Source: Saprospiraceae bacterium
GTDB taxonomy: Bacteria > Bacteroidota > Bacteroidia > Chitinophagales > Saprospiraceae
Reading direction: 5' to 3'
Assembly (NCBI GenBank): GCA_019694295.1
Contig: JAIBCG010000001.1
Span: 1 to 64,000, forward strand
DNA length: 64,000 nt
In this document: positions 1 through 64,000 of the stretch, piece by piece
Layout of the letters: each line of letters opens with the position of its first letter
How positions within the stretch are numbered: position 1 is the first letter of the stretch
Translations under genes and position numbers: made by a program
Notes under the pieces: model-generated
Told to the model about the DNA's origin: nothing
The model's database searches: none
What the model saw: only the letters and a program-made list of their open reading frames with translations

Positions 1-1449
1 CCTCAAACAAATGTTGTTTTCACCTGGACACAAAACAACAGCACACAAAATGGATCAAGTTTCACAACAACCAAGGGTGGCCTTGTAACTCTCGTGGCCG
101 TTGATACAGTAAGCAAATGTTCAGAATCAAATACCTTGCTCATTCAGGAACTTATTGAATACCCTATAGTAAATGTTGCTCAACCTGCAAAAATTACCTG
201 TAAAAATCCGATTGTTATCATTGATGCTTCCGGCTCACAGCATGGTCCGAATATCACATATCAATGGCTTGATTCGAACAAAAATCCTATCCTTAACCAG
301 ACAGGTGATAAACTTTCTGTAGATAAACCGGGTAAATATTTTATTTCAGTAGAAGATGTCAACATTGGTTGTGTCAATTCGGATAGTGTTGTAGTAGAAA
401 GTGATATTGTATTGCCGATAGTAAATGCAGGCGAAAATCACAATCTGCCTTGTTTTGTGTTCGAAACCAAACTGGATGGTACTGCTTCATCTGCAAGCAA
501 TAATTTTAACATTTACTGGACAACCCAAACCGGCAAAATACTTAACGGTGATAAAACATATACTCCACTTGTAAATGGTGAAGGATGGTATGTATTACAC
601 GTAACAGATCTAAATACAGGATGTGTTAATTCAGATTCAGTTTTTGTAAAAATTAATGCCGACGCTCCGGTTATATCTGGTGTTGTAGTTGATTCTGTAA
701 AATGCTATGGCGAAAAGAATGGAAGTATAAGCATTACCCAAACATCTGGTGGCGTACCACCTATAGAATTCTATATTAATGGAAGTAAAAAACCGAATAC
801 TACCGGTATTTTCAGCCCACTATATGCAGGTGCTTATACCATTGTAGCTAAAGATGCAATCGGTTGCGAATCATCGACCACCTTTGTAGTTGGCGAAGGT
901 TCTATACTCAATCTGTCTCTTGATCCAAGTATTATAGTAAGGCTCGGTGATTCAACATGGCTTGAAGCAGTAGTAAATGTACCTGTAGATGAACTCAGCA
1001 AAGTACTTTGGACACCAGCTAAAGATCTGAGTTGCGACTCTTGCCTGATTACTCAGGTCAAAACACTCAGCACACAACAGTACAGAATAACGGTACAGGA
1101 TATACATGGCTGTGAAGCTACTGACTATATCATTGTGCTGATAGATAAAGATGTTAATATATTTATCCCGAATATTTTCTCTCCTAATGGAGATAATATC
1201 AACGACAGATTTACATTATTTGCAGATGACAGGGTTGTAAAAATACATGAACTCAAGATTTTTGACAGATGGGGAGAACTGATGTATCAAAATTATGATT
1301 TTGCACCAAATGATCCTAATCTGGGATGGGATGGTACATTCAGAGGAAAAACAGTCAATCCGGCGGTCTTTGTTTATTATTTTGTAGTAGAATATATTGA
1401 TGGTAGCAAACAATTGTATAAAGGTGATATCACCCTGGTTAGGGAATAA
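1..1449 (+). CDS. C-terminal part of a large T9SS type B cargo protein with SprB/PKD-like repeats (5' end outside window)
   Basis: The reading frame is open from base 1, so this is the last 482 residues of a longer secreted protein. It contains two Ig/PKD-like repeats (each with a DASGS or LDGTASS strand and a CVNSDSV ending) and then one SprB-type repeat with the CYGEKNGSISI and GCESSTTF hallmarks. The last ~95 residues are a gliding-motility-associated (type B) C-terminal domain: FSPNGDNINDRF, IFDRWGELMY, GWDGTFRGK and a final YKGDITLVRE strand. In Bacteroidota such domains direct export through the type IX secretion system and attachment or release at the cell surface. The protein is probably a surface adhesin; its ligand cannot be read from the sequence. 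Short cysteine-bearing strands may form disulfides. Confidence 0.93.
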   Translation, partial: PQTNVVFTWTQNNSTQNGSSFTTTKGGLVTLVAVDTVSKCSESNTLLIQELIEYPIVNVAQPAKITCKNPIVIIDASGSQHGPNITYQWLDSNKNPILNQTGDKLSVDKPGKYFISVEDVNIGCVNSDSVVVESDIVLPIVNAGENHNLPCFVFETKLDGTASSASNNFNIYWTTQTGKILNGDKTYTPLVNGEGWYVLHVTDLNTGCVNSDSVFVKINADAPVISGVVVDSVKCYGEKNGSISITQTSGGVPPIEFYINGSKKPNTTGIFSPLYAGAYTIVAKDAIGCESSTTFVVGEGSILNLSLDPSIIVRLGDSTWLEAVVNVPVDELSKVLWTPAKDLSCDSCLITQVKTLSTQQYRITVQDIHGCEATDYIIVLIDKDVNIFIPNIFSPNGDNINDRFTLFADDRVVKIHELKIFDRWGELMYQNYDFAPNDPNLGWDGTFRGKTVNPAVFVYYFVVEYIDGSKQLYKGDITLVRE

Positions 1450-1512
1450 GTATCATTCCACCATCTTGGTAGTGAATATTTTGTATCTTTAATCGTCTAA
1501 TACTGATTAAAT

Positions 1513-2181
1513 ATGGTACAGAATTTCACTACCGGCGATGGCAGAAATGAATCGGTTTATTACCTCAAAGCAGTTGACTCAGATAAGACTTTACTTGTGT
1601 TTCACGAATGGTGGGGTCTTAATACCCACATTAAAGAGCTTGCTCATCAATTTGCCAACGACTTGCCCGGAGTGAATATTCTCGCCATTGATTTGTACCA
1701 TGGACAGGTAACAGATAAAGATGAACATGCAGCAATTCTCAAGCGATCCATTTCACTAGAAACAGCAAATGAAACAATCGGTGCTGCCATAAGCACATTC
1801 GCAAATGGGCATTTGCTTGCATCCATTGGATATTGTATGGGTGGTACTTGGGCGCTTGAAGCAGCCTTACTTACCGGTACTCAAATGAAAGCCTGTGTTA
1901 TCTATTACGGAATGCCTGAAATGAATGTAGAAATTTTAAAATCTCTTCAGGCACCGGTACTTGGTATCTTCGGGGAGTTCGATCCCTGGATTTCATCAGC
2001 AATTGTTAATAGATTTGCTGAGGCCATGAATACTGCCGGCAAAGACCTTCAATACTTTATTTTCCCTGCACAACACGCATTTTTTAATCCATCAAATGCC
2101 ACTCATGACCCTGACTCAGCCCGCAAAGCTTATGCCTTAACGCTTGAATTCCTAAAGAAAAAACTGTTCTTGGAAAATTAA
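1513..2181 (+). CDS. Dienelactone hydrolase family protein (alpha/beta hydrolase)
   Basis: This is a 222-residue cytoplasmic alpha/beta hydrolase of the dienelactone hydrolase family, which hydrolyses cyclic or activated esters. The nucleophile elbow GYCMGG places the catalytic Cys at residue 108; Asp157 (in GEFDPW) and His188 (in QHAFFNP) complete the Cys-Asp-His triad. The early HEWWGL motif is also typical. No signal peptide is present. The ATG lies 63 bases after the adhesin stop, so it may have its own promoter; a TATCTTTA sequence at about 1485 is one base off the Bacteroidota -7 box. The stop codon shares the bases TTAA with the convergent uvrA stop. The natural substrate is unknown. 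Confidence 0.9.
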   Translation: MVQNFTTGDGRNESVYYLKAVDSDKTLLVFHEWWGLNTHIKELAHQFANDLPGVNILAIDLYHGQVTDKDEHAAILKRSISLETANETIGAAISTFANGHLLASIGYCMGGTWALEAALLTGTQMKACVIYYGMPEMNVEILKSLQAPVLGIFGEFDPWISSAIVNRFAEAMNTAGKDLQYFIFPAQHAFFNPSNATHDPDSARKAYALTLEFLKKKLFLEN

Positions 2182-5003
2182 GTAAGTTCCTTTTTCAAAA
2201 ATTCACCTGTATAACTACTCTTATTGGCTGCTACCTGTTCGGGAGTGCCGGTGCACACAATGCTTCCGCCTTTGTCTCCTCCTTCAGGTCCTATATCAAT
2301 GATATAATCTACTGTTTTGATAACATCCATGTTGTGTTCTATGATGAGTACAGTATTGCCTTTGTCCACGAGCTTATTCAGTACACCCAACAGTAATTTT
2401 ATATCTTCGAAATGCAGCCCTGTGGTAGGTTCGTCTAGTATATAAATGGTTTTTCCGGTATCTTTTTTTGACAATTCTTCTGAGAGTTTAACTCTCTGTG
2501 CTTCACCACCCGACAGTGTTGTGGCAGCCTGACCCAGCGAAATATAACTCAACCCGACATCCTGTAATGTCTTTATTTTCCGGTGAATGGAAGGGTAGCT
2601 GTCAAAAAACACTACTGCTTCTTCAACCGTCATGTTTAATACATCATTGATAGATTTGCCTTTGTACAATACTTCTAGAGTTTCTCGGTTGTACCTCCTA
2701 CCCATACATACATCACATTCTACCTGCACATCAGGCAAGAAATTCATCTCAATGGTTTTCATGCCACCGCCCTGACATTCTTCACACCGGCCACCTTTAA
2801 CATTAAATGAAAATCGCCCCGGTTTGTAACCCCTGATCTTCGACTCCGGCAACTCTGCAAAAATCTTTCTGATATCGCCAAATACATTGGTATAGGTCAC
2901 CGGATTAGAACGCGGTGTTCTGCCTATAGGTGCCTGGTCTATCTCTATTACCTTATCAAGATTTTCGAGGCCGGTAATTTTTTTGTAAGCCAACGGCTCT
3001 TGTTTGCTTTTGTAAAAATATTTCCTCAGTATTGGGTATAGGGTATCATTAATCAAAGTCGATTTACCACTACCTGAAACACCCGTCACACAAACAAAAG
3101 TCCCTAGCGGGATTTTGATATTGACGTTTTTCAGATTATTGCCACTTGCACCTGCCAGTTCAAGAAAGTGCCCGTTGCCCTTCCTCCTTTTCTTCGGTAC
3201 ATCTATAGATTTAGAGTTAGATAGGTATTCTGATGTTAGTGTTCTGAGCGATAAGAATTTTTCGGGCGTTCCCTCTCCTACAAGCATTCCGCCGTGTTTA
3301 CCTGCACCGGGGCCAAGGTCTATAATATAGTCAGCACACATCATGATGTCCTTATCATGCTCTACTACAAGGATGCTGTTACCTATATCAGTAAGCTCTC
3401 TCAATGCCTGAATGAGTTTCATATTATCGCGTTGGTGAAGCCCAATGCTCGGTTCATCGAGGATGTATGTAATACCTGTTAGTTGTGACCCAATCTGAGT
3501 AGCGAGCCTGATTCTCTGCGATTCGCCACCCGATAGTGTCCTTGATGGACGGTTAAGAGAAAGATATTCAAGACCTACATTCAACAGAAAACCCAAACGA
3601 AGACCAATTTCTTTAATGATTTCTGCAGCTATCTGCCGGTGTTTATTGTTTAATATTTCCGGCAATTTTCCAATCCAGTCGTGAAGCGATCTTACATCCA
3701 TGTTGCATAGTTCGCCAATATTTCGGTCTGCGACCTTAAATGACAATGATTCCTTCCTTAGTCTTGTACCATTACAATCACTACATTGTACAATGGTCAT
3801 GTATTCTTCCGCCCATGCGCGAATATTATCGGATGTAGAGTCGCGGTACCAACGTTGCAGCATATTCAACAGCCCTTCATGAGGCAGATTGAAGCTGCTA
3901 AATTCGTTCTTGCTAAGTGCTGCAGATGGTTTGTAGTCCTTGTCTCCTCCGTACAGTATATGCCTGAGCGCATCTTCAGGTATGTCTTTTACAGGAGTAG
4001 AAAAACTAAATCCTTTTAATTTGGCATATTGGCGAAGCTGTTCAAAAATATTGTTTTGCCTTACTTCACCTAAAGGTGCAATACCGATTTCGTTGATACT
4101 CTTGCTATCATCGGGTATTACACGGTCGATGTCTATCTGATTTAGCGTACCGAGCCCAATACAGCTAGTGCAGGCACCGTACGGTGAATTGAAAGAAAAT
4201 GTATTGGGCGAAGGCTCTTCGTACGAAATTCCTGTCTCAGGATCCATCAGATATTTTGAATATGGAAATATCTGCTCTTTTTCATCCAGCACCATTACCA
4301 TTCCACTTCCCGATTTGAGTGCAGTCTGCATAGATGTTCGGAGGCGGTCTTTGCTTTTTTCCAACACCTGTATCCGGTCAATGACTACTTCAATATCATG
4401 CGTCTTGAACCTTTCAAGCTGCATATTGGGAACGATTTCTTGCATCACACCATTGACACGCACCTTTAAAAAACCCTGCTTGCGTATCTGGTCAAATAAT
4501 TCTCGATAGTGTCCTTTTCTTCCTCTTATAAGTGGAGCTAGTATGGTTATTTTTTGATCTGTAAAATGCTCATACACATGGTCTATCATCTGTACTTCAG
4601 AGTACCTAACCATCTTCTTGCCAGTCACGTATGAATGTGCTTCACCTATTCTAGCGAATAACAATCGTAGGAAGTCAAGTATTTCGGTAACAGTACCTAC
4701 AGTAGATCTGGGATTTTTTGATGTGGTCTTTTGTTCTATAGAAATCACCGGGCTTAGACCGGAAATGTACTCAACATCGGGTTTTTCCATACTGCCGATA
4801 AACTGCCTTGCATAGGATGAAAAAGTATCCATATATCTGCGTTGACCTTCTGCGTATATTGTATCAAATGCTAAGGAAGATTTTCCGCTGCCACTGATAC
4901 CCGTAATAACCACTAACTTATTTCTTGGAATCCTCAGATCAATATTTTGAAGATTATGCTCCCTTGCACCGGTTATCTCGATGTATTCTGGTTCTACTAC
5001 CAT
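2178..5003 (-). CDS. uvrA: Excinuclease ABC subunit A
   Basis: UvrA is the damage-recognition ATPase of nucleotide excision repair; it loads UvrB onto damaged DNA. The 941-residue length is normal for the family. There are two ABC modules: Walker A GISGSGKSS at residues 35-43 and GVSGSGKST around 641-649, each followed later by an LSGGE signature and an ILDEP Walker B. Zinc-finger cysteine pairs are visible (CTSC, CSDC in the first half; CEEC and CDVC flanking a GGGMKTIEMNFLPDV loop in the second). The gene lies 5 bases downstream of the phosphorylase gene on the same strand, so the two are probably co-transcribed. Its stop overlaps the convergent hydrolase stop by four bases. Confidence 0.98.
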   Translation of the reverse strand: MVVEPEYIEITGAREHNLQNIDLRIPRNKLVVITGISGSGKSSLAFDTIYAEGQRRYMDTFSSYARQFIGSMEKPDVEYISGLSPVISIEQKTTSKNPRSTVGTVTEILDFLRLLFARIGEAHSYVTGKKMVRYSEVQMIDHVYEHFTDQKITILAPLIRGRKGHYRELFDQIRKQGFLKVRVNGVMQEIVPNMQLERFKTHDIEVVIDRIQVLEKSKDRLRTSMQTALKSGSGMVMVLDEKEQIFPYSKYLMDPETGISYEEPSPNTFSFNSPYGACTSCIGLGTLNQIDIDRVIPDDSKSINEIGIAPLGEVRQNNIFEQLRQYAKLKGFSFSTPVKDIPEDALRHILYGGDKDYKPSAALSKNEFSSFNLPHEGLLNMLQRWYRDSTSDNIRAWAEEYMTIVQCSDCNGTRLRKESLSFKVADRNIGELCNMDVRSLHDWIGKLPEILNNKHRQIAAEIIKEIGLRLGFLLNVGLEYLSLNRPSRTLSGGESQRIRLATQIGSQLTGITYILDEPSIGLHQRDNMKLIQALRELTDIGNSILVVEHDKDIMMCADYIIDLGPGAGKHGGMLVGEGTPEKFLSLRTLTSEYLSNSKSIDVPKKRRKGNGHFLELAGASGNNLKNVNIKIPLGTFVCVTGVSGSGKSTLINDTLYPILRKYFYKSKQEPLAYKKITGLENLDKVIEIDQAPIGRTPRSNPVTYTNVFGDIRKIFAELPESKIRGYKPGRFSFNVKGGRCEECQGGGMKTIEMNFLPDVQVECDVCMGRRYNRETLEVLYKGKSINDVLNMTVEEAVVFFDSYPSIHRKIKTLQDVGLSYISLGQAATTLSGGEAQRVKLSEELSKKDTGKTIYILDEPTTGLHFEDIKLLLGVLNKLVDKGNTVLIIEHNMDVIKTVDYIIDIGPEGGDKGGSIVCTGTPEQVAANKSSYTGEFLKKELT

Positions 5004-5008
5004 ATTAT

Positions 5009-5839
5009 TTAATCAATGAACTGGATGATTTCTTTGAATATTTTTGCCAACTTTGGTTCTGTTTCATTAGCAACCGCAATGACCGACTCGTGTGTAGTTT
5101 CTTTTATAGCCGATAATGGGAAACATTTGTTTGAAACAACTGATACACCGAATACTCGCATTCCGCAATGTCTGGCTACCAGTACTTCAGGTACAGTTGA
5201 CATACCTACAAGGTCACCACCGATGACATTGATAAAATTATATTCAGACGGTGTTTCGAGATTTGGTCCCTGCAATGCAACATAAACGCCTTGATGACAG
5301 CGAATATTATTTTTATTAGCTATTTCTACAGCTTTTTCAATCAGATTCTTATCATACGCATCTGACATATCCGGAAATCTTAGACCAAGACGTTCATCAT
5401 TTGGCCCTCGCAGCGGATTTTCAGGCATCAAATTGATGTGGTCTTTGAGAAAGACAATGTCTCCGGCTTCATAAGCGGCATTGACACTACCGGCGGCGTT
5501 ACTGATCAGTATTGTCTCTACCCCAAGTTCTTTCAGCACCCTTACAGGAAATGTCACTTGTTGCATGGTATAACCTTCGTAGTAATGAAATCTGCCTGCA
5601 AGAATCACAACATCTTTTTCTCCAAGTCTGCCAAATACCATTTCACCTTTGTGCGACGCTACAGTCGAATGGCTAAACCACGGTATAGCAGCATATCGGA
5701 TTATCACTTCATCTTCAATTTCTGATGCTATATTACTTAGCCCCGTACCGAGCACCATCCCGATTTTCGGTTTCACGTTAAGGTGGGTGACTATGTAGTC
5801 TGCAGCTTCTTTTATCTGGTCAAACATTCGATCATTCAT
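5009..5839 (-). CDS. punA: Purine-nucleoside phosphorylase (trimeric, PNP/MTAP family)
   Basis: This 276-residue cytoplasmic enzyme cleaves purine nucleosides with phosphate to free base and ribose-1-phosphate, feeding purine salvage. The phosphate-binding GTGLSN loop (residues 31-36), the SHKGEMVFG segment, GRFHYYEGY, the SNAAGSVN purine-site motif and the GMSTVPEV and SNKC segments match the low-molecular-mass trimeric class rather than hexameric DeoD. It is the first gene of a likely two-gene unit with uvrA, 5 bases away. Upstream, 215 bases of A+T-rich DNA separate it from the divergent phospholipase D-like gene; I see no TAnnTTTG box for this gene there. Confidence 0.93.
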   Translation of the reverse strand: MNDRMFDQIKEAADYIVTHLNVKPKIGMVLGTGLSNIASEIEDEVIIRYAAIPWFSHSTVASHKGEMVFGRLGEKDVVILAGRFHYYEGYTMQQVTFPVRVLKELGVETILISNAAGSVNAAYEAGDIVFLKDHINLMPENPLRGPNDERLGLRFPDMSDAYDKNLIEKAVEIANKNNIRCHQGVYVALQGPNLETPSEYNFINVIGGDLVGMSTVPEVLVARHCGMRVFGVSVVSNKCFPLSAIKETTHESVIAVANETEPKLAKIFKEIIQFID

Positions 5840-6026
5840 AAATGTAGGCTTAGTGTATTATGGGACTGAAAAATAATTTGTTGATTATTCAACTTGTAAA
5901 AATAGTATAAAACCTTGGTTTATGGATGGAAATTTATACAATAATGGACATTTGAAGCTATCTAAAAAGTAAATTTATGTTTTTTGAATAATGTATTGTA
6001 ATAGTAAAAGTTAATCTAACATATTG

Positions 6027-6034
6027 TAGTTTTG
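6027..6034 (+). promoter_or_regulatory. Putative Bacteroidota -7 box (TAGTTTTG) for the phospholipase D-like gene
   Basis: TAGTTTTG matches the TAnnTTTG consensus of the Bacteroidota housekeeping sigma factor and ends 20 bases before the ATG at 6055. A TTG at 5996-5998 lies further upstream than the usual -33 spacing, so only the -7 element is convincing. Confidence 0.4.
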
Positions 6035-6054
6035 AGCCTTGTTTTCTAAATTAA

Positions 6055-7386
6055 ATGGTGAAATATTTTCTTTCGGTCTTATTTATTCTATCATTTTACG
6101 AGCTTAGGGCAGACTTTTTCAGAATTCTTGATGATGAAACAGAAGCTTTGCAGTGCCGGATAGATATGATTGAGCAGGCAAAAAGTGAAATCCTTCTGTC
6201 TTATTATATACTGAATGATGATCTGGTAGGCATGACCATCTTTTCTGCACTCGTGGAGGCAGCTAGAGACAGAAAAGTAAAAGTTTGTCTGATAGTGGAC
6301 GCCGTAAATTCAAAAATAAGAAAACCGGTCATGCGTTATCTTCAAGACAACGGCATTGAAGTCAGGGTATTTAAACCAGGAAATATTTTACAACCCATAT
6401 CGTATGCTAAACGAATGCACAGCAAACTTTTCCTTACCGATTCCGAAAACCTGATAGTAGGTGGCCGAAATATCAAACGGGAATATTACAGCTTGGGCAA
6501 GGATTTTAATTTTCTTGACCGCGACGTATTTGTAAAAAGCAGATCAGCCACCGAAACTGCCAGAAAACATTTCTATTCGATCTGGGATAATGAAAAAATT
6601 GCAAAGCACAAAGATCTGAAACCCATTAGTGTCGATGAAAAGTTGGAAATAGAAAATAAACTGAGACTGGCAAGAATAAAAATCCAGGATCTTAAGAATA
6701 TTAAATTCGCCACATCTACAGACTGGACACTCAACCAAAAACAAACAGATAATCCACCTGTATTCGAACACGATAACTATCACATATATAAAGGCGGTAA
6801 AAAAATTGAACTCGACTATAAGGATACAGATGAAGGCAGTACCAAAAGCCTTCTCAAAATAATTAACCAAGCTCATAAGAGTATCCTGATGGAAAATGCG
6901 TATGTGATACCTACCTTAAAATGGCGTAAAGCCCTGAAGAAAGCAATAGACCGTGGTGTTAAGGTTAGAATACTGACCAATTCGGCCCAAACAAGTGACC
7001 TTATGATAGCTCAGGCTGCATACCGCAATGCCCGAAAAAAATTATTGAAAATGGGCATCGAAATCTGGGAATACCAGGGCCCCAAAACCTTGCATACCAA
7101 ATCAACGGTTATTGACGACTCTATATCGATAGTCAGTAGTTATAACCTGGTCGCTTTCTCTGAGCGCTGGAGTACTGAGGTGGCAGTTTGGGTGGCCGAT
7201 ACTACCATAGCCAGATACCATACTCGCATCATGGAGCAAAACCTACAGCATGCACTACGGATAGACAAAAACAACAATCAGGTAAAACACCGTATGCCCG
7301 ATGACACAAAAAAACTCACTTGCCGTAAGCGTACCAGCCTGTTCATCAACCGATATTCCATTGCCTGGACAATGACCCTTCTGTAA
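6055..7386 (+). CDS. Exported phospholipase D-like / cardiolipin synthase-like protein
   Basis: This is a 443-residue protein with two PLD phosphodiesterase motifs: HSKLFLTD (His122, Lys124, Asp129) followed by GGRNI, and HTKSTVID (His347, Lys349, Asp354) followed by SSYNL. The two HKD motifs form one active site that cleaves or transfers phosphodiester groups. The N-terminus has a hydrophobic stretch (about residues 3-16) with no long membrane hairpin, which suggests a secreted or membrane-tethered form, unlike cardiolipin synthases with two N-terminal helices. An inserted lysine- and glutamate-rich helix (about 195-225) separates the halves. The last ~35 residues are basic with no recognised domain. 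Substrate could be phospholipid or nucleic acid; sequence does not decide. Confidence 0.88.
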   Translation: MVKYFLSVLFILSFYELRADFFRILDDETEALQCRIDMIEQAKSEILLSYYILNDDLVGMTIFSALVEAARDRKVKVCLIVDAVNSKIRKPVMRYLQDNGIEVRVFKPGNILQPISYAKRMHSKLFLTDSENLIVGGRNIKREYYSLGKDFNFLDRDVFVKSRSATETARKHFYSIWDNEKIAKHKDLKPISVDEKLEIENKLRLARIKIQDLKNIKFATSTDWTLNQKQTDNPPVFEHDNYHIYKGGKKIELDYKDTDEGSTKSLLKIINQAHKSILMENAYVIPTLKWRKALKKAIDRGVKVRILTNSAQTSDLMIAQAAYRNARKKLLKMGIEIWEYQGPKTLHTKSTVIDDSISIVSSYNLVAFSERWSTEVAVWVADTTIARYHTRIMEQNLQHALRIDKNNNQVKHRMPDDTKKLTCRKRTSLFINRYSIAWTMTLL

Positions 7387-7455
7387 AAATAATTTCTTAA
7401 GACCATTAAACCATACTGCATTTTTCTTGTCAAAAGAACAAATCGGATAATCAAG

Positions 7456-8013
7456 ATGGCTGAAGTAAAATTTAGTGAAGACCATGAAATTCTCAGACTG
7501 CTGAGAAATCAAGATACATCCGATAAAGGTTTCAGACTATTGATGGGTACATATAAGGAACGTCTCTATTATCACATCAGGCAAATGGTAGGAAACCACG
7601 AAGATGCAGATGATGTTTTGCAGAATGTATTCATAAAAGTGTACAGAAATGTTCAAAACTTCCAGGAAAAATCAAGCTTGTTCACCTGGTTGTATAGGAT
7701 AGCTACAAACGAAGCCTTAAATTTTCTGAACAGTAATAAAACAAAACAAACAGTAGCACTGGATGAAGTGGCATTCAACATTACAAACAATGGTTCAGAA
7801 GAATTTCAGGATGAAAATGAAATACAAATGAAGCTACTACAAGCTGTAAACATATTGCCCGATAAACAAAAACAGGTTTTTAACCTCAGATACAACGAAG
7901 AAATGTCTTATGAAGAAATATCACAAATACTAGAAACTTCTGTGGGTGCACTTAAAGCATCATACCACCATGCAGTTAAAAAAATTGAATCATATATTAA
8001 AGGAACTATATAA
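7456..8013 (+). CDS. ECF-type RNA polymerase sigma factor
   Basis: This 185-residue protein has the two-domain layout of ECF sigma factors. Region 2 spans about residues 24-90, with the DADDVLQNVFIKVYRN core-binding and -10 segment and the FTWLYRIATNEALNFL helix. Region 4 spans about 130-180, with the LPDKQKQVFNLRY and YEEISQILETSVGALK helix-turn-helix. Three bases after its stop comes a gene for a single-pass membrane protein, then an exported Spy-like protein. That order matches the common Bacteroidota arrangement sigma / anti-sigma / periplasmic sensor, so it probably answers an envelope signal. The target regulon is not visible. No clear TAnnTTTG box precedes it, which would fit autoregulation by a different promoter type. 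Confidence 0.93.
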   Translation: MAEVKFSEDHEILRLLRNQDTSDKGFRLLMGTYKERLYYHIRQMVGNHEDADDVLQNVFIKVYRNVQNFQEKSSLFTWLYRIATNEALNFLNSNKTKQTVALDEVAFNITNNGSEEFQDENEIQMKLLQAVNILPDKQKQVFNLRYNEEMSYEEISQILETSVGALKASYHHAVKKIESYIKGTI

Positions 8014-8016
8014 ATT

Positions 8017-8466
8017 ATGAAAAAGGAAATAAAAGACGAACTGAAGGAAATCTCATCTTTTCTTTCGGAAATACAAAAACCACCAGTACCAAAGGTACCG
8101 GAGCAATATTTCGAAGGCTTTGAAGCCAGAATGATGCGTCGTATTGAAAGTGAAAAATCTCCATCTGAGCAAAGAAGTAAAGAAAGTTGGTTTTCTACTA
8201 TTTTTACCTATTTCACCAAACCGGCCATAGCCTTATCTTTCGGAGTACTTGCCTTGTTATTGATTATGACAAAATATATCTCAACTGACACTGCCACACG
8301 TGATATATACGCCGATGAGCTGGCACAGGTAGATAAGCAGGAGTTACTCAGTTATATTGATAGCCACATAGACCAGTATGATACAGAAATATTACTTGAT
8401 GATAACACAGATTTGATTGAAAATTTTGACACACCATACCCGGATGATATACCCGATACATTATAA
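8017..8466 (+). CDS. Single-pass membrane protein, probable anti-sigma partner of the ECF factor
   Basis: This 149-residue protein begins with a charged, helical cytoplasmic segment (about residues 1-70, containing PKVPEQYFEGFEARMMRR). One membrane helix follows (about 74-89, ALSFGVLALLLIM), and then an acidic C-terminal tail ending in DIPDTL. The gene is three bases downstream of the ECF sigma gene, as expected for translational coupling. Membrane proteins at this position in Bacteroidota often sequester the sigma factor, and the PEQYFEGFEARMM segment resembles the start of such proteins. I see no zinc-binding HxxxCxxC anti-sigma motif, so the anti-sigma role is inferred from position and topology only. 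Confidence 0.75.
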   Translation: MKKEIKDELKEISSFLSEIQKPPVPKVPEQYFEGFEARMMRRIESEKSPSEQRSKESWFSTIFTYFTKPAIALSFGVLALLLIMTKYISTDTATRDIYADELAQVDKQELLSYIDSHIDQYDTEILLDDNTDLIENFDTPYPDDIPDTL

Positions 8467-8513
8467 TTATTATTAGACGAAAAAAATTGTTAACCTTTAA
8501 TTTTAAAACAGAA

Positions 8514-8981
8514 ATGAAGAATTTATTGATAGTAGCCATGTTGTTTTTCTCAACACAGTACATACTGGCACAAGATAACAACCCGCCTCAGCAAGGAAAA
8601 AGAGGAGAAAAAATAGAATCGCTGCGAATAGCTTTTATCACAGACAAGCTGCAGTTAACACCTGAGGAATCAAAACAGTTTTGGCCGGTGTACACACAGT
8701 ACACCAAAGACTTAGAACAATTGCGCAGTGAGGCCAAACGGGCCAAAGCTGAAGTCGGAATGTCAGATGCAGAAGCAGAGAACATGGTTAAAGACAGATT
8801 TTCAAGACAAGAACGAAGACTCGAACTCGACAGAAAGTATTACCAGGAGTTTAGAAAAGTATTGCCAGCTACCAAAGTTGCTTTGTTTTTTGATTCTATC
8901 AATCAGTTTAACCAGAAGGTACTCAAAGCCTACAAAGAGAAAAAGAGAGAAGGCAACAGACCACCAAGGCGACGTTTCTAA
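8514..8981 (+). CDS. Exported Spy/CpxP-like helical protein of the ECF operon
   Basis: The ATG at 8514 gives a clean signal peptide (MKNLLIVAMLFFSTQYILAQ); the longer TTG start at 8487 would place residues ahead of it. The mature protein of about 135 residues is rich in charged residues and predicted helical. It has an LRIAFITDKLQLTPEESKQF segment resembling the LTPEQ motif of Spy/CpxP and of proteins described in Bacteroidota as sensors of ECF-type sigma factors. The C-terminus is very basic (KRREGNRPPRRRF-like). It is third in the sigma operon, 47 bases after the membrane protein. A periplasmic chaperone or stress-sensing role is inferred from family likeness and context. Confidence 0.82.
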   Translation: MKNLLIVAMLFFSTQYILAQDNNPPQQGKRGEKIESLRIAFITDKLQLTPEESKQFWPVYTQYTKDLEQLRSEAKRAKAEVGMSDAEAENMVKDRFSRQERRLELDRKYYQEFRKVLPATKVALFFDSINQFNQKVLKAYKEKKREGNRPPRRRF

Positions 8982-9024
8982 GGCAGATTAAAGCCCAAAC
9001 ACTTCAAAAAACAGATGGGTTTTG

Positions 9025-9032
9025 TAATTTTG
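9025..9032 (+). promoter_or_regulatory. Putative -7 box (TAATTTTG) for the EamA transporter gene
   Basis: TAATTTTG is a full match to TAnnTTTG and ends 7 bases before the TTG start at 9040. A transcript starting about 7 bases downstream of the box would carry almost no leader. No -33 TTG is at the usual distance. Confidence 0.35.
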
Positions 9033-9039
9033 CTAAACT

Positions 9040-9939
9040 TTGGAAAGAAATACTTTAGCCCACTTGTCCTTGTTTTCAGTTGCGTTCATTTATGCAGCCA
9101 ATTTTAGTATTGCAAAAATAGTAATGGGAGGTGGTTATGTGCCACCTTCCACTTTTATATTGTGCAGAATAACTTCAGCACTCGTATTGTTTACAGTTTA
9201 CCACTACTTATTCGTTAAGGAAAAAATACAGCCTGACGACAAGAAGCCTATGATTTGGTTGGCATTTTTCGGAGTTGCCGCCAACCAGCTTTTGTTTTTT
9301 ATGGGTCTCGCACTTACTACGCCCATACATGCAGCATTGATTATGACCATCACACCCATATCGGTAGTGATAGTAGAATCCGTACTCCGCGAATCTCCTC
9401 TTACTTTCAATAAAGTGTTTGGCGTTTTAATTGCTTTCACTGGTGCTATATTCATTATTTTGTCAGGTAGTGATATCAGTTTTGATGGTCAAACAATGTT
9501 AGGTGATTTTTTTGTATTTGCCAATGCTGTATTTTATAGTATATATCTGGTGAAAGTAAAACCTCTTGTGCGCAAATATCATCCTATCACCATCAATAGG
9601 GTCACATTTCTATATGGATTTTTTATGGTTTTGCCTTTTGGCTTCCCAAATATTACAGGCATACAATGGGGCGCCTTCGACACTCGTATCTGGCTTTCTT
9701 TCTTATATGTACTTATTTTTACAACATTTTTTGCCTATTATCTCAATTCTTGGGCAATGCTGATAGTTAAACCATCGGTTGTGGGCGTGTATATATATCT
9801 TCAGCCATTGCTCACAATCATTATTGCTATAATTATTGGTACAGACAAACCAGATATTAATATCATTCTTGCCGGATTATTAATCTTTACAGGTGTATTT
9901 TTAACAAGTTATACAAAAAATATTAAGAAAGACACATAG
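9040..9939 (+). CDS. EamA/DMT-family transporter
   Basis: This 299-residue integral membrane protein has about ten hydrophobic helices in two EamA repeats. The first starts FSVAFIYAANFSIAKIVMGG and the second starts near FVFANAVFYSIYLVKVKPL. Drug/metabolite transporters of this family export amino acids, metabolites or other small molecules; the substrate cannot be told. The start is taken as TTG at 9040: an in-frame TAA at 9034-9036 blocks any longer start, and the next ATG falls after the first helix. It stands alone, 58 bases after the Spy-like gene and 240 bases before the next gene. Confidence 0.9.
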   Translation: MERNTLAHLSLFSVAFIYAANFSIAKIVMGGGYVPPSTFILCRITSALVLFTVYHYLFVKEKIQPDDKKPMIWLAFFGVAANQLLFFMGLALTTPIHAALIMTITPISVVIVESVLRESPLTFNKVFGVLIAFTGAIFIILSGSDISFDGQTMLGDFFVFANAVFYSIYLVKVKPLVRKYHPITINRVTFLYGFFMVLPFGFPNITGIQWGAFDTRIWLSFLYVLIFTTFFAYYLNSWAMLIVKPSVVGVYIYLQPLLTIIIAIIIGTDKPDINIILAGLLIFTGVFLTSYTKNIKKDT

Positions 9940-10146
9940 TAATATAACATACTTACAAGATATCTACGAATTATCAATAGAACTTAATAAGCATAATAAC
10001 TATTCAAATATTTAAATAATTTTGCCATTAATCGCTGACGAACAATGATTTATGTATGCCTAAGGTTTTTTGATAATATAAGAACAACTAGAAATTTTTT
10101 TTAAAATTAGCTTCAAAAATATTCGGATACTTCATCAAATTACCCA

Positions 10147-10154
10147 TATATTTG
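10147..10154 (+). promoter_or_regulatory. Putative -7 box (TATATTTG) for the TPR gene
   Basis: TATATTTG fits TAnnTTTG and lies 25 bases before the ATG at 10180. A second match, TAATTTTG, occurs at 10017-10024 in the same 240-base intergenic region, which otherwise shows only A+T-rich sequence. Confidence 0.4.
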
Positions 10155-10179
10155 TTCGATAAGAGCATATTGACATAAC

Positions 10180-11577
10180 ATGAAAAGGAAAGGGCAGAGA
10201 TCTGAACAGACACCAAGCCAATTGGTATCGGATTATACTATAATGCTGGAAAACGGCGAAATCGATTTTATTAAGGAAGATGATTGGCAAAGTCTGATTG
10301 ATTATTTTGTAATTAATAACAGATTGTCAGACGCACTTGAAGTCTCACAGAAAGCCATCGAACAGCACAATTTCTCAATAGAGCTTCATATCAATCATGC
10401 AAGAATGCTGCTAGCCAATGAATTTTATCGTGAGGCGGTCCTTTTTGTAGAAGAAAAATCTTACTTGTCACCCAATGATCCGGAATTTATCCTCGTAAAA
10501 GCACAAGGTATGTTGAACCTGGGTGAAGAAGACTGCTGTCAGGAGCTCATTTCTTCTATTAAGAAAGATGCAGACAACGACTTGCTAACAGATATTTTGC
10601 TCACCGAAACCGATTTGTATGAGCGTGCACAAGAATTTGATCTTATGTTTGATGCATTACAGAATATTCTGCTCATCCACCCGGACAATACTGAAGCCCT
10701 AGAACGTATCTGGCTTTGTACAGAATTGTCAGGCCGGTACGAAGATAGTATTTTGCTACACCAGAAGATAATCGAAAATGACTCTTACTCATTTCAGGCA
10801 TGGTATAACCTTGGGCAGGCATATTTTAGCATGGAACAATATGACCAAGCAGCTGATGCATTCGAATATGCTTATTTGATAAATGAAGACTTCGAATTTG
10901 CCTATCGCGACAGAGGCGAGTCGCTCTTGTTGCTTACACATTATGAACTAGCACTCAATTGTTATCAGGAAGTAAAAGAAAGATTTGTGCCGGATGCCGA
11001 CCTGTATTGTAAAATCGGCCAATGTTATGCATTTCTTGAGCAACCCGAACTGGCTATAGATCATTTCAGTGTTTCTCTGCAGATGGGTAATACCACCGGT
11101 GAAGTTCATTTTCACTTGGGTGTATGCCTGGTAACGCTCGAAAAATTTATAGGCGCCGAACAATCATTGCGAAAAGCAGTAGAACTTGAACCAGAACGAG
11201 AGGAATATCATCTGGCACTGGCCGATTTGTATTTTCAACAAGAAAATTATGAACTAGCATCTATTTCTTACCAAAAGGCTGTCGATCTTGCTCCTGAAAA
11301 TTACCTTATCTGGTGTCAATATGCGGGTTTCTTGTTATTGACTCATGGCGATGAAGCTGCTATGGAAGCTATTGATGAGGCATTATTCTACAGTGATTCT
11401 GCCGAGTTGCACTATCTAAAGGTGGTGTGTATGCTCTCAGCAGGCAAAAGACAGGAAGCCATCATTAATCTTATGAAATTAATGGATACTTATCCTGAGC
11501 ATGCGGATTATGTTTATGAAGTAATGCCCGACTTAAAGGACGATGCAGAGGTTACGGCCATCATTGCAGGCCTGTAG
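10180..11577 (+). CDS. Cytoplasmic tetratricopeptide-repeat protein
   Basis: This 465-residue protein is built almost wholly of TPR helices. Clear units include AWYNLGQAYFSMEQYDQAAD, DLYCKIGQCYAFLEQPELAI, VHFHLGVCLVTLEKFIGAEQ and YHLALADLYFQQENYELASI, followed by weaker ones. There is no signal peptide or membrane helix, so it is probably a cytoplasmic scaffold. The protein is very acidic. No enzymatic domain is attached. It is followed by a convergent gene 18 bases away. Its partner cannot be told from sequence; TPR proteins of this size are common and functionally varied in Bacteroidota. Confidence 0.88.
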   Translation: MKRKGQRSEQTPSQLVSDYTIMLENGEIDFIKEDDWQSLIDYFVINNRLSDALEVSQKAIEQHNFSIELHINHARMLLANEFYREAVLFVEEKSYLSPNDPEFILVKAQGMLNLGEEDCCQELISSIKKDADNDLLTDILLTETDLYERAQEFDLMFDALQNILLIHPDNTEALERIWLCTELSGRYEDSILLHQKIIENDSYSFQAWYNLGQAYFSMEQYDQAADAFEYAYLINEDFEFAYRDRGESLLLLTHYELALNCYQEVKERFVPDADLYCKIGQCYAFLEQPELAIDHFSVSLQMGNTTGEVHFHLGVCLVTLEKFIGAEQSLRKAVELEPEREEYHLALADLYFQQENYELASISYQKAVDLAPENYLIWCQYAGFLLLTHGDEAAMEAIDEALFYSDSAELHYLKVVCMLSAGKRQEAIINLMKLMDTYPEHADYVYEVMPDLKDDAEVTAIIAGL

Positions 11578-11595
11578 TCCACCAAGAGCATTCAT

Positions 11596-12489
11596 TTAAT
11601 CATTATTTACTACACGTATTTTCATCCAGACATCTTGTTCGGGTCTGTCACCCGGTAAAGTCTTTACGGCAGCTATTTTGTCTATAATATCCAAGCCTTT
11701 GATAACTTCGCCAAATACTGTATAATCCATATCAAGAAATGGTGTGCCGCCAAGTCTCTCGTATTTTTCTACTATATCTTTTGGATAATTAAAACCCTTA
11801 GCTGCTTCTGTTCTCTGCAAGCTTCTTGGGTCAACTGGTCTACCCTGCACAATATAAAACTGTGAGCCCGAAGAACGCTTGTCAGGATTTACAGCATCTG
11901 ACATGCGAGCTGCTGCTAATGCCCCTTTAGTATGCGCTAGAGATGAATTAAATTCTGCCGGAATGGTATAGCCTGGGCCACCACTTCCAAGTGGTACTCC
12001 TGCTGATGCCCCCTTTGAAGTAGGGTCACCTCCCTGAATCATAAAACCATTGATAACACGATGAAATAGCAGACTGTCATAAAATCCCTGCCCGGCAAGT
12101 TTTAGAAAATTGTCTCTATGGTGTGGTGTCTGATCGTACAATACTGCAGTCATCGTACCGAATGGTGTTTCTATCTCTACAGTGCAATGTTCTGGTGCAG
12201 AAATTTCTAAAGTCATGGTTTTGTTGTTTTGTTTTTTACCTTTAATAGCAGTAAGCGTAACAGTATAAGTGCCTGCAGACGCATATTGATGGGTTGGGCT
12301 CACCTCAGTGGAGCTTCTGCCATCTCCAAAATCCCAACTGTACGATTTGGCTTTTTTTGATGTATTTTTAAAATAAATATTACTGAATGCTTTTTTGTTA
12401 GTACTGGTACATTCGAAGTCAGCCTGTTGGGCCAATATGCTAAATGAAGCAGTAGTCAATAACAGAAGAAAGATGCTTTTAAGATTCAT
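11596..12489 (-). CDS. Exported PKD-domain cyclophilin-type peptidyl-prolyl isomerase
   Basis: This 297-residue protein starts with a signal peptide (cleavage near SILAQQ, residue 20). Residues ~25-95 form a PKD domain (SYSWDFGDGRSS, THQYASAGTYTVTLTA). The rest is a cyclophilin: FLKLAGQGFYDSLLFHRVIN, FMIQGGDPT, GSQFYIVQG and FGEVIKGLDIIDKI, which correspond to the HRV, MxQGGD and SQFF segments of the family. Cyclophilins catalyse cis-trans isomerisation of X-Pro bonds; this one would act outside the cytoplasm on exported proteins. The PKD module is usual in extracellular proteins and less so in a foldase, and may tether it to a partner or to glycan. It appears monocistronic. Confidence 0.92.
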   Translation of the reverse strand: MNLKSIFLLLLTTASFSILAQQADFECTSTNKKAFSNIYFKNTSKKAKSYSWDFGDGRSSTEVSPTHQYASAGTYTVTLTAIKGKKQNNKTMTLEISAPEHCTVEIETPFGTMTAVLYDQTPHHRDNFLKLAGQGFYDSLLFHRVINGFMIQGGDPTSKGASAGVPLGSGGPGYTIPAEFNSSLAHTKGALAAARMSDAVNPDKRSSGSQFYIVQGRPVDPRSLQRTEAAKGFNYPKDIVEKYERLGGTPFLDMDYTVFGEVIKGLDIIDKIAAVKTLPGDRPEQDVWMKIRVVNND

Positions 12490-12588
12490 ACTCAGAAAGA
12501 ATAATTAATTGATGAGCGAATAAGAAACGTAAATAATGCAGAAAAGTTGTAGTTGAATCATGACTATCATTTTGTGTAAAACATACAC

Positions 12589-12948
12589 TTACCACGAGTT
12601 TTCTTTTGCCAGAACATCAAAATACTTGATTGCCTCAGCCTTCAAGAGTTTTTCCTGATTGTCCACACCTTCTGCCGACACTTTTCTTAGTTGTTTGAAA
12701 TGTGGCCATCCGTCTTCATCACGACCTATGAATTCGTAATAACCATCGTGACTGAGCAGACTACATACACCTATGTGCATCAGATCTTGTTTTTCTTCTT
12801 TTGTCCATTTCTTCCGCGGCATACCAAGCTCTTGAATGCCTATAAGTATAAGTACAGTATTCATATCGGGTAGCCTGTCGTTACCAAGCTGATCTTTGAT
12901 AAGGTGCTGGATTCTAAGCCAGTCAAAATCTAATTGCCAGTCTTCCAT
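12589..12948 (-). CDS. Conserved small hypothetical protein
   Basis: This is a 119-residue soluble protein without signal peptide or membrane helix. It is acidic and has a compact pattern: an N-terminal helix (DWLRIQHLIKDQL), a central GIQELGMPRKKWTKEEKQDL segment, and an aromatic strand pair (YYEFIGRDEDGWPHFKQL). I recognise no domain. The composition and codon use resemble neighbouring genes, and the ATG is preceded by an A+T-rich region. It follows the LolC/E-type permease gene after 99 bases on the same strand and could be its distal operon member. It is probably a real gene, but its function is unknown. Confidence 0.78.
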   Translation of the reverse strand: MEDWQLDFDWLRIQHLIKDQLGNDRLPDMNTVLILIGIQELGMPRKKWTKEEKQDLMHIGVCSLLSHDGYYEFIGRDEDGWPHFKQLRKVSAEGVDNQEKLLKAEAIKYFDVLAKENSW

Positions 12949-13047
12949 TTTTTATATTTACCCTTTATTTTCTCTAATTACTATACAAATATTTTAGGAA
13001 ATCGTTTTTACTTGTTTCACAAATATTTTTATTTCAATACCCTATTT

Positions 13048-14274
13048 TCAATCACCATATTTAAAAAGTGTCGATGAACGAGAGGCCATTTTTGCCGGAA
13101 AATAAGATGCCAGAAAACCAATCATCGAAACAATAATAAGAATAGCTGCTATATCTGTTATTTCCATTTGTACCGGGTACACATTCACTGCAAAGCCTTC
13201 AGGTACACCTACTATCCCTACTGTTTTTTGGAGAATATACAGTATTACTGCTACAGCCAGACCCACTAGAAAACCAACAACAGATAACAACATACCAAGG
13301 TTGAGAAAAATACTGAATACCTGTTTGTCTTTCATGCCGAGTGATTTGAGTGTTGCCAGGTCAGATTTTTTTTCTAATACCAGCATCCACAATGCACATG
13401 TCATGTTGAATGCTACTAGTAGCAGAGTAAGTGAAAGTATAGCAAAACTTACCCATTTTTCGATGTTCATGAGTTTTAGAAAAGCTTCTTCCTGCTGATA
13501 TCTGTTTTTCACATCAAATTTTTCTCCTACAACTGCCTGTATATTCTTCTGTAAGGTCTTGACATTTTTTTTGTTGTCTATCTTCAGTTCAATGGCACTT
13601 AAACTATTCGGTTTGTTGAGTAGTTCTTCCACAAACTCAAGTGAAGTGATCACATATTCATAATCCACATCTTGTTGTATCGAAAACAATGCTCCCGGAT
13701 ACAAAAAGCGCCTGGTAAATGGTTGCGATATTATTCCTGCTTCATCTTCATTTGGCGAATACACCGAAATCGGTTCTGACAACTGCGAAGGCATTGTACC
13801 AAGTTTATTAGCAAGCCCAAAACCGATAATGCCATAATCCGTTTTATCCTTCGTAAGCATGTATTCTCCTTCAAGTATTGCCGAATCAAGTGATGCTACC
13901 TGCCTGAAATGCTTGTCAACACCTTTTAATGTACCAAAATCCTGAACTTTTTCACTTTCGAACAAGGCTTTTTCTTCCAGAACTTTTGAAACCGCCAATA
14001 CGCCTTCTGTGTTTTCAAGTTTCTTAATCATCACTGAATCACGTTCGAAAAATTTTCCCTCACGTGGTGTTATTTTGATATCAGGATTGAACTGATTGAG
14101 CATTTTGGTTATCAGTCCTTCAAAACCATTAAAGACTGACAATACCAGAATAAGTGCCGCAGTACCTATCGATATACCAAGTATAGAAATGGTACTGATG
14201 TAATGTATGGCATTCGCCGAGCGCTTGCTGTAAAAATATTTCCTTGAAAATATAAAGGACAGAGTTCTGTTCAT
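13048..14274 (-). CDS. FtsX-like ABC permease of the LolC/LolE type
   Basis: This 408-residue protein has the layout of lipoprotein-releasing permeases. One N-terminal membrane helix (about residues 26-48, ISILGISIGTAALILVLSVF) is followed by a large periplasmic MacB-PCD-like domain (about 50-270) and three C-terminal helices (about 275-400). Features typical of the family are the SGL-like SVFNGFEGLI after the first helix and the cytoplasmic coupling segment EKKSDLATLKSLGMKDKQVF. With a LolD ATPase, such proteins extract lipoproteins from the inner membrane for delivery to the outer membrane. The ATPase is not encoded here. The gene starts one base after the GH3-beta-lactamase stop, so the two are almost certainly co-translated. 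Confidence 0.9.
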   Translation of the reverse strand: MNRTLSFIFSRKYFYSKRSANAIHYISTISILGISIGTAALILVLSVFNGFEGLITKMLNQFNPDIKITPREGKFFERDSVMIKKLENTEGVLAVSKVLEEKALFESEKVQDFGTLKGVDKHFRQVASLDSAILEGEYMLTKDKTDYGIIGFGLANKLGTMPSQLSEPISVYSPNEDEAGIISQPFTRRFLYPGALFSIQQDVDYEYVITSLEFVEELLNKPNSLSAIELKIDNKKNVKTLQKNIQAVVGEKFDVKNRYQQEEAFLKLMNIEKWVSFAILSLTLLLVAFNMTCALWMLVLEKKSDLATLKSLGMKDKQVFSIFLNLGMLLSVVGFLVGLAVAVILYILQKTVGIVGVPEGFAVNVYPVQMEITDIAAILIIVSMIGFLASYFPAKMASRSSTLFKYGD

Positions 14275-14275
14275 G

Positions 14276-17248
14276 TCAGAGTAATGATTCGTATATGGCA
14301 GTGTGCATCCGTTCGCGATAATCTTCTTTGACGAGTTTACGATTGTTCATAGTAGGGAAAGTCCTGTTTGACAAGAATACAAAGATGATGTCATTTTCAG
14401 GATCAGCCCAAACACAAGTACCGGTAAATCCGGTATGACCGAATGTTTTATCTGATGCCAGTTTTGACATATTTGAAGGGGTCTGCCTGTCGGTAACACC
14501 AAGGTCAAACCCAAGCCCGCGCCGGTTGCATCCATCACATCGCGAAGTGAATAACCTTACTATCTGCGGTGTCAGATATTCTTTTCCGCCATAAGAACCT
14601 TTATTTATTAGCATCTGCATAATAACCGCCAGATCACGCGAATTTGAAAAAAGTCCGGCATGACCGCTAACTCCTCCAAGCATGGCAGCACCCATATCGT
14701 GTACGTATCCCTGTATTTTCCTAAATCTGAAGTAATTGTCCATCTCAGACGGCACAATCCTCGATTTGTGAAAACGGTTGATTGGTCTGTACCCGGTGGT
14801 CTGCAATGCCAGTGAATGGTAGAAAGATTTGTCAGCAAATTTGTCAATAGTAGTTCCGGTAATCCGGGTGATGGCCTCTGCAAGTAGGTAAAATCCTAGA
14901 TCACTATAGCGGTAGTGACCAACATTGGGCAACTCACTATTCACTATTTCATTATACATAACTTCGCGGTAGCTATTCTTCATGTAAAGGCTGTCCGTCA
15001 CTTTTATTGAAAACACACTGGTTCGTTTTCTTGAATATACCTCAGGCGATGGAAATGATTTATTACCTACACGCACCAATGTTTTTTCATAAAATGGTAT
15101 CCATGACCTAAGACCTGCCCGGTGAGTCATGATATCTTTGATAAGCAAATATTCCTTATTAGAATAACACAATTCGTCAAGATAAGAAGACAGTGGCTCG
15201 TAAATGCTGATTTTGCCTTCTTGCTGCAATTTCATAACGGAGAGTGTAGTGGCGGCTATCTTAGTGATAGAAGCAATGTCGTATATGCTGCGTGCAGTCA
15301 CTGCAGTTGTTTTGTCATAAGTCGTATAACCAAAAGATTTGTCAAACACAATTTTACCATCCTTGGCTACCAGTACCTGACAACCCGGAGTTGATTTTAT
15401 ATTGATAGCATCATTGGCAAGCAAATCAATAGCATTGAGCTTTATTGAACTGAGTCCGACACGTTCTGGCAAATCATATCCTATTCTGATTGGTTTATTG
15501 ATGTTGAGGCCTAATCCGTACCTGCTTTTGAACGAAGATGTTACCGGTAGCTTCCCTTTGCAGGTAGCACCACCCAATAATACCTGTGCTGCCAAATCCT
15601 GAAAATCTGGTGTGTCTTCATAAGCTTGAAGAAGGTATGGTATCTGGTCAAAATTTTTTAGGATATAGGGCGAACCAAAATTGACAAGAATCACTTTCGA
15701 TACAGCTGCAATATCTCTCACCAGATCTATTTCGTTAGCGGTCAGGTTGTACTTGTTCTTCGGATTGTTGGTAAGACCATGAAGGCTTACTATGACATAT
15801 TGTTTATTGCGACAATGGTTGATGATTTGTTTTTTTCTGTCTTCACCGTCTGTTTTACCAAATGTGTAATAAGAGCATTTTACGTATTTGTCTATTGTGT
15901 TTTGGAATGTTTGGACCGACTTTGTACCTACAGCTACGGATGTGAGTTTCAGATCTTCGATATTCTTGAGCGGAATTTTATCCGACGGATTCCTGACAAG
16001 AGTGAGAGCATTTTCTATTAAGGTACGGTTGAGTGCGATGGCTTTTTCTGAATTAAGATCATATGCAAGGTTAAATAAGTTGATTGGCTGATAGTTTGAC
16101 AAACCAAAACGGTATTTTGCCTCAAGTACCTTTCTTACTTTATTGTTGATGTCTTCTTCTTTCAGTTTTCCATTTTCTATATATTCCTTGATGGTTTTTA
16201 ATGCCTGTGGTACACTTTCGGGCAGTAGCAATACATCATTTCCTGCCAGCAATGCCTCTGCTTCCACTTCACCCGATTCGTAATTTTTTGTAACGCCTTT
16301 CATCTCAAGACCATCCGTAAAGATTAAACCCCGAAAACCCATTGTTTTGACCAAAAGATTATTGATGGCTTTTGCTGAAAGGCTCACAGGTACTTTCGGA
16401 TTGTTTTCTATTGCTCTTACATTAAGATGGCCGGTCATTACAGATTGTACACCCTGACTGATGAGCGTTTTGAATGGGAACAACTCCAGTGTATCGAGCC
16501 GCGCCATTGGTTGTGTGAGTACCGGTAGGTCGTAGTGTGAATCAACATCCGTGTCACCGTGTCCAGGAAAGTGCTTAGCGCATGCCATGATTCCATTATC
16601 CTGCAATCCTTTCATATAGGCAGTTGCTTTAACGGCTACGTTTTCGCGGTTTTCGCCAAAAGAGCGGAAATTAATGACCGGATTGTCGGGATTGTTGTTG
16701 ATGTCGGCTACCGGGGCAAAATTGATGTGTACGCCCAGACGCTTCAACTGAAGGGCTATCTCTTTGCCCATGTCGTTTATCAGTTTTTCATCTCTTATGG
16801 CTCCTAATGTCAGTGATTTTGGAAAACTCATGACAGAATCAGTTAGTCGCATACCGAGCCCCCATTCAGCATCCATGCTTACCATCAAAGGAATGTTGGC
16901 AAGTGACTGATAATAATTGGTGAGGTTGGCCTGCTTGCCGGGTGTACCCTGGAAAAAACACAATCCACCAACCTGGTAATTTTTAATCAGATTGGCAACA
17001 TCCTGTTCGTATTCAGGTGTTTTGTTACTGTGTGCACGTACCATCATCAGCTGGCAGATTTTTTGGTCGAGCGTTAGTGTGTTCATCAGTGAATCTACCC
17101 AGACATCCGATTTCTGAACATTGTAGGGCATTTTGTTGAATACAATAGAATTCGACTTTGGACTGATACATAGAAATCCGATTAGTAACAGTGCAGATAA
17201 TATTTTCTTTCTTTTCTTCAACATTTTATCTGATAGGTTTACAGGCAT
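14276..17248 (-). CDS. Exported glycoside hydrolase family 3 (NagZ-like) fused to a serine beta-lactamase-family domain
   Basis: This 990-residue protein has an N-terminal hydrophobic export segment (about residues 16-30). A GH3 domain of the NagZ beta-N-acetylglucosaminidase type follows, with KHFPGHGDTDVDSH at 225-238 and the nucleophile Asp312 in FTDGLEMKG. A linking C-terminal GH3 alpha/beta domain runs to about residue 600. The last ~370 residues are a class C beta-lactamase-like serine hydrolase with SITK (Ser660, Lys663), a YSD motif in YSDLGFYLL and the HTGFTG segment. The combination suggests trimming of peptidoglycan sugars plus a peptidase or esterase activity in the periplasm. The ATG overlaps the upstream stop in TAATG, fixing the start and implying coupling to the GT-C gene. 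Confidence 0.93.
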   Translation of the reverse strand: MPVNLSDKMLKKRKKILSALLLIGFLCISPKSNSIVFNKMPYNVQKSDVWVDSLMNTLTLDQKICQLMMVRAHSNKTPEYEQDVANLIKNYQVGGLCFFQGTPGKQANLTNYYQSLANIPLMVSMDAEWGLGMRLTDSVMSFPKSLTLGAIRDEKLINDMGKEIALQLKRLGVHINFAPVADINNNPDNPVINFRSFGENRENVAVKATAYMKGLQDNGIMACAKHFPGHGDTDVDSHYDLPVLTQPMARLDTLELFPFKTLISQGVQSVMTGHLNVRAIENNPKVPVSLSAKAINNLLVKTMGFRGLIFTDGLEMKGVTKNYESGEVEAEALLAGNDVLLLPESVPQALKTIKEYIENGKLKEEDINNKVRKVLEAKYRFGLSNYQPINLFNLAYDLNSEKAIALNRTLIENALTLVRNPSDKIPLKNIEDLKLTSVAVGTKSVQTFQNTIDKYVKCSYYTFGKTDGEDRKKQIINHCRNKQYVIVSLHGLTNNPKNKYNLTANEIDLVRDIAAVSKVILVNFGSPYILKNFDQIPYLLQAYEDTPDFQDLAAQVLLGGATCKGKLPVTSSFKSRYGLGLNINKPIRIGYDLPERVGLSSIKLNAIDLLANDAINIKSTPGCQVLVAKDGKIVFDKSFGYTTYDKTTAVTARSIYDIASITKIAATTLSVMKLQQEGKISIYEPLSSYLDELCYSNKEYLLIKDIMTHRAGLRSWIPFYEKTLVRVGNKSFPSPEVYSRKRTSVFSIKVTDSLYMKNSYREVMYNEIVNSELPNVGHYRYSDLGFYLLAEAITRITGTTIDKFADKSFYHSLALQTTGYRPINRFHKSRIVPSEMDNYFRFRKIQGYVHDMGAAMLGGVSGHAGLFSNSRDLAVIMQMLINKGSYGGKEYLTPQIVRLFTSRCDGCNRRGLGFDLGVTDRQTPSNMSKLASDKTFGHTGFTGTCVWADPENDIIFVFLSNRTFPTMNNRKLVKEDYRERMHTAIYESLL

Positions 17249-19203
17249 TATTTGCTTTCTTGCCCTTTTGATGCAAGTGCGGCATATTTATCACCATTGA
17301 CTTTATCACCGGCATTATAGTAAGCATGGCTTAAATTATTAAACGCTTCGGATACCGGATTAATTTCAGCAGCACGGACAAAATATTCGAGCGCCTTTTG
17401 ATGTTGACCACTGATGCCATTGGCTACCCCAAGCAAACGGTTGGTGTCATAGTCCTGTGGGTTCAATTCGTACGCCTTGTTGAGGTATTCAAGTGCGGTC
17501 TTCAGGTCACCCTTTTTTTCTCCGAAATATTTGCCTGCTTCCCTGTATGCAAGGTGCAGGTTTGTCAGGGCATCCTTGTTATTCGGATAAAGCGCGAGGC
17601 ATTTATCGTATTGTTTGATTGCTTCATCGTATTTTTCCGATAAAAAGTAAGCATTGCCTAGCAGGAGATATGCATTGTGGTATGTAGGGTGGATAGAAAT
17701 GGCTTTTTCCAGATGCCCAATTGCTTCATTTATCAGTCGTGTTTTCTCGGCAGTACCTTTTGTTTTTCCTGCTTTGGCAATGAGCTCACCACCGGCTGAA
17801 TTTTGTAGCTTGGCGCTATTGACAGAAGTAAGTACATCGGTAATGAATAAGGTATAGTTATCTTTCCAAACTGTATTGCGTGTAAAAGTCTTGAAACTAT
17901 ATAGCAGACAGATGATACCGGTAATGGCCAATGCGGCATTATAATTAAGGGATTTTGGATTTTTATTGAAAAACCTGGAAGCAAGTTGATGAATGCCGTA
18001 TCCGGCAAAAATGCAAAAACCTACCGAAGGCATGAATAAAAACCGCTCGGACATATTAGTACCAATGGGAAACACGATGTTCGTAACAATGGATATTGTT
18101 ATCAGATAATACAATATGCCAAATGCATATAGGATGTGTTCCTTTATTTTTTTGAATACAAAAACAAGCATCGCAAGATAAATCAAACCGGATAAGATAA
18201 CCCCGATATCTCCAAAACTCATTATGTCAATGTGTCTTGGATAATAATCATGCGTAAGCGGATGTGGAATAAAAAGCAATTTGACATACAAGCCCAGTGT
18301 AAATAAAATGGTAGCAAATTTTTCGCCAGTCGTAAAAGCTATGTATTGATTACCGGATAATTTCAGAAAAGGATTGTTCATCAGTTCCATTGGTTCGTTG
18401 CCGAATGCCAAACCAATGGCTTTGGTACGGAGCATGAAAAATATTGCTACAGAAAGAATCAATGGCCATATCCGGTATATACCGGTACTTGGTTTTTCAT
18501 CATAAAATACAAAAAAACACAAAGGAATAACTGCCAGAAAGGTAATGGCATTTTCTTTAGATAACAATGCAAGCAAAAAAACAGTAATGGCAGCAAGCAC
18601 ATCTTTAAGTTTCTTAGCTTCTTTATATTTTATTAAAAAGCATAGAGTAAGCAGGCTGCCGAGTAATGCTAGTATCTCATCTACCCCCTTGATGTTGGCT
18701 ACCGCTTCGGTATGTATTGGGTGGCCTGTAAATAATACTGCGCTGATGAATGCAATGATTAGTGCCTGCGAAGATTTAAATCTTCTTGAAAAAAGCCAGT
18801 TTAACACATTGAACAATACTACACAAGTGATGCTGAATAACATTACAGTGAATAAGTGAAAGCCAAACGGATTGTTACCAAAAAATTCATACAATACAGC
18901 AAAGACTATCAATGAAAATGGTCTGTAACGGCCTCCTGCCACCAAGTTGGCTTTTCCGGCTTCTTTAAAAAAACCATAAAATGTATCGTACTCAAGTATG
19001 CCCGGGATACCCTTTATACCTTGGGTGGTGTACATATTGTCGTAGATAACAATGGCATCATCCTGAGTAAAATCGTAACTCAGAGTGTTAGCGTACAACA
19101 AAAAACCCAACATAAAAATGATAACCCTTAGTGTACGGATATTCATCCAAGCCGGCAATTCTGTCATTGACCCCATTGTAGTATTTGCGATACTTTTTGC
19201 CAT
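17248..19203 (-). CDS. GT-C-type membrane protein with C-terminal TPR repeats (TMTC-like)
   Basis: This 651-residue protein has about ten membrane helices (residues ~27-430) and then TPR units (about 480-640, for example AYLLLGNAYFLSEKYDEAIK and NRLLGVANGISGQHQKALEY). The first extracytoplasmic loop carries an acidic pair in YDFTQDDA (Asp48-Asp49), where GT-C glycosyltransferases keep a catalytic or metal-binding acidic motif. The overall design (GT-C fold plus TPR) is that of the TMTC O-mannosyltransferase family. A role in lipid-linked sugar transfer to exported proteins is therefore plausible but unproven. It is the first gene of the GT-C / GH3-beta-lactamase / LolC-E operon. A paralogue lies at 32715-34592. 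The start could also be one of several Met codons up to residue 20. Confidence 0.87.
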   Translation of the reverse strand: MAKSIANTTMGSMTELPAWMNIRTLRVIIFMLGFLLYANTLSYDFTQDDAIVIYDNMYTTQGIKGIPGILEYDTFYGFFKEAGKANLVAGGRYRPFSLIVFAVLYEFFGNNPFGFHLFTVMLFSITCVVLFNVLNWLFSRRFKSSQALIIAFISAVLFTGHPIHTEAVANIKGVDEILALLGSLLTLCFLIKYKEAKKLKDVLAAITVFLLALLSKENAITFLAVIPLCFFVFYDEKPSTGIYRIWPLILSVAIFFMLRTKAIGLAFGNEPMELMNNPFLKLSGNQYIAFTTGEKFATILFTLGLYVKLLFIPHPLTHDYYPRHIDIMSFGDIGVILSGLIYLAMLVFVFKKIKEHILYAFGILYYLITISIVTNIVFPIGTNMSERFLFMPSVGFCIFAGYGIHQLASRFFNKNPKSLNYNAALAITGIICLLYSFKTFTRNTVWKDNYTLFITDVLTSVNSAKLQNSAGGELIAKAGKTKGTAEKTRLINEAIGHLEKAISIHPTYHNAYLLLGNAYFLSEKYDEAIKQYDKCLALYPNNKDALTNLHLAYREAGKYFGEKKGDLKTALEYLNKAYELNPQDYDTNRLLGVANGISGQHQKALEYFVRAAEINPVSEAFNNLSHAYYNAGDKVNGDKYAALASKGQESK

Positions 19204-19360
19204 TCAATTTGTGTATTAAAAGCTTTGTTTATGTAAGCATCGGGCAAAATAACTCAATTTTTTTTAATTTTTGTAGTAAATATTGTACTGATATTACTTT
19301 GTATTTGATTCATATTGAGTATCAAGGATATATTTGTGTGCATTTAAAGGCCAAATAGTT

Positions 19361-19368
19361 TAACTTTG
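19361..19368 (+). promoter_or_regulatory. Putative -7 box (TAACTTTG) for mtaB
   Basis: TAACTTTG is a full match to TAnnTTTG, 17 bases before the ATG at 19386. A TTTG at 19333-19336 lies 24 bases upstream, slightly beyond the usual -33 spacing. Confidence 0.5.
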
Positions 19369-19385
19369 TACTTTAAAACTTAAAG

Positions 19386-20765
19386 ATGTCAACACCCGGT
19401 TCAGTAGCATTTCACACATTAGGCTGTAAATTAAATTTTGCTGAAACCTCTTCTATCAGTAGGTCATTTAAGGATATTGGTTTTTCAATCAGGAATTTTG
19501 AAGAACAGGCAGATTTTTATGTAATCAATACATGTTCTGTTACAGATTTTGCGGATCGTAAATGCCGTCAGGTAGTCAGGCAAGCACTGAAACGTAACCC
19601 GGATGCAAAAATCATTGTCATCGGTTGCTATGCTCAGCTCAAACCTCAAGAAATAGCAGAAATGGAAGGTGTTGACCTTGTGTTGGGTGCTGCTGAGAAG
19701 TTTAACGTTGTACAGTACATAGACATGTTGCAGACATCTACTCAAAAAGGACTGGTGTTTGCGAGTGAAGTGAATGCGGCCAATACTTTCATCTCTTCCT
19801 TTTCTTTCGGTGACCGCACACGCACTTTCCTTAAGGTACAGGATGGTTGCAACTACAAATGTACATATTGTACCATACCTCAGGCCCGTGGCGAATCGCG
19901 CAGTGATACTATTGATAATGTCCTGAAAAACGTTGATGATATTGCAGCTAAAGGCTGTAAGGAAATTGTACTCACCGGAGTAAACCTGGGTGATTTCGGC
20001 AATGGTACGGAAGTAATAGAAGGTACCAGACCTCAGAAAGAAGCAATGTTTTATGATCTGGTAAAGGAGCTCGATAAATGCCAGGGAATAGAGCGTTTCA
20101 GAATTTCTTCCATTGAGCCCAACCTGCTTACCGGCGAAATAATTGATTTTGTAGCAGCCTCAACCAAGTTTGTACCTCATTTTCATATTCCGCTGCAGTC
20201 AGGAAGCAATAAGATACTCCGGCTAATGCGCAGACGCTATCTGCGAGAGTTGTACGCAAACAAGGTTGCTGAAATCAGGAATAAAATACCCGATGCATGT
20301 ATAGGTGTTGATGTTATTGTGGGTTTTCCGGGCGAAACAAACGATGATTTTCTCGAAACCTACCAGTTTATTAAAGATTTGGATGTTTCGTATCTGCATG
20401 TATTCACTTTTTCAGAAAGAGAAAATACATTGGCTGCCGAAATGGAAGGTGTAGTATCTGTGGAAGAGAGACGTAGACGGAATGAAATGCTCCGAATATT
20501 GTCCGAAAAGAAAAAAAGAGCTTTTTACGACCGATTTGTAGGCAAAGAAAAAGATGTATTGTTCGAAGCACACAAAGACAAACGAAAACTGACAGGCTTT
20601 ACAGATAATTATCTGAAAGTAGAGTTGGAGTATCAAGATAATCTTATCAATACCATAGGTAAAGTCAAACTCATAAGTCTGAATAATGAAGGTGACTTCA
20701 TTGCTGAACGAGTTCTACAACAAAAGTTATCAGTTGCAACTGACACAATATCAGAACATGCATAG
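19386..20765 (+). CDS. mtaB: tRNA (N6-L-threonylcarbamoyladenosine(37)-C2)-methylthiotransferase
   Basis: MtaB adds a methylthio group to t6A37 of tRNAs that read ANN codons, using two iron-sulfur clusters and SAM. The 459-residue protein has the full architecture. The N-terminal UPF0004 domain has its three cluster cysteines at residues 14, 50 and 81. The radical-SAM domain has Cys155, Cys159 and Cys162 in DGCNYKCTYCTIPQARG, and a C-terminal TRAM-like domain follows (about 390-450). The GCKLNFAE start distinguishes MtaB from MiaB and RimO. The 3' end overlaps the next gene by 8 bases. Confidence 0.95.
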   Translation: MSTPGSVAFHTLGCKLNFAETSSISRSFKDIGFSIRNFEEQADFYVINTCSVTDFADRKCRQVVRQALKRNPDAKIIVIGCYAQLKPQEIAEMEGVDLVLGAAEKFNVVQYIDMLQTSTQKGLVFASEVNAANTFISSFSFGDRTRTFLKVQDGCNYKCTYCTIPQARGESRSDTIDNVLKNVDDIAAKGCKEIVLTGVNLGDFGNGTEVIEGTRPQKEAMFYDLVKELDKCQGIERFRISSIEPNLLTGEIIDFVAASTKFVPHFHIPLQSGSNKILRLMRRRYLRELYANKVAEIRNKIPDACIGVDVIVGFPGETNDDFLETYQFIKDLDVSYLHVFTFSERENTLAAEMEGVVSVEERRRRNEMLRILSEKKKRAFYDRFVGKEKDVLFEAHKDKRKLTGFTDNYLKVELEYQDNLINTIGKVKLISLNNEGDFIAERVLQQKLSVATDTISEHA

Positions 20766-21891
20766 GTTATTCATTATTTTTATTCTAGCGCTTAATACTT
20801 ATGCTCATGCACAGATTTATGTGACACCAACCCTATTGGGCAAACTTTCGGATGACCTGAAAGAATCATCAGGGTTGCTGATACAGAGTGCCGATACCTT
20901 ATGGAGCCATAATGATTCGGGCAATAGTGCAAAAGTATTTGCATTCGACAAAACAGGCAAAAAAATAAAAGACAGAAAATTTACCAAAATATCTAAAGAA
21001 GACTGGGAAGATATATGCAGAGACGAAAACGGTTATGTGTACGTAGGCGACATTGGCAATAATGATAACAATCGAAAAAATCTGCTTATACTTCGTTTCT
21101 CTTCGGGGTTTTATGATAAAGATGAACCACTCGTAGTTGATTCATTGCAGTTTCAATACGAAGACCAAACACTCTTTCCGCCACCATCTTCATCATTAAA
21201 TTTTGATTGCGAAGCATTCGTTGTAATGAATGACACCGTATTTTTATTTACGAAAGACCGTACGAAACCATACATCTCGCAGACATTATTGTATAAATTT
21301 CCTGCTACACCCGGACAACATACCGCTAAGTATGTATCTAAGTTTATGACCGATGTGCCACTGTATCTTCAGGGTTCTGTAACCGGTGCAGGTCTGAGTC
21401 CTGACGGAAAAAAACTTTTGTTAACCGGATATTTAAGAATGTGGCTGTTCACAGATTTTGAAGGGAGTAATTTTTTCGATGGAAAGCTTACAGTCATGCA
21501 GTATAATGAATATTCCCAAAAAGAAAGTGTTGCATTTGTGGATGAATGTACTGTACTCATGACCGATGAGTACAATGCTGAACTGAATAACGGCGGCAAC
21601 CTATATTCGCTCAATATTTGTACCACCGTAGCAGTTGATGAAGCTACAACCTCAGCGTCGCCTGTTGTATATTTCAATCACGCCCAAGGTATTCTGACAG
21701 TGAGTAGGGTGAGTGCTGCCTGCGAACTGATACTCTACAGTGTTAACGGCAAGACAGTGGCTAGGGAAAAAATTCCTGTCGGATCTGAAAATATTCAGAT
21801 TAAGACTTTGAACTCTTTAGCACCCGGCATGTATGTCTATACAATAAAGGAAAAATCAGGTTTTTATTCCGGCAAATTAATGGTCTATTAA
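20758..21891 (+). CDS. Secreted beta-propeller-like protein with T9SS type A sorting domain
   Basis: The ATG at 20758 starts a clear signal peptide (MHRLFIIFILALNTYAHAQ); a longer in-frame GTG start at 20686 would bury it, so I chose 20758. The 377-residue product has a body of propeller-like strands (ESSGLLIQSADTLWSHNDSG, DWEDICRDENGYVYVGDIGN, FDCEAFVVMNDTVFLFTK). Its last ~75 residues are a type A T9SS signal: FNHAQGILTVS, LILYSVNGKTV, NSLAPGMYVYTI and GKLMVY. It should pass the outer membrane through T9SS and be anchored or released. Function of the propeller is unknown. It overlaps mtaB by 8 bases and shares its stop bases with the convergent porQ gene. Confidence 0.88.
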   Translation: MHRLFIIFILALNTYAHAQIYVTPTLLGKLSDDLKESSGLLIQSADTLWSHNDSGNSAKVFAFDKTGKKIKDRKFTKISKEDWEDICRDENGYVYVGDIGNNDNNRKNLLILRFSSGFYDKDEPLVVDSLQFQYEDQTLFPPPSSSLNFDCEAFVVMNDTVFLFTKDRTKPYISQTLLYKFPATPGQHTAKYVSKFMTDVPLYLQGSVTGAGLSPDGKKLLLTGYLRMWLFTDFEGSNFFDGKLTVMQYNEYSQKESVAFVDECTVLMTDEYNAELNNGGNLYSLNICTTVAVDEATTSASPVVYFNHAQGILTVSRVSAACELILYSVNGKTVAREKIPVGSENIQIKTLNSLAPGMYVYTIKEKSGFYSGKLMVY

Positions 21892-22961
21892 TGCCCTTTT
21901 CTGAAACTGTCAATATCTGTGGAAAGGCTCAGGTGATGTGCCTTGCCTGTAAGATGGTATATGGTCATTCCATAATCAAACCTGAATTTGCTAATCTTAA
22001 ATCCGAGGCCTCCGCTGAAGCCTGCCAAGCTTCGATAATTATTGACGCTGAGCTCTTTTCTAAGCAAGTGGTTATAACCAATACGAAGTCGAAGATTTTC
22101 CTTCTTACCAATTAAGAATTCTCCATTGAACACAAAATGTCTGAACAGATTATCTATAAATATAGAGGCATCACTTCGTTGTGCGTTTTGGTTCGTGAAT
22201 ATATCATTTTCTTTCACTTGTTCAGGATCATCATACAACACATTCCAACGTTGAAGATTGGTATAAACTATTGAAAATCTGAAAGGTAAGTGGGCAAGTC
22301 TTTTACTGATACCAGCCTGAAGCTCGTAGGGTAGTCGTTCGGGTTTGTCATTGAAGTCCGTAAGCTGCGTGCCTATGTTGCGGCATACAAGGGCGATAGT
22401 AAAGTTTTTATTCGGGATAAAGTAACTTGCTCCGATATCGGCTGCCAGGCCTGTTGAACTATAGCTTTCTAATTGTGAAGTGATGAATTTTAGGTTAACA
22501 CCAAGTGAGAGATTTTCGTACAGGTTTCGTGATGCGCCTACTATGAGAGCGTAATCAGCGGCTTTGAACGAACCGGTGATGTTGCCATACTCATCAGCTT
22601 GTGTAAAATTGCCATAGTTGGCGTATTGTACACCCGCATGAAAATGGTAAGGGATGGATTTTGGAGAAAAAGCGTAGGTAAATGTACCATCTTGTAGCCC
22701 AGAATAGAAAAATCTGTGGTTGAAACTCAGTTTGTCGTTCGAATTTTCGTTTAGCAAAGAAGGATTTTGCATAGCAAGAGCAGCATCATCATCGCGTATG
22801 GCAATACCGTTGCCGGCAAGAGCAGTTATGTGGGCATCAGGAGGGTTCCATAGGAATTTGTAAACACCTACACCACCTAACTGAGCAGATACAGTTGAAG
22901 CACGACAAACAATGAATGTCAAAATTAAGCATTGAACCAAATTACCTCTTAAAATCTTCAT
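21888..22961 (-). CDS. porQ: Type IX secretion system protein PorQ
   Basis: This 357-residue protein has a signal peptide (cleavage near VSAQ, residue 27). The mature start is characteristic of PorQ: GGVGVYKFLWNPPDAHITAL followed by IRDDDAALAMQNPSLL. The remainder alternates strands in the FadL/PorV-like outer-membrane barrel pattern and ends in a terminal aromatic-rich strand (FRFDYGMTIYHL). PorQ is an outer-membrane part of the T9SS attachment complex with PorU, PorV and PorZ, which processes cargo C-terminal domains. Its start overlaps the upstream MORN-like lipoprotein gene by 20 bases, implying co-translation. It converges on a T9SS cargo gene. Confidence 0.92.
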   Translation of the reverse strand: MKILRGNLVQCLILTFIVCRASTVSAQLGGVGVYKFLWNPPDAHITALAGNGIAIRDDDAALAMQNPSLLNENSNDKLSFNHRFFYSGLQDGTFTYAFSPKSIPYHFHAGVQYANYGNFTQADEYGNITGSFKAADYALIVGASRNLYENLSLGVNLKFITSQLESYSSTGLAADIGASYFIPNKNFTIALVCRNIGTQLTDFNDKPERLPYELQAGISKRLAHLPFRFSIVYTNLQRWNVLYDDPEQVKENDIFTNQNAQRSDASIFIDNLFRHFVFNGEFLIGKKENLRLRIGYNHLLRKELSVNNYRSLAGFSGGLGFKISKFRFDYGMTIYHLTGKAHHLSLSTDIDSFRKGH

Positions 22962-23589
22962 AAGCTTTTTTTACCCAGATTGTATTGCACTCGCCCATTT
23001 TACAATCCAGTTTTTTTATTAATTCGCCCTCCTCATTATATACCTTCATTTCACCATCTTCATGGTCGCCATCTTTGTAAGTTCCTTCGTATTTTATTTT
23101 TCCGTTTTTGTGGTATTCCTTAAATGGGCCATTTTCATTATTTGCTACCATGGTTACTTCTTCTTTCAGTTCACCGGTATCATAGTAAGTTTTCCAGATA
23201 CCATTCATGGCATTGTGGGAGTAATGACCTTCCTGAAACAATTTTCCATTTTGATGAAATTCTTTGAATGTACCCTCATACGACCCGTTTACAAAGTTTT
23301 CTTCTGTTCGAGGTTTGCCATCTGCGAAGTAAGTATATCGCTTGCCGTCTTGTACTCCGTTTCTTATTTCTCCCCTTTCGGTGACTATACCGTTTGCGTT
23401 TTTATCTTCATAAACACCATCGGGTCTTGAAGTGTCGTGGATAAGGGATGAATCAATGTCCGGATCCGGTTGTACTTCTGTGGCAGATAAAGTGTCGTTA
23501 ACCGTTGGGTTATCGGGTTGCCGACCGATATTCTTACAACCAAAGGTAAAAGCCGTAAATATGATAAGTAAAAAGTACTGAAATTTCAT
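22942..23589 (-). CDS. Lipoprotein with MORN-like (YwqK-type) repeats
   Basis: This 215-residue protein has a lipoprotein signal ending in FTFGC (lipid-modified Cys18), then a low-complexity Asp/Pro stretch. About five repeats follow of the type NGKxxxEGxYxxGxxxGxxxxY, for example GKLFQEGHYSHNAMNGIWKT and GKIKYEGTYKDGDHEDGEMK. These repeats are grouped with the YwqK antitoxin family, but the fold is that of MORN-like beta hairpins and a toxin-antitoxin role is not implied here. The final CKMGEC segment may form a disulfide. Overlap with porQ suggests the two are expressed together, so an outer-membrane role connected with T9SS is possible. Confidence 0.83.
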   Translation of the reverse strand: MKFQYFLLIIFTAFTFGCKNIGRQPDNPTVNDTLSATEVQPDPDIDSSLIHDTSRPDGVYEDKNANGIVTERGEIRNGVQDGKRYTYFADGKPRTEENFVNGSYEGTFKEFHQNGKLFQEGHYSHNAMNGIWKTYYDTGELKEEVTMVANNENGPFKEYHKNGKIKYEGTYKDGDHEDGEMKVYNEEGELIKKLDCKMGECNTIWVKKAYEDFKR

Positions 23590-23656
23590 AAAAACAAAAG
23601 CTTTCTATTCAGAACGAAAAAATTTTTACCAATTGTATAAAAAACGTTAATTTATA

Positions 23657-24967
23657 TCAAATAATCTCTCTGCCGATGCTTTCGTAATGGAATCCTGTTT
23701 CGGCCATTTGTTCGAGTTCATAAACATTTCTGCCGTCGAATATTATTTTATCAGCCATAAGTGAGGCGAGTCGTTCGAAATCTGGATTGCGAAACTCTGA
23801 CCATTCTGTGATAATAGCCAATGCATTAGCATCTTTTGCTGCTGCGTAGGCATTGTCGGTATAGCTAAGTTTGTCTCCGTATATTTTTTTAACATTGTCC
23901 ATTGCCTCAGGATCAAATACAGAGATGTGTGCACCAGCATTCAACAAAGCATCAATAACGTAGAGTGCCGGAGCTTCGCGGATATCATCCGTATTGGGCT
24001 TAAAGGCCAGCCCCCATACTGCGATTTTTAATCCTTTGAGATTGTGGTTAAAATAAGTGGATATTTTTTCAAATAAGACGAATTTCTGTTTTTCATTCAC
24101 AGCCATTACAGACTTAAGGATTCTGAAGTCATATTTGTATTGTTCGGCCGTGTGGTACAATGCAAGAACATCTTTAGGAAAGCAGCTACCGCCATAACCT
24201 ACACCCGGAAACAGAAAGCGTTTACCAATCCGGCTATCGCTACCCATACCCATGCGCACCATATCAACATTGGCACCGACTCTCTCACAAAGATTAGCTA
24301 TTTCGTTCATAAAAGAGATTCTGGTAGCCAGGTAGGCATTGGCTGCATATTTGGTTATTTCGGCTGACCTTTCATCCATATAGAATATCGGATTACCTTG
24401 TCTTACGAATGGTCTGTACAACTGGTCCATGTATTTGCGGGCTTTGTCAGATGATGTACCGATGACGACTCTGTCGGGTTTCATGAAATCCTCCACAGCA
24501 AGACCCTCACGCAAGAACTCGGGATTGGAAACAACGTCGAACAAATCTGGTGACGTGTTTTTGGCTATAGCCGCATGAACCAATTCGGCAGTGCCTACAG
24601 GTACAGTACTTTTATCAACAATGATTTTGTAAGTATCAATCATTGTTGACAAATCATTTGCTACACCAAGTATGTATGACAAGTCTGCAGAACCATCTTC
24701 GTCCGGTGGTGTGGGCAATGCAAGGAAAATAACGCTTGACTGTTCTACTGCCGATTTTAGGTCCGATGTAAATTTCAGTCTGCCTTCTTCTACATTCCTG
24801 TTAAACAAAACATCAAGTCCGGGTTCGAAAATTGGTATATTCCCTTCTTTGAGACTTTCAAGCTTATTGAGGTTGTTATCCACGCAAATGACTTGATTGC
24901 CTGTTTCTGCAAAACAAGTGCCGGTCACAAGACCAACATATCCGGTACCAACTACTGCGATATTCAT
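23657..24967 (-). CDS. ugd: UDP-glucose 6-dehydrogenase
   Basis: Ugd oxidises UDP-glucose to UDP-glucuronate with two NAD+, supplying sugar for polysaccharides. The 436-residue protein has the N-terminal Rossmann motif GTGYVGLVTG, the ALPTPPDEDGSADLSY substrate loop, the STVPVGTAE segment, NPEFLREG, and the catalytic Cys262 in GYGGSCFPKD. The C-terminal UDP-binding domain has GLAFKPNTDDIREAP. Length is standard. It appears to be a single-gene unit with its own -7 box (24990-24997). No adjacent capsule or LPS cluster is present in the window. Confidence 0.95.
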   Translation of the reverse strand: MNIAVVGTGYVGLVTGTCFAETGNQVICVDNNLNKLESLKEGNIPIFEPGLDVLFNRNVEEGRLKFTSDLKSAVEQSSVIFLALPTPPDEDGSADLSYILGVANDLSTMIDTYKIIVDKSTVPVGTAELVHAAIAKNTSPDLFDVVSNPEFLREGLAVEDFMKPDRVVIGTSSDKARKYMDQLYRPFVRQGNPIFYMDERSAEITKYAANAYLATRISFMNEIANLCERVGANVDMVRMGMGSDSRIGKRFLFPGVGYGGSCFPKDVLALYHTAEQYKYDFRILKSVMAVNEKQKFVLFEKISTYFNHNLKGLKIAVWGLAFKPNTDDIREAPALYVIDALLNAGAHISVFDPEAMDNVKKIYGDKLSYTDNAYAAAKDANALAIITEWSEFRNPDFERLASLMADKIIFDGRNVYELEQMAETGFHYESIGREII

Positions 24968-24989
24968 ATATTGTATTAATAAATAAATG

Positions 24990-24997
24990 CAAAAATA
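24990..24997 (-). promoter_or_regulatory. Putative -7 box (TATTTTTG on the minus strand) for ugd
   Basis: The complement of CAAAAATA reads TATTTTTG, matching TAnnTTTG, 22 bases upstream of the ugd ATG. No -33 element at standard spacing. Confidence 0.4.
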
Positions 24998-25024
24998 TTA
25001 ATTTAATACGTTTGCTGAAAAAAA

Positions 25025-25068
25025 TAAATAAAAAACGAAAGGCTGCCCAAAACATTTGAGCAGCCTTT
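25025..25068 (-). terminator. Rho-independent terminator of the PpiD-like gene
   Basis: A perfect 9-base stem, AAAGGCTGC (25038-25046) with GCAGCCTTT (25060-25068), has a 13-base loop. On the minus strand it is followed by a T-rich tract (CGTTTTTTATTTATTTT). It lies 20 bases after the stop of the PpiD-like gene and before the ugd promoter. Confidence 0.8.
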
Positions 25069-25088
25069 TGGCGAAAGCCAACCGAATT

Positions 25089-27200
25089 TTAGTTGAAGAA
25101 CTTGTAACGGTTGTCCTTGATTTTGTATGTTTTTCTTAGTGCTTCCATTACTTTAGGCGCCACAAGTGATGCATATTGGCTGCTGGTAGAATTTTTAATA
25201 AGAGCCATATTGGGTGGTACTGCACCAGGCGTTTTACTTATTGGGTTGATGACAAATACACCACTATTACCGATTATAGGGTCAGATGTGGTATTGACAC
25301 CAAGTTTGAAGGCTTTGGCGAGAACTTTTGGTTCATTACCAATACCTGCTACAAATGGTGCTGCAAAATTAACACCCGTAGCAGAATCAACTTTGGTAGT
25401 GAAGTTTGCGGCGATGGCATTCAAATCTTTGGTAGTAATTTTCGCTTTAATCATCTCACCTTTCTTGCGGTTTATCACTTGGGTCTTGATATCGTCTTTT
25501 ACAGCAGCTACATCAGGCATACCGGCTTTTTGAATTCCTGAAAGACCAGCTACTACATATTTGTCTATATAAAACTCTTGTGCATTTTTGAATGAATATA
25601 CATTCGGAGCGATATCGCCTATTTTAGCTTCACCGGTAAATGCCCATTTGATGATAGAATAAGAAGCCTCACCGGCACCCAAAACACCTAGACTGTAGTC
25701 GTTTGCTTTCAGCGGAATAGACTTGATTAGTTCTATCTCTTTCGAGCCTGCAGTTGACTTTTTCATATCATCAACAGATTTATTTTCTGCTAAGAATTTG
25801 TTTGCTTTGTCTTCTGCTGCGGCCTGAGTTTCTTCGCTTGGTACAAGTGCCTCTCTAAATAATGAGAACTTGACACCAGGCTTGTTATCTACGAATTTCT
25901 GCCCGGTTACTTCTACTAGATGAACACCGAACTGAGTTTTTACAGTATAGAGTTTGTTAGGTACAGCTTTATTAAAAATAAGATCGTTGAACTCCGGCAC
26001 CATTTGGCCTTGTGCCACGTAACCCAAGTCACCGCCTTTGTCTCTTGATGCATCTTGACCAAAACGCAAAGCCAAAGAATCAAAACTGTTTTTGCCTGTC
26101 TCAATTACTACTTTTAGAGAATCTATTGTTTTCTGAGCCTTGGCGATATCACCAGGGGTAGAAGCCTGTAATAGAATGTGTCTTGACTTTACAGAGTCAG
26201 GAAGAGATTTTTTATCAATTATTTTAAATGCATAGTAAGCATTGTTTTCAATATATGGTCCGAAGATAGTACCTACGGGAAGGCTAGCTGCAGTATCTTT
26301 CAGCATACCTTCGAGCTCGGCTTTCTTGACATATATCGAAGTCATCTGACCGTTGTTTTTAGGTACAAATACGCTGTCAGGTTCTGTAGAAGTTTTGTAA
26401 GCGTTGATGATTGCCTCTATTTTACCTCTTACATCTGCTGAGTCTTTTGCAGTTGGTTTAACATCGAATACCACAAATGATACTCTTCTGGTTTCCTGGT
26501 CTGACGTGTATGCACCTTTGTTTTCCTTAAGGTAAGCTGCATAATCACTGTCTTCAAGCTTTACTTGATCATCATTAATAGTTTCGAAAGGAACCTTTAC
26601 ATAAGTGAGGTCAACCATGTCGTCTCTTTCCTTTTGGAGTGCTTCGGCCATGAAGTTTGGTGTATAAATACCTTTGACAACAAGGTTTGAGAATTTTTCC
26701 TGAAGTTTTTCTTTGAATATTTCTCGTTCTACCTCTGCCCATGCTCTTCTTCCTTCTTCAGGTAGTGTATTGTTTTCGATAGCTTTCTTTACTTCATTCA
26801 GTTGGGTTCTGTCTATTCTGCCAGTCTGTTGGTCAGCGAACTGCTGTTGGATGACAGGACTTAAGTTGTTGCCGAATGCCAAGTCTTTCATTTCATCTGT
26901 GCTTACGCCAAGCCCTAATTTATCAGCTTCCTTGGTTACCAATACTTTGTCAACCAAATATTCCCATAAGAAAGATCTTCGTGCGTATGGTTCTGCGGTC
27001 GAATTTTTAAACAGAGCTTCTTCAACGTTTTGAAACTCCATATAATCTATGTTTTCGCCAGCTACGGTTCCAAGAGTACTGCCTGTGCCTGCTATGCTTC
27101 GGTTGCCTTGAATATCCATTAGAATAAAGCCAAAAACACCTAAAGCAATGAGTGCAATAATGAGGCTTGAGCGTTTCCTGATTTGAGTAATAAGTGCCAT
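25089..27200 (-). CDS. PpiD/SurA-type membrane-anchored peptidyl-prolyl isomerase
   Basis: This 703-residue protein has one N-terminal membrane helix (about residues 12-29, SLIIALIALGVFGFILMDI) after a basic cytoplasmic stub. A SurA_N/PpiD chaperone region follows (about 40-240). A parvulin domain lies at about 340-435, with VKSRHILL, FGQDASRDKGGDLGYVAQGQMVPEF-type sequence (GGDLG core) and FGVHLVEVTG. A long C-terminal helical domain is typical of PpiD. It would fold or escort outer-membrane and secreted proteins at the inner-membrane face of the periplasm. A strong promoter candidate and a terminator bracket it as a single-gene unit. Confidence 0.93.
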   Translation of the reverse strand: MALITQIRKRSSLIIALIALGVFGFILMDIQGNRSIAGTGSTLGTVAGENIDYMEFQNVEEALFKNSTAEPYARRSFLWEYLVDKVLVTKEADKLGLGVSTDEMKDLAFGNNLSPVIQQQFADQQTGRIDRTQLNEVKKAIENNTLPEEGRRAWAEVEREIFKEKLQEKFSNLVVKGIYTPNFMAEALQKERDDMVDLTYVKVPFETINDDQVKLEDSDYAAYLKENKGAYTSDQETRRVSFVVFDVKPTAKDSADVRGKIEAIINAYKTSTEPDSVFVPKNNGQMTSIYVKKAELEGMLKDTAASLPVGTIFGPYIENNAYYAFKIIDKKSLPDSVKSRHILLQASTPGDIAKAQKTIDSLKVVIETGKNSFDSLALRFGQDASRDKGGDLGYVAQGQMVPEFNDLIFNKAVPNKLYTVKTQFGVHLVEVTGQKFVDNKPGVKFSLFREALVPSEETQAAAEDKANKFLAENKSVDDMKKSTAGSKEIELIKSIPLKANDYSLGVLGAGEASYSIIKWAFTGEAKIGDIAPNVYSFKNAQEFYIDKYVVAGLSGIQKAGMPDVAAVKDDIKTQVINRKKGEMIKAKITTKDLNAIAANFTTKVDSATGVNFAAPFVAGIGNEPKVLAKAFKLGVNTTSDPIIGNSGVFVINPISKTPGAVPPNMALIKNSTSSQYASLVAPKVMEALRKTYKIKDNRYKFFN

Positions 27201-27307
27201 TTAGTTGCTAATTTACTGATTTCTGTTAATAGTATTGCAGTGTAATATTTTATATATAGATAAAAATAGTATAATTTTAATTATTGCACCTTGATTAAAA
27301 ATTTTTG

Positions 27308-27339
27308 CAAAAGTAAACTGTTTCGTACTTAAAATCAAA
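27308..27339 (-). promoter_or_regulatory. Putative Bacteroidota promoter (TTTG-N20-TACTTTTG) for the PpiD-like gene
   Basis: On the minus strand TTTG (27339-27336) is separated by 20 bases from TACTTTTG (27315-27308), a good match to the -33/-7 pair. Transcription would start near 27300, giving a leader of about 100 bases before the ATG at 27200. The leader is A+T-rich with no obvious structure. Confidence 0.5.
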
Positions 27340-27403
27340 AAAATCTTATGGTGTTACGGAAATGATCCTCCATTGGTTTCAATTCTGATCCATTTGTCTG
27401 TCA

Positions 27404-27979
27404 TTATTTCTTGATATAAGCAGCAAATGCTTCCAATTCGTTATAGAATTCTTCTCCATATTTTCTGATTATTCCTTGCTTAATAAATTTATGGAGCGGT
27501 ATCTGTTCTTTTTTTCCTTTAGCACAGGCGGCATTGCAAATATGCCAACGATGGTAGCTCAGTATTTCAAACCCGGTATGTGGATCGTGATCTATACGCA
27601 CCGGGTAAAGATGGCAGGAAACCGGTTTTAAAAAATCTGATTTATCGTCATAATATGCTTTTTCAATGGCACAATATGCTACACCATTTTCTCTTTTTAA
27701 AAACACACAATCGCCATTGGCTTTAAGGCTTGTACCCAACGTGTTGATGTCTTTATAATATGTTGAATACCCTTCTGTATCAATGATAGAATTACTCTCT
27801 TGGTCGAGGTATTGTTGGATGGAAGTAAGGTTGCTATCAATCTGGTCGATTTCATCGTTTTCTATCGGGGCACCATAATCGCCTTCCCAGCAACAGGCAC
27901 CTTTGCAGGCATTGAGGTCGCAAGCAAAATAAGACTGCAGGACATTATCGTTTACCAGTTTATCTTGTATTATCAGCAT
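27404..27979 (-). CDS. DUF3109 family cysteine-rich protein
   Basis: The ATG at 27979 (MLIIQDKLVND) gives a 191-residue protein; an upstream TTG at 28003 is less likely. Conserved cysteine groups are visible: CDLNACKGACCWEGDYGAP near the N-terminus, CVFLKRENGVAYCAIEKAYY, SCHLYPVRI and CNAACAKG. This pattern matches DUF3109, which is related to the YkgJ zinc/iron-binding CxxxCxxCC family. A metal-cluster-binding role is likely; the reaction is unknown. No signal peptide is present, so it is cytoplasmic. It is divergent from the next gene, with about 100 bases of shared A+T-rich upstream DNA. Confidence 0.88.
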   Translation of the reverse strand: MLIIQDKLVNDNVLQSYFACDLNACKGACCWEGDYGAPIENDEIDQIDSNLTSIQQYLDQESNSIIDTEGYSTYYKDINTLGTSLKANGDCVFLKRENGVAYCAIEKAYYDDKSDFLKPVSCHLYPVRIDHDPHTGFEILSYHRWHICNAACAKGKKEQIPLHKFIKQGIIRKYGEEFYNELEAFAAYIKK

Positions 27980-28078
27980 TGGTTTGGTTAAATTTGGATA
28001 CAAATGTGAAAAATATTTTTTTGAAAGACTAATTTTTCGTTTTTTTGTGTTCTTATATATTTTAAACCTATTAGAAAT

Positions 28079-28495
28079 ATGAAAAAATTATTTATACTGA
28101 TGTTTATCTGTTCATTTGCAAGTGGTCTGTTTGCCCAGTCAACCAACAGCACCAGAGAAGAAGCAAAAAGAACAACCGACATACTGAAAGCAAAATACAA
28201 TCTTGACGCAATGCAGGAAATGCAAATGCAGAAAATTCAGGAGCGCAGAGTCGAAAATGCGCGCGAATTCGAATATTTAAAGAATACAGATGAAAACCTG
28301 TATTATAAGAAAAAGAGGTCAAATATAGAAGGTACGAATGCTTCAATAAAAAGAATGCTGACTTCTGATCAAATAAAAATTTATCAGCAAGACCAACTCG
28401 AGTTAAGAAAAAAGCGTGCAGAAAAGTCAAAAGAACTAAAATCTAAAGGCATTTCCGGCTTTGAGCTAGAAAAAGCACTGATAGATATTGAATAG
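28079..28495 (+). CDS. Small exported helical protein of unknown function
   Basis: This 138-residue protein has a clear signal peptide (MKKLFILMFICSFASGLFAQ). The mature region is almost entirely charged helix: EEAKRTTDILKAKYNLDAMQ, RRVENAREFEYLKNTDENLY, then KRMLTSDQIKIYQQDQLELR. The LTSDQ segment recalls the LTxxQ motif of Spy/CpxP-like periplasmic proteins, but similarity is weak. The same composition is seen in the third gene of the ECF operon (8514-8981). It is followed by a terminator and so forms its own unit. Function is unknown; a periplasmic chaperone-like or metal-response role is one possibility. Confidence 0.8.
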   Translation: MKKLFILMFICSFASGLFAQSTNSTREEAKRTTDILKAKYNLDAMQEMQMQKIQERRVENAREFEYLKNTDENLYYKKKRSNIEGTNASIKRMLTSDQIKIYQQDQLELRKKRAEKSKELKSKGISGFELEKALIDIE

Positions 28496-28520
28496 TTGAA
28501 AAAAAAATATGAAATTTGCG

Positions 28521-28563
28521 CCCGGTTTGAGAAACATTGTTTTACAGACCGGGTTTATTATTT
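28521..28563 (+). terminator. Rho-independent terminator after the small exported protein gene
   Basis: A 9-base stem with one mismatch, CCCGGTTTG (28521-28529) and CAGACCGGG (28545-28553), is followed by TTTATTATTTATTA. It lies 23 bases after the upstream stop and ahead of the citrate synthase start. Confidence 0.7.
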
Positions 28564-28583
28564 ATTACTAAAGAGATAAAATC

Positions 28584-29912
28584 GTGATACAAGATCCACT
28601 AAAAATGAAGTTTTTTGAGAAAGCTCAAATTGCTTCAGAAAACCTTAAAAAATTAGCAAAAGATAATGGTGACCTTAAACTCGACGAAGTAACCGTCTCG
28701 CAAATGATAGGCGGAATGCGGGGCGTGAAGTCACTACTTTGGGAAACATCAGAACTCGATGCCGAACTCGGAATAAAATTCCGCGGATACGATATCTTCC
28801 AGCTACGTGAGCTGTTACCAAAATTCAACGGAGGCACAGAACCACTTCCTGAATCATTGTTCTGGCTTATGCTTGTAGATGAAATACCTACTCAAGCTGA
28901 AGCACTTTGGCTTACCGACCAGTGGGTGAGAAGAAGCCTGATTCCCGAACACGTTTTCAAGGCACTTGATGCATTGCCTACTTCAACACACCCGATGACT
29001 CAGTTCAGCATTGGTATTTCGGCTCTACAGACAGAAAGTATTTTTGCAAGAAGGCATGCAGAAGGTATGAATAAAAACGAATACTGGAATGCTACTTATG
29101 AAGATACCATGAACCTGTTAGCCAAATTGCCACGGCTGGCCGCTTATATCTACCGTAGATCATTTCACAATGGCAAACACATCAGCCCTGATATCACATT
29201 GGACTGGGCAGGTAACTTTGCACACATGTTGGGCATTTCAAATCCTGAGTTTAAGGAGTTGATGCGACTGTACCTAACCATACATGGTGACCACGAAGGC
29301 GGTAATGCCTCAGCACATACTACCCATCTTGTAGGTTCAACGCTTAGTGATTCTTACCTTTCACTGGCTGGTGGTATGAATGCACTTGCCGGCCCACTTC
29401 ACGGTTTGGCCAACCAGGAAGTAATTTCATGGATTATTAAAATGATGGATATACTTGGTACTGAGACACCTTCAGACAAGCAAGTAGAAGAATACATAAA
29501 GGCGACCTTGGCTGGCGGACGTGTAGTACCTGGTTATGGTCATGCCGTACTTCGAAAACCAGACCCAAGATTCTTGGTACAAAAACAGTTTGCAGAAGAA
29601 TACGGACTAAAGTCGAATCTGCTCAATGTGGTTTGGCAATTGTTCAGGTTAGCACCACCTATGCTTGAATCAACCGGTAAAGTTAAGAATCCTTGGCCTA
29701 ATGTCGATGCACATTCGGGTGCGTCTTTGGTTTATTATGGCTTGAAAGAGCACAACTTCTATACAGTACTGTTTGGAGTATCAAGATCTCTCGGTGTGTT
29801 GGCTTCATTATGTTGGAGCAGAGCATTAAGCCTGGGACTCGAACGGCCAAAATCAGTATCTACAAAGTGGTTACATACTTTTGTTGCTAATCAATTGGCT
29901 ACAAAATCGTAA
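28584..29912 (+). CDS. gltA: Citrate (Si)-synthase, eukaryotic type
   Basis: Citrate synthase condenses oxaloacetate and acetyl-CoA at the entry of the TCA cycle. The 442-residue sequence matches the eukaryotic/mitochondrial-like class found in Bacteroidota. It has GGMRGVKSLLWETSELD near the N-terminus, then HGDHEGGNASAHTTHLVGS with a catalytic His, AGPLHGLANQEV with another, VPGYGHAVLRKPDPRF, and the active-site Asp in NVDAHSGASLVYYG. I take the GTG at 28584, preceded by AAAGAG at suitable spacing; the ATG at 28605 (MKFFEKAQ) is a reasonable alternative. No operon partners are visible. Confidence 0.95.
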   Translation: MIQDPLKMKFFEKAQIASENLKKLAKDNGDLKLDEVTVSQMIGGMRGVKSLLWETSELDAELGIKFRGYDIFQLRELLPKFNGGTEPLPESLFWLMLVDEIPTQAEALWLTDQWVRRSLIPEHVFKALDALPTSTHPMTQFSIGISALQTESIFARRHAEGMNKNEYWNATYEDTMNLLAKLPRLAAYIYRRSFHNGKHISPDITLDWAGNFAHMLGISNPEFKELMRLYLTIHGDHEGGNASAHTTHLVGSTLSDSYLSLAGGMNALAGPLHGLANQEVISWIIKMMDILGTETPSDKQVEEYIKATLAGGRVVPGYGHAVLRKPDPRFLVQKQFAEEYGLKSNLLNVVWQLFRLAPPMLESTGKVKNPWPNVDAHSGASLVYYGLKEHNFYTVLFGVSRSLGVLASLCWSRALSLGLERPKSVSTKWLHTFVANQLATKS

Positions 29913-29965
29913 TAAAGGAGTCTAATGTTTTACAAATATTATTCAACATTATTCTGATATTTAGT

Positions 29966-29973
29966 TAGCTTTG
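29966..29973 (+). promoter_or_regulatory. Putative -7 box (TAGCTTTG) for gcvH
   Basis: TAGCTTTG is a full TAnnTTTG match in the 107-base gap between citrate synthase and gcvH, 46 bases before the gcvH ATG. Confidence 0.45.
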
Positions 29974-30019
29974 CTGAGTTAAAAAATTATTAATTATATC
30001 ATCAATTAAAACATAAGAT

Positions 30020-30409
30020 ATGACTTTTCCAGCCGAACTGAAATACACGCAAGAACACGAGTGGATACGTATTGAAGGCGATTTCGCTTTCATAGGTATT
30101 ACAGAATTTGCACAAAGTGAATTGGGCGATATCGTTTATGTCGAGGTTGAAACCGTAGGAGAGGTCGTCAACAGCGGAGATGTATTCGGAACAATAGAAG
30201 CTGTAAAAACAACATCAGATCTGTTCATGCCGATAACTGGAGAAGTCTTGGAGCTCAATGAAGCAATAAGTGAAGCAGGTGGTGATGATCCTGCTTTAAT
30301 CAATTCAGACCCTTATGGTGAAGGCTGGATTATCAAAGTAAAAATATCGGATAAGTCAGAGATTGACGGCTTACTTGATGCTGATGCTTATGCAGCATTG
30401 GTCAATTAA
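30020..30409 (+). CDS. gcvH: Glycine cleavage system H protein
   Basis: GcvH is the lipoyl-carrier subunit of the glycine cleavage system and shuttles the aminomethyl group between the P, T and L proteins. The 129-residue sequence is full length: YTQEHEWI at the N-terminus, the lipoyl domain with Lys63 in [15 protein letters not shown] as attachment site, then [14 protein letters not shown] near the end. The P, T and L genes are not in this window, so gcvH stands apart from them, a common arrangement in Bacteroidota. It has its own upstream -7 box. Confidence 0.97.
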
Positions 30410-30432
30410 TTACTTTGCAGCTTAAAAGTTTT

Positions 30433-30482
30433 CAAACAAATAAATTGATACTGTTTTGGTTACCAAATGGGTTATTTGTTTG
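30433..30482. repeat. 11-base perfect inverted repeat downstream of gcvH
   Basis: CAAACAAATAA (30433-30443) pairs with TTATTTGTTTG (30472-30482) across a 28-base spacer. The stem is A+T-rich and not followed by a T run on the plus strand, so it is a weak terminator candidate. It could instead be a binding site for the next gene, whose start is 58 bases away. Confidence 0.4.
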
Positions 30483-30539
30483 GTTCTGTGATAAGACATT
30501 GTTAAAATACAACTTTTAGCATGGTTGTTGCGTTGTACG

Positions 30540-32366
30540 ATGAATAAGTATGTCATTCTGAAAATGCGTTATTTCATCATATTTTTCTTTTTATTGGTTT
30601 CATTAGGGCTACAAGCTCAGGAAGTAAAACTCGCTCAGCAATATTACAGCACCGGTGAGTACGAAAAAGCTGCTACCCTTTACCAAAAATTGCTTTCGCA
30701 GAACGAAAACAATGAATATTATTTCAATAAGTACATCGAATGTCTGATGGCCTTACAGGATTTCGAGTCTGGTGAAAAAGCCATCCGCAAACAAATAAAA
30801 AAATTTCCTAAGGAAGTCTCATATTATGTGAGTCTTGGCAAATTGCTCGAAAGACAAAACAGAAAAGAAGAAGCTGAGGCACAATATACCAAAGCTGTTG
30901 AAGAGCTTCCTGCAGACCAAGGCAGCATCATCAAACTTGCCAATGCTTTTGTTACACTTGCCAACTACGATAAAGCCATAGAAACATACGAGAAAGGAAG
31001 TAAACTGCTCAACAACAAGAGCATCTTTTCCTATAGCCTTGCAGATTTGTATTTCCGCAAGGGTGATACAGCCAAAATGATTCAGTATTATCTGTATGCC
31101 TTGTCGCTTGACACCAATCTGAAGGTTTCGCTCCAAACATTTTTTCAGAATTCGTTTACCGACAAAGAATATGATGAGCTGCAGGCACAGTTGCTGGAAA
31201 AAATACAGGAAAATCCTGATAATCTTGACTATGTTGAAATGCTCGTATGGCAGTATATGCAGCGGAAGAACTACGCAAGTGCTCTGCGCTATACCAAATC
31301 CATTGACAAAAGGCTTCAGGGCAATGGATCGAAAATATACCAGCTGGGCAGTACTGCACTTTTGCAAAAAGATTACGACGCCGCTATTGATGCATTTACC
31401 TACATCATTACAGAGAAAGGTAAGATTAGCCCTTATTATATTGAAGCAAAGAAAGAACAACTTAAAGCAAGAAGGTTAAAAATAACGGATACATATAATT
31501 ACACCCAGGAAGATCTGAAACAGATAGAGGCAGACTATGAAAATTTTATTGAAACTTCGGGTAAAAATTTTCAGACAAGTCAGATTATGCTAGAATGGGC
31601 TACAATGGAAGGATTATATCTCAATAATCTGCCAAAGGCTATCAGCATATTGAATGAAATGATTAATCTGCAGGGCATCAACAGGAACATTCAGGCAGAA
31701 GCTAAGCTACAACTAGGCGATTTTTATCTCATGACAGGTGAAGTGTGGGAAGCAACCTTGCTCTATTCGCAGGTAGATAAAGATTTTGGTGAAGATGTAC
31801 TAGGGCACGAAGCCAGATTCCGGAATGCAAAATTATCATATTACAATGGTGATTTTGACTGGGCTCAGGCCCAATTCGATGTGTTGAAAGCATCGACTTC
31901 AAAACTCATTTCAAATGATGCAATAGACTTGTCGGTCTTTATCCTTGACAATGTTGGTCTTGACTCTATTACCAAACCGCTCGCCATGTATGCCCAAGCT
32001 GAGCTTCTCGTATTTCAGAATAAGATAGATGAGGCATTCAGCAAACTTGATTCTATTAGTACTAATTATCCAGAACATGGCTTGCTCGATGATATTGCCT
32101 ATTTGAAAGCAAAGATTTATACCAAGCGAAAAGATTATACCAAGGCTATAGAAATGTACAGTTATGTGGTAGAAAAATTCCCTGAAGACATAAGGGCAGA
32201 CAATGCACTGTTCGAAATGGCCGATCTGTATGAAAATGCACTCAATGATAAGGAAAAAGCCAAGGAATTGTACGAAAAACTCTTTATGAATTATTCGAAC
32301 AGCATACTCGCTACTGATGCTCGTAAGCGCTTCAGACAATTGAGGGGTGATAAAATATTTCAATAA
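30540..32366 (+). CDS. Exported tetratricopeptide-repeat protein
   Basis: This 608-residue protein (from the ATG at 30540; the ATG at 30564, MRYFIIFFFLL, is equally plausible) has a signal peptide ending near LGLQAQ. TPR units fill the remainder: YSTGEYEKAATLYQKLLSQN, YVSLGKLLERQNRKEEAEAQ, AYLKAKIYTKRKDYTKAIEM-like repeats and a last DLYENALNDKEKAKELYEKL unit. The C-terminal units resemble the YbgF/BamD outer-membrane TPR style. It is probably a periplasmic scaffold; partner unknown. It is followed after 28 bases by a DUF4286 gene on the same strand, so they may be co-transcribed. Confidence 0.88.
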   Translation: MNKYVILKMRYFIIFFFLLVSLGLQAQEVKLAQQYYSTGEYEKAATLYQKLLSQNENNEYYFNKYIECLMALQDFESGEKAIRKQIKKFPKEVSYYVSLGKLLERQNRKEEAEAQYTKAVEELPADQGSIIKLANAFVTLANYDKAIETYEKGSKLLNNKSIFSYSLADLYFRKGDTAKMIQYYLYALSLDTNLKVSLQTFFQNSFTDKEYDELQAQLLEKIQENPDNLDYVEMLVWQYMQRKNYASALRYTKSIDKRLQGNGSKIYQLGSTALLQKDYDAAIDAFTYIITEKGKISPYYIEAKKEQLKARRLKITDTYNYTQEDLKQIEADYENFIETSGKNFQTSQIMLEWATMEGLYLNNLPKAISILNEMINLQGINRNIQAEAKLQLGDFYLMTGEVWEATLLYSQVDKDFGEDVLGHEARFRNAKLSYYNGDFDWAQAQFDVLKASTSKLISNDAIDLSVFILDNVGLDSITKPLAMYAQAELLVFQNKIDEAFSKLDSISTNYPEHGLLDDIAYLKAKIYTKRKDYTKAIEMYSYVVEKFPEDIRADNALFEMADLYENALNDKEKAKELYEKLFMNYSNSILATDARKRFRQLRGDKIFQ

Positions 32367-32394
32367 ACCAATCAAAACTTAAGCTATTAAATAA

Positions 32395-32706
32395 ATGTAC
32401 ATCTATAACGTAACGTTAAAAGTGGACCCGTCGATAGAAGAAGACTGGCTTATCTGGATGAAAGACATCCACATACCGGAGGTGTTGAGTTGCGGGATAT
32501 TCAAGGACTATAAAATGCTGTTGCTTACCAATTCTCCTTTCTATGACGAATCACCTGGCAGTACTTTTATAGTGCAGTATTTTTTTGACAATATGGATGA
32601 GTATGAAAGATATCAGGCCGAATATGCTCCGACATACCAACGCGAACACATACAGCGCTATGGCGAGAAAGTTCTTGCATTCAGAACAGTGATGCGTTAT
32701 CTTTGA
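32395..32706 (+). CDS. DUF4286 family protein
   Basis: This is a 103-residue soluble protein with a ferredoxin-like strand-helix pattern. MYIYNVTLKVDPSIEEDWLI, then MKDIHIPEVLSCGIFKDYKM, FIVQYFFDNMDEYERYQAEY and a final EKVLAFRTVMRYL match the DUF4286 family, widespread in Bacteroidota. It probably has an ABM/EthD-like dimeric alpha/beta-barrel fold. No function is established. It follows the TPR gene by 28 bases and is convergent with the GT-C/TPR gene 8 bases away. Confidence 0.88.
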   Translation: MYIYNVTLKVDPSIEEDWLIWMKDIHIPEVLSCGIFKDYKMLLLTNSPFYDESPGSTFIVQYFFDNMDEYERYQAEYAPTYQREHIQRYGEKVLAFRTVMRYL

Positions 32707-32714
32707 TGTCAGGA

Positions 32715-34592
32715 CTACTTACGTAGTTCGGGTTTTAGGCGGTAGGCTTCCTCCAGTATTTCATTTCCTTTTTTTGGGTTTCCTCCATCACGGTAAGCAG
32801 AACCCATAAAAAACAAGATATCTGCATTATTGGGGTCATACTCCAACGCCTTTTCAAACTCTTTGATGGCATTTGGGAAGTCACGGTTGATAGCCATCAA
32901 GCAGCCAAGGTTTCTACGAGCATCTACAAATCTCGGGTCGAGTTCTACAGCCTTTTTGTAATATTCCATTGCCTTTTTATTATCTCCTGTTTCTGAGTAA
33001 AGTGTACCCATGTTGCTGAACATTTTTGCATCTTTAGCACCCAGTTTTATGGCTTCGGTATAATTATTAATGGCTTTTGAGTAGTCTTTCAGGTGATAAT
33101 ACATAAGACCAAGGTGAGCAAAAACGTCATTATACTTAGGGAATATCTCGAGCGCTTTGGTATCTTGGGCAATTGCCATTAATCGCCATTCTTTTTGTTT
33201 TGCAGCATCTGTTTCTTCCATTGCTTTCTTGCCTGTCTCGAGAGCAAAGTGGTATCTCATTTTGGCACTATTGGGTGCGTGTTCGATATCTGTTTTATAA
33301 AGAGTATAACTGTCGTACCAAGCTGCATTTCTTGAAAATGTTTTACTTGCAAACAGAACCGAAACAACGATAAGTGGCCATTTGTAACCAGGTGCCAGAT
33401 GGTTGAAAGATGTCTCTTGTTTGTTTCTTAAAAAATACTCGTACAATGCGGCACACACAAATATCATAAGCCCAAGACCAGGAGTATAAAACAGTCGGTC
33501 GCCGTAGCTGGTACCAATGGTGATAAATATGTTGCTCACTATACTCATCGTTATGATATAAAACAGCAAACCATAAACACTAAGCCGCTTTTGTTTTATA
33601 TATCTCAATATGTACCAAACCATAGCAACATGCACCAGCAAGCTGAGTAAGAACCGCCAATCGGTGATACCTGCCATAGCTATCTGATTAAATCCGTATT
33701 CATGACTGAGTGTTAGTGGAAATAAAAAGGATTTGATATAATAACCAAGCATCATCACAGCGCTCGTCATTCTGGTAAAAGGATTGTCGGCTGCCATCAA
33801 AAAATTGTCTAATACAGAAGTTTGTTCGAGACTGATATTACTACCAATAATACTTTGGCGAACGATAAGATAGATGACAACCGGAAGAACGAGTGGCCAT
33901 GATTTTTTCAGAATATCCTGCCAGCCTGCATTGGTAAAGAAATAAGCAGTAATTGGAAAAACAGCAAGAAATGTTACCGCACTTTCTTTTGAGAACATAG
34001 CTAATAGATACAGTACAAACCCAAGTAAGGAATACTTGATACCACGATGCGAATAACTCAACATGTAATAATATAGTGCACCCAAACTGCACAGCAGCCC
34101 CAGGATCTCGTCTCTACTCTTGATATTGGCAACTACCTCAGCATGCATGGGATGCGTAGCGAACAGCAGACAAATACCCGCACTAAGCCATACTGAGGAT
34201 TGGGTCAGGTAATTTTTCATTAAATAAAACAAGACAAAAATCGTGAGCCCGAATAATGCCACATTAACAAAATGCCCGATAAACGGAGAATCGGGGGCCA
34301 GAGCCCATTCGATGGCAAACATGATCTGCGAAAGAGGTCTGTAAAGAGTACCACCGCTAACCCAATAACCATAGCGGTAATCGGTAGTGAGAATGGTAGG
34401 GATACCGGCGAGACCTTGTTTAGTGACAAAATTATCCTTTATGACAGAAAAATCATCAAGGGTAAACAAGTGCCCAAGTGTGTTAAAATAACACAACATA
34501 CCTATAAATGCCAGCACCACAGCCGCTAAACGGGAAGATGGAAGTTGTACATTTATTTTAGTTTTTGGTTTATTGTTTAGTGCTTTTGCCAT
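32715..34592 (-). CDS. Second GT-C-type membrane protein with C-terminal TPR repeats (TMTC-like)
   Basis: This 625-residue paralogue of the 17248-19203 product has the same plan. A basic cytoplasmic N-terminus is followed by about ten membrane helices (residues ~23-420) and then TPR units (about 455-615, for example DVFAHLGLMYYHLKDYSKAI and MFSNMGTLYSETGDNKKAME). The acidic pair is kept in HLFTLDDFSV (Asp46-Asp47), and the shared motifs TKQGLAGIPTIL, ATHPMHAEVVANIKSRDEIL and GTSYGDRLFYTPGLG correspond to segments of the other copy. A role as protein O-glycosyltransferase is inferred from the fold. It is a single-gene unit, divergent from the ompH pair; 233 A+T-rich bases lie between them, without a clear promoter box. 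Confidence 0.87.
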   Translation of the reverse strand: MAKALNNKPKTKINVQLPSSRLAAVVLAFIGMLCYFNTLGHLFTLDDFSVIKDNFVTKQGLAGIPTILTTDYRYGYWVSGGTLYRPLSQIMFAIEWALAPDSPFIGHFVNVALFGLTIFVLFYLMKNYLTQSSVWLSAGICLLFATHPMHAEVVANIKSRDEILGLLCSLGALYYYMLSYSHRGIKYSLLGFVLYLLAMFSKESAVTFLAVFPITAYFFTNAGWQDILKKSWPLVLPVVIYLIVRQSIIGSNISLEQTSVLDNFLMAADNPFTRMTSAVMMLGYYIKSFLFPLTLSHEYGFNQIAMAGITDWRFLLSLLVHVAMVWYILRYIKQKRLSVYGLLFYIITMSIVSNIFITIGTSYGDRLFYTPGLGLMIFVCAALYEYFLRNKQETSFNHLAPGYKWPLIVVSVLFASKTFSRNAAWYDSYTLYKTDIEHAPNSAKMRYHFALETGKKAMEETDAAKQKEWRLMAIAQDTKALEIFPKYNDVFAHLGLMYYHLKDYSKAINNYTEAIKLGAKDAKMFSNMGTLYSETGDNKKAMEYYKKAVELDPRFVDARRNLGCLMAINRDFPNAIKEFEKALEYDPNNADILFFMGSAYRDGGNPKKGNEILEEAYRLKPELRK

Positions 34593-34825
34593 ATTTCATC
34601 AAGATTTGTCATTTGCAAAACAAACACAGAGATCGTTAAAATTATTATTGTTAATAAGCGTTAATACACATGATTTTTTGGTTAATCAACCGTTAAATCA
34701 GAAACCGGAGACGACTTTTTTACAAAGAAAAGCATTAATTCGTATATAGTATTGAGAGAATGGTCTCAATCTTATGGAAAAATCTTATTTTTACACCGAT
34801 TTTTAAAATCAAAAAATTTAAAGTT

Positions 34826-35329
34826 ATGAAGTGGTTTTTTGCATTCCTTTTTACAGCGGTCATCAGCACCGGATTGTCAGCACAAAAATTTGCCTATGTT
34901 GACATAGATAAAATACTCAACAGCATGAATGAATATCAAGCTGCCCAAACTGAACTGGACAATATAGCTTCTAAATGGAAACAAGAGATTGCTCAAGAGT
35001 ATGATAAAATAAAAGGTATGTACAACAAGTACCAGGCAGAGCAAGTATTATTGAGCGAAGACGCCAAAAAACAAAGAGAGGAAGAGATAACACAGAAAGA
35101 GAAGGAAGTAAGGGATCTCCAAAAGCAAAAATTTGGTACAGACGGAGCATTGTTTCAAAAAAGACAAGAACTCGTAAAACCGATACAGGAGAAAGTTTAC
35201 AATGCCATCGAAAAATATGCCGGTGAGAAGGGATATGATTTTATTTTTGATAAAGGCACAGCAGGTATTGTTTTTTCAGGAGCAAAATTTGATCTCACAG
35301 ACGACATTGTTAAAGCATTGCAGCGTTAA
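34826..35329 (+). CDS. OmpH/Skp-family periplasmic chaperone (copy 1)
   Basis: The ATG at 34826 (MKWFFAFLFTAVIS) opens a signal peptide ending near LSAQ; the frame extends upstream to 34760 but those residues are not signal-like. The 167-residue product has the Skp plan: FAYVDIDKILNSMNEYQAAQ, a long charged coiled coil (about residues 40-125), then a C-terminal strand pair (KGYDFIFDKGTAGIVFSG). Skp forms trimers that hold unfolded outer-membrane proteins in the periplasm. A second copy follows 42 bases later, and murI after that; the three are probably one transcript. Confidence 0.92.
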   Translation: MKWFFAFLFTAVISTGLSAQKFAYVDIDKILNSMNEYQAAQTELDNIASKWKQEIAQEYDKIKGMYNKYQAEQVLLSEDAKKQREEEITQKEKEVRDLQKQKFGTDGALFQKRQELVKPIQEKVYNAIEKYAGEKGYDFIFDKGTAGIVFSGAKFDLTDDIVKALQR

Positions 35330-35371
35330 TCAAATCATTATAATATTTTTATTAAACGAACAAACAGTAGA

Positions 35372-35881
35372 ATGAAGAGGATAACAGGTTTATTGGTTTT
35401 TAGCTTGATATTAATGGGAACCCAATTGGTACAGGCACAAAAGTTTGGTTTTGTCAATTCAGCGGCACTACTTACTGAACTTCCTGAGGTAAAGGCAGCT
35501 GACTCTGAGCTGAACGTGTTGCAAAATCAGCTTAAAAAGAAGGGTGAAGAAATGGTTACAGCATTTCAGCAAAAATATGCCGAACTGGCTACTAAAGAAA
35601 AGAATGGTGAGTATTCTCCAAAACAACTGGAGATGGAATCACAAAAGCTAAAAGATGATGAAGCCAAAATAACACAGTTCGAGCAGGAATCAACCCAGGC
35701 AATGTCAAAAAAGAGAGAAGAGCTCCTTCAGCCTATTCTTGACAAGGTGAATAAAGCAATAAATGATGTGGCAAAGGAGAGTGGCTATGCTTATGTGTTT
35801 GATGCAAGCACCAATGTGTTATTATACGCTGACCCATCTGCTGATGTGACAGCACTTGTTAAGAAAAAATTAGGTCTGTAA
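35372..35881 (+). CDS. OmpH/Skp-family periplasmic chaperone (copy 2)
   Basis: This 169-residue protein has a signal peptide ending near LVQAQ, the FGFVNSAALLTELPEVKAAD head, a coiled-coil body with alternating Lys/Glu (about residues 50-125), and the terminal ESGYAYVFDASTNVLLYADPS segment. It shares the fold and several motifs with copy 1 but the sequences have diverged well, so the duplication is old; tandem OmpH genes are usual in Bacteroidota. The two copies may form mixed trimers. The stop is 5 bases before the murI TTG start. Confidence 0.92.
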   Translation: MKRITGLLVFSLILMGTQLVQAQKFGFVNSAALLTELPEVKAADSELNVLQNQLKKKGEEMVTAFQQKYAELATKEKNGEYSPKQLEMESQKLKDDEAKITQFEQESTQAMSKKREELLQPILDKVNKAINDVAKESGYAYVFDASTNVLLYADPSADVTALVKKKLGL

Positions 35882-35886
35882 ACAAC

Positions 35887-36711
35887 TTGATATTTAATAA
35901 CCAACCGATAGGTATATTTGATAGCGGCATTGGCGGCCTTACAGTTGCCAGTGCCGTTATGCGTTTATTACCTGAAGAAAATATAGTATATTTTGGTGAT
36001 ACGGGTCACATGCCCTATGGCGATAAATCAATAGAATTAATTAGGAAATATGCAGTACGAATAGCACGCTTTCTGATAGAAGATCAGCATTGTAAAGCCA
36101 TCGTCATTGCATGCAATACTGCATCAGCTGCAGCCTATGAATATCTTAGAGATGAACTACGCGGACAAATACCTGTGATCAATGTTATTGACCCGATGAT
36201 AGAAAGAGTGGTTGATGACAGTAGTATTCACAACGTAGGTATCATTGCCACAAAGACTACTGTTGCTTCGGGCGTTTATCAGGAAAAATTTACAAGACGA
36301 AAACCTGAGCTGAAATATGCTGCAGTGGCCACACCATTGCTTGCCCCTATGATTGAAGAAGGCTTTTATGATAATTCAATCAGTCATGCAGTACTTGAAA
36401 ACTATTTACTTCTACCGCAACTCCGCGAAATAGACGCCCTGATACTTGCTTGTACACATTATCCGCTCATCAAACACCAGATAGCCTCATTTTATTCTGA
36501 TGATGTGCAGATACTCGACTCAGCCGAAGTGGTAGCTCTTAAGTTAAAGCGGATACTGCAAAAGGAAAAAATAATGGCTCTGGAAAAACCTGAAAAGAAC
36601 GATAAATTTTTTGTCTCTGACTATACCACTTCATTTGAAAAGACTGCCACTATATTTTTCCCGGATGAAATAAAGCTAATAAAATCAGACATTTGGGAGT
36701 CACAAGTCTGA
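35887..36711 (+). CDS. murI: Glutamate racemase
   Basis: MurI makes D-glutamate for peptidoglycan. The 274-residue protein has the N-terminal IGIFDSGIGGLTV motif, YFGDTGHMPYG, and both catalytic cysteines: Cys76 in IACNTASA and Cys189 in LACTHYPL. The start is a TTG at 35887, 5 bases after the second ompH stop, with no ATG ahead of the conserved N-terminus; coupling to ompH translation is likely. A DSGIGG start only nine residues in supports this choice. Confidence 0.95.
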   Translation: MIFNNQPIGIFDSGIGGLTVASAVMRLLPEENIVYFGDTGHMPYGDKSIELIRKYAVRIARFLIEDQHCKAIVIACNTASAAAYEYLRDELRGQIPVINVIDPMIERVVDDSSIHNVGIIATKTTVASGVYQEKFTRRKPELKYAAVATPLLAPMIEEGFYDNSISHAVLENYLLLPQLREIDALILACTHYPLIKHQIASFYSDDVQILDSAEVVALKLKRILQKEKIMALEKPEKNDKFFVSDYTTSFEKTATIFFPDEIKLIKSDIWESQV

Positions 36712-36721
36712 GAATATTATT

Positions 36722-37267
36722 TCACCAGACTTTGGTCATTTTTTGATTGTCCACCCATTTGCTCCAATCTTTATTGTAGGTGTGTATCTTTGATGTAGGC
36801 TTTTCATTATAGTCATACAGTGTCAATCCTCGGTTGGTCCACTCGAATATACTTCCGTAGAGGTTTTTTACATTTTTATACCCAAGCTTGATAAGTTTTT
36901 GACAAATTTTTTCGCTTCGGTATCCTACTGAGCAATAGACGACAATAGCAGCATCTTTAGGAATATTTTTTAAAATTCCTAAATCAAATTTGTCGTATCC
37001 TGTGTGTATAGCACCTTGGATGTGCGAAACATCATATTCTGATTTTTCACGTGCATCGAGTAATGTGTAGTGAGACAGATGCGCAGATACTTCTTCTACA
37101 CCTATTATAGGCACGTTGAATGAAAGAAGTGATTTGAGCTTATTGTCAAAATCACGGTTCTTAACCAAAAAACCTGTGTCAGGTCTTTGTGACTGACAGG
37201 CAAAGTTGAAAAACATGGTGAATACAAAAACAATACGAGTGATCAATTTATCCAATAGTTTTTTCAT
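36722..37267 (-). CDS. Rhodanese-domain lipoprotein
   Basis: This 181-residue protein has a signal sequence ending in a lipobox (NFAC, lipid-modified Cys24), then a single rhodanese domain (about residues 55-150). LLDAREKSEYDVSHIQGAIH carries the usual DxR and HIxGA motifs, and the active-site Cys112 lies in VVYCSVGYRS. Rhodaneses carry a persulfide on this cysteine and transfer sulfur, here in the periplasm. The last ~30 residues (SKIHTYNKDWSKWVDNQ) are a conserved-looking tail. The ATG lies only 8 bases after a strong terminator hairpin of the ompA-like gene, so its own promoter is hard to place. Confidence 0.9.
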   Translation of the reverse strand: MKKLLDKLITRIVFVFTMFFNFACQSQRPDTGFLVKNRDFDNKLKSLLSFNVPIIGVEEVSAHLSHYTLLDAREKSEYDVSHIQGAIHTGYDKFDLGILKNIPKDAAIVVYCSVGYRSEKICQKLIKLGYKNVKNLYGSIFEWTNRGLTLYDYNEKPTSKIHTYNKDWSKWVDNQKMTKVW

Positions 37268-37275
37268 TATAACGC

Positions 37276-37307
37276 AAAAAGCCTCTCCAAAGTTGAAGAG
37301 GCTTTTT
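37276..37307 (-). terminator. Rho-independent terminator between ompA-like gene and rhodanese gene
   Basis: An 11-base perfect stem, AAAAAGCCTCT (37276-37286) with AGAGGCTTTTT (37297-37307), closes a 10-base loop and ends in T5 in either direction. It sits 24 bases after the ompA-like stop and 8 bases before the rhodanese ATG. Confidence 0.8.
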
Positions 37308-37331
37308 GTTATTATTAATAGTGAAAGAGGA

Positions 37332-38909
37332 TTAGTTTGTTTTTACTAATTCAAATTCTACACGTCTGTTTGCTTGCTTTCCGGCTTTTGTTTTGTTGGT
37401 GGCAATAGGTTTAGTTTCGCCATAACCCTTAGCGGTAAGCCTTGATGCCGCTATTCCTTTTGAAGTAAGGAATTCGACACATTTGTTAGCTCTTTTTTCA
37501 GATAACATTAGGTTTGCCTTATCATTTCCATCAGAATCAGTATGACCGGAGATGTTAACATTATAGTTAGGGTATTGAGCCAGTATTTCTGCCAGCTGAG
37601 TAACTACAGGTACAGATTCAGCTCTTAACACATCTGAGTTGGTTTCGAACTGGATATTCTTAACGGCCAGGTTGATAGCTTGTACTACTTCTTGCTTCAT
37701 CTCAGGACAGCCGTTGTTGGCTTTTGTACCTGCGATAGTAGGGCACTTATCGTCTTTGTCAGGAATACCATCACCGTCTGTATCCGGGCAACCATTGAAC
37801 TGTGCAATACCTTTAACTGTAGGGCAAGCATCGTCCTTGTCAGGAATACCGTCACCGTCTGTATCCGGGCATCCCTTGAACTGTGCAATACCTTTAACCG
37901 TAGGACAAGCATCGTCCTTATCAGGAATACCGTCACCATCTGTATCCGGGCAACCGTTGAATTGTGCAATACCTGCTACATCCGGGCAAGCATCATCTTT
38001 GTCGGCAATACCATCACCATCTTTGTCAGGACAACCATTGAATTGTGCCAGACCTGCTACGTTAGGGCAAGCATCAGAGATATCAGCTATGCCATCTCCG
38101 TCTGTATCCGGGCAACCATTGAACTGTGCCAGACCTGGTACTAATGGGCACGCATCCTTCTTGTCGATGATACCGTCTTTGTCTGTATCTTTTTGACCAA
38201 AACGATAAGAGAGGTTGAGTCCAAGTGAACTATACCAGTCATCATCTGTGTTATTGCCTCCTTCTTTGATGCCATCAAGGTAATCATCGAAAACTGGTCT
38301 CAGACCATATTCTGCACCAAGTACCCACTGACGTGAGAGATCAATTCTGACACCTGCACCAAATGGAACGGTAAAATCTACAGATGGCTTTGTGGCGGCT
38401 TGATCTTTGGCTATTCCTGCCAGATTAGGTCTGTTCGGGTAATCAGGGTCGCCACCGGGAGTGTTCGGATGTCCATAATTAACCTCTGGCAATCCGACAA
38501 ATGCAGCACCTACTCCTGCAAACAGGTATGGACTGAATCTTTTGCGGAATGTTCCATCCTCGCGGTATCTGCTCTTACCTAAAATATCCCAGTCAAGTAA
38601 TAGAGACAACTCATTTACGGAAGTTTTTGCTTTAAGTGCTCTTGTTTTTCTTTCAGCATTCCATTTAGTGTCATCACCTGCTACCTGACCACCAAGGTAA
38701 TTTAATTTTAGACCTATTGTTTTGCTGAAGTTTCTCTTCAAAAATAGGCCATAATCCAGCTTCAAAGTATTGAAATCCATGTATTTATTTGGGTTTAGGT
38801 CTCCCTGATAACCCATTACGCCTACTTGTCCGCCAAGTTCCCATTTTGCCTGAGCATTGGCAAAGGCTAAGGTAAACACAGTTAATAAAGTCAACAATAA
38901 TGTTTTCAT
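37332..38909 (-). CDS. OmpA-family outer-membrane protein with six TSP3 repeats
   Basis: This 525-residue protein has a signal peptide (cleavage near ANAQ, residue 20) and an N-terminal beta-barrel (about residues 22-240) that ends LSYRFGQ. Six 27-residue thrombospondin type 3 calcium-binding repeats follow (consensus DTDGDGIPDKDDACP). A C-terminal OmpA domain (about 410-525) has NISGHTDSDGNDKANLMLSEKRA and AKGYGETKPIATNKT, with the Asp and Arg that bind the diaminopimelate of peptidoglycan. It links outer membrane and cell wall, with a rigid calcium-dependent spacer. Its own promoter and terminator frame it. High expression would be usual for this class. Confidence 0.95.
   Translation of the reverse strand: MKTLLLTLLTVFTLAFANAQAKWELGGQVGVMGYQGDLNPNKYMDFNTLKLDYGLFLKRNFSKTIGLKLNYLGGQVAGDDTKWNAERKTRALKAKTSVNELSLLLDWDILGKSRYREDGTFRKRFSPYLFAGVGAAFVGLPEVNYGHPNTPGGDPDYPNRPNLAGIAKDQAATKPSVDFTVPFGAGVRIDLSRQWVLGAEYGLRPVFDDYLDGIKEGGNNTDDDWYSSLGLNLSYRFGQKDTDKDGIIDKKDACPLVPGLAQFNGCPDTDGDGIADISDACPNVAGLAQFNGCPDKDGDGIADKDDACPDVAGIAQFNGCPDTDGDGIPDKDDACPTVKGIAQFKGCPDTDGDGIPDKDDACPTVKGIAQFNGCPDTDGDGIPDKDDKCPTIAGTKANNGCPEMKQEVVQAINLAVKNIQFETNSDVLRAESVPVVTQLAEILAQYPNYNVNISGHTDSDGNDKANLMLSEKRANKCVEFLTSKGIAASRLTAKGYGETKPIATNKTKAGKQANRRVEFELVKTN
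37707..38192 (-). repeat. Six tandem 81-bp coding repeats (TSP3 units)
   Basis: Exactly six units of 81 bases (27 codons) encode the TSP3 repeats. Units 4 and 5 (toward the C-terminus) differ only slightly at DNA level, which suggests recent duplication or gene conversion; the outer units have diverged. Every unit has the DxDxDGIxDxxDxCP calcium-loop pattern, and all but the last end in GxAQFxGC. Confidence 0.9.
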
Positions 38910-38954
38910 AATTGATAAATTAAGTAATAGAATAAGAATAATTGTTTAATTGCA

Positions 38955-38962
38955 CAAAGATA
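38955..38962 (-). promoter_or_regulatory. Putative -7 box (TATCTTTG) for the ompA-like gene
   Basis: The complement of CAAAGATA reads TATCTTTG, a full TAnnTTTG match, 46 bases upstream of the ATG. TTTG on the minus strand at 38989-38986 lies 23 bases further upstream as a possible -33 element. Confidence 0.5.
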
Positions 38963-39012
38963 ACGGTTAATTAATACAAAAGATGCAAATTTATTATGTA
39001 AAATTTATGCTA

Positions 39013-40089
39013 TCATACTTTCGGACCCAATCCAACCTTGTCATTTATTATATTTCCATTGCAATATTGAGACAATTCATTTTGGATAAAGTCACTCATT
39101 ATCTCAGTATAATTTTCCGGAAATAATAAATGGACATTTGGTCCGGCATCTAAGGTGAAGTATGCAGGGATATTGGTGGACATCCTGAAAGTTCTTAATT
39201 TTTCAATAATAGAGAGGGTTCCTGATCGCATCAACAAGTATGAAGGGTTGGATGTCATCATCAGGGCGTGAAGTGTAAGTGCTTCATCTTCAAGTATTTT
39301 ACCGAATGTTTCGAGGTCGCCTGATTTTAAAGCCGGCATCAGAAAATGTAATCTTGATTTAGCCTGTTGGTATCTGCTATCGGCATATATGTTACCGTCC
39401 ATCAAAGCATGCCCTATAGTACTCGATACGGACTTCTCTTCTGCACTTACTATCAGAATGTGATCTTGGAATGACTGGAATACGGGATGGAGCAAATCCT
39501 GTACCGGGATGGCATACTCGTCGGATGAATCTTTGATATCGGCAAATTCGCCCCACAAAGCCGCAACCGGATATACCGAACGGGAAGCGCTGCCCGACCC
39601 TACGCGGGCAATGTAAGAAGCCTTTCTGTAAAATTCGTTTTTGGGCATAGAGGTACCGAAAAGTTTCTCTTCGAGTGTACAAAGACACAGTGCGAGTGCA
39701 CCCATTGACGATGCAGAAGATGCAATGCCGGTACTGTGTGGAAATGAATTTGTACTTTCTATAGTAAGATGTAATTGTTTCAGGAAAGGAAAAATAACGG
39801 ATATTCTTTCCAGAAAAGTTTGGATTTTTGGTTTAAAATCATCTCTCCGGCTATTGTTAAAAATAAAGTCAAAAGATATGCGGTTGTCATTACTAGCCAC
39901 ATAGGATACACTTGTAGTAGTGACGGCATTGTCAAGTGTAAAACTTATGCTCGGATTTTTGGGTAATTGGAGGCCGTGTTTGCCCCAATATTTGATAAGT
40001 GCAATATTTGACGGACAGGTCCAATGTACTTTTCCTTCTTTAATATTAGCCGATTCGAGAATCAGACTTGGGTTTTGATACCTTTGCAT
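39013..40089 (-). CDS. mvaD: Diphosphomevalonate decarboxylase
   Basis: MvaD converts mevalonate diphosphate to isopentenyl diphosphate with ATP, the last step of the mevalonate pathway. This GHMP-family enzyme of 358 residues has the PSNIALIKYWGK N-terminal motif, the phosphate-binding loop in SFPHSTGIASSASSMGALAL, the GSGSASRSVYP segment, and the catalytic Asp in YFTLDAGPNVHLLF. Its presence shows that this organism makes isoprenoids through mevalonate rather than only through the MEP route. No other pathway genes are nearby. A -7 box lies just upstream of its start. Confidence 0.94.
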   Translation of the reverse strand: MQRYQNPSLILESANIKEGKVHWTCPSNIALIKYWGKHGLQLPKNPSISFTLDNAVTTTSVSYVASNDNRISFDFIFNNSRRDDFKPKIQTFLERISVIFPFLKQLHLTIESTNSFPHSTGIASSASSMGALALCLCTLEEKLFGTSMPKNEFYRKASYIARVGSGSASRSVYPVAALWGEFADIKDSSDEYAIPVQDLLHPVFQSFQDHILIVSAEEKSVSSTIGHALMDGNIYADSRYQQAKSRLHFLMPALKSGDLETFGKILEDEALTLHALMMTSNPSYLLMRSGTLSIIEKLRTFRMSTNIPAYFTLDAGPNVHLLFPENYTEIMSDFIQNELSQYCNGNIINDKVGLGPKV

Positions 40090-40106
40090 GATCGTGCATT
40101 GAAGTG

Positions 40107-40114
40107 CAAAGCTA
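40107..40114 (-). promoter_or_regulatory. Putative -7 box (TAGCTTTG) for mvaD
   Basis: The complement of CAAAGCTA reads TAGCTTTG, a full TAnnTTTG match 17 bases upstream of the mvaD ATG, within the 69-base gap after the DUF4294 gene. Confidence 0.45.
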
Positions 40115-40158
40115 ATAAAAAAATAAACACTGCCTGCTGTACCTATCTTGGTCGAACA

Positions 40159-40779
40159 TTATTTTGTACTAAAATTCTCTTCTTGTCGGATGGTATAGTC
40201 AATATCAAAATCATCCAGGACCAGATCAAGTATAGGATCGGCACCTACTATATAACCATCTTTAAGGTGATACCCGTAAAACGAACCGGACATATTCCAA
40301 TAAAAGGCAGAAAAACCACCTCGCAGATCCTTAACCAGAGAATACATTGGTGTGTCAAGTTCTTTTTCTATCATTTTAATTAAAATCTTGCCCTGTGTTT
40401 TTGACAGGTTTTTCAAAGGTTTTTCGAATTCTTTCTGCAACTCTTTGTCAAGGTTCTTAATGTACTTCTTTTTTTCTTTGGAAGTCATATATTTTGTATC
40501 ATTTTCCATAGCGCGGAAAACTTTAATTGCTTTGACTGCATAAGGAAACACTGCAATGGCATATCGTTTGTACCGTTTATACAGAAATTCGTCTGATACA
40601 TTATTGAATATATGAGGTGCTTTTACATGTACTTCTTTAAGATCGAATATCATCATAGTGTCACCGTCTGATATAAGAACCGGAACGCTTTTACCGTTAA
40701 TCTCAATGTTCATCAATTTGTCTTGAGACCATAATGGAAAAGTCCAAACAACAAAAGCAAATAACAGAAGTCGAGTCAT
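40159..40779 (-). CDS. Exported DUF4294 family protein
   Basis: This 206-residue protein has a signal peptide (MTRLLLFAFVVWTFPLWSQ) and a DUF4294 body. The N-terminal strand DGDTMMIFDLKEVHVKAPHI leads into basic helices (YKRYKRYAIAVFPYAVKAIK and KEKKKYIKNLDKELQKEFEK), followed by KTQGKILIKMIEKELDTPMY and a C-terminal segment with GGFSAFYWNMSG. The family is found almost only in Bacteroidota and is of unknown function, presumably periplasmic. It sits between the amidohydrolase genes and mvaD, all on the minus strand. The TTAACATTT upstream region shows no clear promoter. Confidence 0.88.
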   Translation of the reverse strand: MTRLLLFAFVVWTFPLWSQDKLMNIEINGKSVPVLISDGDTMMIFDLKEVHVKAPHIFNNVSDEFLYKRYKRYAIAVFPYAVKAIKVFRAMENDTKYMTSKEKKKYIKNLDKELQKEFEKPLKNLSKTQGKILIKMIEKELDTPMYSLVKDLRGGFSAFYWNMSGSFYGYHLKDGYIVGADPILDLVLDDFDIDYTIRQEENFSTK

Positions 40780-40857
40780 GTAGTTAATTTTAATATTACA
40801 AACGAAAATCTTTATTGATAAATTCGTTTAACAAAGTCATTAATGCTTTGTTAACAT

Positions 40858-42153
40858 TTATTCAAGGTTGTATTTTTTTCGATAAATACTATTGAGTACC
40901 TTTTGTTTGTTGCTGAGGTCGATTTTGCGGCCCTGAATAAAACCCATCGAAACTTTGCTGCTCATCATGTCAAAAATATCACCCTCTGAGATAAGTAAGG
41001 TAGCATCTTTCCCAACTTCGAGAGATCCGGTACTTCTGTCGATGCCCAGAATCTTTGCGGCATTGATGGTTATGCAGTTGAGAGCAGTCTCTTTGTCAAG
41101 TCCGTAAGGTATCGCCTGACCAACCTGGAAGGGCAGATTTCTTACTTGCCAGAATCCATCTACTGATATTGAAAACAGAATAGAATTGTCGGCAAGTATT
41201 GCAGGTGTTTTAAAAGGTTGTGCGATATTATCATCTTCATACATAGGCAGTCTGTGTGTTTCACTTAATACTACCGGTATATTTTTTTCTTTTAGAAAAT
41301 CTGTAATTTTCCAGGCTTCCTGAGCGCCTACGATCACAGGTTTGATGCTATATGGTTCGAAAAACTGTACAGCCGACTGTATTTCAATGACATCATGTGC
41401 ACGAACCCAGATTTTTCGCTCACCTTTGAATACCGGAATCAATGATTCGAATTTCAGGTTTCGAGGTTGTGGGTTGATTTTTGCCGAATAGGCATAAGCT
41501 TGGTCAAAGAAGGACTTTAATTCACGTATCTTATTTTCGAACTGTTCTGTTGGATTTTGCTTGGCGGCATCGTTGTTGCTTCCTCTTGAAGGACTGTTAA
41601 GATATGGCCAGTACATAAAGATTGCATCATCTGCTTTATAGACAGCATCTTCCCAGTTCCAGCCGTCAAGCATCATCACAGAAGACATGCCAGAGATAAC
41701 ACCACCTACCGGAGCTGTTTGTGTTAGAAATATGCCGTTGCTCCTGACTGTAGGTGTAACTCTTGAATCAGTATTGTATGCCACCAGTGCTCTCACTTCT
41801 GGATTGTAAGAGCCTATTTCAGAAAAATCATTGGTAGCCTTTATAGACTCTATTTCACTTAGCCCTAATTGTGTATTCAGGGCAATGAGTCCGGGGTAAA
41901 TATGCTTACCGGTAGCATCTATCCATTCATATTTATCTTGATTGAGGATTTTGCTTGAGCGCATATCCTCAAGTATGGTTATTTTTCCGGCTTCGAACGC
42001 GATGACGCCCGATTGTATTGTCTTACCATTGGCACAATGAATGGTAGCACCTTTGATGGCTACAGGCATACGTTGGGGCAAAGCACCTACATTTTGTGTA
42101 TAGGAGCACAATGATTGTCCGATGAAAAGCAGCAATATTAGTATTGATTTCAC
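40858..42153 (-). CDS. Exported amidohydrolase-family protein lacking the HxH metal motif
   Basis: This 431-residue protein has a signal peptide (to about residue 19) and an imidazolonepropionase-like amidohydrolase plan. An N-terminal strand domain (IKGATIHCANGKTIQSGVIA), a barrel, and a C-terminal NCITINAAKILGIDRSTGSLEVGKDATLLISEGD segment (split here by family convention) are visible. At the place where active enzymes have GxIDxHxH, it reads GLIALNTQLG, so Asn93 and Gln95 replace the two metal-binding histidines. Hydrolytic activity is therefore doubtful. It starts 16 bases after the stop of the larger two-module amidohydrolase and is probably co-expressed with it, perhaps as a partner subunit. 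Confidence 0.88.
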   Translation of the reverse strand: MKSILILLLFIGQSLCSYTQNVGALPQRMPVAIKGATIHCANGKTIQSGVIAFEAGKITILEDMRSSKILNQDKYEWIDATGKHIYPGLIALNTQLGLSEIESIKATNDFSEIGSYNPEVRALVAYNTDSRVTPTVRSNGIFLTQTAPVGGVISGMSSVMMLDGWNWEDAVYKADDAIFMYWPYLNSPSRGSNNDAAKQNPTEQFENKIRELKSFFDQAYAYSAKINPQPRNLKFESLIPVFKGERKIWVRAHDVIEIQSAVQFFEPYSIKPVIVGAQEAWKITDFLKEKNIPVVLSETHRLPMYEDDNIAQPFKTPAILADNSILFSISVDGFWQVRNLPFQVGQAIPYGLDKETALNCITINAAKILGIDRSTGSLEVGKDATLLISEGDIFDMMSSKVSMGFIQGRKIDLSNKQKVLNSIYRKKYNLE

Positions 42154-42169
42154 TTGATATTATATTTCT

Positions 42170-45100
42170 TCAATGGTTTTCGATTGATTCTTCTTTTCCT
42201 TCGCCTATAGTATCACAATGGTACTGTATCTTTTTAGCTGATGTAAACAATTCGGTTTTGCCGCCCGATTTTTTAAAAGCCAACATTTTTTGTATCAAGG
42301 CATTTCTTTCTTCATCTATCAGTTTTTTCTGTTGTTCCATTTCATTCCGGTCAAAGAATTTAATGCCATCAACAAAAGTAATTTCGGCAATAGCATATAT
42401 ACTCAATGGTGAAGCAGACCAGATAACGATGTCGGCATCTTTTCCTTCCTTGATACTTCCCATTCTAGCATCGAGGTGCAGAAGTTTTGCCGGGTTGATG
42501 GTTACCATTTTCAGGGCTTCAGTTGGTGACATTTCACTGTATTTTATGGCTTTGGCTGCTTCCTGATTGAGACGCCTGGCCATTTCGGCATCATCCGAAT
42601 TTATTGCTGTAGTAATACCCATGTCATGCAGAATGCCACTGTTGTGTGGAATGGCATCTATCACTTCATATTTATAAGCCCACCAATCGGCGAAGGTGGA
42701 TGCTCCTGCCTGATGTTTTTTCATTTTATCTGCTACTTTGTAACCTTCGAGTATGTGAGTAAAAGTATTGACTTTAAATCCGAAGTCATCGGCTACATGC
42801 ATGAGCATATTTATTTCAGACTGAACATAGGAATGGCAGGTGATGAAGCGTTTACTTGTAAGAATCTCGACAAGTGTTTCGAGCTCAATATCTTTTCTTT
42901 GGCTGGCCAAAAGTGTGTTATTCTTTTTGGCTGCAAGGTATTCCTGTGCACGGGTGAAGGCATCACGGTAAATCTGTTCGACACCCATTCTAGTATCAGG
43001 ATAACGTGTATTAAAAGAAGATCGCGAATTTTTAACATTTTCTCCTAATGCAAATTTTATAAACCCGTCAGCATTTTCTATTTTCATTTTTTCTGGTGCA
43101 TATCCCCACCTGAGCTTGATGATGGCGGATTGTCCACCGATAGGATTGCACGAACCATGAAGTAATTGTGCTGCCACTACACCACCTGAAAGCTGCCTGT
43201 AAATATTGACATCGTCACAGTTGACAACATCACCTATACGCACTTCAGCAGTATTGGGCTGGGTACATTCGTTGACACCACCCTGTATGGCAATGTGTGA
43301 ATGCTCATCTATGATACCCGGACTTACATGTTTGCCACTTGCATCGATTTCAATAGCGCCTTTGAAGCTCAGATTTTTGCCAATTTTATCAATTTTTCCG
43401 TTTTTTATCAATAAATCATAACCTTTGAGTACCTCTTCTTTTTCGCAGGTCCAGATGGTTGCATTTTTGATTAGATAATCTTTTTGCACTGGTTTTTCCT
43501 TCCATCCATATCCATCCCATGGATAGACAATGGTAGAAACCAGCACGTTGTTGGTTGTATCGGTTACCGATGGTTTAGTTGATTTTTCTATATCTGAAAT
43601 GAAATCAGCCTTCCAGTTAATGGCGTTTCCTGTAATGTCATAGCCTGAGCCGATGAGTTTGTCAGGGTAAGCTGTTCCGTTGAGCCTTATGAATTTTTTG
43701 GTTTTCTGATCAGGTACGAAGCTCAAGGTGATAATATTACGGTTGATGGTATTGTTCACATTTATTTTGCTTGTGTCATTTACCTGTATAAATGATTTGT
43801 ATTTCAAGCCATCTTTTTCAAAAACCAGAATCCGTATGGGGTCGTTATTTATACTTAGCTTGTATTTGCCGGGTCTTATGGCATCTGTAGTTTCAGAAAA
43901 GACGGTAGGTTCGCCATTAGACCAGGTCTGCAGTATTTTGGAGTTTTTATCAAAATAGTCCCCATCACAGATGAAAAAATTGGCTAATTTGCCGGCATCC
44001 AGGGCTCCGATTTTGTCAAGTGCACCAAGCCAGCTGGCAGGATTGTAGGTAATGGCTTTTAGTATGGCTTCTTTGCTCATTCCCCTATTCAGGCATTCCA
44101 GAATTTTGGATTTGAATGATGAAATTTTATCCAAACCTGATGTTGTCAATGTGATTTCGATACCTGCATCCGATACTATTTTCGGATTGGACGGTGCCAA
44201 CTCCCAATGCCGCATATCTGTGAGGTTTATTCTGTCGGCAATGTTCGGGTCTTCCACATCATAGGCATCAGGGAAATTAACAGGCAGAATGATTTGTGTT
44301 GCTTTGCCTTTTAGTTCATCAATACGTTGATACTCGTTGCCGCCACCTTTGAGAATGTATGATTTGTTGTATTCTTCAGCTATTTTTAGGGCTCGAAGTT
44401 CATTCAGTTTATCATTACATTCTATTATCTGAGGTAGTTTCTGCAGATCATTCCATGAGGCCAGTGTAAGATTGTATTGTTCTTTGTAGCCTGACCTGGC
44501 GTACCATTCTCCATCAAGGTATGTTTGTCGTAGTACAGCAATGATTCCCATTAGTGAGCCCGGATAAGCTTGAGTGCTTGAGCCTTTGCTGAACGACAGA
44601 TGGTGTGCTGTTTTATCTTTGATGATCAGCAGATTTTCTCTTTGGTCTGCAAGAGAAACCAGGGCAGATGAACCACGCGATATGCCATCCATACGGTGTG
44701 TATTGACAGCACAGAAGCCTGCTTCGAGGTATTGCTTAGCTTTACCGACATCTGTGGTGAAATGATCGATTGCTGAGAATTCACACTTTAGTGCATCATT
44801 GCCGGCATAGGCGCCCTTTCTGTCAGGCAACAGATTAGAATTTCTTCCATATTCAAAACCCTTTGAGGGCTTTGACTCTGGCATACCATAGGAAGTATAA
44901 ATATCGATAAAACCGGGATATATTGTTTTAAAACCAAGATCGACCACCACAGCATCATTAGGAACATTCAGATTTTTACCAACTGACACGATTTTCCCTT
45001 TACGAATAATGAGTGTAGCCGAATCTATGAAGGTATTATAAGATTTGTATATCCGGGCATTAGTAAAGGCATAATAATTTTCTCTTTCGTCCGAAATGCC

Positions 45101-45184
45101 GTTTATTGGAAAAGTCTGTTGAGCATTTGATGAAATGTGAAACAGCAATAACAAAAGTACACCAGCAACATGTCGTGATTTCAT
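42170..45184 (-). CDS. Exported two-module amidohydrolase-family protein
   Basis: This 1004-residue protein has a signal peptide (cleavage near SSNAQQ, residue 22) and two amidohydrolase-like modules. Module 1 (about residues 38-440) has the TNARIYKSYNTFIDSATLII start but reads GFIDIYTSYG where the HxH should be, so Tyr96 and Ser98 replace the histidines. Module 2 (about 560-985) keeps it in GIIDEHSHIA (His628, His630), and has TAINSDDAEMARRL with the catalytic-type Asp and a TINPAKLLHLDARMGSIKEG end. A beta-rich linker joins the modules. Only the second module looks able to bind metal. Substrate is probably a cyclic amide or dipeptide, but cannot be told. It has a good own promoter. Confidence 0.9.
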   Translation of the reverse strand: MKSRHVAGVLLLLLFHISSNAQQTFPINGISDERENYYAFTNARIYKSYNTFIDSATLIIRKGKIVSVGKNLNVPNDAVVVDLGFKTIYPGFIDIYTSYGMPESKPSKGFEYGRNSNLLPDRKGAYAGNDALKCEFSAIDHFTTDVGKAKQYLEAGFCAVNTHRMDGISRGSSALVSLADQRENLLIIKDKTAHHLSFSKGSSTQAYPGSLMGIIAVLRQTYLDGEWYARSGYKEQYNLTLASWNDLQKLPQIIECNDKLNELRALKIAEEYNKSYILKGGGNEYQRIDELKGKATQIILPVNFPDAYDVEDPNIADRINLTDMRHWELAPSNPKIVSDAGIEITLTTSGLDKISSFKSKILECLNRGMSKEAILKAITYNPASWLGALDKIGALDAGKLANFFICDGDYFDKNSKILQTWSNGEPTVFSETTDAIRPGKYKLSINNDPIRILVFEKDGLKYKSFIQVNDTSKINVNNTINRNIITLSFVPDQKTKKFIRLNGTAYPDKLIGSGYDITGNAINWKADFISDIEKSTKPSVTDTTNNVLVSTIVYPWDGYGWKEKPVQKDYLIKNATIWTCEKEEVLKGYDLLIKNGKIDKIGKNLSFKGAIEIDASGKHVSPGIIDEHSHIAIQGGVNECTQPNTAEVRIGDVVNCDDVNIYRQLSGGVVAAQLLHGSCNPIGGQSAIIKLRWGYAPEKMKIENADGFIKFALGENVKNSRSSFNTRYPDTRMGVEQIYRDAFTRAQEYLAAKKNNTLLASQRKDIELETLVEILTSKRFITCHSYVQSEINMLMHVADDFGFKVNTFTHILEGYKVADKMKKHQAGASTFADWWAYKYEVIDAIPHNSGILHDMGITTAINSDDAEMARRLNQEAAKAIKYSEMSPTEALKMVTINPAKLLHLDARMGSIKEGKDADIVIWSASPLSIYAIAEITFVDGIKFFDRNEMEQQKKLIDEERNALIQKMLAFKKSGGKTELFTSAKKIQYHCDTIGEGKEESIENH

Positions 45185-45206
45185 TCCGGTAATTTTTATA
45201 AAGCAT

Positions 45207-45236
45207 CAAATGTATAAAATTCTTTGGAAAATCCAA
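45207..45236 (-). promoter_or_regulatory. Putative Bacteroidota promoter (TTG-N19-TACATTTG) for the two-module amidohydrolase
   Basis: On the minus strand TTG (45236-45234) is followed after 19 bases by TACATTTG (45214-45207), an excellent match to the -33/-7 pair. The start codon lies 22 bases downstream at 45184. It is in the 96-base gap after the DPP III-like gene, which allows transcription separate from that gene. Confidence 0.55.
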
Positions 45237-45280
45237 CCATGCAAACAGGAAGCCGATTTGGTTTTTTGGTGTCAATTGAA

Positions 45281-47242
45281 CTAATTGCTATTGGGGAGCA
45301 AACGATATTTTTCTGAAAAGAACAACATTTGTGAATTGAAATTATCGGGGTACAGGATTTGGACGTCAACGATTTGACCATTGGCATTTTTGATTGGCTC
45401 GAAAACAGGCTGTATGAAAGCCGGATGGAAAGAAAAACCTATAGAGTTGATTCTGGCGTTTACTTCTGCCATCAACTGTTGGTCTGCTGTGGTCCCGTAT
45501 TTTTCTACCAATATTGAGCGGAGCGCTCCATTATCATCACTTATATTGTTCAGATCTTTTAACAACTGTCCAAATATTTGTCTCAGACCTTTATAATTAT
45601 TTATCCTGAAGTATGTCTTTCCGTTTATTTTTTCTTTTACAATGATGTTTTTACTTTGTCCTTTTTCAAAAGCCATGGTTGCGACCAACTGTTTTGCTCT
45701 CAACTCGGGGTTTGTAATGTTTTTGCCGGGTTCTGTGTCATGAAGCTGCACCAACAGACTTTTGGTGATGTAATGGTCGTACATGGTGCGGGCAGCCTGT
45801 TCATCACCCAACAATCGTCGTTTGAAAATCATTGGATCAAATATCATATACAACGCCTGAAGATCGGCTTTGGCATAATCGATGATGTTGAGATTTTCCC
45901 ACTCTGGTTTGGTTGAAATATTTTGATTGTCAGGCAAAAAAATATTCCTGATCCACTGAAAAAATTTCGAGGCTTCGGCAGTATATTTCACTAATCCTGA
46001 GTATATTTCCGGGCTTGGAGCAAATTCTCTGGCCAGCGATTTGCTTTCGGTATATACAATGGCTTTATTGATGTTTGTAAAATAGTTGGGTAGCTGATTT
46101 TTTCGCCAAGCCGGGGCATAGCTTCCTCCGGCACTTAACAGTTCAAATGAATTATCCACGCCCTTTGTCTGCAGGTCTTGAGCCGGAAGTGCTAAAGCAG
46201 CAAAATCTTTAAAGAATTGAATACTGTCACGGAGCATTTTTATCTGTCGTGCAGATATGTCATCTTTGATATAAACTAGAGTCACAAACCCTGCCTTCAG
46301 TTTAAGCGGATCATGGGAAATATCATTGAATCCGATTTGGAAATCAATTTTATTATTGTCTATAGCGGCACGAGCTTTTTCATATTTTTCTAACACGCCC
46401 GGATCAGCAGTTTTGAAATACTCGATCAAAAGGCGGAAGGAATGCTCTTGTTGTTTATTTTCGGCAATTGCTGCAGCTTTTTCAAGCCAATAAATTATTT
46501 GCCGAATGGCACCAGCATACATACCACCAGTTTTCCAGAATATTTCTTTGACGAACCCATCCGTACTGAGTGTCAGTTTACCATTTTTATTTTTGTGTTC
46601 ATTATTTCTGTAATATACTTCGATATCAGCCTCAGTAAGCTCGTGGTTATAGAAATTGACAGCAGAAGTGCGTATCTGATCGGCTGCAGGGTCGTTGTTG
46701 CACAGTAGAGCATCTTTTCTTGGGTCAAACATGATGCTTACCAATTCTGGTGAAAGGCTTTCATGGCTTTCGGACATTAGATTGGTAAAATATTCTTTTG
46801 TAAAAAGTGGCTGAATTTTCACACCCGTGAATGCATCATGAATGCCATTTGAAACCCAAATTTGTTTGAGATAGCGTTCGTAGTTTTTCCAGTCTTTTGT
46901 ATCTTTATTCCCTTTGTGGTTTAGGTAAATTTTTTCAAGAACTCGTGTAAGCACAAGGTTGAATTGATAATTTTGGTCGTAAATTATATCGCGACCACTA
47001 AGCCCGGCTTGTACCAAATAATATGCCAGGAGTCGTTGATTGGGAGTGAGTCTGTCGAATGCAGGACATTGGTATTTGATTATCCTGGTATCAGCGAATG
47101 AATCAATATTTTGGTAGAAGACATCATCTGATATAGTATTAGCAGGAGGAAGTCCGCTACGACTTTTACACGAACAAATTGATGTCAACAACAGAGTCAA
47201 CAAAAAGAGTTTGGTGTAAAAAATGACCGGAACTCCTGTCAT
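45281..47242 (-). CDS. DPP III-like (peptidase family M49) lipoprotein lacking the zinc-binding motif
   Basis: This 653-residue protein has a lipoprotein-type signal (SICSC, lipid-modified Cys near residue 25). It aligns over its whole length with dipeptidyl peptidase III of Bacteroidota. The C-terminal third is very typical: EPGKNITNPELRAKQLVATM, GKTYFRINNYKGLRQIFGQL, LVEKYGTTADQQLMAEV and QILYPDNFNSQMLFFSEKY. In active M49 enzymes a HECLGH-type motif precedes an EEARAD segment. Here the equivalent positions read FQWIRN (428-433) and DYAKAD (455-460), so both His, the Glu base and the Glu ligand are gone. I expect a non-catalytic binding protein. It starts 3 bases after the FKBP lipoprotein gene. 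Confidence 0.88.
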   Translation of the reverse strand: MTGVPVIFYTKLFLLTLLLTSICSCKSRSGLPPANTISDDVFYQNIDSFADTRIIKYQCPAFDRLTPNQRLLAYYLVQAGLSGRDIIYDQNYQFNLVLTRVLEKIYLNHKGNKDTKDWKNYERYLKQIWVSNGIHDAFTGVKIQPLFTKEYFTNLMSESHESLSPELVSIMFDPRKDALLCNNDPAADQIRTSAVNFYNHELTEADIEVYYRNNEHKNKNGKLTLSTDGFVKEIFWKTGGMYAGAIRQIIYWLEKAAAIAENKQQEHSFRLLIEYFKTADPGVLEKYEKARAAIDNNKIDFQIGFNDISHDPLKLKAGFVTLVYIKDDISARQIKMLRDSIQFFKDFAALALPAQDLQTKGVDNSFELLSAGGSYAPAWRKNQLPNYFTNINKAIVYTESKSLAREFAPSPEIYSGLVKYTAEASKFFQWIRNIFLPDNQNISTKPEWENLNIIDYAKADLQALYMIFDPMIFKRRLLGDEQAARTMYDHYITKSLLVQLHDTEPGKNITNPELRAKQLVATMAFEKGQSKNIIVKEKINGKTYFRINNYKGLRQIFGQLLKDLNNISDDNGALRSILVEKYGTTADQQLMAEVNARINSIGFSFHPAFIQPVFEPIKNANGQIVDVQILYPDNFNSQMLFFSEKYRLLPNSN

Positions 47243-47245
47243 ATC

Positions 47246-47836
47246 TTATTTAACAGAAACCAGCTCGATGGTAAAGACCAGAATAGATTTTGGCGGAATC
47301 AATTCATTTCCTGTATGATCTTTTACGGACTTATTTTCGTAACCTAAGAACGCAGGAAGCACAAAGAGGCCCTTGCCACCGGGTTTGAGTGACATAACGG
47401 CTGCATCAAAGCCGGGAATCATTTTACCTACTTGATAAGTAAGTGGTTTGCCGGTTTTGAATGTAGAGTCGAATTCTTTATCATCCATAAGCCTTCCTTC
47501 ATAATTGACTACTACTTGGTCATCAAGCTGAGGCGACTTACCATTTCCTTCTGATTTCATTTGATAAAGAAAACCTCTTGGGTCAAACTGAAATGAACCC
47601 AGTGTACGGTCATCAAAATATTTCATCATCTTAGACAGGTCATCCTGAGTAAGCCGAGGGTCAAATTCGCCCGGGGCAAATGCGGTTTTATTGCCCGGAG
47701 AAGCTGACATTGAATTTTCGTTTTGCATTGGAAGATTAGAGCCACCGGAGCTTGCGCTATCATTTCCTTTACTATCCTGCTTGCATGCAGACAGTATCAT
47801 TAATGAACATAAGCCTAACAGTATAATTAATCTCAT
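47246..47836 (-). CDS. FKBP-type peptidyl-prolyl isomerase lipoprotein
   Basis: This 196-residue protein has a lipobox (LSAC, Cys18), a Ser/Asn-rich linker (about residues 20-55), and an FKBP domain. The domain has VVNYEGRLMDDKEFDSTFKT, VGKMIPGFDAAVMSLKPGGK, FVLPAFLGYENKSV and the closing LVFTIELVSV strand. It is an outer- or inner-membrane-tethered foldase acting on proline bonds in the periplasm. The stop is 3 bases before the DPP III-like start, and both are lipoproteins, so they are almost certainly co-expressed. A strong promoter candidate precedes it (47863-47894). Confidence 0.92.
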   Translation of the reverse strand: MRLIILLGLCSLMILSACKQDSKGNDSASSGGSNLPMQNENSMSASPGNKTAFAPGEFDPRLTQDDLSKMMKYFDDRTLGSFQFDPRGFLYQMKSEGNGKSPQLDDQVVVNYEGRLMDDKEFDSTFKTGKPLTYQVGKMIPGFDAAVMSLKPGGKGLFVLPAFLGYENKSVKDHTGNELIPPKSILVFTIELVSVK

Positions 47837-47862
47837 ATATCCCAGTTTTTGAAATTATTTTA

Positions 47863-47894
47863 CAAAGATAGAGCTTTATAGAGGAGAGTTGCAA
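47863..47894 (-). promoter_or_regulatory. Putative Bacteroidota promoter (TTG-N21-TATCTTTG) for the FKBP gene
   Basis: On the minus strand TTG (47894-47892) precedes TATCTTTG (47870-47863) by 21 bases. The ATG at 47836 lies 27 bases downstream. It overlaps the short gap after the SDR gene. Confidence 0.5.
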
Positions 47895-47913
47895 CCCTTA
47901 CAGGCAATATTCA

Positions 47914-48657
47914 TCATATTACCAAGCCACCATCAACACTGATGACAGTACCCGATATAAAAGAAGCTTCCTCTGATGCCAGAAAAGCATATACGTTAGC
48001 CACTTCGGATGGATTGCCAAGTCGGGCAAGAGGAGTTTTGTCCTTGAAGCCCTGTAGTACATTTTCAGGAATGGTAAGCATCATTTCAGTAGCTATAAAT
48101 CCGGGTGCTATTGCATTGACGGTTATGTTTTTGCGGCCAAGTTCTCTTGCCCAGGTTTTGGTCATGCCTATTACACCGGCCTTAGTAGCCACATAATTGG
48201 TCTGACCGAAGTTGCCATACAGAGCTACTACAGACGCGGCATTTATTATTCGGCCATAATTATTGGCTACCATGTGTGGCATTACAGCTTTTGCACAGTT
48301 AAAAACACCCTTGAGGTTGACATTGATGACAAGGTCCCATTGTTCTTCGGTCATGTTTTTGAGAGTAGCATCACGTGTTACACCTGCATTGTTGACCAAG
48401 ATATCCAGACGACCATATTTGTCAGCAACAGTCTGAGCTGCCTGTTGTACATTTTCGAATGATGTAGTATCTACCTTCATGAACTCAATTGAACTGCCAT
48501 CCTGGGCAAGTTCTTTTACAGTTTCCAGAGCTTTTTGTTCGGCTACATCCCAGATGATGACTTTGGCACCTTCCTGTAGAAACTTAATACTAGTAGCTTT
48601 TCCAATCCCGGATGCACCACCTGTTACGATTGCTATTTTGTTTTCGAGTCTTTTCAT
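47914..48657 (-). CDS. SDR-family 3-oxoacyl-ACP / acetoacetyl-CoA reductase-like protein
   Basis: This 247-residue short-chain dehydrogenase has the NADP-binding TGGASGIGK motif (residues 12-20), DILVNNAG (85-92), and the catalytic tetrad Asn114, Ser142, Tyr155 and Lys159 (the last two in TNYVATKAG). The C-terminal FISGTVISVDGG is typical of FabG and PhaB. It would reduce a beta-ketoacyl thioester with NAD(P)H. Because no fatty-acid genes flank it, a role in a side pathway such as acetoacetyl-CoA reduction is as likely as in the main FAS cycle; I therefore give no gene symbol. A good promoter candidate lies directly upstream. Confidence 0.92.
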   Translation of the reverse strand: MKRLENKIAIVTGGASGIGKATSIKFLQEGAKVIIWDVAEQKALETVKELAQDGSSIEFMKVDTTSFENVQQAAQTVADKYGRLDILVNNAGVTRDATLKNMTEEQWDLVINVNLKGVFNCAKAVMPHMVANNYGRIINAASVVALYGNFGQTNYVATKAGVIGMTKTWARELGRKNITVNAIAPGFIATEMMLTIPENVLQGFKDKTPLARLGNPSEVANVYAFLASEEASFISGTVISVDGGLVI

Positions 48658-48682
48658 TTTATGATTTACGCATTAAGAGGCG

Positions 48683-48716
48683 CAAATTTAAAAGCATTGT
48701 CATGTTAAAACCCAAA
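48683..48716 (-). promoter_or_regulatory. Putative Bacteroidota promoter (TTTG-N22-TAAATTTG) for the SDR gene
   Basis: On the minus strand TTTG (48716-48713) and TAAATTTG (48690-48683) are spaced by 22 bases, and the ATG at 48657 follows 26 bases later. The rest of this 166-base gap is A+T-rich without other visible elements. Confidence 0.5.
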
Positions 48717-48823
48717 TCTTTTGATAATAAGTAGGTTGACAATTTCAAAATATATCATTAAAAAAAATATAAATACCTGTAAAATAACATATTATACAGT
48801 AACAATATTGGGTTGACGGATAT

Positions 48824-49507
48824 TTAAACCTTTAGCCTAAAACCAACACCGTGTATGTTTTCGAGCGTAATGGACGTGTCTTCTGACAGATATTTACGCA
48901 GTCGACTGATGAACACATCAAGGCTTCTGCCCAGAAAATAATCGTCTTCGCCCCATATATTTTCAAGAATCGCAGACCGTTTGATGACTGTATTTTTATT
49001 AATAATGAAATATCTAAGCACATCTGCTTCCTTTTGGGTGAGTGTTCTGGATTTTTGAGGTGATACAAGAGAGAGGTTATTAAAATCAAAATTGTACAAG
49101 CCTATGTTAAAGATAGATTCAGTTTTTTCGGATTTATACACTTTACTTCGTTTGAGGAATATTTCGATTTTGAGCTGAAGCTCTTCAATACTGAATGGCT
49201 TGGTGATATAATCATCTGCCCCAATGCGCAAACCGTGTAGTTTGTCATCTTTGAGTGATTTGGCTGTCAGGAAAATGATGGGTATTTCAGTATTTTTCTT
49301 TCTCATGAAGGCTGCCACATCAAATCCGTCCACCTCTGGCATCATTACATCCAGAATACACAAATCGAATTTTGATTGATCAAAAACATCCATAGCGATT
49401 TTCCCGTTTTCGCAATGTGTAACAGAATAGCCTTGCATCTCAAGATTATCTTTGGTGACAAAGCTTAAAGTAGGGTCATCTTCTACGTATAGAATGCTTG
49501 GTTTCAT
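48824..49507 (-). CDS. OmpR-family response regulator
   Basis: The ATG at 49507 (MKPSILYVEDD) is two bases from the sensor kinase stop and is the natural start; the frame runs further upstream, inside the kinase gene. The 227-residue protein has a receiver domain with the acidic pocket EDD (9-11), phosphorylation site Asp53 in LCILDVMMPE, Thr in FLTAKS and Lys in DYITKPF. A winged-helix OmpR-type DNA-binding domain follows (RTLTQKEADVLRYF, SLDVFISRLRKYL, NIHGVGFRL). It pairs with the upstream histidine kinase. The arrangement resembles RprX/RprY of Bacteroides, but I do not assert identity. Confidence 0.94.
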   Translation of the reverse strand: MKPSILYVEDDPTLSFVTKDNLEMQGYSVTHCENGKIAMDVFDQSKFDLCILDVMMPEVDGFDVAAFMRKKNTEIPIIFLTAKSLKDDKLHGLRIGADDYITKPFSIEELQLKIEIFLKRSKVYKSEKTESIFNIGLYNFDFNNLSLVSPQKSRTLTQKEADVLRYFIINKNTVIKRSAILENIWGEDDYFLGRSLDVFISRLRKYLSEDTSITLENIHGVGFRLKV

Positions 49508-49508
49508 A

Positions 49509-50786
49509 TTACTTTGTTTTCTTTTTTTTGAATGAAATGGTAAATGTGGTGCCTTTTCCTTTTTCACTTTCTACGGTCAAAGGCCAGCCATGCGCTTTAC
49601 AAATACTGTGTACATAGTATAATCCGAGGCCAAAACCTTTCACATCATGTACATTGCCGGTAGATACTCTGTAAAATTTTTCAAATATTTTCTTTTGGTC
49701 TTCTTTTGAAATACCAATACCGTTGTCTTTTACTTGTAAATATAGGACACGGTCATTTTCTCCGGTTAGAACGTCAATTCTTACATTTTCTTTTGAATAT
49801 TTGATAGCATTATCAAGCAGACTGTTGAGCATATTGATAAGATGAAGCGAGTCGGCATAGATGTTAGGGTCGGCTGCGGCTAAATGTAGTTCGAGTGAGC
49901 CTCCTGTATTTTGTATCCGGAGTTCGAAACTTTCAGCTACCGAAAGTATGAGGTTGTGTAGATTGATGGTACGTGTGTCGAGATCAACGCTTGATTTATC
50001 AAGTTTTGCTACTTGAAGTACTTTTTCTACCTGTTCATTCAACCTACTGCTTTGTTCTACTATTATCTTGGCGTATCTTTCCAGCCTTGTGTCTTGTTTG
50101 ATATAATCATTATTAAGAAAAACTTCCCCAGATATTTTAATTGTTGAGATTGGTGTTTTGAATTCATGCGTCATGTTATTGACAAAATCTTTCTGCATTT
50201 GTGATAGTCTTCTTTGACGCAGTATAAAGATAAGAGTGTAAGAAAATACTAAAAGAATGAAAATAAGAACCGAAGTAAAAATAACCGGCAGCTGAATGCT
50301 CGAAAGTATGTATTTATTGGTAGAATGGAATCTGACACTGAAGTAATAGAGTAGTTTGCTGTATTTGGGCAGTTTTTTTAATTTGTTGGATTGGGCAGAA
50401 TTTTTTGAAAGAAAAACCGTGTTACCATAAACTACTTCGTTGGTATTACAATCATGAACCGTATATTCAAAATCAAGTTTCAGTCCTTTGTTCGTGAGTT
50501 CTTTTCTTAGAAAAAACTCTAGAAGTCCGGCATCTATGACATCATTTATGTTTACCTGATAGGTATTGCCACCTCGTAACTGAATAGGAGTGTTAGCTGG
50601 CATTTCTGCTTTACGTGAGCGAGCCAGGTCCTTGGCTACTTGTATCAATGCAATACGGATGCTTTGGTCAAGTTCTTGTTTTCTGAACTGCAACAAGCTT
50701 GTGATCCAAAAAACCTGCATAGCAAGAATACCGATAATGGCTATAACGCCTAATATCACCAGCCTATTTATTGCTTTATTCTCCAT
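49509..50786 (-). CDS. Sensor histidine kinase
   Basis: This 425-residue kinase has two membrane helices (about residues 9-31 and 166-189) enclosing a periplasmic sensor domain of ~135 residues. Then come HisKA, with the phospho-accepting His207 in FVNNMTHEFKTP, and HATPase_c, with the N box in LLDNAIKYS, the DNGIGIS G1 box, and GFGLGLYYVHSI. The signal is not evident from the periplasmic region. It is directly upstream of, and coupled to, the response regulator gene. Its promoter should lie in the 76-base divergent region shared with the DUF4271 gene; a TATCTTTA near 50815 is one base off the -7 consensus. Confidence 0.94.
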   Translation of the reverse strand: MENKAINRLVILGVIAIIGILAMQVFWITSLLQFRKQELDQSIRIALIQVAKDLARSRKAEMPANTPIQLRGGNTYQVNINDVIDAGLLEFFLRKELTNKGLKLDFEYTVHDCNTNEVVYGNTVFLSKNSAQSNKLKKLPKYSKLLYYFSVRFHSTNKYILSSIQLPVIFTSVLIFILLVFSYTLIFILRQRRLSQMQKDFVNNMTHEFKTPISTIKISGEVFLNNDYIKQDTRLERYAKIIVEQSSRLNEQVEKVLQVAKLDKSSVDLDTRTINLHNLILSVAESFELRIQNTGGSLELHLAAADPNIYADSLHLINMLNSLLDNAIKYSKENVRIDVLTGENDRVLYLQVKDNGIGISKEDQKKIFEKFYRVSTGNVHDVKGFGLGLYYVHSICKAHGWPLTVESEKGKGTTFTISFKKKKTK

Positions 50787-50841
50787 GTTTTATTACAACG
50801 AATAGTTAAAGATAAATACATATTACTGTAAAACAAAAAAT

Positions 50842-50849
50842 TAACTTTG
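50842..50849 (+). promoter_or_regulatory. Putative -7 box (TAACTTTG) for the DUF4271-hemD unit
   Basis: TAACTTTG is a full TAnnTTTG match, 13 bases before the first ATG at 50863, in the divergent region between kinase and DUF4271 genes. The resulting leader would be very short. Confidence 0.5.
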
Positions 50850-50862
50850 CACTTCAATATTG

Positions 50863-51765
50863 ATGCTGATGTCTAAACCGACAATCATCTTATTATCTTT
50901 GTTCCTGAGTTTGTGTTTTACCATCCCTGAGGGTAGGACACAGAATCCGTTTGATTTTGCTTACAGACTGCCTAAGACCGTACAAGACAGTCTCAATAAG
51001 AATGTCAATCCTTTTGATATACCTAACAAAAGAGAGGTAAAACCAAAAATCAGTCTTGTAGGTGGTACCAAGATTAAAAAAGCAGTCAGCCTGCATTTCA
51101 ACAAATCACAAGTGCCGTCACAGGATCTGTTCTGGATATATTTTGGAGCTGCGTTATTTGTAGCCGTTATCACATCATTGTCACGAAGTGTATTCACAAA
51201 AATCAGCAGATCTGTCTGGAATATGAAACAGATGAATATTTTTTACAGAGAGGTCAGCAATTTTTATCTGGCACCGATGATATTGCTATATATATTCTGG
51301 ATATTTAATCTTTCAATATTTACCTATTTTTTCTGTCATTATTACTCGGTTCCATTGATTTCAGCAAGTGTTACTGCACAGATTTTCGCTATTTTTGGAG
51401 TGCTTACAGGTGTATTTGTATTAAAACATTTAGCTTGGTCCTTTGTAGCTTGGGTATTCCCGATCGAAAAAGAAATGAATCAATACCAGTTTCTTCTAAT
51501 TAATTATCATATTATTATTGGTATTATCCTTATGCTGATCAATCTGATACTTGGTTATATACCTACTCAATACGTACAGTTTTTCCTTGTTATAGGCACC
51601 ATACTTGTACTGTCAATATTTCTTGTAAGACTCGTGGCAGGCACAATTATTGGCAGTAAATATATTTTTTCATCTCTTTTTCATTTTTTATTGTACCTTT
51701 GCACCATCGAAATAGCACCAATATTGGTTTTGTGGAAATTAATTATAGTGTTAACAGGATATTAG
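50863..51765 (+). CDS. DUF4271 family membrane protein
   Basis: This ~300-residue protein (ATG at 50863; 50869 is an alternative, and an upstream TTG at 50860 is less likely) starts with a signal-like helix. A ~75-residue soluble segment (NPFDFAYRLPKTVQ) follows, and then about six membrane helices. The YRLPK...NPFD segment and the membrane pattern match DUF4271, a Bacteroidota family that often precedes hemD, as it does here with a 12-base gap. Its function is unknown; the position suggests co-regulation with heme synthesis rather than a proven link. Confidence 0.85.
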   Translation: MLMSKPTIILLSLFLSLCFTIPEGRTQNPFDFAYRLPKTVQDSLNKNVNPFDIPNKREVKPKISLVGGTKIKKAVSLHFNKSQVPSQDLFWIYFGAALFVAVITSLSRSVFTKISRSVWNMKQMNIFYREVSNFYLAPMILLYIFWIFNLSIFTYFFCHYYSVPLISASVTAQIFAIFGVLTGVFVLKHLAWSFVAWVFPIEKEMNQYQFLLINYHIIIGIILMLINLILGYIPTQYVQFFLVIGTILVLSIFLVRLVAGTIIGSKYIFSSLFHFLLYLCTIEIAPILVLWKLIIVLTGY

Positions 51766-51777
51766 CAACTAACCATT

Positions 51778-52575
51778 ATGGATTCGACTTTAAAAACAAA
51801 AGAAGTGTTAGAGACCTATAAGCCGGTAAAAACCATTCTAATTACTCAGCCACCGCCAGCAAATGCGAAAAATCCATATTCAGAAATTGTTGAAAAATAT
51901 GGAATTCAAATTGACTGGCGAGAGTTTACGCAGGTAGAACCCATTGATATAAAGGAGTTCAGACGACAAAGAATACGCCCTGACGAATTCGGTGCCGTTA
52001 TTTTTACCAGCAAAAACTCCATAGATCATTTCTTCAGAATCTGCGAAGAGACAAGAATAAAAATGCCGCTCGATACAAGATATTTCTGCATAACGGAGGC
52101 AATATCCAATTATCTGCAGAAATTTATCGTGTACCGAAAACGAAAAGTTTTTACAGGTGAAAAATCTATCCACGACCTTAAAAATTTTCTGATTAAGTTC
52201 CGGGAGACTGAAAAATTTTTGGTTCCTACCTCCAATCTTGGTGCAAGGGAACTACTCTCATATCTTGATGAGCTGAAAATCAACTATCAGGAGTCACTCA
52301 TAAGTAACACTGTATCATCCGATCTTTCTGATTTGAAAGATATTACTTATGATATGCTCGTATTCTTTAGTCCGCTGGCTGTCAAGTCGCTTTATGATAA
52401 TTTCCCGGATTTTAAGCAAAATGCTACACGTTTGGCAGCTTACGGCAATAGTACCATTCAAGCAATACTCGATCAGGGCCTTCACCTCAACCTCAAGGCT
52501 CCTGAGCCCGAAACACCTTCGATGCACATGGCAATATTGAAATATCTTCAACAGTCAAATACCGAAAATTCCTGA
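51778..52575 (+). CDS. hemD: Uroporphyrinogen-III synthase
   Basis: HemD cyclises hydroxymethylbilane with inversion of ring D to give uroporphyrinogen III for heme and cobalamin-type tetrapyrroles. The 265-residue sequence is divergent, as is usual for HemD, but shows the two-domain pattern: TILITQPPPANAKNPYSEIV, AVIFTSKNSIDHFF, then after a linker FLVPTSNLGARELLSYL, DMLVFFSPLAVKSL and LAAYGNSTIQAILDQG. It has an unusual ~20-residue charged N-terminal extension. It is 12 bases after DUF4271. The IcmF enzyme encoded just downstream needs cobalamin, though its gene need not be co-regulated. Confidence 0.9.
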   Translation: MDSTLKTKEVLETYKPVKTILITQPPPANAKNPYSEIVEKYGIQIDWREFTQVEPIDIKEFRRQRIRPDEFGAVIFTSKNSIDHFFRICEETRIKMPLDTRYFCITEAISNYLQKFIVYRKRKVFTGEKSIHDLKNFLIKFRETEKFLVPTSNLGARELLSYLDELKINYQESLISNTVSSDLSDLKDITYDMLVFFSPLAVKSLYDNFPDFKQNATRLAAYGNSTIQAILDQGLHLNLKAPEPETPSMHMAILKYLQQSNTENS

Positions 52576-52625
52576 TATTAAACCATATTCAGTGCACGTA
52601 AGTTAAGTATTAAAATCATACGAAT

Positions 52626-53261
52626 TTGCTTGATCAGGATTTCATCAACAGATTGGAGTTAGCCATTTTAAAACAGAAGCCCGGAAGAGAAGCTCAAATA
52701 CTGATGGCAAACCCAGGTAGGAGTATGGCTGAACCAATACATGCAAGATCTGCTTCAGTATTGTTATTGTTAGTTTCAAAAAACGCCTCACCACACATTG
52801 TGTTGACAAAGCGTACAGCAAAATATCCTGACGACAAACATAGTGGCCAGATAAGTTTTCCTGGCGGGAGCCTAGATCCTACAGATGCGAATCTGCAGAT
52901 GACAGCCATTCGTGAAACGTATGAAGAAATAGGTGTAGAACCCGAAAAACTTCAAATAATCGGCTATTTGACCAATTTGTATATTCCGGTCAGCAATTTT
53001 CTGGTTCATCCTTTTGTTGGGTACCTCCGACAAGAAGCCATTTATAAAATACAACCTGACGAAGTTGATGAAATAATTGAAGTGCCCGTAAGCATGTTGA
53101 TGGATGACAACAACATAAAAAAGAAAAATATCAGAATTTTTAATGGCATCACACTTAAGGATGTACCGTATTTTGACTTCTATGGCAATACTGTTTGGGG
53201 TGCTACCGCAATGATTCTTAGTGAATTTAGGCAACTTGTCAGCAATATTCAGGGAAAATAA
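52626..53261 (+). CDS. Nudix hydrolase, CoA pyrophosphatase-like
   Basis: The TTG at 52626 gives 211 residues with an N-terminal LDQDFINRLELAIL helix and the PGREAQILMANPGR segment expected ahead of the catalytic domain in NudL/CoAse-type proteins, so I keep this start. A CoA-specific-like LTKRTAKYPDDKHSGQISFP stretch precedes the Nudix box, GGSLDPTDANLQMTAIRETY followed by EEIGVEP (GxxxxxExxxxxxREUxEExGU pattern). It would hydrolyse CoA or acyl-CoA to phosphopantetheine and 3',5'-ADP. It lies just upstream of icmF, a CoA-thioester enzyme, which fits but does not prove a link. Confidence 0.9.
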   Translation: MLDQDFINRLELAILKQKPGREAQILMANPGRSMAEPIHARSASVLLLLVSKNASPHIVLTKRTAKYPDDKHSGQISFPGGSLDPTDANLQMTAIRETYEEIGVEPEKLQIIGYLTNLYIPVSNFLVHPFVGYLRQEAIYKIQPDEVDEIIEVPVSMLMDDNNIKKKNIRIFNGITLKDVPYFDFYGNTVWGATAMILSEFRQLVSNIQGK

Positions 53262-53263
53262 TG

Positions 53264-53271
53264 TATTTTTG
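53264..53271 (+). promoter_or_regulatory. Putative -7 box (TATTTTTG) for icmF
   Basis: TATTTTTG fits TAnnTTTG and begins 2 bases after the Nudix stop, 38 bases before the icmF ATG at 53310. The 48-base gap is too short for a cobalamin riboswitch. Confidence 0.4.
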
Positions 53272-53309
53272 CGTATCAAGTAATTATTTTGCTTTTAAAT
53301 TTTGCCTTA

Positions 53310-56300
53310 ATGGAAACAATTGCCACTTACCAACCCAAAAACAAGATAAGATTAGTAACTGCAGCCTCTTTATTTGATGGCCATGATGCTGCCATAAACG
53401 TTATGCGCAGAATATTACAATCATCCGGTGCTGAAATCATCCACTTGGGGCATAACAGATCTGTACAGGAGATTGTCAACACAGCTATACAAGAAGATGT
53501 ACAGGGCATTGCCATTACATCATATCAAGGCGGACACAACGAATTCTTCAAATACATGTATGACCTGCTGAAAGAAAAAGGTGCAGCTCAGATTAAGATT
53601 TTCGGTGGAGGTGGAGGTACCATACTGCCCACAGAAATTGAAGAACTGCATAAATATGGCATTGCACGTATTTACAGCCCCGATGACGGCCGCCACATGG
53701 GCCTGCAAGGTATGATTAATGATTTGTTGGAGCAATGTGATTTCGCTGTTGGTCAAAATCTAAACGGTGAAATAAAGGAAATTTCATCGAAGAATCCTAA
53801 AGCCATTGCAAGACTCATCTCAGCTGTCGAAAATTTTCCTGAACAAAATACTACACTCGTTACAGACCTACAAAAAGAAAATACACCAAAACACATTCCT
53901 GTACTTGGTATTACCGGTACAGGCGGAGCCGGAAAATCAAGCCTTGTTGACGAACTCGTCAGGAGATTCCTTATTGACTTCAAAGATAAAACAATAGCCA
54001 TCCTGTCAGTTGACCCATCCAAACGTAAAACCGGAGGAGCTTTGCTTGGCGACAGAATACGGATGAACTCCATCAATGATGGCCGGGTATATATGCGCAG
54101 TCTTGCCACACGCCAATCAAATATTTCACTGTCTAAACATGTGCATTCGGCTATCGAAGTATTAAAAGCAGCCAATTATGACCTTATCATTCTCGAAACA
54201 TCAGGTATCGGTCAGTCTGATACAGAAATAACAGATTATTCTGACGTGGCATTGTATGTCATGACACCAGAATATGGAGCAGCCTCACAGCTCGAAAAGA
54301 TTGATATGCTTGATTTTGCCGACATTATTGCCATCAACAAATTTGACAAAAAAGGAGCAATGGATGCTCTGCGTGATGTGAGAAAGCAATATCAGCGCAA
54401 CCACAAATTATTTGACAAAAAGCCGGAAGAAATGCCTGTGCTGGGTACTATCGCTTCTCAGTTCAATGACCCGGGAATGAATGCACTTTACAAAAAAATA
54501 ATTCAAACGCTGGCAGAAAAAACACATACCGGGCTATTGTCACAAACCGAACTGGAAGGAGGCATAAGTGAAAAAATATACATCATTCCACCGGCCCGGG
54601 TGCGGTATCTGTCAGAAATAACGGACAACAACCGACATTATTCACAGTGGGTGCTACAGCAGGCAGATATTGCACGTACCTTATTCAGTATTAAAAATAC
54701 AATAGAGGCAGTTAAAAAGCAAAACCTACCCAACAAAGATAAGATACTCGAAGACCTTGAGAAAACTTATCATGAAACTGACATAAAATTTGACGGTACC
54801 TGCCGAAGAATTATCCAGGAATGGGAAGCAAAAAAAGCATCGTATGCTGCAGATGAATATATCTACAAAGTCAGAGACAAAGAATTTCGGCAGGCGACAT
54901 TCACAAATTCTCTTTCGCACACAAAAATCCCAAAAGTAGTATTGCCCCGATTTAAAGACTGGGGAGAAATACTGAGATGGGTGCTTGAAGAAAACGTGCC
55001 GGGCGAATTTCCTTATACAGCAGGTGTTTTTCCATTCAAAAGAACAGAAGAAGACCCTACAAGAATGTTTGCCGGAGAAGGTGGACCGGAGCGAACCAAC
55101 ACACGTTTTCACTATTTATCAGTTGATATGCCGGCCAATAGACTCTCCACGGCTTTTGACAGTGTTACACTCTATGGCGAAAACCCTGATTTCAGACCAG
55201 ACATTTATGGTAAAATCGGTAACTCAGGTGTATCGGTTTGTTGTCTTGATGACGCCAAAAAACTTTATTCGGGATTTGACCTTTGTGACCCGAAAACTTC
55301 AGTTTCTATGACCATCAATGGTCCGGCAGCTACTATTTGCTCATTCTTTATGAATGCTGCTATTGACCAACAATGTGAGAAATACATCTACGAGCATAAA
55401 CTTGAACATCTTGTAGAAGAAAAACTACTCGAACTTTACGAAAACAAAGGATTAAAAAGGCCAAAATATAATGGAGACCTGCCTGAAGGTCATAACGGAC
55501 TCGGGCTGATGCTACTCGGCATTACGGGTGATAAGGTATTGCCTGCTGATGTATATAACCAACTTAAAGCAAAGGCCCTAGCAGCAGTGAGGGGCACAGT
55601 CCAGGCCGATATTCTTAAAGAAGACCAGGCACAGAATACTTGTATATTCTCCACTGAGTTTTCACTAAAGCTGATGGGCGATGTGCAGCAATATTTTATA
55701 AACAACAATATCAAAAACTTCTATTCTGTATCCATTTCCGGATATCATATTGCTGAGGCAGGCGCTAACCCTATCACACAACTCGCATTTACTCTGTCCA
55801 ATGGATTTACACTTGTAGAGTATTACCTGTCGAGAGGAATGGATGTTGATAGTTTTGCACCGAATTTTTCTTTTTTCTTTTCAAATGGGGTTGATCCTGA
55901 GTATTCTGTGATAGGCCGTGTGGCAAGAAAAATATGGGCTAAAGCCATGAAGGAAAAATACAAGGCCAATGACCGAAGTCAGAAGTTAAAATATCATATA
56001 CAGACATCGGGTAGGTCATTGCACGCTCAAGAGATATCATTTAACGATATACGCACCACACTTCAGGCATTGTATGCAATATACGACAATTGCAACTCGC
56101 TGCATACCAATGCTTATGATGAAGCCATAACTACACCTACTGAAGAAAGTGTAAGACGTGCAGTAGCTATACAAATGATCATTAATCATGAACTGGGGCT
56201 TGCCAAAAATGAGAATCCACTTCAGGGTGCTTTCATTATTGAAGAACTGACAGACTTAGTAGAAGAAGCCGTTTATAAAATATTTGATGAAATAACAGAT

Positions 56301-56690
56301 CGTGGCGGTGTTTTGGGCGCAATGGAAACAATGTACCAAAGAAGCCGCATTCAGGAAGAGAGCCTTTACTATGAATCTTTAAAACACTCAGGAGAATATC
56401 CGATAGTAGGTGTCAACATGTATTTGTCAAGAGACGGTTCGCCTACTATTATCCCGAAAGAAGTAATACGTGCTACTGAGGAGGAAAAAAAGAACCAAAT
56501 AGCATCGCTTGAAGCATTGCATGACGCAAAAAAAGATATCTCTGCTGATGTACTTCATAATCTGCAAAAAGCAGCTCTCAATAACGAAAACATATTTAGT
56601 CATCTGATGGAAGCATCCAAAACCTGCAGCCTTGGTCAAATAACCGATGCATTGTACAGGGTAGGTGGGCAGTACAGAAGAAATATGTAG
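53310..56690 (+). CDS. icmF: Fused isobutyryl-CoA mutase (IcmF type)
   Basis: This 1126-residue protein fuses three parts. Residues ~15-150 form the cobalamin-binding domain, with DGHD (23-26) giving His25 as likely cobalt ligand. Residues ~190-480 are a MeaB-type GTPase chaperone with P-loop GTGGAGKSS (202-210) and [11 protein letters not shown]. Residues ~540 onward are the acyl-CoA mutase barrel. The substrate segment [12 protein letters not shown] (567-578), followed by [11 protein letters not shown], is typical of IcmF rather than of methylmalonyl-CoA mutase (PYTRGxYPTMY). It would interconvert isobutyryl- and butyryl-CoA or a related pair, using adenosylcobalamin. The ATG at 53310 is chosen over a TTG at 53289. 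Confidence 0.93.
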
Positions 56691-56764
56691 AAAGGCCAAA
56701 TACATGATAATTGTAGGAAAAGTGAAATGAATTCATTTTTCAAAAAAACATTAACTCTACAAAA

Positions 56765-58027
56765 ATGATAAAAGCAAACGACCCGACAAGAATATCCTGG
56801 GTGCAATATGACGGTTCTACTGATTTTCCTGTACAGAATATTCCATTCGGCATTATGATAGCAGGCGGTAAGCACAAGGTATGTTCCAGGATTGGTGATT
56901 ATATTATTGACATAGCAGCTTTATATGAGCTTGGTTTTTTGAATGGTATAGATCTTGGACTACAGCATCTAGAGAATGAATTTCTGAATGATTTTATTTC
57001 TCTTGGCAAGGAAGTGACGAATGCTGTTCGGGACCGATTGGCCGATGTGTTGGATGATAAAAATACACTGGGTGCAAAAGCTAAAAGCGAAAAATTTTTA
57101 CGCCCGGCACTTGAGACGGTAATGAGTATGCCTGTCAGAATTGGTGATTATACAGATTTTTACTCGAGCCGTGAGCATGCTTTCAATGTTGGCTGCATGT
57201 TCAGAGACCCTAAGAATGCACTCATGCCCAACTGGCTTCATCTTCCTGTCGGTTATCATGGTCGTGCTTCGTCAATCATACTATCTGACTGCGATGTCAA
57301 GAGACCTAAAGGACAACAACTACCACCTGATAGTGAAGTACCGGTATTTGGCCCCTGCAAACAGCTCGATTTTGAGCTTGAGGTGGCTTTCATTGTAGGA
57401 AAAAGCAACCATCTTGGCGAAACAATATCAACCGCTAATGCAGAAGAATACATTTTTGGTTTGTGTCTGTTTAATGATTGGAGTGCCAGGGATATCCAAC
57501 GTTGGGAATATGTGCCGCTTGGACCGTTTTTATCCAAAAATTTTGCTTCCACCCTGTCACCATGGATAGTCACCTTGGAAGCTCTCGAGCCATTCAAGAC
57601 AGTCGGTCCTGTTCAGGAAACGAAAATTTTGCCTTACTTGGAGTATAGCGGAGAGAAGAATTACGATATACATCTGCAAGTGAGCATCAAACCGGAGGGC
57701 TCAGACCCGGTAGTAGTGTCAAGGTCTAATTTTAAATACATGTACTGGAACATGGTACAGCAAGTAGCCCATCATACAGTGAATGGCTGTAATCTGAGGG
57801 TAGGAGATCTGTGTGCATCTGGCACAATTAGCGGCCCTACACCGGACAGTTATGGATCAATGCTGGAAATTGCCTGGAAAGGCACCAAACCGGTAAACAT
57901 GAATGACGGTACAACAAGGTCATTTATACTGGATGGCGATGAAGTAGCCCTTACCGGATATGCCGAAAAAAATGGTGTGCGTATCGGGTTTGGTGATTGT
58001 AAAGCAAAAATTCTGCCGGCAGATTGA
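56765..58027 (+). CDS. fahA: Fumarylacetoacetase
   Basis: This enzyme hydrolyses fumarylacetoacetate to fumarate and acetoacetate, the last step of tyrosine catabolism. The 420-residue sequence has the eukaryotic-like FAH plan: an N-terminal SH3-like domain (about 1-120), MPNWLHLPVGYHGRASS with the catalytic His, DFELEVAFIVGK with metal-binding acids, LFNDWSARDIQRWEYVPLGP, and GSMLEIAWKGTKP near the end. Homogentisate dioxygenase and other tyrosine genes are not in the window. The stop overlaps the dacB start by one base (TGATG), which couples these unrelated functions in one transcript. Confidence 0.95.
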   Translation: MIKANDPTRISWVQYDGSTDFPVQNIPFGIMIAGGKHKVCSRIGDYIIDIAALYELGFLNGIDLGLQHLENEFLNDFISLGKEVTNAVRDRLADVLDDKNTLGAKAKSEKFLRPALETVMSMPVRIGDYTDFYSSREHAFNVGCMFRDPKNALMPNWLHLPVGYHGRASSIILSDCDVKRPKGQQLPPDSEVPVFGPCKQLDFELEVAFIVGKSNHLGETISTANAEEYIFGLCLFNDWSARDIQRWEYVPLGPFLSKNFASTLSPWIVTLEALEPFKTVGPVQETKILPYLEYSGEKNYDIHLQVSIKPEGSDPVVVSRSNFKYMYWNMVQQVAHHTVNGCNLRVGDLCASGTISGPTPDSYGSMLEIAWKGTKPVNMNDGTTRSFILDGDEVALTGYAEKNGVRIGFGDCKAKILPAD

Positions 58028-59541
58028 TGACATTTTACAATTACATCCATTTAAAGGGTAGGTTGAGCTCAATAATTATCCTTACATCTTTGCTCTTTTT
58101 ATCGATTGATACTGTGCTGGGGCAAAATGCGCTTCAGCAGACTATATATAATATAGCACTTGATGAGGATTTCAGGCATGGTTCTCTGAGTATATGTATC
58201 ATCGACTTGCAAAATGATTCAATGGTAGCCTCTTACCAGCCAAATACTAGTCTGGTACCGGCATCAACTGTTAAAATTTTTACCACCTATGCCGCTCTTG
58301 CAATACTTGGACAGGATTTTCGGTTCAAGACTGAGTTACAGTATGGTGGCGAATTTGTTGACTCTACACTTAATGGTAGTGTCTTTATTAAAGGCTGGGG
58401 CGATCCAACACTTGGTTCGGCAAGGTTCCCGCGTGTGGATAATATTAAGGCACTTAACCGAAAGTTTATTAAGGCTCTGCAAAAGGAATGTATATACAAA
58501 ATCAACGGTTATATCGTATCAGACGGCAGTTATTACGAACCGTCGCCTGTGCCTAGTACCTGGCAGTATGATGACATTGGCAACTATTACGGGGCAGGGT
58601 CATTTGGCCTCAATTTTCATGACAATGAATATACGCTTTACTTCAAGCAAAATCCTGAAATGTGGAGCAGGCCGGTAATAGAGAGAACCTTCCCAACGAT
58701 GCCAGAACAAAAATTTATTAATAACGTATCGTCGGCTTCACCTCGCTCAGGTGACAATACCTATATATTTGGTGATCCGTATAGCAATGTACGTTTGGTT
58801 ACAGGTACCATACCTTCCGGAAAAGGTCATTTTGCAGTACGTGGCTCCATTCCTAATCCACCTCTTACATGCGCCAATCGGTTGGTAAAAGATTTTTCGA
58901 CGATTGATTCAAGTAGTGTGACAAAGGGAGCAATTGATATTGAAGAATATATCAAAACAATAGGTGCGCCGTTATTCAGACATACATTTTATACACATTA
59001 TTCGCCAAGGCTTTCAGATATCATTTTACAGACTAACCACCGCAGTGTTAATCTATATGCAGAGACACTTTTGCGCGAGCTCGGGAAAACCTTGCATGCT
59101 CAAGGAACAGTAGATGCTGGCATCAAGGTATTGTATCAGTTCTGGAAAGATGCAGGTCTCAATACCCACGGATTGTTTTTTGAAGACGGTAGTGGACTCT
59201 CAGCAAGAAATGGAGTGTCAGCCTGGCATTTTACACAAGCCCTCTCCATAGCCAGAAAAGATAGCCTTAACTTCCAGACCTACTACAACTCACTACCCGT
59301 TGCAGGAAAGGAAGGCACAGTAAGGCGTTTGCTCAATGGTTATAAAGGTAAAGCAGAAGTGAGAGTGAAAAGTGGTACTATGCGTAGAGTAAAAAGTTAT
59401 TGCGGCTATGCAAAGGCAGAAGATGGCAAAGAATACGCTTTTGCATTTATTGCCAATAACTATTCATGTTCGTCGGGTAAAGTGAGGGATCAGGTCGAAA
59501 ATATTCTGAGGGCACTCATCATATCACCAAAAAAAGATTGA
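58027..59541 (+). CDS. dacB: D-alanyl-D-alanine carboxypeptidase/endopeptidase (PBP4, family S13)
   Basis: DacB removes terminal D-Ala and cuts peptide cross-links in peptidoglycan. The 504-residue protein (ATG at 58027) has an export signal (about residues 12-33), then the catalytic SxxK (Ser80, Lys83 in PASTVKIFTT). The SxN motif lies in RSVNLYAETLLRELG, and KSGT (KTG-type box) in VRVKSGTMRRVKSYCGYA. The EDGSGLSARNGVS segment is also typical of family S13. The large insert domain lies between SxxK and SxN. It follows fahA by a one-base overlap. Confidence 0.94.
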   Translation: MTFYNYIHLKGRLSSIIILTSLLFLSIDTVLGQNALQQTIYNIALDEDFRHGSLSICIIDLQNDSMVASYQPNTSLVPASTVKIFTTYAALAILGQDFRFKTELQYGGEFVDSTLNGSVFIKGWGDPTLGSARFPRVDNIKALNRKFIKALQKECIYKINGYIVSDGSYYEPSPVPSTWQYDDIGNYYGAGSFGLNFHDNEYTLYFKQNPEMWSRPVIERTFPTMPEQKFINNVSSASPRSGDNTYIFGDPYSNVRLVTGTIPSGKGHFAVRGSIPNPPLTCANRLVKDFSTIDSSSVTKGAIDIEEYIKTIGAPLFRHTFYTHYSPRLSDIILQTNHRSVNLYAETLLRELGKTLHAQGTVDAGIKVLYQFWKDAGLNTHGLFFEDGSGLSARNGVSAWHFTQALSIARKDSLNFQTYYNSLPVAGKEGTVRRLLNGYKGKAEVRVKSGTMRRVKSYCGYAKAEDGKEYAFAFIANNYSCSSGKVRDQVENILRALIISPKKD

Positions 59542-59566
59542 CGGAAAAAGTTTTTCTTTATTTTTG
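59539..59566 (+). promoter_or_regulatory. Putative Bacteroidota promoter (TTG-N17-TATTTTTG) for the methyltransferase gene
   Basis: TTG at 59539-59541 (overlapping the dacB stop) and TATTTTTG at 59559-59566 are spaced by 17 bases; the ATG is at 59586. Leader about 12 bases. Confidence 0.5.
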
Positions 59567-59585
59567 TCGGTGATAACTCAACCAC

Positions 59586-60254
59586 ATGTATTGTAGATTG
59601 TTATTATTAGTTTGTATCATTTCGTTTGTTGCATGCCGCAATGAACAATCAAACCATAAGAACGCAGAATATCCTAATGTTGCTGATTCGACTGTTTCAG
59701 AAAATTTGCAAGAATCAAAGGATCGGGATATTTGGCAAAACCCTGACTACATCATAGGTACATTCGGTGACCTGACAGACAAGACAGTAGCTGACCTTGG
59801 TGCCGGTTCCGGATATTTTTCATTCAAACTTTTAGAAAAGGCAGGAAAAGTCATTGCACTTGATATAGATAAGCATTTTATACAGTACATGAATCAAAAG
59901 GCTGCAGAATTGCCTCCCGTGTTGAGAAATAAATTTGAAGCAAGACTCGTAGATACCAATGACCCAAAACTCAAAGAAAATGAAGCACAGATAGTATTAT
60001 TGTCTAATACTTATATCTACATTCAGGACAGAATCAATTATTTTAAACGGCTTCGCAATTCTCTGTCGCCTGGCGGGAAATTGTTTGTAGTAGAATTCAA
60101 AAAGGAAAAACTTCCTGTCGGGCCACCAGAATCCATCAAACTGTCTGCCGGGCAAGTTTCAGAAGAACTCACACAGGCAGGCTTTAGTAATATTAAAGCA
60201 GACAGTAGCAGGCTAAGGTACCAGTACATCGTAATGGCAGAAAACCTGAAGTAA
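59586..60254 (+). CDS. Predicted class I SAM methyltransferase with a lipoprotein signal
   Basis: This 222-residue protein starts with a signal ending in a lipobox (SFVAC, Cys17). After a ~30-residue polar linker comes a Rossmann-type methyltransferase domain. Motif I is ADLGAGSGYFSF (residues 69-80), followed by an ALDID acidic loop (motif II), a NTYIYIQDRINYFKRLRN helix, LSPGGKLFVVEFKKE, and a C-terminal strand pair (RLRYQYIVMAENLK). SAM is not expected in the periplasm, so either the signal is not used, or the domain binds another ligand, or it works in an unusual setting. The start is well supported by the nearby promoter. Confidence 0.85.
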   Translation: MYCRLLLLVCIISFVACRNEQSNHKNAEYPNVADSTVSENLQESKDRDIWQNPDYIIGTFGDLTDKTVADLGAGSGYFSFKLLEKAGKVIALDIDKHFIQYMNQKAAELPPVLRNKFEARLVDTNDPKLKENEAQIVLLSNTYIYIQDRINYFKRLRNSLSPGGKLFVVEFKKEKLPVGPPESIKLSAGQVSEELTQAGFSNIKADSSRLRYQYIVMAENLK

Positions 60255-60354
60255 AGAACATTGTTGATGAAAGATAGATTTCTGCCCGAAATTTTAAGTT
60301 TTTAATAACTATATTGCTTACGGGTCATTCGTTATAACACTAGAAAATATAATT

Positions 60355-61284
60355 ATGAAATATTTATTGACATTGATAATTGTAATGGTTCTGGGAACTG
60401 TGAGCTTGATAGCACAGGCAAAAAAAGGCACCTACAAGATGAATTCCGAAACATCCAAGTCTAAGTCGGCTTCAAAACTTTATGAACGAGGCAGTACCAT
60501 CAAAGATGTTAGTCTCCTTACGCAGCTCAGCAATACAAATTCGAAATTTTATATTGCCCCGTACGAGCATGGTTATGTTTATTCTGAAGAAAAGAAAAAG
60601 TCAAATTCCCAGGCAGCTGATTATAGTTTTTATTTTGTTGGTGTAAGCGGAAATCGTTTTGACAAACCGAAGACATTTGCTCTAAATGCGCCGACAGGGT
60701 TGAAGCCTGTGGCAGTCAGCTTCAGCAACGACAGGCTTACGATGTTCGCTACCTGTCTTAAGCCCGGATCAAAGACCAGCTACACCATATATCAGGCAAA
60801 TAAACAGAATAATGTTTGGTCAGGCTGGCAGGAGCTCGAAATAGCAAAGCCATTTGAAAGTGCCGGTTTTGCGGTAGTGAATACTGCAGGCAACAAGATG
60901 TACCTATGTGCCAAATCTAAAATTTATAAAACAGGATATGATATTTATACATCAGAATACAATGATGGGTGGCAAAAAGCAATATTAGTACAAGGTGATA
61001 TTAACTCGGACGGTGATGATATGTTCCCGACATTGTTTAATGATGTACTGTTTTATTCATCTGGTGCAAAGGGTGGCGAAGGCGGTAAGGACATTATTTT
61101 CGTAAATCTAAAAGACAATAACCGAGAGTGTTTTAATGCAGGCAATAAGATTAATACCAATGCGGGTGAGCAAATGATGATTCTGAACGAAGACAATAAA
61201 AGCGGTCTGCTGATAAGAAATGCGCCAATCGCTACAAAAGCTGAAGTTTTCAGGATTGTGGCAGATGATTTATTTATAAAATAA
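60355..61284 (+). CDS. Exported protein with PD40/TolB-like propeller strands
   Basis: This 309-residue protein has a signal peptide (MKYLLTLIIVMVLGTVSLIAQA). A basic Ser/Lys-rich segment follows, then repeated beta strands of a WD40/PD40-like propeller: YIAPYEHGYVYSEEKKKSNS, KPVAVSFSNDRLTMFATCL, YDIYTSEYNDGWQKAILVQG, DDMFPTLFNDVLFYSSGAKG. The NSDGDDMFPT and GGKDIIFV stretches are typical of the PD40 strands that precede OmpA domains in other Bacteroidota proteins, but no OmpA domain follows here. Function is unknown. It is convergent with purA, 14 bases apart. Confidence 0.8.
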   Translation: MKYLLTLIIVMVLGTVSLIAQAKKGTYKMNSETSKSKSASKLYERGSTIKDVSLLTQLSNTNSKFYIAPYEHGYVYSEEKKKSNSQAADYSFYFVGVSGNRFDKPKTFALNAPTGLKPVAVSFSNDRLTMFATCLKPGSKTSYTIYQANKQNNVWSGWQELEIAKPFESAGFAVVNTAGNKMYLCAKSKIYKTGYDIYTSEYNDGWQKAILVQGDINSDGDDMFPTLFNDVLFYSSGAKGGEGGKDIIFVNLKDNNRECFNAGNKINTNAGEQMMILNEDNKSGLLIRNAPIATKAEVFRIVADDLFIK

Positions 61285-61298
61285 CGAGCAAGTGAGAC

Positions 61299-62567
61299 CT
61301 ATTTTACGATAAGGCTTTCGCGTTCGGGCCCTGTAGATATCATTGCAAATTTAATACCCAGACTTTCTTCAAGTGTATCGATATAGGCTGCAGCTTGTTG
61401 GGGCAGTTGTTCGTATTCTTTGATGCCGGCTGTTGAAGATTGCCATCCGGAGTATGTTTTGGTTATGGGGGCGATGGCTACATCATTTATTTCATACGGT
61501 ATTTCGGTAGTCACTTTTCCTTCAATATTATAAGCATCACAAACTTCGATTTGTTCCAGACCCTGCAAAACGTCTATTTTGGTCATAACGAGCTTAGTGA
61601 CGCCATTGAGCATAATGGTATATTTGAGCTGTACGAGGTCTATCCAGCCACAACGTCTGGCACGACCTGTTGTAGCTCCGAATTCTCCTCCTTTTTGTCT
61701 AAGCCATTCACCTTGTTCGTTGTCGAGCTCGGTCGGGAATGGGCCACTACCTACTCTTGTGCAATAGGCTTTGGTGATACCGATTACATCACCTATACTT
61801 GATGGCGCTATACCCAGACCAATACAGACACCAGATGTGAGTGTATTGGACGAAGTAACAAAAGGATAGGTGCCAAAATCAATATCCAGCATAGAACCTT
61901 GTGCACCTTCGGCAAGTATTTTTTTACCTTGGTTGAGCTGTTCGTTAATATAATATTCACCATTGACAAAACGAAATCTCTTAAGGAATTCTATACTCGA
62001 AAACCATTTCTTTTCTTCAGTTTCCAGGTCAAAATCCACTGCCGGGAAAGATTTGAGTAAATCGATGTGTTTCTTTTTCAGGATTTCATATTTATCCTTA
62101 AAATCGGCTGAGAATATGTCACCTGCACGCAGACCATTTCGTCCGGTCTTATCCATATATGCCGGGCCGATGCCTTTGAGTGTAGAACCAATTTTGTTTT
62201 TTCCCTTTGAGAGCTCCGAAGCTGCATCCAGATATCTGTGAGAAGGAAGTATCAGGTGGGCTTTTTTGGATATAAGCAGACGCGATACGTAGTCAATTCC
62301 TGCATCATCAAGAGTTGTAGCCTCGCGCTCGAGTGTTATGGGGTCTATTACAACACCATTACCTATCAGGTTAATCAATCCGGGTCTGAATATTCCGGAA
62401 GGTATAGTATGGAGCACGAATTGTTTATTATCGAATTTGAGCGTATGGCCTGCATTTGGTCCACCCTGGAATCTGGCTACCAAATCATATTGAGGGGCAA
62501 GGAAATCAACAATTTTTCCTTTACCTTCATCGCCCCATTGAAGGCCTAGTATTACATCTACTTTCAT
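61299..62567 (-). CDS. purA: Adenylosuccinate synthase
   Basis: PurA joins IMP and aspartate with GTP, the first committed step to AMP. The 422-residue protein has the N-terminal QWGDEGKGKIVDFLA P-loop (residues 10-24), GPNAGHT (36-42), GSTLKGIGPAYMDKTGRNGL, EGAQGSMLDIDFGTYPFVTS, and near the C-terminus TTGRARRCGWID. Length and motifs are normal. It is downstream of the rel / fur / STAS genes on the same strand, but a terminator hairpin separates it from STAS, and a -7-like box lies just after. Confidence 0.97.
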   Translation of the reverse strand: MKVDVILGLQWGDEGKGKIVDFLAPQYDLVARFQGGPNAGHTLKFDNKQFVLHTIPSGIFRPGLINLIGNGVVIDPITLEREATTLDDAGIDYVSRLLISKKAHLILPSHRYLDAASELSKGKNKIGSTLKGIGPAYMDKTGRNGLRAGDIFSADFKDKYEILKKKHIDLLKSFPAVDFDLETEEKKWFSSIEFLKRFRFVNGEYYINEQLNQGKKILAEGAQGSMLDIDFGTYPFVTSSNTLTSGVCIGLGIAPSSIGDVIGITKAYCTRVGSGPFPTELDNEQGEWLRQKGGEFGATTGRARRCGWIDLVQLKYTIMLNGVTKLVMTKIDVLQGLEQIEVCDAYNIEGKVTTEIPYEINDVAIAPITKTYSGWQSSTAGIKEYEQLPQQAAAYIDTLEESLGIKFAMISTGPERESLIVK

Positions 62568-62587
62568 GTATGTTTGTTAATGGAATG

Positions 62588-62595
62588 CAAAAATA
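62588..62595 (-). promoter_or_regulatory. Putative -7 box (TATTTTTG on the minus strand) for purA
   Basis: The complement of CAAAAATA reads TATTTTTG and lies 20 bases before the purA ATG. It coincides with the T-rich tail of the upstream terminator, and no -33 TTG is in place, so it may be chance. Confidence 0.3.
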
Positions 62596-62628
62596 ACAAA
62601 ACCCTGCTTATTGTATTCATAAACAGGG
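62592..62628 (-). terminator. Rho-independent terminator after the STAS gene
   Basis: A 9-base stem with one mismatch, CCCTGCTTA (62602-62610) with TAAACAGGG (62620-62628), is followed on the minus strand by TTTTGTTATTTTT. It lies 26 bases after the STAS stop and before purA. Confidence 0.65.
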
Positions 62629-62654
62629 CATTGAAATCATAAATGAGAGTATTT

Positions 62655-62999
62655 TCAGGCTGTAACAGCCATTGAAGCTTCTTCTAAGCCGTTGGTGAAC
62701 TTAAAAAACGGCTTTAGTTTTGTAATTTCAAATAATTTAATCACCTGAGGAGAGACACCTGAAAGTGAAAACTGGCCTCCGACTTTTTGGGTCTTGTGTT
62801 GAATGGACAACAGACAGTTGAGTCCGGCACTGTTGATGTAAGGTACTTTTGAAAGATCGATGATAAAGTTAATTTGGCCATTTTCAATAAGCTCAGATAC
62901 AGATGTAATAATCTGTTTGTTCTCCAATTCGTTAAACAGTTGGTCAACGAATAAGACCTTGGCGTTACCGCGCTCCGAGAAGTGGTAGTTAGTGTTCAT
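62655..62999 (-). CDS. STAS-domain protein (anti-sigma-factor-antagonist-like)
   Basis: I take the ATG at 62999 (MNTNYHFSERGNAK), giving 114 residues; a TTG at 63044 would add 15 residues of no clear domain. The sequence is a single STAS domain: a mixed sheet with INFIDLSKVPYINSAGLNCL-type core (the NSAGL Ser is the position phosphorylated in SpoIIAA-like proteins), then KVGGQFSLSGVSPQVIKLFE and a final helix-strand segment with FKFTNGLEEA. In Bacteroidota such proteins are often the target of a phosphorelay or partner-switching system; no partner kinase or phosphatase is encoded nearby. It is 63 bases downstream of fur. Confidence 0.88.
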   Translation of the reverse strand: MNTNYHFSERGNAKVLFVDQLFNELENKQIITSVSELIENGQINFIIDLSKVPYINSAGLNCLLSIQHKTQKVGGQFSLSGVSPQVIKLFEITKLKPFFKFTNGLEEASMAVTA

Positions 63000-63062
63000 G
63001 GAATTAAAAATTTTTCGGTTTTTAGAAATTTGTGATATGTTCAATATTTAGTTCATGCTGTA

Positions 63063-63551
63063 TTATTTTTTTTTATTTTCGGATGTTTTCTTGTGTTCAC
63101 AGTCACCTGTACATTCTCCGTACAAGGTAAGCGAATGATGAATCACCCGAAATTTTAATAATTCGCCCATCATATCTTTTATCTGCTGAATCCGAGGGTC
63201 ACAAAATTCAAGGACTTTGTTGCAGTTGATACAGATGAGGTGATCGTGCTGTTTGTACCCGTACGACTTTTCGTATTGGGCTAGATTTTTACCAAACTGA
63301 TGCTTTTTGACAAGATCACATGATACCAGTAACTCCAATGAATTATAAACAGTGGCCCTGCTTACTCTGTAGTGTTTGGTTTTCATGTGTATGTATAAAG
63401 CCTCAGCATCAAAATGGTCTGTACGCTTATATATCTCTTCTAATATTGCGTATCTCTCAGGAGTTTTTCTAAGCCCTTGTTTTTCAAGATGTGCTGAGAA
63501 AATTGATTTTACTTCTTCGAGAATTTTTTCGCTAAACGGTTGTTCAGACAT
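63063..63551 (-). CDS. Fur-family transcriptional regulator
   Basis: This 162-residue protein has the Fur plan. An N-terminal winged helix has [20 protein letters not shown] and [20 protein letters not shown]; a dimerisation domain follows with [20 protein letters not shown]. Cysteine pairs CxxC (ICINC) and CxxxC (CTGDC) match the structural zinc site of Fur/PerR. His residues [13 protein letters not shown] also fit metal sites. It may sense iron or peroxide; the sequence does not settle which. The gene lies after the rel gene on the same strand, with a good promoter candidate in between. The rel-fur-purA order is common in Bacteroidota. Confidence 0.93.
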
Positions 63552-63585
63552 TTATTACTTGTTATTTCAACTGTTACGCTCAGAC

Positions 63586-63618
63586 AAAGTTAGTCTAAAG
63601 CAAATTAATTTTCCACAA
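63586..63618 (-). promoter_or_regulatory. Putative Bacteroidota promoter (TTG-N22-TAACTTTG) for fur
   Basis: On the minus strand TTG (63618-63616) is followed 22 bases on by TAACTTTG (63593-63586). The fur ATG at 63551 is 35 bases downstream. It lies in the 144-base gap after rel. Confidence 0.5.
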
Positions 63619-63695
63619 TTTTTATGTATATTTTATTTTTTAATACATTTCTCTATATAAACCATTGTGTAGTACAGTGGATAAAAGCTTAATTA

Positions 63696-64000
63696 TCAGG
63701 CTTCTGCCTTATAAACCGATGAAATACCGTCCAAACCTTTTAATGCTTTGATAGCCATTACCAGATAATTTTCAGACGGAACAACGATGCTTATCCTTCC
63801 TTCGAAGTATCCTTCATTGCCATCTATATAAAATGAGCGGATATTAAGACCTAACTTTCCTGAAATATTCTGGGTCAGTCTTTCTATTACACCCGGGCCA
63901 CTGTCTATTCCGGTAATAACCAATTCAGCAACGAAGCCTTTATTGCTAATGTTTATCCATTCTGCTTTCATAATCCGATACCCGTAGTTGGCGAACAGAT
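63696..64000 (-). CDS. C-terminal ACT domain of a RelA/SpoT (p)ppGpp synthetase/hydrolase (5' end outside window)
   Basis: The frame is open to the window edge, so only the last ~100 residues are present. Upstream of the internal Met, LFANYGYRIMKAEW matches the start of the RelA/SpoT ACT region. ELVITGIDSGPGVIERLTQN and ISVVPSENYLVMAIKALKGL-type sequence complete the ACT fold. Bifunctional Rel proteins make and degrade (p)ppGpp in the stringent response, and the ACT domain senses amino-acid or ribosome state. The catalytic domains are outside the window, so whether the enzyme is bifunctional cannot be judged here. Confidence 0.9.
   Translation of the reverse strand, partial: LFANYGYRIMKAEWINISNKGFVAELVITGIDSGPGVIERLTQNISGKLGLNIRSFYIDGNEGYFEGRISIVVPSENYLVMAIKALKGLDGISSVYKAEA

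Follow-up and report, generated by a model that had tools for sequence, protein, structure and literature searches.

The minus-strand gene at 45281..47242 is, with a probability that we put at roughly 0.6, a lineage-specific pseudopeptidase: a DPP III paralogue, itself an exported lipoprotein, in which the catalytic pocket and zinc ligands have been lost, the two-lobed M49 fold has been kept and transcription probably occurs together with an FKBP lipoprotein. It was found in a Saprospiraceae genome of 3.08 Mb (97.7% complete), within a window of 64,000 nucleotides, the window being the whole stretch of DNA that was analysed.

45281..47242, minus strand: M49/DPP III homologue lacking the zinc site, 653 aa, predicted lipoprotein

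An M49 homologue with an open frame and predicted export

An intact frame of 653 codons and full-length homology to M49 had been claimed in a preliminary description of this DNA, and both claims were borne out. The minus-strand ORF (45281-47242) is free of stops over its 653 codons, and its codon-position GC (.46/.32/.39) is like that of the neighbouring genes with which its composition was compared. It matches Peptidase_M49 (PF03571) in Pfam at 27.9 bits, above the cut-off of 21. A phmmer search of PDB sequences returned a sole match, the DPP III of B. thetaiotaomicron (Bt; 5na6/5na7, E 2e-95), which aligns over two blocks, residues 28-365 and residues 453-653, but not over the intervening catalytic stretch. 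By descent the protein belongs to M49, on the grounds of full-length sequence similarity and of the similarity of its predicted fold to that of DPP III.

A hydrophobic segment is present at the N-terminus, as expected of a lipoprotein. In an alignment of 29 sequences (the M49 homologue, its paralogue from the same genome and 27 M49 genes from relatives), Cys25 occupies a column with almost no variation among related M49 proteins, which also fits a lipoprotein.

An AlphaFold2 model (29 sequences; pLDDT 84, pTM 0.81) resembles the Bt DPP III structures 5na6/7/8 with a Z of about 50 over about 600 residues (5na8_A: Z 51.1, 604 residues aligned), a likeness to be read with caution, since the alignment behind the model included canonical DPP III and biases it towards that fold. 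Confidence is low for parts of the pocket, within 354-383 and at 440-448, so that a binding site is not readable from the model. A fold search with the model also revealed that PolE (DUF6421, an Fe/pterin oxidase; PDB 9j30/9j3g) shares the DPP III fold, at a Z of about 12.

Loss of the zinc site and conserved regions

Limits of the conserved M49 regions, including R1, were taken from PMC5667867. Their equivalents in the M49 homologue are as follows.

46274..46333, minus strand: R1 equivalent, GFNDISHDPLKLKAGFVTLV, residues 304-323; Bt Glu307 replaced by Asp and Tyr309 by Ser (HMMER alignment and multiple alignment)
46070..46096, minus strand: R2 equivalent, QLPN...YFTNI, residues 383-391; most of GVNLPNxxWIRxxxGSKSVSLGNI deleted
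45932..45949, minus strand: R3 equivalent, with RNIFLP (residues 432-437) in the HEXXGH columns
45863..45880, minus strand: R4 equivalent, with DYAKAD (residues 455-460) for EExRAD
45683..45712, minus strand: R5 equivalent, with NPELRAKQLV (residues 511-520) for E(A/S)HMRNRQLI; catalytic His replaced by Glu513

The zinc site is lost, as had been proposed, with all zinc ligands missing, and the damage is wider than the earlier claim, extending to R2, R3 and R5. DYAKAD does stand at 455-460 in place of EExRAD. The string FQWIRN, previously read as the HEXXGH equivalent, is present at 428-433, but its register was wrong and the columns fall on RNIFLP, four residues later. This shift is immaterial: the stretch between residues 310 and 490 contains no His, and neither HEXXH nor HEXXXH occurs anywhere in the whole protein; HEXXGH, which might have lain in another part of it, is found nowhere either. 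The hallmarks of an active M49 peptidase are lacking throughout: HEXXGH (or its HEXXH variant), the EExR(K)AE(D) segment with the third zinc ligand, in whose place DYAKAD is found, and the substrate and catalytic regions R2 and R5. Conserved sites are retained at 5/18 positions in R2, 0/8 in R3 and 1/5 in R5. Among the equivalents of substrate contacts, Bt Glu307, Tyr309, His533 and Tyr627 have become Asp307, Ser309, Glu513 and His606, and Asn388 is retained.

Sequencing or assembly error was considered and rejected, there being hundreds of substitutions together with in-frame deletions, a contig of 121 kb and the same order of neighbours in the metagenome-assembled genome (MAG) of a sister species. 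As in a pseudopeptidase, the catalytic residues are lost and the predicted fold is kept. The protein is likely unable to hydrolyse peptides. Since it is M49 by descent and predicted fold, yet the defining catalytic features fail, it is best classed as an M49 pseudopeptidase and not as a DPP III.

The paralogue and other M49 genes

L002:1486-3522 (G000:C41:10573-12594): paralogue L002, an apparently intact DPP III lipoprotein

This second M49 gene lies on another contig of the same genome, carries HEVIGH and EEARAD and is 31% identical to the M49 homologue. The paralogue is itself on a longish branch of the tree (1.13 vs a median of 0.28). HEXXGH and EExRAD are both retained in 120/120 other M49 genes, these being the paralogue and genes from relatives in the family and order, so the loss of the motifs is not a matter of chance.

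No close relative of the M49 homologue was found in other genera in the genomes searched, where full-length matches reach 31-38% identity, and a scan with the protein found no orthologues in named GTDB genomes. When the catalytic stretch (285-470) was searched against 396 genomes of the order, the 11 best matches examined comprised, besides the gene itself, only M49 genes with HEXXGH. The terminal branch of the M49 homologue measures 6.87 vs a median of 0.28, and because of this very long branch the tree leaves it unplaced. The intact form of the zinc-less gene is a single sequence from one known genome, which limits the reach of these findings.

Gene neighbourhood and the sister species

47246..47836, minus strand: FKBP-type peptidyl-prolyl isomerase lipoprotein, upstream of the M49 homologue in the same presumed transcription unit
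47863..47894, minus strand: promoter-like site TTG-N21-TAnnTTTG upstream of FKBP (pattern match), with an equivalent in the sister
45207..45236, minus strand: second promoter-like match, just upstream of the amidohydrolase (pattern match)
42170..45184, minus strand: amidohydrolase AH1, 1004 aa, downstream neighbour
40858-42153: amidohydrolase AH2, 431 aa, adjoining AH1
L019:1504-1944 (G001:C284): stop-ridden N-terminal M49 remnant in the sister, between intact FKBP and amidohydrolase

The Bacteroidota-type promoter reads TTG-N21-TAnnTTTG. Matches to this pattern number 21 in the window vs 9.4 in shuffles; a match of this kind does not show that transcription occurs. An operon with the FKBP gene had been suggested, and the arrangement supports it: only 3 bases separate the FKBP stop from the M49 start and a single promoter-like site precedes FKBP, so the two genes probably form a bicistronic unit. 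The amidohydrolase is probably on its own transcript, since it has its own promoter-like match upstream.

Pairing of AH1 with AH2 is common in the family, occurring in many Saprospiraceae, whereas pairing of AH1 with M49 or FKBP is not; FKBP and M49 were not seen near AH1-AH2 in the flanks examined in other genera. Neither was an FKBP gene found beside any other M49 locus among the flanks examined (up to 1.5 kb). When named GTDB genomes were scanned with the FKBP pair, the matches were limited to the sister MAG and a single distant FKBP from Arcicella. AH1 itself apparently comprises two amidohydrolase-like halves in one protein (AH1-AH2 pair, 40858-45184). Elsewhere in the window, an ORF of 1133 aa (53289-56690) looks, by eye, like a methylmalonyl-CoA mutase-type fusion with B12-binding, G-protein chaperone and mutase parts.

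The sole known sister species is Saprospiraceae bacterium MAG-355, which is also the sole other member of the genus examined; its 7348-base contig is apparently JAEUUM010000200.1. The gene order FabG - FKBP - M49 - amidohydrolase is common to both loci. A closer look at the M49 slot in the sister reveals about 144 codons with three in-frame stops and nothing recognisable beyond about residue 153; the zinc region is absent. Identity to the sister is 37% for the M49 remnant vs 65% for the adjoining FKBP, and a DNA-level comparison with the remnant gave no significant nucleotide similarity. Since the sister copy is a stop-ridden remnant, the M49 gene is dispensable in that lineage. Beside the wrecked M49 gene, FKBP survives there with its promoter-like sequence, which argues that FKBP is independent of M49. 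Orthologues next to FKBP with the same substitutions, as sought on the strength of the preliminary description, are absent from the genomes searched, where only this pseudogene remnant was recovered.

Selection or decay

A site was counted as conserved if kept in at least 90% of canonical M49 proteins. The M49 homologue retains 8/36 such sites in R2-R5 vs 117/197 elsewhere (Fisher p 4e-5, for R2-R5 against the remaining sites, with R1 left out of the test). Outside R2-R5, retention is 62/77 in the N-terminal segment, 14/55 in the middle and 41/65 in the C-terminal segment. The paralogue retains 35/36 and 170/197, respectively. The coding sequence of the paralogue itself was put through 200 simulated runs of neutral drift that allowed no indels. 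Drift to 65% identity produced a mean of 13.6 stops and no stop-free run (0/200); the M49 homologue has none. At 10% change the frame was still open in only 4/200 runs. Because the catalytic region has diverged by far more than 10%, we infer that inactivation was followed by a long phase during which something kept the frame open. As to retention, an open frame and selective loss of R2-R5 stand on one side, and one intact sequence and a decayed sister copy on the other.

Interpretation and alternatives

The description of the gene as an exported pseudo-peptidase finds support: the protein has kept the Cys25 column, its frame and its predicted fold but none of the zinc ligands and little of the catalytic pocket, and the genome carries an intact paralogue elsewhere. 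On this reading, a paralogue of DPP III has lost its catalytic pocket and zinc ligands with frame and predicted fold retained; the inactivation would be old and followed by a long period with the frame held open. Retention would most likely be for a non-catalytic role, the binding of peptides or protein by a lipoprotein at the cell envelope, which would account for the retained frame. More tentatively, and at somewhat under even odds, the product would be a bacterial pseudo-DPP III with a function of its own, namely a lipoprotein of the envelope whose M49 cleft closes without catalysis and so captures peptides or a partner protein. The main rival reading is recent decay, in which the gene, released from selection in the genus, is on its way out, a pseudogene with its frame still intact and free of stops, unlike the sister copy. 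The state of the sister remnant, the very long end branch and the lack of close relatives in other genera all speak for it. However, loss is concentrated in the catalytic regions with N-terminal conserved sites at 80%, where uniform decay would look different, and so strong a loss in the catalytic region implies an old inactivation, after which many stops would be expected in the frame. We regard decay as the less likely reading, though a very recent relaxation after a long phase as a functional pseudoenzyme is possible.

Other explanations fare worse against the same data. That the M49 scaffold has acquired a new catalytic activity would have a precedent in the Fe/pterin chemistry of PolE, which the fold search also returned; DUF6421 is reported to be structurally DPP III-like without HExxGH (PMC12614342). 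PolE keeps a HE/DxxH...E metal site, though, whereas the M49 homologue has no His from 311 to 489 and is far closer to DPP III overall (Z about 50 against about 12), making a new activity improbable. The co-encoded FKBP might have the protein as its folding partner, as had been proposed, or as its client, and the 3-base gap and the one promoter-like site upstream speak for this. The idea is nevertheless not supported and seems very improbable: the sister retains FKBP (65% identical) with its promoter-like site although its M49 gene is no longer intact, and no other M49 locus had an adjoining FKBP in the flanks examined. Under the pseudopeptidase reading the protein would have no obligate partnership with FKBP. 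Active DPP III enzymes with the atypical motifs HEISH and HELMH are known (PMC5805324, PMC9820243), but these keep both His and the Glu; in the M49 homologue the R5 His and the Glu of the motif are missing along with all three zinc ligands, and no HEXXH or HEXXXH replaces them, so that a working dipeptidyl peptidase with a displaced or unusual zinc site is scarcely credible.

Comparison with known systems

The M49 homologue is like Bt DPP III (5na6/5na7/5na8) in its full-length homology and its predicted two-lobed fold, and differs in having neither HEXXGH nor EExRAD, in the deletion of most of R2 and in carrying Glu in place of the R5 His. Bt DPP III is moreover described as cytosolic (PMC5667867), whereas the M49 homologue is a predicted exported lipoprotein. 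With the predicted DPP III lipoproteins of Saprospiraceae, including L002, it shares both family and N-terminal lipoprotein Cys column; those proteins carry HEXXGH and EExRAD, whereas the M49 homologue carries neither and is 31-38% identical to the full-length ones. PolE (DUF6421) likewise uses a DPP III-like fold without HExxGH, but has its own Fe site, HE/DxxH...E, a motif that the M49 homologue lacks; the likeness shows that other chemistry, too, has made use of the M49 scaffold.

Most catalogued pseudopeptidases belong to metallopeptidase families other than M49, and a review of metallopeptidase pseudoenzymes does not mention M49 and names none in it (PMC11266112). We found no report of an M49 or DPP III pseudoenzyme among the open-access papers searched, an absence that is no proof of novelty. 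Like the pseudopeptidases of that review, the M49 homologue is related to peptidases and has kept the fold, as predicted from its sequence, without the catalytic residues; unlike them, it is bacterial and confined to one lineage. Taken together, the lost pocket, kept frame, intact paralogue and decayed sister copy form a compact natural experiment in the evolution of an enzyme into a binder, or into a relic.
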